Positions 1 through 25,339 of a stretch of 25,339 bases of DNA are shown in pieces. The stretch covers positions 1-25,339 of the IMG/VR virus record IMGVR_UViG_3300042861_001814; one strand, 5' to 3'. The stretch is from a virus. The notes under the pieces are model-generated. The model was given only the letters and a program-made list of their open reading frames with translations. It did not search any database and had not been told where the DNA came from. The position numbers and the translations under genes were made by a program. How positions within the stretch are numbered: position 1 is the first letter of the stretch; each line of letters begins with the position of its first letter.

Positions 1-245
1 AAATCCGGTTGGCTTACCTAGTGACGCTACCGGCTACCGTATCGCGTTGGGATGCCTGGACGGTCACTTACAAGGCGGGGCATTCGCAAGACGGCCAAAG
101 CGTACCAGAGGCGGCCAGGGCAGCAATCTTGATGCTTGCGGCTCACTACTTCGAGAATCGGGACATGCTGATGGCCGACGCGATGCAAACGATGCGACCT
201 TACGAGATGCTTGTCCGGCGATTTATGCGGAGTAGCTACCCATGA
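1..245 (+). CDS. Head-tail connector protein, 5' end cut by the window
   Basis: The reading frame is open from base 3 and has no convincing start, so the true beginning lies upstream. About 80 C-terminal residues remain. The stretch VPEAARAAILMLAAHYFENR is the hallmark C-terminal helix of the gp6-like / phiE125 gp8-like head-tail connector family, which forms a ring below the portal in siphovirus virions. The TGA stop overlaps the next ATG (ATGA at 242-245), so it is translationally coupled to the following gene. The position just before the head-tail joining gene supports the call. Family is recognised from pattern and context only; no search was run. Confidence 0.7.
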   Translation, partial: IRLAYLVTLPATVSRWDAWTVTYKAGHSQDGQSVPEAARAAILMLAAHYFENRDMLMADAMQTMRPYEMLVRRFMRSSYP

Positions 246-439
246 ACAAATCACAAGAAAAAACCAATCCGCTCGACCGGACCAACGCAGCAATTAAAAT
301 CCCAGAGGGTGGATTGACTTGCGAAGACGGAAGAAAATTCCTCGTTAGGTGCTGGAAGCCAACGGTTAAAACCGTCGGCTTAGTAACAATCGAGATGGAA
401 GTTATTGTGCAATTTCCCGATGGGGAGTATGCGCAGTGA
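242..439 (+). CDS. Small hypothetical protein in the connector block
   Basis: A 65-residue protein that starts at an ATG overlapping the stop of the connector gene and ends overlapping the GTG of the head-tail joining gene. Mixed charge, no membrane segment, and a likely beta-rich C-terminal half. I do not recognise a family. Tight coupling on both sides says it is translated with the neck genes and is a real gene; a structural or accessory neck role is only inferred from position. Confidence 0.6.
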   Translation: MNKSQEKTNPLDRTNAAIKIPEGGLTCEDGRKFLVRCWKPTVKTVGLVTIEMEVIVQFPDGEYAQ

Positions 440-774
440 GGCCCAAGAACCAACGCACCGGTGCCTTGCGGCATCGATGCACAATCCAACAGACGACAGA
501 GACCCAAGACGCAAGCGGCCAGCCTATCGTTTCGTGGACGGCTTACGTGGTCGATGAGCCTTGCCAGTTCACGCCGACGGCTGGAATCGAATCGATGAGG
601 GGTCGGCAACTTGAGGCAGGCACAAGGGCGGTTTTTCGAGTCCGATACCGATCGGGATACACGGTTCAAATGCGAATTGTTTACCAGGGCGAAACCTACG
701 GAATCACGGCGGTAAACATGGTCGACGGGCTACGCAACTACATGGACATTATTTGCTCGGCGGTGTTGCCATGA
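436..774 (+). CDS. Head-tail joining (adaptor) protein, SPP1 gp16-like
   Basis: A 112-residue protein read from a GTG at 436. The opening RTGALRHRCTIQQ, the middle DASGQPIVSW and the region around VRYRSGYTVQMRIVYQGETY follow the phage head-tail joining family (SPP1 gp16 / HK97 head-closure type). That family's small beta-barrel seals the neck between portal ring and tail. Length is typical. The GTG overlaps the previous stop, and the own TGA overlaps the following ATG (771). The next genes are a gp10-like protein and a tail completion protein, the expected neighbours. Confidence 0.75.
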   Translation: MRPKNQRTGALRHRCTIQQTTETQDASGQPIVSWTAYVVDEPCQFTPTAGIESMRGRQLEAGTRAVFRVRYRSGYTVQMRIVYQGETYGITAVNMVDGLRNYMDIICSAVLP

Positions 775-1319
775 GTACCACAATCGAGATCAACGAGGAT
801 CTTATCAGGCAAATCGGGCAAATCCCGTTGATGCTTCGCAACGCTCCATTCGGTCGATGCTTGGGAGCGTTTGCAAAGCCCGTTGCGGCGGCTTGCCAAG
901 GCCATGCTCAATCATCGAGGGCTACAGGATCGCGGCTTAAATGGTCCAAGAAATTCAAGAATAACGCGGCGTTCCAAAACGATTCGAGGCAGCATTTTAA
1001 CCACAAGGTATTCAAGGGCGGTATCGGCGTTGTCATTGGAGCGACCTGGAAAGAGGGCAATAAGCAACAGTTTGTGATGCCCTACAAAAAAGGCGAAAGC
1101 TACGAGCGAAACCATTGGGGCAAGCCTGGATCGCCTGTTATTTATACGGGCCGATCCGGTCGGCAATACACTCGAATTAACCGATCAAAAGCGACCGTCG
1201 CGACATTCCCCAAAGAGCAACGCGCACCAATGCGGGCTTATCGCCAAACCTCGGGCGCGGCCGAAGCGGCTTTCGTCAATCAACTTCAAAAGGAAGTAAA
1301 GGAGCTACGAATTGGCTAA
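771..1319 (+). CDS. Possible HK97 gp10-like neck or tail-completion protein
   Basis: A 182-residue basic protein. I choose ATG 771, which overlaps the previous stop (ATGA), over an in-frame TTG at 753. The gene sits between the head-tail joining protein and the DUF3168-like tail completion protein, where HK97 gp10-like proteins normally lie. The N-terminal acidic helix and long basic middle (RSSRATGSRLKWSKKF-type composition) agree loosely with that family. No diagnostic motif is visible, so the name rests mostly on gene order. Confidence 0.5.
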   Translation: MSTTIEINEDLIRQIGQIPLMLRNAPFGRCLGAFAKPVAAACQGHAQSSRATGSRLKWSKKFKNNAAFQNDSRQHFNHKVFKGGIGVVIGATWKEGNKQQFVMPYKKGESYERNHWGKPGSPVIYTGRSGRQYTRINRSKATVATFPKEQRAPMRAYRQTSGAAEAAFVNQLQKEVKELRIG

Positions 1320-1644
1320 GAACCTTTCATTGACCGGGACCGTAACGATTGCATCGAGCGGAACCGTATCGACGGCGATTACCATCGATGGTGGTCGGAC
1401 GGTGCTTGCACTCAGGACGCCAGCGACGCTAACCGGGACCGAATTCAAGTTCCAGGCCTCGACCGATGGCGATAACTTTTTCGCGTTGTACAACGGCTCG
1501 ACCGAATACGCGGTGACTGTTGCGGCGTCGCGGTATGTTGCGCTGAATACCGAAGTGATGGCCGGGGTGCGATTCCTCAAGGTTGTCAGCGGGTCAAGCG
1601 AAGCGGCAGCAAGGACGATCAGCGTCATAAGCGGGGAACTGTAA
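1312..1644 (+). CDS. Small beta-rich structural protein of unknown function
   Basis: A 110-residue protein rich in Thr, Ser, Val, Ala and Gly, with a regular alternating pattern that suggests a beta-sandwich. It starts at TTG 1312, placed well after an AAGGAG ribosome site at about 1299-1304; the start overlaps the previous stop. I do not recognise a family. Its place between neck and tail-completion genes suggests a virion component, perhaps a decoration or tail-associated protein, but that is inference. No internal ATG gives a better start. Confidence 0.55.
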   Translation: MAKNLSLTGTVTIASSGTVSTAITIDGGRTVLALRTPATLTGTEFKFQASTDGDNFFALYNGSTEYAVTVAASRYVALNTEVMAGVRFLKVVSGSSEAAARTISVISGEL

Positions 1645-2061
1645 ATGTCGGCGATCGGCGAAGCATTACGAACCAAGCTATTGAGCTATTCGGCGGTATC
1701 AACGCTCATCGGGCAGCGTATGTACCCTGATGCCTTGGTTCAGAACGCAACGCTTCCGGCTTGCCTTTACTACGTCACATCGACCGAACGCGAGAATCAC
1801 TTGCAGGGCCTCAGCAAGCTCGCTCACGCACGATTCACCATCGAATGCTACGCCTTGACGCGAACGACAGCAAGTGCGATCAGTCGAGCGATTAGGGACA
1901 CTGGGATTGATGCCTTTCGTGGCGTTGTCAGTTCGCACACTTTTTGCGGGATCGATTTTGATTCCGGTGATGAATACATGCAGGAGCCGCCAACAGACGG
2001 CAATCAAGAGCACAGGTACATAGTTTCGTTTGATATGCTTGTTCACTACAAGGAGCCTTAA
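1645..2061 (+). CDS. Tail completion protein, DUF3168 / gp17-like
   Basis: A 138-residue protein. The pattern IGEALRTKLLSYSAVSTLIG, then RMYPDALVQNATLPACLYY, then ARFTIECYALT and a C-terminal RYIVSFDMLVHYKE is the familiar layout of DUF3168 (SPP1 gp17-like) tail completion proteins, which cap the tail tube at the head-proximal end. ATG 1645 directly follows the previous TAA. It precedes the tail tube gene, as usual in siphoviruses. Confidence 0.75.
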   Translation: MSAIGEALRTKLLSYSAVSTLIGQRMYPDALVQNATLPACLYYVTSTERENHLQGLSKLAHARFTIECYALTRTTASAISRAIRDTGIDAFRGVVSSHTFCGIDFDSGDEYMQEPPTDGNQEHRYIVSFDMLVHYKEP

Positions 2062-2063
2062 GA

Positions 2064-2486
2064 ATGCCAGCACTTACCGTTGCAGATACCGGACTCGGAG
2101 CGACCATTTCGGGAACCGGATTGGTTACCACTCAGGTTGTTTCGATCGGCGAAATGACGATCAGCGTTGATACACTCGACATTACGAGCCTCGACACGGC
2201 CGGATTTGAGGCCCTTCGACCTTCGGACCTCCGGAAGAATCCAGAGGTTGACGTTGTGTTTAACTGGCTCGGGGCGGCTATTCCGATCACTACCGCGATG
2301 ATCCCAACCTCGGAGCCTTACGCTGGAATTTCGGTTACAGTCACCTTTCCAGGGGCAGGAAGCCTCCAAGGAACGGCTTTCGTCAAGGAAGTCAAGACGC
2401 CAAAGCTTGCCAAGGGTGAGGTTATGAAGGGCAGCTACAAACTGCAATTCGACGGCGCGACCGATATCACTTTCACCCCTGCTTAA
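2064..2486 (+). CDS. Major tail tube protein
   Basis: A 140-residue protein with features of siphovirus tail tube proteins: an N-terminal Gly/Thr-rich stretch, EMTISVDTLDITSLDTAGFEAL near residues 30-50 and a strand-rich C-terminal half with a YKLQFDG segment near the end. The subunit stacks in rings to form the DNA conduit of the tail. An AAGGAG site overlaps the previous gene's end. Gene order (completion protein, tube, chaperone pair, tape measure) is the standard one. No sheath gene precedes it, so the tail is probably non-contractile. Confidence 0.75.
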   Translation: MPALTVADTGLGATISGTGLVTTQVVSIGEMTISVDTLDITSLDTAGFEALRPSDLRKNPEVDVVFNWLGAAIPITTAMIPTSEPYAGISVTVTFPGAGSLQGTAFVKEVKTPKLAKGEVMKGSYKLQFDGATDITFTPA

Positions 2487-2499
2487 GGAGCAATCGAGC

Positions 2500-2814
2500 A
2501 TGGTTTTTCAATTAAATCGCCAGCGTGGTATTTCGTTGGCTACTGGGATCGAGCGGGACTTGAACCAATGCCAAATTCGCGTCGGCGGTAAGCTTGTTGG
2601 TTATTTGCAGTTCGGCGAAACGCCACAGATTCAGGCGATATTTGAATTCCCACATGATGCCTTGACGGCTGACGAAATCGCTTCGCTCGAAATGCAACTC
2701 GAAGCGATCCAAGGCTATCCGGCCAAGGTTCAGCCGCCCGAACAGGTTTCGCGTACATTCGTCAAGGCAGCACTCGAAGCAATCGCACAGGCGAAGGATG
2801 AGGACGATGAGTAG
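2500..2814 (+). CDS. Hypothetical tail-region protein
   Basis: A 104-residue protein with an N-terminal beta-rich half and an acidic helical end (AKDEDDE). TAAGGAG just upstream is a strong ribosome site. It lies between the tail tube and the G-like chaperone and its stop overlaps the chaperone start. I do not recognise a family. A tail assembly role is suggested by position only. Confidence 0.6.
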   Translation: MVFQLNRQRGISLATGIERDLNQCQIRVGGKLVGYLQFGETPQIQAIFEFPHDALTADEIASLEMQLEAIQGYPAKVQPPEQVSRTFVKAALEAIAQAKDEDDE

Positions 2815-3160
2815 CCAAGACGATTTTTTGAGCCTTGCAAAGCGTGATTTGGCCGTCGAGCCGGTCACGGTCAAGGGTCGGCAATACTTCATCCATGAGC
2901 TATCCGAATCGGATGCGGCTAACATGGAAGTCGAATTGCAGACCAAGAAAGGCTATGACTGGACTGCGCATCGGCGGGTGATGGTTGCCTACTGCCTTCG
3001 AGACGAATCGGGGCAGCGGGTTATTGCAGATCCTAACGTACTGCGAGACCTTCCCAGGTCGGTTGTTGGGCCCCTTTACGATCAGTGCTTGGAGATCAAC
3101 AAGTACGACCAGGGCGAAATCGAGGCCCTTGCAAAAAAATCAGAAAGAGCCGACGCCTAA
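2807..3160 (+). CDS. Tail assembly chaperone, G-like (zero-frame product)
   Basis: A 117-residue acidic protein. I choose ATG 2807 (MSSQDDF) over an in-frame ATG at 2798; both overlap the previous gene. The location between tail tube and tape measure, the size, the mixed alpha/beta N-terminal part and the overlap with a -1 frame downstream reading frame identify it as the lambda gpG-type chaperone that coats the tape measure during tail assembly. The gene ends 21 bases beyond an A AAA AAA heptamer at 3133-3139, where part of the ribosomes should slip to make a longer product. The family name is inferred from arrangement more than from sequence motifs. Confidence 0.7.
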   Translation: MSSQDDFLSLAKRDLAVEPVTVKGRQYFIHELSESDAANMEVELQTKKGYDWTAHRRVMVAYCLRDESGQRVIADPNVLRDLPRSVVGPLYDQCLEINKYDQGEIEALAKKSERADA

Positions 3161-3492
3161 AAATAGCGTTTAGGCTCTGCCTGAAATGGGGGATACAGGA
3201 TCCGGCGGCTTGGATGCAAAGTCTACCTGCCGGGGCATTAAATCAGTGGATGGCTTGGGACATGGTGGAACCGATGGGGGAACGCTGGATGCAGACTGCG
3301 AAGCTCTTGGAAGCCCTCTATTTGCCCCTCTACGCACGCGCCGACGAGGAACCGCCTGACGCATCGGATTTTATGCCGGATCGCTTCTACAGGCCCAGGG
3401 TTAGCGCAGCGTCGATTCTCAAGCAGTCGGCTCAATCCTGCAAGGCGATGGCGAACCAAGTGAAATCGATGTTCGGATTTGGGGGTAAGTAG
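2807..3492 (+). CDS. Tail assembly chaperone, GT-like -1 frameshift fusion
   Basis: Reading the zero frame to base 3139 and then re-reading that base in the -1 frame joins 111 residues of the G-like protein to 117 residues encoded up to 3492, giving about 228 residues. The -1 part has the T-domain look: WGIQDPAAWMQSLPAGALNQW, then MAWDMVEPMGERW, like the EP-G motif of lambda gpT-type domains. It has no credible start codon of its own before the conserved region, which supports synthesis only by slippage. In lambda the GT product bridges tape measure and tail tube subunits. The stop is immediately followed by the tape measure ATG. Confidence 0.72.
3133..3178 (+). promoter_or_regulatory. Programmed -1 ribosomal frameshift site
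   Basis: Seven adenines at 3133-3139 are read in the zero frame as gcA AAA AAA, the exact X XXY YYZ arrangement for tandem tRNA slippage. Six bases later a stem can form: AGAGCC (3146-3151) with GGCTCT (3173-3178), with an inner ACGC (3153-3156) / GCGT (3166-3169). An alternative stem is GCCTAAA (3155-3161) / TTTAGGC (3169-3175). A slippery heptamer with a hairpin at this spacing is the normal design for phage tail chaperone genes. Confidence 0.8.
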
Positions 3493-5424
3493 ATGGCGCA
3501 GACGATCAACGTAGCGAATATCCGAATCGGAATGAACGCCGACGGCGGCGAATTCCTTCGCGGTGAACTGCGTAGCATGACGGCTACGCTAAAGCAGTCC
3601 GAGCCGTCGATCGATAAGTTCCGGCGTGACATGGGGCTATTTGAGCGGGCATTGCGCGAGGGTGCTATCAGTATCACGCAATTCGTTCAGGCTGAAAACC
3701 ACCTTATCGCCAAGTACGGTATCGCGACTCAGCAGACCGAGCAACAGGCAGCAGCAACCAAGCGACTAGCCCAAGCAACGCAAGACGCATCGAGGACGGT
3801 CGACGGTCAAGCAATATCGCTTCGATCACTACAGGCGGCAGCAGGCCAGTATATCGGCATCGCAGCAGGGTTCCAGGCGATCAAGAAATCCGTTTTGCTT
3901 GCGACGGAACTAGAGAATAACGCGATCGCCTTCGAGGTTATGACTGGATCGGCATCTAGGGCCAACACGCTTCTAAAAGAGTTCAAGCTACTAGACGTTC
4001 AGAGCCCCTTGAACTACGGCGAATTTGCTAGGGCCGGCCAAACATTGATGCAGTTCGGCGTTGAATCGACGCGGGTATCTCAGCACCTCGAGCGGCTAGC
4101 AGCGATCAGCCTCGGAAATCGCGACAAGTTCCAGAGCCTTTCGCTGGCCTTCGGTCAGACCCAAGCAGCGGGCCGGTTGATGGGGCAAGAAGTCTTGCAG
4201 ATGATTAACAGCGGGTTCAATCCGCTACAGGAAATAAGCCGGACCACTGGTATCAGCATGGTCGAGCTAAAGAAGCGGATGGAGGACGGCCAGATATCCG
4301 CTGAAATGGTTGCCAAGGCATTCCAGACGGCCACATCGGAGGGCGGGCTATTCTTCGGCATGAATGAGCGGCTATCGCAATCCATGTCGGGCCAGTTTGC
4401 AAAGATGGAAAGCGAAATCAAGGCGGCAGCGATCAGCCTTGGAACCGACTTAATGCCGATGCTTAAGCAAGTTACTGGAATGCTTAGAGAGGGCATTGGA
4501 GGCGAGGGCGGCGGCGAACGCGGTATCATCGGGTTTAACATCAAGCTAGCCTCGGATGCTTACGCTTCGCTATTTGCCGGGATCGGTACGGGCATCGAAA
4601 GCGCGTCCAAGTCAGTTCGCAATCTCGATCTAACCTCGGGCCTTGTCGGCGCGGTAATGGATGGCCTTAATGCGACGCTAGACAAAAGCCAAGAAATAAA
4701 GGACGCCGAACTAGACCGGGAAGCGGCGTTGATTAGGGCAGCCAACCAAGAGGGCGAAATAGCCAAAAAGAAAGCCGAGCAAGTCGAGCAATCAAAGCGG
4801 CTTGCTGAGGCTGAAATGGAGCGAACCAGGGCCGAGAATCTTCGAGTAAGCACACTCAAGGCTGATATCGAATTCCAAAAAAAGGCTTTTGGCGACCTAT
4901 CCAAGCTTCGCGAAGAATACGACAAGCTCACGCTAGGCGACGATGAGGCAAGGCGGCAAAAGCAGGCCAGGGACGGCTACAAGCAGCAAGACATCGAGCG
5001 ATTCGAGAATATGCAAAAGATGGTTGATGCCGAGAAGCAACGTAAAGCCGCGATGAGCGAATCGGCGGCGATCGAAAAAGAAATGATGACCGACAAGCAA
5101 AAAGCAACAGCGGAAATCCAGAGGCTAAGAGGTTTGTTTGCTCAATTGACGCCTGAACAGCAAGCCGGATCGATGGGGCAAGCGAACATTGCAAAGCAGG
5201 CCCAAATCCAGCAAAAGCTATCAGACCCGGCAGCAGACATCGCCAAAAACATCGCCCCTGCCTTGAAAGCCGGATCCAAAGAAGCCTTTGCATTCCTGTT
5301 GAACCAGCGAACGGACGCAGCGGAAAAGGCAGAGCGGAAGAAATACCAAGATCAAATGCTAGTAGAGGCTCGAAAGGCTAACGAACTTGCATTGACGGCA
5401 CCAAGATTAGCGGGGGCTAGGTAA
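3493..5424 (+). CDS. Tail tape measure protein
   Basis: A 643-residue protein that sets tail length and is packed inside the tube during assembly. The N-terminal third is helical and Gln-rich. Residues about 130-320 hold the tape measure domain: ELENNAIAFEVMTGS, then FKLLDVQSPLNYGEFARAGQ, then QEVLQMINSGFNPLQEISRT and an FAKMESEIKAAA end. Residues about 395-540 are strongly charged and heptad-like, a long coiled coil. The C-terminus is Lys/Glu/Ala-rich. No lysozyme or peptidase domain is visible. It starts directly after the GT stop with a purine-rich ribosome site. For a tape measure it is of modest length, suggesting a tail shorter than lambda's. Confidence 0.9.
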   Translation: MAQTINVANIRIGMNADGGEFLRGELRSMTATLKQSEPSIDKFRRDMGLFERALREGAISITQFVQAENHLIAKYGIATQQTEQQAAATKRLAQATQDASRTVDGQAISLRSLQAAAGQYIGIAAGFQAIKKSVLLATELENNAIAFEVMTGSASRANTLLKEFKLLDVQSPLNYGEFARAGQTLMQFGVESTRVSQHLERLAAISLGNRDKFQSLSLAFGQTQAAGRLMGQEVLQMINSGFNPLQEISRTTGISMVELKKRMEDGQISAEMVAKAFQTATSEGGLFFGMNERLSQSMSGQFAKMESEIKAAAISLGTDLMPMLKQVTGMLREGIGGEGGGERGIIGFNIKLASDAYASLFAGIGTGIESASKSVRNLDLTSGLVGAVMDGLNATLDKSQEIKDAELDREAALIRAANQEGEIAKKKAEQVEQSKRLAEAEMERTRAENLRVSTLKADIEFQKKAFGDLSKLREEYDKLTLGDDEARRQKQARDGYKQQDIERFENMQKMVDAEKQRKAAMSESAAIEKEMMTDKQKATAEIQRLRGLFAQLTPEQQAGSMGQANIAKQAQIQQKLSDPAADIAKNIAPALKAGSKEAFAFLLNQRTDAAEKAERKKYQDQMLVEARKANELALTAPRLAGAR

Positions 5425-6296
5425 TGGCTAACGAATTGGTCGGCGCGGAACTTCGCAAGGGATCCGGTTTTGCCCGCAAGGGCCAAGGCTTTCAACTCAT
5501 CCTCGGCGAGACCTGGAACTATCGAGTAAAGACCGATCAGGTTACCAGCAATCGCCAAAGCATCCTTTACGATACTCCTGGACTACCTCGGGCAGGATTG
5601 CTCTATGGGCCACTAGGTTTGATTTGCGATAGCGTAGATTGCGACCGAGAAGAGAAGCACGCTCTATACTGGAATGTCACGGCTCGATTCCAAACAGGGA
5701 CCGAAGAACAAAAACAAAACTCGGAAGCGAATCCAGACCCGGCAACATGGATACCGATATTCAAAATCGATTCGTTTGTTACGAAGGAAAAGGTTCTTGC
5801 TAAGGATCGATCAACGCCAGCTAAATACCCGGTCAATTCAGCGGGTACGCCATTCGATCAACCTTTGACAGACACATCAAGCTTTTGCCAGTTTTCGTTC
5901 GTTCAATTCGACGACCCGGGGCTAAAGCTCAAAGACTTTCTCGACCGAAACGACATCGTGAACAAGTCGGCTTTTACCGCACTAGGCCAGACGTTTGCAG
6001 CTAGAACCCTACTCCTAGAAGTGCAAGAGGCCGAATTAGGCTCCTATGCAGGCTATGCAGCATGGAGGGCAAAGTACAAGGTGACTTATGACCCTGATAC
6101 CCACGATGAGAAGCGGGCCGACATTGGACCATTCTACAAATCTGCCGGGCAGACGCTTCGATACATGGACTCGACCAACACTTTCCCGATGGTAGGACCT
6201 TTGAACGGATCAGGGGCAAAAGCGACCGACCCAGCCGAGTTGGTTTTTCGGTGCAAAAAGGAAGTTGAATTCTCTACCATTATTAGGACTTCCTAA
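5424..6296 (+). CDS. Hypothetical tail-tip region protein
   Basis: A 290-residue protein without a recognised family. The start ATG overlaps the tape measure stop (TAATG), so it is coupled to that gene. It is predicted soluble, with many aromatic residues and beta-prone segments and no signal or membrane segment. In siphoviruses the gene after the tape measure usually encodes a distal tail or tail-tip protein. That role fits here by position, but no motif confirms it. Confidence 0.6.
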   Translation: MANELVGAELRKGSGFARKGQGFQLILGETWNYRVKTDQVTSNRQSILYDTPGLPRAGLLYGPLGLICDSVDCDREEKHALYWNVTARFQTGTEEQKQNSEANPDPATWIPIFKIDSFVTKEKVLAKDRSTPAKYPVNSAGTPFDQPLTDTSSFCQFSFVQFDDPGLKLKDFLDRNDIVNKSAFTALGQTFAARTLLLEVQEAELGSYAGYAAWRAKYKVTYDPDTHDEKRADIGPFYKSAGQTLRYMDSTNTFPMVGPLNGSGAKATDPAELVFRCKKEVEFSTIIRTS

Positions 6297-6297
6297 A

Positions 6298-6633
6298 ATG
6301 GCCGATACGACGCTTTACGCTTTCAACAATGCCGACAGCCAAGCCTTGCTTGGCATGATCGGAGCGACGAAGCCAAGCGGCTCTATTAGCTCGGATTTGG
6401 TATCGACTGCCGATACTATCTTGGCAGTGGCTACGTCGACGATCACAGCTAGGGCAGGGACCACGTTGGGCGTAGGAACGGCGCGGGCCAAGCAGATTTC
6501 AGACGCTAGGGTACTGTCGGATTTGTACGCTACAGACATCGAGGTTTTGAACGCTGGATCGGCTGTTGCTAATGGGGCAATGCTAAAGTGCTTTCGGGTC
6601 GGAAATCGATGGCTAGCCGTGGAGATTTGCTAA
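6298..6633 (+). CDS. Hypothetical Ala/Thr-rich tail-region protein
   Basis: A 111-residue protein. I choose ATG 6298, one base after the previous TAA, rather than an upstream in-frame codon at 6265 inside the preceding gene. The middle is low-complexity, rich in Ala, Thr, Ser, Val and Gly. The C-terminal CFRVGNRWLAVEIC looks like a final beta hairpin holding two cysteines. No family recognised. It directly abuts the cysteine-rich protein gene and may be part of the same tip or fibre structure. Confidence 0.55.
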   Translation: MADTTLYAFNNADSQALLGMIGATKPSGSISSDLVSTADTILAVATSTITARAGTTLGVGTARAKQISDARVLSDLYATDIEVLNAGSAVANGAMLKCFRVGNRWLAVEIC

Positions 6634-8031
6634 ATGGGAACAATGGGCGGTTGCTGTTGCGATTGTTGCCTCGATGCTGAGGACATGCCATTTACGAGCG
6701 TTTCGCTAATAGCCCCAACAGACGACTGCGAAGGGGGGCTAGGCGATGGGCTAGGCGGTGGCGGTGTTGGCATTGGCGGTGGGCCGGAAGTGCCTATTTA
6801 CCCATCGGCCAGTTTTGTTCCAGTCAATTGCTGTTTCATCGCCGATTTCAATTTAGCTTGCCAAGAGTACACGAAAAATTGTGCGGTTCTTGCAACGCTC
6901 CAAACCGACATTAGCGCGAAGTTCGAGTATTACCGTAGGCGAATACCCTACCTTGCAGACGGAAACGATCCGGTTTCATGCCCCTGCGAGCTTATTCAAT
7001 CAAACCTTGTCAGCGAGCAGACCATCCATAAAGCTTGGTGGCTCGAACGGCATAAGCTAGTGGCCTTGCGAGTTCACGTTGGCAAGATTCGCGTTCAATG
7101 CGAGGGCGGCGAATCAGCCTGTAAATTCTATGTTGCGGTTAGTTACATCTTTGAGCATTGCGAGTTTGTGCTTGGGTGGGCTACGGGCGGCAGTTTCTAC
7201 GCTGAGTTTACAAACAGCTACGATTGCACCGGGGTTTACAGAGACGGGACTTGCAGTTTTAGCAATCAATTTGAAAACTCAAGCACGATCAACGACTGCA
7301 ACGATTTAATGGCAGCGTTTCCGGATCAGTTCTGCGCGTTTGATCCGCTAAGGCAAAAGATCATAAGCCGGATCAAGATATTCGACGCGTTGCCCACAGG
7401 ACAGATCTCAATTTCGGATGCGGATTATCCCCCGCTAAGTTGTTGCGGCGGTTCGACTGGTTGCACGATAACAGGAAGCCCTTGCGGATTGGCTATCATC
7501 GATAACTGTATGCCGAACTTGCCCCAGTTCGACGAGCCGTTTCCGGCGTTCTGCCAAGCGTCGCTCGGGCAGCCGCCATACGAAGAGGGATGCGAGATCG
7601 TTGTGGGATGTCCGGTGATTCGAGAAATACCGTTTCCCGAAAACGTAGACGATCGATGCTTCAACTACTTTATCTACAACGAATCTGTGGACTGCTTTGT
7701 TCTCGTAGGAGGTCAAGGCGCGGGCAGCGGAAACCTAATCGAAAGCACAGTGATTAACTGCGGGTATTGCATCGAGGACGGGCAAACCGTTTGGGCTGAC
7801 ACTCCTTTGATTCTATTAGACTTATGCGCTCCAGGTGCTACGCTTTGCCTGACGGGTGAATGCTGCCAGAACGAGCTAGTAAACTCCCCTCAGTTTGTTT
7901 GCCAGGAGTTCTACGAGGGCCTTTGCGCTACGGTTATTTCCGACCTAGATTGCACGGTCGGAGAAGTCCAGTATTTTACAGGCGGCGCGTTTTGTTTTGA
8001 CTTGCCAACCGTCACAATCCAATTGACATGA
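6634..8031 (+). CDS. Cysteine-rich tail-region protein (39 Cys in 465 residues)
   Basis: A 465-residue protein with 39 cysteines by my count, about one in twelve residues. The N-terminus carries the cluster GGCCCDCC, followed near residues 33-50 by a flexible Gly-rich linker (GLGDGLGGGGVGIGGG). The remainder is a run of cysteine-containing, strand-rich segments spread evenly to the C-terminus, for example LSCCGGSTGCTITGSPCG near the middle and GECC near residue 405. There is no signal peptide and no metal-binding CxxC-H periodicity, so disulfide cross-linking or a metal-rich fold are both possible. Position after the tail tip suggests an exposed adhesion or fibre protein. The next gene is ERV/ALR-like, hinting at oxidation of these cysteines. 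I recognise no family. Confidence 0.7.
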   Translation: MGTMGGCCCDCCLDAEDMPFTSVSLIAPTDDCEGGLGDGLGGGGVGIGGGPEVPIYPSASFVPVNCCFIADFNLACQEYTKNCAVLATLQTDISAKFEYYRRRIPYLADGNDPVSCPCELIQSNLVSEQTIHKAWWLERHKLVALRVHVGKIRVQCEGGESACKFYVAVSYIFEHCEFVLGWATGGSFYAEFTNSYDCTGVYRDGTCSFSNQFENSSTINDCNDLMAAFPDQFCAFDPLRQKIISRIKIFDALPTGQISISDADYPPLSCCGGSTGCTITGSPCGLAIIDNCMPNLPQFDEPFPAFCQASLGQPPYEEGCEIVVGCPVIREIPFPENVDDRCFNYFIYNESVDCFVLVGGQGAGSGNLIESTVINCGYCIEDGQTVWADTPLILLDLCAPGATLCLTGECCQNELVNSPQFVCQEFYEGLCATVISDLDCTVGEVQYFTGGAFCFDLPTVTIQLT

Positions 8032-8417
8032 GCGAACGAATAGTACCGACGTATTACGCCGATTCGACCACGACCCGCGAATACCGGATGACATACGCAT
8101 CCATTAACATTACGCCGATCGGCAATCCGTGGAAGTCGCTACACGATGGCAGCATACTGACGCCGAGAGACCTAGCAAACTGGGAAATCCGCATCCCCCA
8201 ATACGGTTGCTCTTGCAAGCGATTCTATGCCGAATGGAAAGCGGCCAACGCGCCCGATTTCACCTCCCCCGAAGCATTCTTTGCCTGGGGCGTTGCACTT
8301 CATAACGCAGTCAACGCGAAGCTTGGCAAGCCCGAAATCACGATCGACGAAGCCTATAAAATCTGGAGGAAATCAGATGGCTTGGAAGTTAAGACGGATA
8401 TCGAACAACGTCCATGA
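8028..8417 (+). CDS. Small ERV/ALR-like protein
   Basis: A 129-residue protein whose start overlaps the previous stop (ATGA). Residues 60-113 read GCSC, then a PDFTSPEAFFAW segment, then LHNAVNAKLGKPEIT and a final W. This is the layout of the C-terminal half of ERV/ALR FAD-linked sulfhydryl oxidases: redox cysteines, a Trp, then HNxVNxxLGKP, which in that family contacts FAD. The cysteines here are C61 and C63 (CxC), not the usual CxxC, and the protein is short, so catalysis is doubtful. It may be a divergent oxidase, an isomerase-like helper or a structural relative. Its 3' end overlaps the phosphoesterase start by about 40 bases. Confidence 0.5.
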   Translation: MSERIVPTYYADSTTTREYRMTYASINITPIGNPWKSLHDGSILTPRDLANWEIRIPQYGCSCKRFYAEWKAANAPDFTSPEAFFAWGVALHNAVNAKLGKPEITIDEAYKIWRKSDGLEVKTDIEQRP

Positions 8418-9255
8418 AATAACGATCGACCTAGGCCGGAATAAAGACTGGGAGCAATGGGTATTGCTCCGGTCGGATGTTCACCACGACAACCCGAAAT
8501 GCGACCAAGACCTAGAGCGGCAGCACTTGCAAGAGGCTCTTGAGTACGACGCACCGATCATCGACAACGGCGATCTATTCTGCGCGATGCAAGGGCGTTG
8601 GGATAAGCGAGCGGATAAATCAGCACTCAGGCCAGAGCATCAGGGGAGCAACTATTTTGATTTGCTGGTGGAAACAGCAGCGGACTTCTACGAGCCATTT
8701 AAATCACACCTAGCGGTACTCGGCAGAGGCAACCATGAAACGGCAATGACCAAGGCCCACGAAACGGACCTGACGGATAGATTGGCGTCCCGTCTAAGGC
8801 ATCGCGGCGGGGTCGCTGAGGCCAGCGGGTACGGCGGTTGGGTGATATTCCGATTTAGGGATCCGAACCAATCAGGCAGGGCGGCGTGCAAAGATACGGT
8901 AATGCTCTACCATTACCACGGCACAGGCGGCGGCGGGCCAGTGACGCGGGGGACTATTCAGACCAATCGCCTAGCGGTGCTTACACCGGATGCCAATATC
9001 ATCCTCAGCGGGCATACCCATGATGAATGGCAATTACCTATCCCAAGGCAACGGATTTCGACCAGCGGAGTGATCTTCCACGATGAGCAATTGCACATCC
9101 GGCCACCAGGGTACAAAGACGCATGGGGTAGCGGTGAAGGCGGCTTCGAGGTCGAGCGAATGCTAGGAGTGAAAAACATCGGGGCGGCTTGGCTCAAGTT
9201 CTCGTGGGACTGGCGGGCCGGATGCGTTCGGTACGATTCGCAGAGGGCGAAATAA
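8377..9255 (+). CDS. Calcineurin-like metallophosphoesterase
   Basis: A 292-residue enzyme of the calcineurin-like phosphoesterase superfamily. The metal-binding motifs are in order: SDVHHD (D34, H36), NGD (residues 64-66), GRGNHE (N119, H120), a histidine pair in YHYHGTG (178-184) and SGHTHD (H213, H215). ATG 8377 follows a TGGAGGA ribosome site by six bases, so I prefer it to an in-frame start at 8227. Substrate is not deducible: nucleic acid ends, cyclic nucleotides and phosphoproteins are all known for the superfamily. It sits at the end of the structural block and overlaps the ERV-like gene. Confidence 0.85.
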   Translation: MAWKLRRISNNVHEITIDLGRNKDWEQWVLLRSDVHHDNPKCDQDLERQHLQEALEYDAPIIDNGDLFCAMQGRWDKRADKSALRPEHQGSNYFDLLVETAADFYEPFKSHLAVLGRGNHETAMTKAHETDLTDRLASRLRHRGGVAEASGYGGWVIFRFRDPNQSGRAACKDTVMLYHYHGTGGGGPVTRGTIQTNRLAVLTPDANIILSGHTHDEWQLPIPRQRISTSGVIFHDEQLHIRPPGYKDAWGSGEGGFEVERMLGVKNIGAAWLKFSWDWRAGCVRYDSQRAK

Positions 9256-9519
9256 ATGAAAGCCATAATCCGCAAACAAACATGGACCATCCGAGACGAC
9301 ACAAGGCCCGATGAATTTGGCTATTGTGACCTCGAAGGGGATCGAGGCCAGCCTAGAACGATCGGCATTCGCTCAGGGCTCGACGAAGGGCAAGACCTCG
9401 ACACAACGCTACACGAATGTTTGCACGCAGCAATGCCGGACCTCTCCGAAGACGCGGTGACGGAGATAGCGAGCGACCTAGCTAGGGTGCTTTTGGCCAG
9501 GGGTTTCGGGCGATCCTAG
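9256..9519 (+). CDS. Small HExxH metalloprotease-like protein
   Basis: An 87-residue protein that starts right after the phosphoesterase stop. TLHECLHAAMPDLSED holds an HExxH zinc motif (H53, E54, H57) on a predicted helix, followed by a second helix ending in ARVLLARGFG. Small phage proteins of this layout are common and resemble minimal SprT/IrrE-like zinc peptidases, but a third zinc ligand is not obvious and activity is unproven. A role in lysis, virion maturation or host interference cannot be chosen. A terminator-like stem overlaps the 3' end of the gene. Confidence 0.65.
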   Translation: MKAIIRKQTWTIRDDTRPDEFGYCDLEGDRGQPRTIGIRSGLDEGQDLDTTLHECLHAAMPDLSEDAVTEIASDLARVLLARGFGRS

Positions 9520-9549
9520 CCACCTAGCCAAAAAACCCTAATCTTTTTT
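9484..9549 (+). terminator. Rho-independent terminator closing the structural block
   Basis: AGGGT (9484-9488) and TTTTGGC (9491-9497) pair with GCCAAAA (9527-9533) and ACCCT (9535-9539). This makes a 12-bp stem with a small internal loop and a 29-base loop. Six T residues follow at 9544-9549. The stem begins inside the HExxH gene. The large loop lowers confidence. Confidence 0.5.
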
Positions 9550-9613
9550 CCCTGTGTTTTCGTTGGCGAAACAACTATTTTGGGAAACTTCCACATCTTT
9601 TTGGGTAAAGGTG

Positions 9614-9662
9614 TTGATCTTTGTTTGGTGCGTCGATATCATACACACGTCGGTTAAACGAC
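9614..9662 (+). promoter_or_regulatory. Candidate sigma70-type promoter for the small-gene operon
   Basis: TTGATC at 9614-9619 and TATCAT at 9637-9642 are separated by 17 bases, matching the -35 and -10 consensus at four and five of six positions. They lie in the AT-rich gap between two co-directional gene blocks, just after the terminator. GTCG-N6-CGAC at 9649-9662 near the expected start of transcription could be an operator. The 177-base gap 9520-9696 shows no further convincing gene. Confidence 0.45.
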
Positions 9663-9696
9663 AGTGACGCAAACGGCAACCAAACGAGACAAGCAA

Positions 9697-9924
9697 ATGA
9701 CGACCAAGACGCACGAAGAAACGATCGAAAGCCATGTTGATTCAAACATATCGATTGCAATCGATCAATCAGAATCTTACGGCGGGCTTCGCGGGGCGTT
9801 CGATGCCTTTCGCCAAAACACAATCGATTCGTGCATTGAGGACGGATACGGCGCAGACGAAGCACTCGACGCAGGAAGCTGGTTTTGCGTCAAGTTCAAC
9901 AAGGCCGCTGGCACGGACTTTTAA
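9697..9924 (+). CDS. Hypothetical small acidic protein
   Basis: A 75-residue acidic protein beginning MTTKTHEETIESH. ATG 9697 is preferred to an upstream GTG at 9664, which lies in the promoter region without a ribosome site, although the site before 9697 is also weak. No family recognised. It is the first gene after the candidate promoter, so it may be expressed early. Confidence 0.5.
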   Translation: MTTKTHEETIESHVDSNISIAIDQSESYGGLRGAFDAFRQNTIDSCIEDGYGADEALDAGSWFCVKFNKAAGTDF

Positions 9925-9926
9925 TC

Positions 9927-10169
9927 ATGGCAATCGAGATTCGATTCACGACGCGGCTTACCTCGCATGGATGCACAGTCACAATGATTACTCCAGTGCG
10001 AACGCGAACAAAGCGATTTCGCAACGGCTACGGATGCTCGGAGATTTCGGCTAGGCGATGGATCAAGGAGCAAATCGACGGCTACTGCGAATACGAAGAG
10101 TCCCGCAAGGCCGAAGGTCTTGACACTCCAGCGCGATTGTTTTTCGTAAATGGCGAACTAACCCACTAA
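9927..10169 (+). CDS. Hypothetical small basic protein
   Basis: An 80-residue protein. ATG 9927 lies just after the previous stop and removes an unlikely N-terminal extension that would start at 9885. The middle is basic (TRTKRFRNGYG), followed by an amphipathic helix (RRWIKEQIDGYCEYEESRKAEG). No family recognised. A small DNA-binding or regulatory role is possible from charge but not shown. Confidence 0.5.
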   Translation: MAIEIRFTTRLTSHGCTVTMITPVRTRTKRFRNGYGCSEISARRWIKEQIDGYCEYEESRKAEGLDTPARLFFVNGELTH

Positions 10170-10233
10170 CCAGCCGACAGCGGCGAAACCCTTTGGGGTC
10201 TTTTTACTCACACTTTTTTGGAGGCGATGAACG

Positions 10234-10503
10234 ATGACGATAAGCGAACTGATTGAACGGCTTGAAGAATACCGCGACGAAATTGGCGGAGATACCGAAG
10301 TCCGATTGATGACCCAAGAAAACTGGCCCTTTGAGAATTCGATTCGCGGCTTGTGCTCGGGTAAAGAGATCAGCGAATCCGGCGACAGCGATGACGATGA
10401 AGACAGCAACGAGAGCGATGCCGATGCATCGGTGGTTTACATCGTCGAACAGGGCCAGCTTGGCTACGGGACAAAGCGAGCATGGGACGTTGCGAGACGA
10501 TGA
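10234..10503 (+). CDS. Hypothetical phage protein with acidic low-complexity insert
   Basis: An 89-residue protein. It begins ISELIERLEEY, then DTEVRLMTQENWPFENSI, and ends VVYIVEQGQLGYGTKRAW. This is a layout I have seen in many phage early regions as an uncharacterised protein. Between the halves lies a run of Asp, Ser and Glu (SGDSDDDEDSNESDADAS). A GGAGG site after a T-run precedes the ATG by nine bases. The stop overlaps the next ATG. Function unknown. Confidence 0.65.
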   Translation: MTISELIERLEEYRDEIGGDTEVRLMTQENWPFENSIRGLCSGKEISESGDSDDDEDSNESDADASVVYIVEQGQLGYGTKRAWDVARR

Positions 10504-10706
10504 AACCCTGCACCAAATGCACCCTTACCAAGCCCCTCTCAGAGTTCCGCAAATCCAACCGGACCAAGGACGGGCTCGACACTCAATGCAAAGCCTGCCG
10601 ACAGGCGAAAGCCAAGACGGCAGAGGCAAGGAACAACCCATCGACGCGGGCCAATTGGGCACGCGGGACGCTGGCGAAACTACACTTAACTGAGAGGGAT
10701 TATTGA
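10500..10706 (+). CDS. Small zinc-finger protein
   Basis: A 68-residue protein starting at the ATGA overlap. CTKCTLTKPLSEFRK followed by QCKACR gives two CxxC pairs spaced for one zinc ion, as in small phage zinc-ribbon proteins related to the N-terminal part of HNH or recombination-associated proteins. The remainder is basic and helical. No HNH catalytic motif is present, so I call only the zinc finger. DNA or RNA binding is likely but not proven. Confidence 0.6.
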   Translation: MKPCTKCTLTKPLSEFRKSNRTKDGLDTQCKACRQAKAKTAEARNNPSTRANWARGTLAKLHLTERDY

Positions 10707-10948
10707 TGGCAAGGCAACCAAAGACGATCGACGAGCTCCGAAGCGATATCAGGATGACCGGCAACGCGATTGACGCACACTGGCCCAAAGCCATGCCGCT
10801 ATTAGGGCCGGTCGACCTGGAGTCATTGCGATTCCTGGAGAGCAACGCCAACGCACTGGCGATCTACTGCAAGCTACTACGGCAGCGGCTCGAAGCACAA
10901 GACCCGGCAATCCAACACTTACGCAAAACACTACAGGAGGGCGAATAA
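10706..10948 (+). CDS. Hypothetical helical protein
   Basis: An 80-residue, mainly helical protein. ATG 10706 overlaps the previous TGA and follows a GAGAGGGA ribosome site; an in-frame TTG at 10703 is less likely. The stop overlaps the next start (TAATG). Leu and Arg periodicity in LRFLESNANALAIYCKLLRQRL suggests an amphipathic helix for self-association. No family recognised. Confidence 0.55.
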   Translation: MARQPKTIDELRSDIRMTGNAIDAHWPKAMPLLGPVDLESLRFLESNANALAIYCKLLRQRLEAQDPAIQHLRKTLQEGE

Positions 10949-11160
10949 TGGCACTGCATTCGGCAAGCGGACTTAGGGCAATCGCGGAACTTTTGGACGC
11001 GATAACAAAATTTGAATCCGATTATTCGCACCCTTTGACTTTGGCCGGGAGCCTTAATGTCTTAGGCGAAGACGGCTTCACCAAGGCGGGGCAACTGCAA
11101 ATTAGCGATGGAGTCTGGCGATACGTTCCGACAACACAGGAGACCAAGGAAAATGAGTAG
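10948..11160 (+). CDS. Hypothetical small protein
   Basis: A 70-residue protein after a CAGGAGGGCG ribosome site, coupled by TAATG to the gene before. An N-terminal helix is followed by short strands (GQLQISDGVWRYVP). Its end overlaps the next gene's start. No family recognised. Confidence 0.55.
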   Translation: MALHSASGLRAIAELLDAITKFESDYSHPLTLAGSLNVLGEDGFTKAGQLQISDGVWRYVPTTQETKENE

Positions 11161-11548
11161 CAATCAAATACCGGGCGTACCGGAGGGGTGGGATTTGGTT
11201 CACGCAATGAGGCGGGCCACCAAAGGGGAGTGGTACATTGACAATGACGGGACTCCGTATCTACAGCCCCTGAGCGAATCAGTTTACCCTCATCCCATCA
11301 TCCGCAAGATCGAAAAGCCAGCGACGTATCGACCGTTCGAGAGTGCGGAAGAATTTAAGCCGCATCGGGATCGGTGGCTGACCAGGATCGACGAAAACGG
11401 ACAGCAAATCGACGGTGAGTTTCAGCTCGACGGATTTGACGACACAGGGATTTGGCTCGGTGCGAACCCTCTTAGTTACAAAGACGCTTTAGACCGAGGC
11501 CACACTTTCGACGACGGAACCCCCTTTGGAGTACGGATCGATGAATAA
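11153..11548 (+). CDS. Hypothetical protein of the small-gene operon
   Basis: A 131-residue protein. ATG 11153 follows an AAGGAA site and overlaps the previous stop; an upstream in-frame codon at 11108 lies deep in the previous gene and is rejected. The opening IPGVPEGWDLVHAMRRATKGEWYIDNDG resembles short phage proteins of unknown function. The protein is rich in aromatic and acidic residues. No catalytic motif seen. Confidence 0.55.
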   Translation: MSSNQIPGVPEGWDLVHAMRRATKGEWYIDNDGTPYLQPLSESVYPHPIIRKIEKPATYRPFESAEEFKPHRDRWLTRIDENGQQIDGEFQLDGFDDTGIWLGANPLSYKDALDRGHTFDDGTPFGVRIDE

Positions 11549-11798
11549 CACAGTCAACGTCAACACAACGCAGCCTGCCGATTGGGCCGAATTTATCCGA
11601 AACGCGGCATCGAGTAAGGGCATGGAGTTATCGGTATTTTACGGAATTGCGGCAGTCGACATGGCTATCGTGGTGCTGGAAATGGACCCCGCTACAACAT
11701 GGGCAACGCTCAGCGCACGCAAGCGAGGGCGTCCGGTTCACTACAACCCCAAAGACGCTCCGGCGGTGAAACGAAAGCGAGGGCGGGCGAATGGATGA
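11541..11798 (+). CDS. Hypothetical protein with AT-hook-like basic tail
   Basis: An 85-residue protein from ATG 11541, which overlaps the previous stop. The N-terminal half is an acidic helical segment. The last 25 residues are basic with two KRGR cores, RKRGRP and KRKRGR, which resemble AT-hook motifs that bind the minor groove of AT-rich DNA. That suggests a small DNA-binding protein, though the family is unknown and the motif is short. Confidence 0.55.
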   Translation: MNNTVNVNTTQPADWAEFIRNAASSKGMELSVFYGIAAVDMAIVVLEMDPATTWATLSARKRGRPVHYNPKDAPAVKRKRGRANG

Positions 11799-12132
11799 GT
11801 TTTATCTGATCGCCTTGGCTCGCAAGGTCAACGATAAAAGTAGCAAGCTATCGCGGGTTGCGAAATGCACGTTCGATCACTACTCGGCACCGGGCGGCGT
11901 TGTTGCTGGTCGATGGTACAACCTTCATATTTACGACAGTCCCTTTCGAGGGATGCTCGATGCGGTTTTTGTGGGCTTGTCTAGCGACCCCGGTATCAGG
12001 GCAGCGGAAGCACTGGCCGAGCGAATGGTATCGGGCTTGAGTCTTGCAAGCGGCGTGAAATGGGAGGCTAGCTGCGGGCCCATCGATGCGGAAGACGCAG
12101 CGTTGTTGCGGATTGAGTTGGAAGCGGTTTAA
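11791..12132 (+). CDS. Hypothetical protein
   Basis: A 113-residue protein overlapping the end of the previous gene by eight bases. It has strand-rich segments (RWYNLHIYDS, DAVFVGLS) followed by a helix, and no signal or membrane segment. No family recognised. The upstream ribosome site is weak, so translation probably depends on coupling. Confidence 0.55.
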   Translation: MDEFYLIALARKVNDKSSKLSRVAKCTFDHYSAPGGVVAGRWYNLHIYDSPFRGMLDAVFVGLSSDPGIRAAEALAERMVSGLSLASGVKWEASCGPIDAEDAALLRIELEAV

Positions 12133-12153
12133 CCTTTTTTGGAGATTGAAGCG

Positions 12154-12585
12154 ATGAATAAATTCGACGCGTTAAAAATGTTCCAAGGCTGGCCCCCTGA
12201 GTGGCAGCGGCTTTGTGCGGAATACTGGATCGAGACGGGCGAAGTCGACCCTAAGTTTGTTTTGGCTTTCCCGAAGCAGACGGTAGGGGAGTTGGTTCAG
12301 CGGGGCGTGTCAATGCCTAGCGATCAACCCAAGACCGTGCTGACCTACCCAAGAGAGGCAGCGAAGGCGGCAGCTAAAGCTTCGGTTGGATTCACTCACA
12401 GCGGATACCCGGTTCAGTTGTGGGAAAAAGATGCAATTGACAGCATGATCCATCAGCAGCTAAACGATACGGCGATTGCGAAAGCTATGGAGCTAGGCTG
12501 GCCTTTTCGCAGGACCAAAAGAGCATGGGAGCAATTGGCTTACGGGCGAAGAAAGCTAGCTAGCGGGAAGGGCGGTTGTAAATAA
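12154..12585 (+). CDS. Hypothetical protein with a possible helix-turn-helix
   Basis: A 143-residue protein. ATG 12154 lies nine bases after GGAG in a T-rich leader and is preferred to an in-frame TTG at 12139. The N-terminal half is helical. Residues about 100-135 contain DSMIHQQLNDTAIAKAMELG and a basic RRTKRAWEQL, which could be a helix-turn-helix of the small terminase or regulatory type, but I would not assert it. The stop overlaps the next ATG. Confidence 0.5.
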   Translation: MNKFDALKMFQGWPPEWQRLCAEYWIETGEVDPKFVLAFPKQTVGELVQRGVSMPSDQPKTVLTYPREAAKAAAKASVGFTHSGYPVQLWEKDAIDSMIHQQLNDTAIAKAMELGWPFRRTKRAWEQLAYGRRKLASGKGGCK

Positions 12586-12740
12586 TGACAATCCTACTAC
12601 TCTGCTTTTTCGTCGGTGGCTTTACGCTCGGCTCTGCGTTCGGATGCGGCGCGACCCTCTGGGGCATGATGGACCGAGCGAATAAAGCCCGCAAAGCCTC
12701 CCCTGAGTCGATGGCGATGCAAGAGGCGTACCGTGATTGA
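12585..12740 (+). CDS. Small membrane protein, 51 residues
   Basis: ATG 12585 overlaps the previous TAA (TAATG). The product has one hydrophobic segment from about residue 3 to 27 with glycine spacing (FVGGFTLGSAFGCG), then a charged cytoplasmic-looking tail. One Gly-zipper transmembrane helix plus a charged tail is compatible with a holin, pinholin or membrane-anchored regulator, but no family is recognised and position in the early operon argues against a classic lysis cassette. Confidence 0.5.
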   Translation: MTILLLCFFVGGFTLGSAFGCGATLWGMMDRANKARKASPESMAMQEAYRD

Positions 12741-12828
12741 TACCGTCGAGATCTGCCGAGCAATGTTTGCCGGTGGAGTTGTCGCGATTCTATTACAGAT
12801 TTTTGCTGAGGTGATTTATGGGGAGTAG
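12733..12828 (+). CDS. Possible tiny membrane peptide, 31 residues
   Basis: A GTG at 12733 overlaps the end of the previous gene, and the TAG at 12826-12828 overlaps the start of the RecE-like gene. The peptide is mostly one hydrophobic helix (MFAGGVVAILLQIF). The chain of overlaps fits coupled translation, yet its length makes chance possible and the ribosome site is weak. Confidence 0.3.
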   Translation: MIDTVEICRAMFAGGVVAILLQIFAEVIYGE

Positions 12829-13801
12829 CTATTACAAGATCAAAGCCCTATCGCACTCGATGCTATCCTGCTTGGCCCAAAACCCGATGGAATGCCGAAT
12901 GCGATACGTCGACGATCCACCGACGCTACCCAAGAAAGACTCGGCAGCGTTCGCTATGGGCCATGCGGTGCATTGCTTGGCATTGGAGCCCGAGCGGTTC
13001 GATGAGCGGTTTGTTGTCGTCGAAAAGGTGCTATCGGCTAACTCGACGGCGGGACAGATCGCGGCATTCGTGCTTGACGAAAAGACAACGGGGCAGGACT
13101 TGCCTTGGATCGCGAAGCCCGAAGGGATTAACAGGCGAACCAAAGCGGGTCAAGCCGAATGGGATGAGTTTGTTAGCGATTGCGCTCTCAAGGACTTGAA
13201 GATCGTCGACGACTCGGACTTTACTAAGGCGATGGATTACGTCGATTTAGTCAAAGGCAAAACAGTCCTCGATGAACAGGATCACGCCGACGCGGTGGCC
13301 TGCGTCCAGGCGTTGAACAACCACCCTGAGTTTGCAACGATCATGGCGCAACCTCGGCGGGTCGAAGTGCCTTTCGAGTTCGATCTATTCGGGCACAAGT
13401 TCAAGGCCAAGCCCGATTGCATTGTGGACTCGATGAAATTGATCGTAGACATCAAGACAACCGACGACGCAAGCCCTCATAGGTGGCAATGGTCGGCGGT
13501 GGATTACGGATACCATCGGCAAAACGCTATTTACCGAGAGGCATTGCGTAACGATACCGGCGAATGGTACCGATTCGTCTTTGCCGTTGTCGAGAAGCCC
13601 AAGCCATCGACGCGGGGCATACCGCCGACCGTGGCATTGTACGAGCTTGACCCTGATACGGTTTTGATGGGCTACGAAGACACGCAGAGGCTTGTTCAGG
13701 ACTACGAAGACCGGACGGCGAACGGATGGTGGCAGCAATACTACAGCAGCGGGATTGTCCCTTTGCGGTTGCCAAGACGAAGGGTTTACGAAGGAGAATA
13801 G
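12818..13801 (+). CDS. RecE/exodeoxyribonuclease VIII-like PDDEXK exonuclease
   Basis: A 327-residue protein. The N-terminal HSMLSCLAQNP and GHAVHCLALEP (residues 48-58) are typical of the RecE-type exonuclease family (exodeoxyribonuclease VIII C-terminal / DUF3799). Nuclease core residues follow in order: E183, D200 in KAKPD, D211-x-K213 in VDIKTT and Q235xxxY239 in RQNAIY, matching the lambda-exonuclease-like PDDEXK core. It should degrade the 5' strand from DNA ends and pass single strands to RecT, whose gene begins five bases after this stop. Length is that of the stand-alone phage form. The ribosome site lies in the preceding tiny ORF. Confidence 0.85.
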   Translation: MGSSYYKIKALSHSMLSCLAQNPMECRMRYVDDPPTLPKKDSAAFAMGHAVHCLALEPERFDERFVVVEKVLSANSTAGQIAAFVLDEKTTGQDLPWIAKPEGINRRTKAGQAEWDEFVSDCALKDLKIVDDSDFTKAMDYVDLVKGKTVLDEQDHADAVACVQALNNHPEFATIMAQPRRVEVPFEFDLFGHKFKAKPDCIVDSMKLIVDIKTTDDASPHRWQWSAVDYGYHRQNAIYREALRNDTGEWYRFVFAVVEKPKPSTRGIPPTVALYELDPDTVLMGYEDTQRLVQDYEDRTANGWWQQYYSSGIVPLRLPRRRVYEGE

Positions 13802-13805
13802 AACG

Positions 13806-14717
13806 ATGACGAAAACAACGACAGATCAACCAGCGGCAACGGTAGAGATCCCTACGGGCAAGCAGACAGCGGGGGCCGTTGCGGTGGTTCAGGCGGCTAG
13901 GAAGGTTCTTACGTTTCGAGAGCGATGCTACGAAATTAGCTTCCCGATGCTCAAGAGCATGGTAGGCGAAGAAAGGGCCAAGGAGGCATCGGGGCGCGTC
14001 TCGGCGGCATTGGCGGCATCCAGGGCGGCAGCTAGAGACCCGAAGGACTTTGACCTATGCACAGTCGAGAGCATTGGCCGAGTGGTCGCAATATCGGCTC
14101 TTACGGGGATCTATCCTGGGACCGGGGCAACCGCTTTGGCCTATGCGATTCCCAGGAGACCGCGACAAGGCGAAGACCCGCAACTAACCTACCAGCTAAG
14201 CCATCGAGGGCTTAACGCTCTTGCGAATCGGGCAGGGGCTCATATGGTTGCGATTCCGATCAGCTACAACGATCACATCGAGGTGACTGAGACTGGTGAC
14301 GTTATCATCCGGTCGATGGATCTGGACAACCCTCCGACGACCGAAGCGGAATTGCGGGGCGTTGTGGTCTTGGTAAAGCGACTCGATACCGGGACGCTTG
14401 TTTATGCGGGATGGGTTCCGAAGAAACTCATTCACGAGCGCCGAGACGTTTCAGATTCGTACAAGTACGCCGAAAGCCCGAAGGGAGATTGGTCTAAAGG
14501 CTCAAGCCCTTGGCACGCATGGTACACACCGCAAGCAATGAAAACGGCGATGCACTACGCAATAGCCCGAGGCTGGTGCGTAATCGACGACACGGACGCT
14601 CAACGGGCTTTGTCCGCCGATGTCGAGAGCGATATTATCGATGTTGAATCCAGGCCCCTAGATCGCGTCAAGCTTACCCGGAACGAACTACCAGCGATCG
14701 AGGGGCCAAGCGAATAG
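13806..14717 (+). CDS. recT: RecT single-strand annealing protein
   Basis: A 303-residue protein of the RecT family. Diagnostic segments are ISALTGIYPGTGATALAYAIPRR (residues about 98-120), QLSHRGLNALANRAG, the WVPKKLIHERRDVSDSYKYA block and HAWYTPQAMKTAMHYAIARGW near 240-260. It anneals complementary single strands made by the neighbouring exonuclease. ATG 13806 follows GGAGA by seven bases; a longer frame reaching back into the exonuclease gene is rejected. The RecE-like/RecT pair in consecutive genes is the standard phage recombination module. Confidence 0.88.
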   Translation: MTKTTTDQPAATVEIPTGKQTAGAVAVVQAARKVLTFRERCYEISFPMLKSMVGEERAKEASGRVSAALAASRAAARDPKDFDLCTVESIGRVVAISALTGIYPGTGATALAYAIPRRPRQGEDPQLTYQLSHRGLNALANRAGAHMVAIPISYNDHIEVTETGDVIIRSMDLDNPPTTEAELRGVVVLVKRLDTGTLVYAGWVPKKLIHERRDVSDSYKYAESPKGDWSKGSSPWHAWYTPQAMKTAMHYAIARGWCVIDDTDAQRALSADVESDIIDVESRPLDRVKLTRNELPAIEGPSE

Positions 14718-14799
14718 CGAACCAGGATCGTCCAGGGGATCAGCCGATGTTCGCTTCATGCGGCGTGCTGAGCAACTGTCCAAGGTTGCCGATCCTTTT

Positions 14800-14836
14800 G
14801 CCAACCCACTTCGGGGCGGCGTATGGAGGTTGAAAT
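14800..14836 (+). repeat. 37-bp direct repeat, copy 1
   Basis: Matches copy 2 at 15212-15248 in 36 of 37 positions (A/G difference in CCAACCCACT versus CCAACCCGCT). It ends with GTATGGAGGTTGAAAT, so it carries the ribosome site for the following gene. The two copies are 412 bases apart and bracket one gene. Confidence 0.85.
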
Positions 14837-14837
14837 A

Positions 14838-15212
14838 ATGGCTAGATACATAAGAAAAACGGCGTGGGTTGAGGCTCGGCAGTTCACAACGAACAACGAG
14901 CCAGACAACAAAGAAATGGATTCGCTTGTTTTGTGGCTAGGATCGAATGGCACGAAGGCGACGCACGACGGCACAAGCATTTACATCAAGATGGCAAGCG
15001 GTCAAGTAGCGGAGGCTGTTGTCGGCGACTTCATTGTATTTGATCGAAGCCTAGGGGTTTTGTTTTTGGCCAGCAAGTTTTCTTTTTCCGAGGCTTTTGA
15101 GGAGTGTACGCACGATTGGGAAGCCATTGAAGATTCGGATGAAGATCAGTGCTTGTTTTGCCAGGAAGTGCGGACGCATCCCGTGCAGTATTTTGGCGAT
15201 GAGGTCTTATAG
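14838..15212 (+). CDS. Hypothetical protein bracketed by direct repeats
   Basis: A 124-residue protein. ATG 14838 is chosen because GGAGG lies just before it, inside the repeat; an upstream ATG at 14823 precedes the ribosome site. The pattern KTAWVEARQFTTNNE, GQVAEAVVGDFIVFD and FSEAFEECTHDW resembles phage proteins that begin with KPVVVEAxQW and contain GDxI, function unknown. Near the C-terminus CTHDW and CLFCQEV place Cys and His residues that could bind zinc. The last base of its stop begins the second repeat copy. Confidence 0.6.
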   Translation: MARYIRKTAWVEARQFTTNNEPDNKEMDSLVLWLGSNGTKATHDGTSIYIKMASGQVAEAVVGDFIVFDRSLGVLFLASKFSFSEAFEECTHDWEAIEDSDEDQCLFCQEVRTHPVQYFGDEVL

Positions 15213-15248
15213 CCAACCCGCTTCGGGGCGGCGTATGGAGGTTGAAAT
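15212..15248 (+). repeat. 37-bp direct repeat, copy 2
   Basis: Second copy of the element at 14800-14836. Here the core can form CCGC-N6-GCGG. Its final GGAGGTTGAAAT serves as the ribosome site of a 24-residue membrane peptide. Confidence 0.85.
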
Positions 15249-15321
15249 GATAGAGGCTTTGCTATGGTTTATCGCGGTCTTTTTGTTTTTTGGTGTTGTT
15301 GCGTTTATAGTTTTTTCCTAG
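15247..15321 (+). CDS. Tiny transmembrane peptide, 24 residues
   Basis: ATG 15247 lies five bases after GGAGG in the second repeat copy. The product is essentially one hydrophobic helix (LLWFIAVFLFFGVVAFIVF) with an acidic residue near the N-terminus. Strong ribosome site and clean hydrophobic design favour a real peptide, comparable in size to small phage membrane peptides. Function unknown; chance cannot be excluded at this length. Confidence 0.45.
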   Translation: MIEALLWFIAVFLFFGVVAFIVFS

Positions 15322-15366
15322 GGTGCAGATCGCAACCCGCAGTTTATGAAATCATCGAGGTTTCAG

Positions 15367-16011
15367 ATGAGCAAAAAATGCAGCATTTGCACCGACGCAT
15401 TCGAGGCGGCCAAGCGGGACAAATGCCCGAAGTGCCAAGACCTAACAGAGTTTGGGGTCGATCGGATTTCAATCCTGCTTCGGCACGCCAAGAAAATCCC
15501 GCGACGAGCCGAGCGGTATCTGGCCCGGGTCGAACACTTCCGAGAGATCGACGCTAGGGAGAGGCAACCGCCAAAGGCAATCGTTGAGGTGATGCCTGAG
15601 CCGGTTGCTGAAAAGCGTTGCAAGATTTGCGGAACCCCACCACGGCTCAAGGATCGCAACTGTTGCCGGGAATGCTTCGGCATCAAAAAAACGATCAGCG
15701 ACCCTTACGAGATTTGCCAATTCTTGATTCAGAAGCGACCTGAAAAGGCGGCTCAGTATCAAGCGATGGCAGACCAACACAGGCAGCGGATGATCGAATC
15801 GTCGGCAGACGCCGAGCGGGAGATCCGAACCAACAGACGGCTAGCGGCTCTTGCGGCTAGTACCAAGCCTTGCAAGCCGCGAATCGTGACGACCAACGGG
15901 GTCGACTCGACTTGTCAATACTGGCGGTGCGGGCGTTGTCGGCAAGTGCTGACGCGACGCAATTGCTTGAAGTGTGAAATGGTGATTAAAGGAGAAATTC
16001 AAGATGAGTAA
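15367..16011 (+). CDS. Multi-zinc-ribbon protein
   Basis: A 214-residue protein. I prefer ATG 15367 (MSKKCSIC) with CGAGG six bases upstream to ATG 15346. Three cysteine pairs or groups are visible: CSIC with CPKC (residues 5-23), CKIC with CCREC in the middle, and CGRC with CLKC near the C-terminus. Between them are basic, helical segments. The arrangement suggests two or three structural zinc sites and nucleic-acid binding. No catalytic motif and no family name. The end overlaps the next start by eight bases. Confidence 0.6.
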   Translation: MSKKCSICTDAFEAAKRDKCPKCQDLTEFGVDRISILLRHAKKIPRRAERYLARVEHFREIDARERQPPKAIVEVMPEPVAEKRCKICGTPPRLKDRNCCRECFGIKKTISDPYEICQFLIQKRPEKAAQYQAMADQHRQRMIESSADAEREIRTNRRLAALAASTKPCKPRIVTTNGVDSTCQYWRCGRCRQVLTRRNCLKCEMVIKGEIQDE

Positions 16012-16537
16012 AGTTGAAAAGTTTTGGGTGAACGCAACGGCTGATGATGTTGCGCGGGTTATGGCAGGCGAGACAGTTGAGGCGAGGTTTCGGGACGACG
16101 AAGGCGGCAAGTGGCTCGAATCCGATCACTCTCTTGGGGGTTACGATTCAACCGAAGAATTTTGCAAGTGGATTAGCAGCACCGGATGCCCTTGGCGATT
16201 CTGCCAAGTCTACCGCGAACCCTCTTGGTACACCAACAAGCCCGATCCGGGGTTGGGGTGTCGGTTGCTTGAGAAGCTTCCCGATGAGGAATTGAAGCCG
16301 GGGGATGAGGGCTGGGACTTATGGCACGATGGAAAATGGAGCGAATCGGACTTTGCGAAAGAAGGCAAGCCGCAGCAAGAAAGGACTTGGTATCGACGCC
16401 GCATCGAGCCGGTGGAGCCCGTCGAGAGCAAGCCGCTATTGATTCGCAGATGGACCGTCGACCCAGGCGATGAAATCAAACTACCTAACGGGCGGCTATT
16501 GATTATCAACCAAGACGGCTTTGAGGTGACGCAATGA
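16004..16537 (+). CDS. Hypothetical protein with repeat-like GxRLL...DE motif
   Basis: A 177-residue protein started by ATG 16004 after AAAGGAGAAA. The N-terminal half has WLESDHSLGGYDSTEEFCKW. The middle contains GCRLLEKLPDEELKPGDE followed by a DGKW, a module I associate with small phage proteins of Planctomycetota and other environmental phages. Four cysteines cluster near the middle. Function unknown. Its stop overlaps the next ATG. Confidence 0.55.
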   Translation: MSKVEKFWVNATADDVARVMAGETVEARFRDDEGGKWLESDHSLGGYDSTEEFCKWISSTGCPWRFCQVYREPSWYTNKPDPGLGCRLLEKLPDEELKPGDEGWDLWHDGKWSESDFAKEGKPQQERTWYRRRIEPVEPVESKPLLIRRWTVDPGDEIKLPNGRLLIINQDGFEVTQ

Positions 16538-16797
16538 AATTCGAGGTTATCGACTACATCGGGGCGGCTTGGGTCTGTATTGCTCTTGTTGTTTTGGTGG
16601 CTTACCTGATAAAGCTTACAGAACCTTATCACAGCCAACCCAGCGAGCCTCAACGCTACACAGTTCACTTTGACGGCATCGACTACCAGGACTTGACGCG
16701 AGACTATCACGGGCTATCCAGGAGCCGAGCGGAGTACAAAACCAAAGCGGGAAAGCGTATTGAATTTCACGGCAATTTTTATGAGGTTGAACAATGA
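16534..16797 (+). CDS. Membrane-anchored hypothetical protein
   Basis: An 87-residue protein with one N-terminal transmembrane helix at about residues 9-27 (IGAAWVCIALVVLVAYLI), followed by a polar domain rich in Tyr, His and Arg. Coupled by ATGA on both sides. This looks like a type of anchored small domain; no family or partner is visible. Confidence 0.6.
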   Translation: MKFEVIDYIGAAWVCIALVVLVAYLIKLTEPYHSQPSEPQRYTVHFDGIDYQDLTRDYHGLSRSRAEYKTKAGKRIEFHGNFYEVEQ

Positions 16798-17222
16798 CAC
16801 AATGGCAAGCAACAACTAAGGGCGGGCATCACTATCGCATCACAACCAGAGACCCCGATTCGGATTACCCGATGCGCGGAGAGGTCGAGGAATCGGGGAT
16901 TGTGGTCTATGTCCAGTGGACTAAAGACGGCAGGGTTTACGTAGACGCCGAAAGCCAATACGACCTTATCCCCATCGAACCAGAGGCCCCTAGCCCCGCA
17001 AAGGTGCGAGTTGATCTGGCCTTGGCGGCGATGGCCTACAAGCTAGCCAGCGACGCAGAGCAAGCAGCTATGGAAAGACTGAGCGATGCCGACGAGAAAC
17101 TCCGACAGGCTATGAGGGCGTGCGAAAAGGAAAACGCTTTGGTCTCGATTCACGGCGAACTATTCCTGTTTCAGATCGACGAAGACGGCTGTATCTTTGT
17201 CGAGCAAACGGAGGTGCTTTAA
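16794..17222 (+). CDS. Hypothetical protein, paralogue of the next gene
   Basis: A 142-residue protein. Its N-terminal 60 residues (MTQWQATTKGGHHYRI, RGEVEESG, WTKDGRVY, SQYDLIPIE) match the whole of the following gene in pattern. It adds a C-terminal helical part (about 75-125) with coiled-coil character. Stop and next start overlap (TAATG). Function unknown; the shared WQ-T-GG-RGEV-W-DGR pattern looks like a small beta domain. Confidence 0.6.
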   Translation: MTQWQATTKGGHHYRITTRDPDSDYPMRGEVEESGIVVYVQWTKDGRVYVDAESQYDLIPIEPEAPSPAKVRVDLALAAMAYKLASDAEQAAMERLSDADEKLRQAMRACEKENALVSIHGELFLFQIDEDGCIFVEQTEVL

Positions 17223-17446
17223 TGAGGCAATGGCAAGACAAGACACGCGGCGGGTATTGGGTGCGGGGCATCGAGCCGGTCGATAGCGAGGGCGAATTCT
17301 ACGATCTTCGCGGGGAAGTTGGCAATCACAGCAACGAGCCACCGAGCGAAGATCCGGCAGACTGGGCTTGGGAAACTTGGCGAAGCGACGGGCGGTATAT
17401 TTTCTGTAGGGAAAGTTCTATGGATTTAGTGGAGGTGCAAGAATGA
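17222..17446 (+). CDS. Hypothetical protein, short paralogue
   Basis: A 74-residue protein from ATG 17222. MRQWQDKTRGGYWVRGIEP, DLRGEVGN, WETWRSDGRY and SSMDLVEV follow the N-terminal domain of the preceding gene, so the two probably arose by tandem duplication. A longer frame reaching 17120 overlaps the previous gene and is rejected. Ends in ATGA overlap with the nuclease gene. Confidence 0.6.
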   Translation: MRQWQDKTRGGYWVRGIEPVDSEGEFYDLRGEVGNHSNEPPSEDPADWAWETWRSDGRYIFCRESSMDLVEVQE

Positions 17447-17823
17447 TCTACATCTACAAAGCCGAATTAATCCGCGTAATCGATGGCGATACCGTGGCCC
17501 TAGTGATTGACCTGGGGTTCGATACGTCACGCATAGAGCGATTTAGGCTTTACGGCATCGATGCACCGGAGATGCGAACCAAGGAAGGCAAGGCAGCCAA
17601 GGCGTGGCTTGAGGATGCAATCAGGCCACCAGAGCCGATCTACGTGCAGACGATCCAGCTATCGACCAAGTCCAAGCGGGATAAGTACGGGCGGTTTCTG
17701 GCGGTGCTTTATGATGGCGCTAGCGACATGCAGGCGAGCGGACCGACGAATACTCGGGTTAGCCCATCGTCGATCAATGCACGAATGATTACCGAAGGTC
17801 ACGCAAAGGAAAGGTATTGGTAA
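17443..17823 (+). CDS. Staphylococcal-nuclease-like (thermonuclease) protein
   Basis: A 126-residue single-domain protein of the SNase family. VIDGDTVAL (D14, D16), RFRLYGIDAPE (R35, D40, E43) and KYGRFLAVLY (R84) contain the metal-binding acids and both catalytic arginines, nearly at the positions of the staphylococcal enzyme. All key residues are present, so calcium-dependent cleavage of DNA or RNA is expected. No signal peptide is seen, so it probably acts in the cytoplasm, for host DNA breakdown or recombination. Coupled by ATGA to the gene before. Confidence 0.85.
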   Translation: MIYIYKAELIRVIDGDTVALVIDLGFDTSRIERFRLYGIDAPEMRTKEGKAAKAWLEDAIRPPEPIYVQTIQLSTKSKRDKYGRFLAVLYDGASDMQASGPTNTRVSPSSINARMITEGHAKERYW

Positions 17824-18123
17824 ATGAGCAAGCGAACAAAACCTGAAATCAAAAGAGCCGAGGTTGTCGCAGTGATAACCGAAATGCTCGAAGATGCTTT
17901 CGGAAGTGATGACGACGTATGGTATTCGGTCGACATTAAGACCGAAGGAATGCAGATGGTCAGAATGAGGATTAGGGCCAGGATTGACGGCAAGGACGCG
18001 AAGCTGTCTCTAATCTTCGATCCTGGAGATATGGTTCACGTTGACGCTATCAGGCCCGCTGTAGACGATGCAATCAGGGCGGTGATTCGATGCAAGGCTG
18101 ACCCTAGCCTGATTGGAGAATAG
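17824..18123 (+). CDS. Hypothetical alpha/beta protein
   Basis: A 99-residue protein starting directly after the nuclease stop. It has an N-terminal helix, two charged strands (MVRMRIRARIDG, AKLSLIFDP) and a C-terminal helix. No motif or family recognised. It shares the operon with the SNase-like gene. Confidence 0.55.
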   Translation: MSKRTKPEIKRAEVVAVITEMLEDAFGSDDDVWYSVDIKTEGMQMVRMRIRARIDGKDAKLSLIFDPGDMVHVDAIRPAVDDAIRAVIRCKADPSLIGE

Positions 18124-18125
18124 CT

Positions 18126-18293
18126 ATGAACCCCTACCAGCCCCCTGACGACGAAAGCCAACTCGACCGGATCGAGCGGAAGATTGACAAGTTGAACGGC
18201 GAATTCCTGACCGTCCTGATTCTCGGGGCGGGCTTTGGGGCGGCGGTGCTGATTTTGCTCGAAGTGCTTCGGGTGAATGGATGGAAGTTTTAA
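18126..18293 (+). CDS. Small membrane protein, 55 residues
   Basis: ATG 18126 follows the previous stop by two bases. A polar amphipathic N-terminal segment (SQLDRIERKIDKLNGEF) leads into one transmembrane helix (about residues 28-48: LTVLILGAGFGAAVLILL), then a short basic tail. The layout, coiled-coil head then one membrane helix, is like several phage accessory or hemolysin-XhlA-type proteins, but the match is only structural. Confidence 0.5.
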   Translation: MNPYQPPDDESQLDRIERKIDKLNGEFLTVLILGAGFGAAVLILLEVLRVNGWKF

Positions 18294-18317
18294 GTTTCAA
18301 TTCTTTGGAGGTGGATG

Positions 18318-20855
18318 ATGAAATACGATGAGTTTATTCGGTCGAAAATGCCGGTTGTTCAAGACGATGGGTTTGTCCCTGAGTCCCCATGCCCCGATTG
18401 GTTTAAGCCGCATCAAGTGGTTTGCGTTGATTGGGCGATCCGAAAAGGAAGGGCGGCATTGTTCGAGGCTTTCGGGCTTGGTAAGACGGTCCAGCAGTTG
18501 CAGCTAGGGAAATGGATACACGAAAAGACGGGCGGCAAAGTGTTGTTTGTGGCCCCTCTCGGAGTGCGTCAAGAGTTCACCCGCAACGATGGGCCGAGGA
18601 TGGGAATGGAGGTTGTGTACTGCCGGACCGATGCAGAGGTCGACGCTTGCGAATCGCCCTACGTCATTACAAACTATGAACGAGTCCGAGACGGCAATAT
18701 CGACCCTGCAAGGTTTGCGGGTGCGATGCTCGATGAGGCTAGTTGCTTGCGATCCTACGGGACCAAGACGACGCAGCAATTCGCTATGCTGTTTAAGCAG
18801 ATTCCTTATCGATTCGTTGCGACGGCTACCCCATCGCCTAACGATTTCATCGAGCTTATCAACTACGCTGATTTCCTCGGGGTAATGGATCGAGGGCAAG
18901 CTATGACTCGATTTTTCCAGCGGGACAGCAAGAAAGCCGGAAACCTTCAATTGTACCCGCATGAGGTCCAGCGGTTTTGGCTTTGGGTTGCGTCTTGGGC
19001 GGCGTTTGTAAATTCCCCTGGAGATCTTGGCTTCGACGACGAAGGTTACTCGATGCCAGAGCTAAATGTACACTGGCATGAGGTCAAGGGCGATCAAGGC
19101 CAGCCTGGGGATTACGTCGACAGTCGCGGTAATGCGATGCTGTTTCAGCTACCCGGCGGCGGCATCAAGCACGTTGCTAAGCAGCGACGAAAGACGAAAG
19201 ACACTCGCATCGATAAGATGGTGGAAATCGTCCAGCAAGACCCGAATGAACACTGGCTGATTTGGCACTATCTGGAGTCTGAACGCGAAGCGATCCAAAG
19301 GGCGATACCACACAGCAAAGCGGTCTACGGCTCTCAGGAACTTGACGAGCGGGAGCAGATCGTAGGTGACTTTGCGGATGGTCGATTGCAGATCCTAAGC
19401 AGCAAGCCCGAATTGCTTGGGAGCGGATGCAACTTTCAGCGGCATTGCAATCGGGCGATCTTTATCGGGCCAACGGACAAGTTCAACGACTTCATTCAGG
19501 CGGTTCACAGAATTCAGCGATTCATGCAAACTAAAACCGTGGAGGTGCATATCATCTTTGCGGATACCCAATTCGATACCGTGGTTATCATGCGTAAGAA
19601 ATGGGAGCGACACAACGAGCTTTCGCAGCGTATGCGGGAGATTATCAGGGAGAACGGTTTATCAGGAGATCGATTAAAAATGAAATTCCAACGCGGTTTA
19701 GGTGTCCCTCGGGTTGAGGTTAGCGGCGAGCTTTACAGGGCGATCAATAACGATTGCGTAGCGGAGCTAAAGGAATGGCCGGATCAGTGCGTCGATGAGA
19801 TCGTTACGTCGATTCCGTTCAGCGATCACTACGAATATAGCCCGAACCTTAATGACTTCGGCCACAATCAGGGCGATGACGGGTTTTTTGCTCAGTTCGA
19901 TTTCTTGGTCCCTGAATTGTGGAGGGTGCTTAAAGACGGTCGAGTTGCTTGCATCCATACCAAGGATCGAATTCAATACGGAACGATGACCGGAAACGCG
20001 ATGTACTCAGTCAATGAGTTCAGCGACAAGACCGTAGCGGCGTTCAAGCGGCATGGATTTGTTTATATGGGCCGGATCGTAATTGATACCGATGTGGTCC
20101 GAGAGAATGCACAGACCTACAGGCTAGGCCACACTGAGAACAGCAAAGACTCGACCAAGATGGGGTGCGGCTCGACTGAATTCGTTTTACTGTTTCGCAA
20201 GTGGGATGCGTCGATGAGTCCGAACCAGACTGCGAATGGACCGGAGCCGGTGACGAAAGACAAGGCAGAATACTCGAGGTCTCGATGGCAGATTCACGCT
20301 AGCGGGATTTGGCGATCGAGCGGGAATGAGCTTGTTTCGCCTGCGATGCTCGAAAGCTTCACGACGTCGGAGGTTTATCACTGGTGGAGGGCATACGCCA
20401 AAGAGCATCGGTACAACTACGCCGACCACGTTGCATTTACCGAGGCTGTCGAAAAGGTCGGCAGGCTCCCGGCGTCGATGATGCTATTCGCTCCGGTGTC
20501 GAAAAACAAAGACGTTTGGACGGATATCATTCGGATCAAGACGCTTAACACGGAGTTGAGCCGAAAGACTTCCGAGAATCACGTATGCCCCCTGCAGCTA
20601 GACGTAATCGAGCGGCTTGTCGAAAGGTACAGCAATCCCGGCGATGTTGTGCTAGACCCTTTTGGGGGCGTTCATTCGACGCCATACCAAGCGATTAAGA
20701 TGGGACGCAAGGGATGGGGTATCGAGCTGAATCCAGACTACTGGAAATTCGGCGTAGCTTTTTGCGAACGAGCTGAAAGAGCGTTGACGGCTCCGACGTT
20801 GTTCGACTTGACAGAGTTTGATACCGTGGAAGCGGATGCGGTAGCGATCGAATAA
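18318..20855 (+). CDS. SF2 helicase - DNA methyltransferase fusion
   Basis: An 845-residue two-domain protein. ATG 18318 lies six bases after GGAGG; an adjacent ATG at 18315 is only three bases away. Residues 1-460 are a superfamily 2 helicase of the SNF2/DEAD-like group: AFGLGKT (51-57), LDEAS (138-142), TATP (169-172) and motif VI QAVHRIQR (394-401). Residues about 470-820 are an amino-methyltransferase of beta order: motif IV-like TSIPF (497-501) first, then DPFGGVHSTP (from 780) and IELNPDYW for S-adenosylmethionine binding. Such enzymes methylate adenine N6 or cytosine N4. Motif IV has SIPF in place of the usual [DNS]PP[YF], known to me from related phage proteins. It may protect phage DNA or couple translocation to modification. 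No endonuclease domain is visible. Confidence 0.85.
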   Translation: MKYDEFIRSKMPVVQDDGFVPESPCPDWFKPHQVVCVDWAIRKGRAALFEAFGLGKTVQQLQLGKWIHEKTGGKVLFVAPLGVRQEFTRNDGPRMGMEVVYCRTDAEVDACESPYVITNYERVRDGNIDPARFAGAMLDEASCLRSYGTKTTQQFAMLFKQIPYRFVATATPSPNDFIELINYADFLGVMDRGQAMTRFFQRDSKKAGNLQLYPHEVQRFWLWVASWAAFVNSPGDLGFDDEGYSMPELNVHWHEVKGDQGQPGDYVDSRGNAMLFQLPGGGIKHVAKQRRKTKDTRIDKMVEIVQQDPNEHWLIWHYLESEREAIQRAIPHSKAVYGSQELDEREQIVGDFADGRLQILSSKPELLGSGCNFQRHCNRAIFIGPTDKFNDFIQAVHRIQRFMQTKTVEVHIIFADTQFDTVVIMRKKWERHNELSQRMREIIRENGLSGDRLKMKFQRGLGVPRVEVSGELYRAINNDCVAELKEWPDQCVDEIVTSIPFSDHYEYSPNLNDFGHNQGDDGFFAQFDFLVPELWRVLKDGRVACIHTKDRIQYGTMTGNAMYSVNEFSDKTVAAFKRHGFVYMGRIVIDTDVVRENAQTYRLGHTENSKDSTKMGCGSTEFVLLFRKWDASMSPNQTANGPEPVTKDKAEYSRSRWQIHASGIWRSSGNELVSPAMLESFTTSEVYHWWRAYAKEHRYNYADHVAFTEAVEKVGRLPASMMLFAPVSKNKDVWTDIIRIKTLNTELSRKTSENHVCPLQLDVIERLVERYSNPGDVVLDPFGGVHSTPYQAIKMGRKGWGIELNPDYWKFGVAFCERAERALTAPTLFDLTEFDTVEADAVAIE

Positions 20856-20862
20856 GACCCCA

Positions 20863-21041
20863 ATGAGGCTGGTCCACCTCGGCAAAGGTGCTTGCTATCT
20901 ACCGGCAAGAATCCCGCTAAACGGACTGGTGCGCGGATCGTGCCGGGTTTAATCGGCCCAAACGACCGTTGGCAAAGCGGGGACTAACCTCCGACCGCTT
21001 GCCCCCAGGGTCGCTCGTTCGAGAGGGCGGGCGGCTCTTTT
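20863..21041 (+). ncRNA. Candidate structured leader RNA with attenuator-like end
   Basis: This 227-base gap (20856-21082) has no convincing gene but many helices. GCTGGTCC (20868-20875) can pair with GGACTGGT (20923-20930) and enclose two hairpins, ACCT/AGGT (20876-20889) and CTTGC/GCAAG (20891-20909), a three-way junction. A further hairpin GCGCG-GAT-CGTGC (20931-20943) follows. AAGCGG (20975-20980) pairs with CCGCTT (20995-21000), which competes with the terminator at 20995-21041. This looks like a regulatory RNA, but I recognise no known riboswitch class. A 29-residue ORF at 20863 without a ribosome site is less likely. Confidence 0.4.
20995..21041 (+). terminator. Rho-independent terminator overlapping an antiterminator
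   Basis: CCGCTTGCCC (20995-21004) pairs fully with GGGCGGGCGG (21025-21034), ten pairs with two U-G wobbles, and CTCTTTTA follows. It can close the helicase-methyltransferase transcript or regulate the next gene. Its 5' arm is shared with the competing AAGCGG/CCGCTT hairpin. Confidence 0.55.
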
Positions 21042-21082
21042 ACGCTCCGGGTGGGGCGGTTTAACCTGAAAGGAAACATGAA

Positions 21083-21361
21083 ATGGCAGAATCGAAATTT
21101 ACTCCGGGGCCTTTAGTTGCTACACAAAACGAAACGGTTAAAGGCTTGTGGGACGTGCGATCCGATAGGGATTTTTTGGGCGTTGCGTTTGACGAAAGCG
21201 CACAAGCCAACGCGGAACTATGGGCCGACGCTCCAAGGTTGCTTGAGGTACTGCGAACGCTTCACGATTTCGCTTTGCCGTTACGGGACAGAGGCCTAGC
21301 GGCAGAGTCCGAGCAAGCATTCGCAGACGCTAGGGCGTTACTCGAAAAACACGGCGGCTAG
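21083..21361 (+). CDS. Hypothetical phage protein
   Basis: A 92-residue protein after AAGGAAAC. FTPGPLVATQNETV, then SAQANAELWADAPRLLEVLRTL, matches a widespread uncharacterised phage pattern TPGPW...ANAxLIAAAPxLLEAL. No function is known to me. The C-terminal half is helical. It stands alone between two structured noncoding segments, downstream of the possible attenuator. Confidence 0.65.
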   Translation: MAESKFTPGPLVATQNETVKGLWDVRSDRDFLGVAFDESAQANAELWADAPRLLEVLRTLHDFALPLRDRGLAAESEQAFADARALLEKHGG

Positions 21362-21398
21362 GTTATCCAGGTCGGATGGAGTTTTCAAGGATTCAACA

Positions 21399-21539
21399 AT
21401 GTCTAAAATGATCGCGTCAGGTTTGACCGCCAGACGAACACACAATCCCCCTCGGTGCATTTCTAGGCGTATCTACGCCAAGGCGGTCAACCTATGCACC
21501 GGGGGGGCTTTATCCACAGGGGCGAACCATGGCTGGTGA
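21399..21539 (+). CDS. Doubtful 46-residue ORF across the inverted repeats
   Basis: ATG 21399 has AAGG about nine bases upstream and runs to TGA 21537-21539, overlapping the initiator start. The product is basic with odd composition (ARRTHNPPRCISRRIYAKAV). It spans the interleaved inverted repeats, so the open frame may be accidental or may be a leader peptide that influences the RNA fold. Kept as a low-confidence alternative to pure regulatory DNA. Confidence 0.25.
   Translation: MSKMIASGLTARRTHNPPRCISRRIYAKAVNLCTGGALSTGANHGW
21419..21507 (+). promoter_or_regulatory. Interleaved inverted repeats with pseudoknot topology
   Basis: AGGTTTGACCGCC (21419-21431) pairs with GGCGGTCAACCT (21482-21493) apart from one bulged T. 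CCCCCTCGGTGCAT (21447-21460) pairs with ATGCACCGGGGGGG (21494-21507) over 14 pairs with one G-U. The order is A, B, A', B', with A' directly abutting B'. Between B and A' lies a perfect hairpin GGCGTATCTACGCC (21466-21479). It precedes the initiator gene and a DnaA box, so an origin or a translational control RNA are both possible. Confidence 0.6.
21510..21518 (+). promoter_or_regulatory. Perfect DnaA box
   Basis: TTATCCACA matches the bacterial DnaA box consensus exactly, 10 bases before the initiator-like gene. A partial copy (TTATCCAGG) lies at 21363-21371. A single 9-mer can occur by chance; context raises its interest. Confidence 0.45.
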
Positions 21540-22287
21540 TTGGATCAAGATCGAGCATGGGCTATTGGGCAAGCCAGAAGTTATGCTACTGGCCGACACG
21601 CTCGACGCTTCGCCCCATGAAGTGGTAGGGCATCTAGTCGCGTTTTGGCTTTGGGTGGACCTGAATCTGTCCCCAGATTGTCCCCAAGTGAAGGGGACAA
21701 AAAAGGGACTAGATAGGGTTGCAGGGAGGGACGGGTTTGCAGACGCCCTGGTTTCGGTCGGCTGGTTGTACGTTGAGGACGGCGTAGTTTCTATTCCTGG
21801 GTACGAGGTCCACCTGTCGAAAAGCGCGAAAGAACGTGCAAAAGGCCAGAAAAAGAAGGCTATGCAGCGGATAAAGCTGTCCCCTGAGAAGGGGGACAAA
21901 AAGGGGGACAAAACCGGGACGGAACAGGGGACCAGAGAAGAGAAGAGAAGAGAAGAGTATTCAAATATAGATACCCTGCCCGAATGGCTCAAAAAGGATT
22001 GGCTCCGATGGCTGGACTTTCGATTTGCCAAAGATGGGCAGTGGATGCCGGAGGCCCAAGCCGACGCGGTGATTATGGACTTGCTCCGAAGGGGTGAATT
22101 CAAGGCACTCAAGGACATCGAGTTTTCAATCCGCATCGGGGCGAAGAACATTTGCCATGATGACGGCGGGCAGGGCTTGCTAAAGCCGGTCGGCAGCCAA
22201 GCGGCAGGAACCCAATCCGGCAGGAAGCTAACCAACGCAGAAAAGACCCTCAAGCTCATCGAGGAAATGAACAATGAAAGTATCTGA
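21529..22287 (+). CDS. Phage replication initiator, O / replisome-organiser-like
   Basis: A 252-residue protein. DWIKIEHGLLGKPEVMLLADTLDASPHEVVGHLVAFWLWV (residues 4-43) and SVGWLYVEDGVVSIPGYEVH look like the N-terminal winged-helix domain of phage replisome organisers, which bind the origin. A Lys/Glu-rich linker (about 100-145) follows, then a helical C-terminal part (DWLRWLDFRFAKDG onward) that should bind the helicase loader. In lambda O the origin iterons lie in the linker-coding part; here too the linker region carries repeated GGGGACA words. The stop overlaps the start of the probable helicase loader gene. ATG 21529 has a weak AGGGG site. Confidence 0.65.
   Translation: MAGDWIKIEHGLLGKPEVMLLADTLDASPHEVVGHLVAFWLWVDLNLSPDCPQVKGTKKGLDRVAGRDGFADALVSVGWLYVEDGVVSIPGYEVHLSKSAKERAKGQKKKAMQRIKLSPEKGDKKGDKTGTEQGTREEKRREEYSNIDTLPEWLKKDWLRWLDFRFAKDGQWMPEAQADAVIMDLLRRGEFKALKDIEFSIRIGAKNICHDDGGQGLLKPVGSQAAGTQSGRKLTNAEKTLKLIEEMNNESI
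21667..21973 (+). other. Candidate replication origin inside the initiator gene
   Basis: TGTCCCC or its complement GGGGACA occurs at 21668, 21679, 21693, 21878, 21892 and 21904, with near copies at 21705 and 21927, in two clusters of mixed orientation. A purine tract of repeated GAGAA (21934-21957) is followed directly by AT-rich TATTCAAATATAGATA (21958-21973), a plausible unwinding element. The order iterons, purine tract, AT-rich segment resembles the lambda-type origin in gene O. Confidence 0.5.
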
Positions 22288-22741
22288 AAATCGAGAATTT
22301 TTCACGCGGATTGCTATGATTCACTTTCCGAGTCTTGGCACTTACTTGAACAAAGAGACAAGCAGCGTACTCGGGACGATCGACGCTTGGGCAATGACTC
22401 TCCGGGATATTACAACCCAAGAGGCTATCTCTGTGGTCTATCGATGGTCCAAGGACGAACTACCAAGGCCCCAATACTACGAGCTAGGCGATTTCGCCTT
22501 GCATCTTCGGGCGGTTGTATTGCAGGATCGCGCCAACGCTCGCAAGGCCCAATTGGTTGATATGATTCGGGACCGGGAAGAACCCAGGGGCAACTACAGC
22601 CATGTTTCGCTGCGGCCATACATCGCCAGGGTGCTTGAATCGGGCGAACAATGCAAACTCGGCAAGATCACCAAAGCGGAACACTACGCGACCAGGGACC
22701 AAGTCCTAGCGGATTTGGCAGCAGCTCAGGTGCGACGATGA
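22274..22741 (+). CDS. Probable helicase loader
   Basis: A 155-residue helical protein following the initiator gene, with GAGGAAA seven bases before ATG 22274. The pattern IDAWAMTLRDITTQEAISVVYRW followed by PRPQYYELGDF resembles small loader proteins of the phage replicative helicase (G40P-loader / phage P-like group), which bring the DnaB-type helicase to the initiator complex. Gene order (initiator then loader) agrees. No ATPase motif is present, as expected for that group. The replicative helicase itself is not seen, so the host's is probably used. Confidence 0.5.
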   Translation: MKVSENREFFTRIAMIHFPSLGTYLNKETSSVLGTIDAWAMTLRDITTQEAISVVYRWSKDELPRPQYYELGDFALHLRAVVLQDRANARKAQLVDMIRDREEPRGNYSHVSLRPYIARVLESGEQCKLGKITKAEHYATRDQVLADLAAAQVRR

Positions 22742-22896
22742 CCGACGACGAAAAGACCCGCAACCTCCAGGACAAAGTGTACTGGTTGGAATTGCGGGTG
22801 AAGATTTTACAGGAAAGAAACAAGGAGCTTAGGCAATGGATCACAAAACTAACGAACAAGAACCATCCAGCAAGGAGGGCGGGCAAGTGCAAATAG
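22738..22896 (+). CDS. Small coiled-coil protein
   Basis: A 52-residue protein from ATG 22738 in an ATGA overlap. Residues 9-40 form a heptad-like helix (LQDKVYWLELRVKILQERNK), with a basic tail. Oligomerising accessory protein; family unknown. Confidence 0.5.
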   Translation: MTDDEKTRNLQDKVYWLELRVKILQERNKELRQWITKLTNKNHPARRAGKCK

Positions 22897-23036
22897 GCGA
22901 TACCGTTTGGGTTAAAGCCAAGGTGGCCGAAGTCGACAACGTTAGCGCGAGGCTGACAACGGAAGTCTACGGTCAAAGTTTTTGGGCGGCGAACAAAGAG
23001 TTTTCAAAAACAGGAATCGAGGTGCAAGGTGAGTGA
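22887..23036 (+). CDS. Small SH3/KOW-like beta-barrel protein
   Basis: A 49-residue product if translation starts at GTG 22887, which lies eight bases after GGAGG. An ATG at 22836 in the same frame would overlap the previous gene by 61 bases and lacks a good site. IGDTVWVKAKVAEVDN and QSFWAANKEF match the start of the next gene, so they are paralogous small beta modules. Function unknown. Confidence 0.5.
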   Translation: MQIGDTVWVKAKVAEVDNVSARLTTEVYGQSFWAANKEFSKTGIEVQGE

Positions 23037-23754
23037 GTTTAGAGTTGGCGATAAGGTTTTGGTGTTGTGCAAAGTGATTGAGCCATGCGAGAGCCTAGTA
23101 AAGGTCACGCCGAGCGGCAACGATAGCTGGTTTTGGGCTGCCTGGGAACAATGCCGACCCGTCGAGCCGGAAGCCAAGCAGCCAACCCGAGGGCAGAAGC
23201 TAGCCGAGCGAACGATGAAAGCGATTTGGGCGGCGAATGATTCGGTGAGCGAAACGCCAGTTGTCGAAGCTTGCACCAAAACCGCAAACGATCAGTTGCT
23301 ACAGTCGCTGAAGGATTATCCGTTTGGCGAGCCGTCCAACTGTCCGGAAATTCCGGATAGTTCAAGCAAGCCTTTGGCGGTTGGCGATGCGGTGCAATTT
23401 GTTTTGCCGGGGCATAAGAGGCACGGGACGGAAGGCACCTTGAAATCGATTCACCACGGGCCAAGGAACGCTTACCTTTTCGTTTCTAATTGCGGCCAGT
23501 TCCATCGCTATTGCACGATCGCGGAATTGGAGCACTACGACCAAGCCGAGACCGTGGACGTTAAAGGCTCGATGCAATCGCTCGACGGCGCCGACACGAT
23601 CCAAGCGGGTGATTTGCAATGGACCGACAGGGACGGCAAATACCGGCTATGCAATTTCACGATCGGGATGCGGGTCCACGAAGCAATCCAGCGGGGCAAG
23701 GCTCACGGGGAAAAGTGGGTGTTCTATCGGAAGTTCCAGGAGGTGGGCGAATGA
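23029..23754 (+). CDS. Hypothetical protein with SH3/KOW-like modules
   Basis: A 241-residue protein from GTG 23029 after GAGG. Residues 3-45 (FRVGDKVLVLCKVIEP, SWFWAAWEQC) repeat the module of the previous gene. A second module lies near residues 117-160 (AVGDAVQFVLPGHKRHGTEGTLKSI), with the GD...GTxG pattern of KOW-like domains that contact nucleic acid or ribosomal partners. A linker of about 70 residues separates them, and the C-terminus is mixed alpha/beta. Role unknown. The stop overlaps the next start. Confidence 0.55.
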   Translation: MSEFRVGDKVLVLCKVIEPCESLVKVTPSGNDSWFWAAWEQCRPVEPEAKQPTRGQKLAERTMKAIWAANDSVSETPVVEACTKTANDQLLQSLKDYPFGEPSNCPEIPDSSSKPLAVGDAVQFVLPGHKRHGTEGTLKSIHHGPRNAYLFVSNCGQFHRYCTIAELEHYDQAETVDVKGSMQSLDGADTIQAGDLQWTDRDGKYRLCNFTIGMRVHEAIQRGKAHGEKWVFYRKFQEVGE

Positions 23755-23918
23755 AGATCAGGCAAGCAAAAAAAATCTTTCGGCGAATGGTCCGAGGCAG
23801 AAAAGCCAATAAGTATATCATTGGCCTAAAAAGAACGACCTACAGGAAAGCACTCGATTACGCTGGCAATTGCGTAGTTCTGAAATATCGCAGCCGACGA
23901 AAGGAGGTGGTCGAATGA
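23751..23918 (+). CDS. Small very basic protein
   Basis: A 55-residue protein rich in Lys and Arg (KIFRRMVRGRKANKY), started at the ATGA overlap with a CCAGGAGG site. It probably binds nucleic acid. Its stop overlaps the RusA start. The longer frame reaching 23619 lies over the previous gene and is rejected. Confidence 0.55.
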   Translation: MKIRQAKKIFRRMVRGRKANKYIIGLKRTTYRKALDYAGNCVVLKYRSRRKEVVE

Positions 23919-24319
23919 AAATCTTCATCCCAGGCGAACCGATCGCACAACCACGGGTCAAGGTCTCGACTCGAGGCGGCTTTGCGAGGGCCTACGTTGA
24001 CGCTAAACATCCGATTCACGCCTACAAGCAAGCAATCAGGCTGGCTTACGTCAACGCAGGCGGCGAGGTGCTAGAGGGCCCGGTTGAAGTTCGGATAGCT
24101 TGCTGGTTTGAACGACCGAAAGGCCACAGCAAGAAGCGACGGCAGCAGCGAGAACCGAAGACCACAAAGCCCGACTTGGACAATGTAGGTAAGGCAATCC
24201 TCGATGCACTCAACGAAATCGCCTACAATGACGATGGGCAAGTGTACAGGCTGACGGTCGAAAAGTGGTACGTTGGCCCCTACGATTTGATTGGAACAAT
24301 TATCGAGGTGACCCAATGA
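23915..24319 (+). CDS. rusA: RusA-like Holliday junction resolvase
   Basis: A 134-residue protein of the RusA family. PGEPIAQPRVKV is the N-terminal signature. KPDLDNVGKAILDALN (D87, D89, K93) and YNDDGQV (D106, D107) contain the metal-binding aspartates and lysine of the active site. It should cut four-way junctions that arise in recombination or replication, before packaging. GGAGGTGG precedes the ATG. Length is normal. Confidence 0.85.
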   Translation: MKIFIPGEPIAQPRVKVSTRGGFARAYVDAKHPIHAYKQAIRLAYVNAGGEVLEGPVEVRIACWFERPKGHSKKRRQQREPKTTKPDLDNVGKAILDALNEIAYNDDGQVYRLTVEKWYVGPYDLIGTIIEVTQ

Positions 24320-24714
24320 CCAAACGCAAAAACATATATCTTTGTGGGCGAATCAACGGATGCACGGATGCCGAGTGCAAAGACTGGCGAACGCTAGCCA
24401 AGCAACTTCTGTCTGAGCATAATTGCATCGACCCTATGCGGCGAGATTATCGCGGATGCGAAAACATCTACGCTTACGAGATCATCGAGAAAGACAAGGA
24501 GGACATCGACAACAGCGAAATCATTTTGGTTTGGATTGACAAGCCAAGTTTCGGAACGGCGATGGAAATCATGTACGCCAACATGAACGGGCAGACGGTT
24601 TTCGTAGTAAACAATATAGGCGATGCGTTATCGCCTTGGGTTGCGTACCATGCAACATTGGTCTTTAACACTTTACAAGATGCTTGCGAAGCAATTAACA
24701 GAGGTGCGTTTTGA
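24316..24714 (+). CDS. Nucleoside 2-deoxyribosyltransferase-like (DUF4406-type) protein
   Basis: A 132-residue protein, ATG 24316 in an ATGA overlap. NIYLCGRING, DPMRRDYRG, KDKEDIDNSEIILVWIDK and FGTAMEIMYA (G80-T81 ... E84) follow the nucleoside 2-deoxyribosyltransferase fold, with the acid in GTxxE as the likely nucleophile. Phage members may process modified nucleotides, but many of the DUF4406 type are uncharacterised. The next gene may be TGT-like, so both could serve base modification. Confidence 0.6.
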   Translation: MTKRKNIYLCGRINGCTDAECKDWRTLAKQLLSEHNCIDPMRRDYRGCENIYAYEIIEKDKEDIDNSEIILVWIDKPSFGTAMEIMYANMNGQTVFVVNNIGDALSPWVAYHATLVFNTLQDACEAINRGAF

Positions 24715-25339
24715 TAGTAATGCCAGCGAATTCAACCGGGTGGTTTTGGCACTGTCTTGCAAGAGAGACGGGTCGGATTGGACATCTTTACTCCCCAGGG
24801 GCTCAGCGCGGGCCGTTTCCCTGGTTTCCTTTTGCGTTGGACAACGGCGCGTTTTCGTGCTGGGATCGACACGCAAACATATTTGATTTCGACAAGTGGA
24901 ATTCAATCGAACCGAAATGGCAGCGGATGATTGAGTGGGCAGGGCTTGGTGTTCAGACCCCTCGATGGGCTATCGTTCCAGACGTTCCAGGAAATGCCGA
25001 AGCGACCTTAGAGCGATGGGGCAAGTACGTTCAGCGGGTTCACGATTGCGAAATCAACGCGGCTATCGCGGTGCAAGACGGAATGACCGTCGAACAAGTT
25101 AAGGCATTGCGACCCGGGCCGGTTGTGATTTGCGTAGGCGGGACCGATGAATTCAAATGGGGAACGCTCCAACAGTGGACAACCAATTTTCCAAGGGTCC
25201 ACGTTTTGAGAGTTAACCAACCGGACAAACTCAACTTCCTGGAATCGCTAGGCGTTGAGTCTTGCGACGGGACCGGATGGAATCGAGGCAACCGAAAGCA
25301 GACCAAGGGCGTTGAGGAATGGGCCAGAAACAAGCCGAC
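24711..25339 (+). CDS. Deazaguanine transglycosylase (TGT/DpdA)-like protein, 3' end cut
   Basis: An open frame with no stop to the window end, at least 209 codons. TTG 24711 lies six bases after GAGG and overlaps the previous stop; ATG 24720 in the same frame is an alternative. PDVPGNAEATLERW, AIAVQDGMTVEQV, VVICVGGTDEFKWGTLQQW and HVLRVNQPDKLNFLESLGVESCDGTGW follow a barrel-type pattern I know from phage and actinobacterial TGT-like proteins (DpdA-type group). Those exchange guanine for deazaguanine in DNA or tRNA. D in PDV could be the nucleophile. No deazaguanine synthesis genes lie in the window. The exact substrate is open. Confidence 0.45.
   Translation, partial: MIVMPANSTGWFWHCLARETGRIGHLYSPGAQRGPFPWFPFALDNGAFSCWDRHANIFDFDKWNSIEPKWQRMIEWAGLGVQTPRWAIVPDVPGNAEATLERWGKYVQRVHDCEINAAIAVQDGMTVEQVKALRPGPVVICVGGTDEFKWGTLQQWTTNFPRVHVLRVNQPDKLNFLESLGVESCDGTGWNRGNRKQTKGVEEWARNKP

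Follow-up and report, generated by a model that had tools for sequence, protein, structure and literature searches.

A family of crossing-helix pseudoknot RNAs in phages with a predicted terminator as one of its helices

Comparative sequence analysis identified two crossing repeats in front of a phage replication initiator gene as a member of a real, previously unnamed family of pseudoknot RNAs of about 100 nt. The window, i.e. the whole stretch of DNA that was analysed, is a virus record of 25,339 bases; 15 further members were found in and aligned from other viral contigs, which makes 16 members including the window in about eight sequence groups, and every member contig is of metagenomic origin. 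The plan of the element is unusual, because two helices cross each other, each of them comprises about one helical turn or more, and one of them is predicted to be the terminator of the transcript. The family is well supported and absent from Rfam, and its members probably act as gene switch or small regulatory RNA.

The original prediction had placed two long inverted repeats at 21419-21507, and both its coordinates and its pair counts were reproduced by reading of the sequence and by a script (Table 1). Helix A (P1) consists of 12 Watson-Crick pairs and one bulged U, and helix B (P2) has 14 pairs including one G-U. As claimed, the 3' arms A' and B' abut exactly with a gap of zero, and the perfect hairpin between the repeats corresponds to the 5-bp P3 with the loop AUCU, which sits between B and A'; the pairing order is A-B-hairpin-A'-B', with helices A and B crossing. 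The view that such matches are very unlikely by chance was also supported, since shuffled sequences score lower and the same plan is found again, with compensatory changes, in sequences that otherwise differ. A generic scan for A-B-A'-B' patterns gave a score of 62 for the window, compared to 59 for the best dinucleotide shuffle (395 kb of loci, both strands). A descriptor with hairpin and T-rich tail found 17 matches in 0.91 Mb of real sequence, all of them family members with some contigs counted twice, and none in 1.8 Mb of shuffled sequence, i.e. twice the real amount; this descriptor was written after the members had been seen, hence these numbers measure its specificity and not its sensitivity.

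Table 1. Features of the element and its flanks in the window (position 1 is the first letter of the window).
Feature	Position	Strand	Basis or remark
Predicted -35 box TTTTCA	21382..21387	+	promoter scan of all members, compared with GC-matched random positions
Predicted -10 box TAAAAT	21404..21409	+	16-nt spacer; ends 9 nt before P1
P1 5' arm (A), one bulged U	21419..21431	+	sequence and script
J1/2 linker, unpaired, A/C-rich, 15 nt	21432..21446	+	family: 12-23 nt, 79% A+C
P2 5' arm (B)	21447..21460	+	sequence and script
J2/3 linker UUCUA	21461..21465	+	family consensus NUCUU
P3 hairpin GGCGU-AUCU-ACGCC, 5 bp	21466..21479	+	covariation in the family
P1 3' arm (A')	21482..21493	+	sequence and script
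P2 3' arm (B'), predicted terminator stem	21494..21507	+	U-tract after B' in other members
Eroded U-tract CUUUAU	21508..21513	+	compared with CUUUUUU in L011 and L016, GUUUUU in L061
Start codon of the gene for an O-like replication initiation protein (21529-22287, phrog_2509)	21529..21531	+	21 nt after P2'

Paired substitutions in related phages, which had been proposed as a check of the repeats, were found in each of the three helices, and none of the 16 members has a helix that is disrupted without a compensating change. In the hand-made structural alignment of these members all pairs of P1 (178), P2 (232) and P3 (76) are standard, several pair types occur at most pair positions, and the arms differ widely among the eight or so groups. 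In a plain MAFFT alignment 82.5% of the cells pair, compared to 70.8% after shuffling and 35-52% after sliding. When the alignment was fitted to P2 and P3 alone, pairing was 84.3% against 67.0% in the shuffled control, and the covariation score was 0.487 compared to 0.193 for shuffled and 0.06-0.14 for slid sequences, whereby the shuffles overstate the significance because the member sequences are related. Diversifying selection was considered and rejected, because the arms change faster than the promoter only between the groups of the window and L061, and the relation is reversed elsewhere.

The pairs also indicate which strand is under selection. Together, P2 and P3 of the 16 members contain 24 G-U pairs, and A-C mismatches do not occur. 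This bias argues for the RNA of the plus strand as the selected molecule and not for the other strand or a DNA cruciform. The earlier argument that the G-U pair of the window fits an RNA better than a DNA palindrome agrees with this bias and with the paired substitutions. Hence, from the two possibilities that had been weighed, RNA or origin, the first was upheld and the second was not, and the predicted promoter in front and the predicted terminator in helix B had been overlooked. A DNA element, either a replication origin or an operator palindrome, is extremely improbable. It would be in line with the consensus DnaA box at 21510-21518 next to the adjoining initiator gene and with the lack of G-U pairs in P1. 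However, apart from the window only L089 has a DnaA box nearby, the variant TTTTCCACA, and the other 14 members have none; the element also precedes genes that do not encode initiators, P2 contains G-U pairs in the absence of A-C mismatches, and two copies in one phage differ in their arms. Because the DnaA box is not conserved, the origin reading fails, and the conserved initiator or DnaA boxes of a phage origin were not found at the element. All P1 pairs of the 16 members are of the Watson-Crick type (178 of 178, zero G-U), and P2 has 22 G-U among its 232 pairs; the purely Watson-Crick P1 hints that its arms may have a second role. As a separate observation, all six GGGGACA/TGTCCCC words of the window fall into two clusters inside the initiator gene, 21668-21699 and 21878-21910, which resemble the iterons of lambda-O type origins, while their total number alone is not unusual.

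Among near relatives according to the initiator gene, L011, L014 and L016 carry the element, whereas most (L002-L004, L006-L009, L013 and L015) lack it and have about 30 nt between the preceding stop codon and the initiator. L061 contains a diverged copy with the leader kept and with different arms that still pair (GGTTGCAAGCCC/GGGCTTGCAACC and CCCCCGACGGTAT/ATGCCGTCGGGGG), its hairpin being TGGTGCG-TACT-CGCGCCA. Pattern scans and a covariance model added L062, L083, L088, L089, L096, L099, L111, L130, L136 and L176; L198 is a second copy in the phage of L130, the arms of both copies being unrelated, and a scan with a downstream gene of 273 aa added L222/L224. The pattern matches L063, L065-L070 and most of L071-L178 were rejected as chance. 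Regarding isolated phages, blastn with nine elements gave no credible match, and none was seen upstream of the related initiators of five such phages. Two scans of bacterial genome contigs gave no true member; searches of 398 genomes for the RNA model and of 347 for the 273-aa family were likewise empty, an outcome that carries little weight. Rfam 15 at gathering score did not match the window or 12 loci with members or candidates, and up to E=5 merely one unrelated weak match (21007-21094) appeared near the element of the window. The earlier remark that no named RNA class has this plan therefore holds against Rfam 15. Since Rfam gave no match, and since RydC and the HK022 put RNA share its features only in part, the element is placed in none of the named families compared.

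The family members share the order predicted sigma-70-like promoter, P1, linker, P2, NUCUU linker, P3, P1', a junction of 0-2 nt, P2' and U-tract. The promoter score of the members is 10.3, compared to 7.0 (sd 0.9) for GC-matched random positions, TANAAT is kept at -10 in most members, and the best -10 box ends 9-14 nt before P1 in 15 of the 16 and 21 nt before it in L088. L130, L176, L136 and L198 have strong predicted promoters, and those of the window group are weaker; the predicted RNA start in the window is around 21415-21417. A U-tract after P2' is kept in nearly all other members, and helix B together with this tract is predicted to be an intrinsic terminator in the family. With the predicted promoter ahead of P1 and P2' running into the U-tract, the pseudoknot (about 95-105 nt) is predicted to be essentially identical with the terminated transcript. 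The U-tract of the window is weak, hence its own terminator may be poor. As in an intrinsic attenuator, the family has a G+C-rich stem and U-tract before a co-directional gene, weakly so in the window; an antiterminator sharing bases with the terminator was not found, P1 and P2 having none in common. Their arms never overlap in any member, and both are strong helices. The sequence of the J1/2 linker varies, and its length is sufficient to span stacked P1 and P2 in every member, estimated with 2.8 Å per pair and 6.2 Å per link, which agrees with both helices existing together in such a model but falls short of proof.

Among 13 measured members, 12 have a co-directional start codon 18-27 nt past P2', and in the remaining one the distance is 52 nt. 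In most members this gap is too short for a promoter plus ribosome site, hence RNA for the downstream gene must pass the terminator and the element should control this gene in cis. The likeliest of the readings considered, deduced from the sequences and about as likely to be right as wrong, is that the element is a terminator gated by its pseudoknot, which controls the downstream gene in cis. P1 would be made before P2' emerges. On topological grounds alone, a closed P1 would hinder the wrapping of B' on B over 13-16 bp and favour read-through; if P1 were held open, P2 could form and transcription would stop. Once transcription has ended, the free 5' end could be threaded through so that P1 closes, and the result would be a stable RNA that is locked at both ends. 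Whichever of P1 and P2 closes first may in this way decide between read-through and termination, and read-through should be easier in the window due to its eroded U-tract. Against gating, the arms lack the competition for bases that is typical of ordinary attenuators, the downstream genes vary, and the U-tract of the window is poor; furthermore, a ligand pocket, leader peptide or antisense partner that could set the switch was not found. Gating, if true, would mean that control depends on the topology of a pseudoknot and not on a choice between alternative pairings.

The downstream genes include two initiator families, the 273-aa family, and DUF669-like, ParB-like and GIY-YIG genes, whereby DUF669 and ParB were assigned by eye. 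The element is directly upstream of the 273-aa family at all six loci (five distinct phages). This family of phage proteins of 271-279 aa, e.g. L088 13050-13868 (-) and L130 1748-2584 (+) with relatives, lacks a Pfam match, and tblastn against isolated phages gave none. The constant downstream toxin gene of a type III toxin-antitoxin RNA was not found, the downstream families being unrelated. Some related phages carry the cassette and others lack it where the neighbouring genes are the same. This variable presence, the different genes that follow, the two different copies in one phage and the coincidence of predicted RNA start and end with the pseudoknot would suit an autonomous sRNA gene acting in trans, i.e. 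a cassette of promoter, pseudoknot and terminator with RydC-like stability, whose linker or loops bind protein or RNA of the host or a competitor and for which the downstream gene is a mere neighbour. We consider this the main rival, a possible though somewhat doubtful reading, because the element is always co-directional and near a start codon, leaving the neighbour behind its terminator, and because a conserved exposed seed is missing, the linker being A/C-rich but variable. A trans target in the same phage was rejected, since complementarity did not exceed that of shuffled RNAs, the longest shared words being no longer. If true, trans action would reveal a phage regulator not known before. 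Both proposals are compatible, because the terminated product of a gated terminator would itself be such an RNA.

The short distance from P2' to the start codon in most members and the retention of all pairs in the window copy despite its eroded U-tract could also point to a translational regulator. In this case a phage protein would bind the pseudoknot before the ribosome site, or the pseudoknot would trap the ribosome, and the presence of the U-tract would be incidental. Such a regulator is unlikely, because nearly all other members retain the U-tract, and the downstream proteins come from unrelated families, making autoregulation by each product unlikely. The window also contains an ORF of 46 codons (21399-21539) with a good ribosome site that crosses the pseudoknot and overlaps the initiator start with its end. 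A leader-peptide system, built on such an ORF of 46-48 codons through the structure, would profit from the frame being open in the window, L011, L016 and L061. Nevertheless, it is very improbable: the leaders of L083, L088, L089 and L096 have no start codon while their RNA is intact, which also led us to reject control of the repY-repZ type, the ribosome site is located inside the predicted promoter, between its -35 and -10 boxes, and thereby upstream of the predicted RNA start, and the peptide is little conserved in L061. A peptide search with the small ORF gave nothing significant.

Several known systems resemble the element in part. The preQ1-II riboswitch and HDV-like ribozymes have the same order S1-S2-hairpin-S1'-S2', a pseudoknot with an inserted hairpin, with short stems and conserved binding or catalytic nucleotides; in contrast, the arms of the element are long and variable, with few conserved bases and without Rfam match. 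P4 CI, P1 C4, pT181 and IncI repY-repZ control termination or translation by RNA structure before replication or early genes; they work through antisense partners, through alternative arms that overlap or through a leader peptide, whereas none of these was found here. The enterobacterial sRNA RydC is a pseudoknot of two crossing stems with a U-rich 3' end, which is destabilised when the pseudoknot is broken, the mutant being predicted to form a 5' stem-loop and a strong terminator hairpin (PMC4337610). The element shares the crossing stems and the U-rich 3' end, but has much longer helices and the additional P3 hairpin, is phage-borne and is always located just upstream of a gene; the RydC covariance model did not match within the Rfam scans of the window and the 12 loci. 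Unlike in RydC, a long 5' seed is not expected, because the predicted RNA start is only a few nt before P1. The HK022 put RNA, a phage element of about 70 nt with two stem-loops near the start of the early transcript, affects termination in cis by suppressing later terminators (PMC9378689). Location and bearing on termination are similar, but our element is a pseudoknot containing its own predicted terminator, and it has two crossing helices and one hairpin instead of two consecutive stem-loops near the RNA start.

Long A-B-A'-B' repeats before initiator starts were also observed in quite different phages, in L042 (2874-2985; 27-bp B helix, no U-tract), in L041 (2871-2975), and in L028/L033 and L032 some 100 nt before position 3001. 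Three loci outside the family, L041, L028 and L032, have crossing repeats before initiators, whereas none of 180 shuffles and two of 166 other places showed them. These repeats, including that of L042, hint at a wider class that may include the family. A rather unlikely reading is that the family represents a new class of switch in early and replication genes of diverse phages, in which an intrinsic terminator is interlocked with a helix at the 5' end of the RNA. Termination would then be decided by topology, depending on which of two crossing helices without common bases is the first to close, and not by competition for bases; the repeats of L041, L042, L028/L033 and L032 may be distant versions of it. 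Finally, another noncoding stretch of the window, about 190 nt long (20856-21042) and intergenic before a gene of 92 aa, is conserved with 76-93% identity in many related phages, some of which lack the pseudoknot, and has no Rfam match. Its consensus fold has 57 pairs, five of them changed on both sides, the single-sequence fold has a z of only -0.46, and it ends with a terminator-like hairpin and UUUU; it is probably another unnamed structured RNA.
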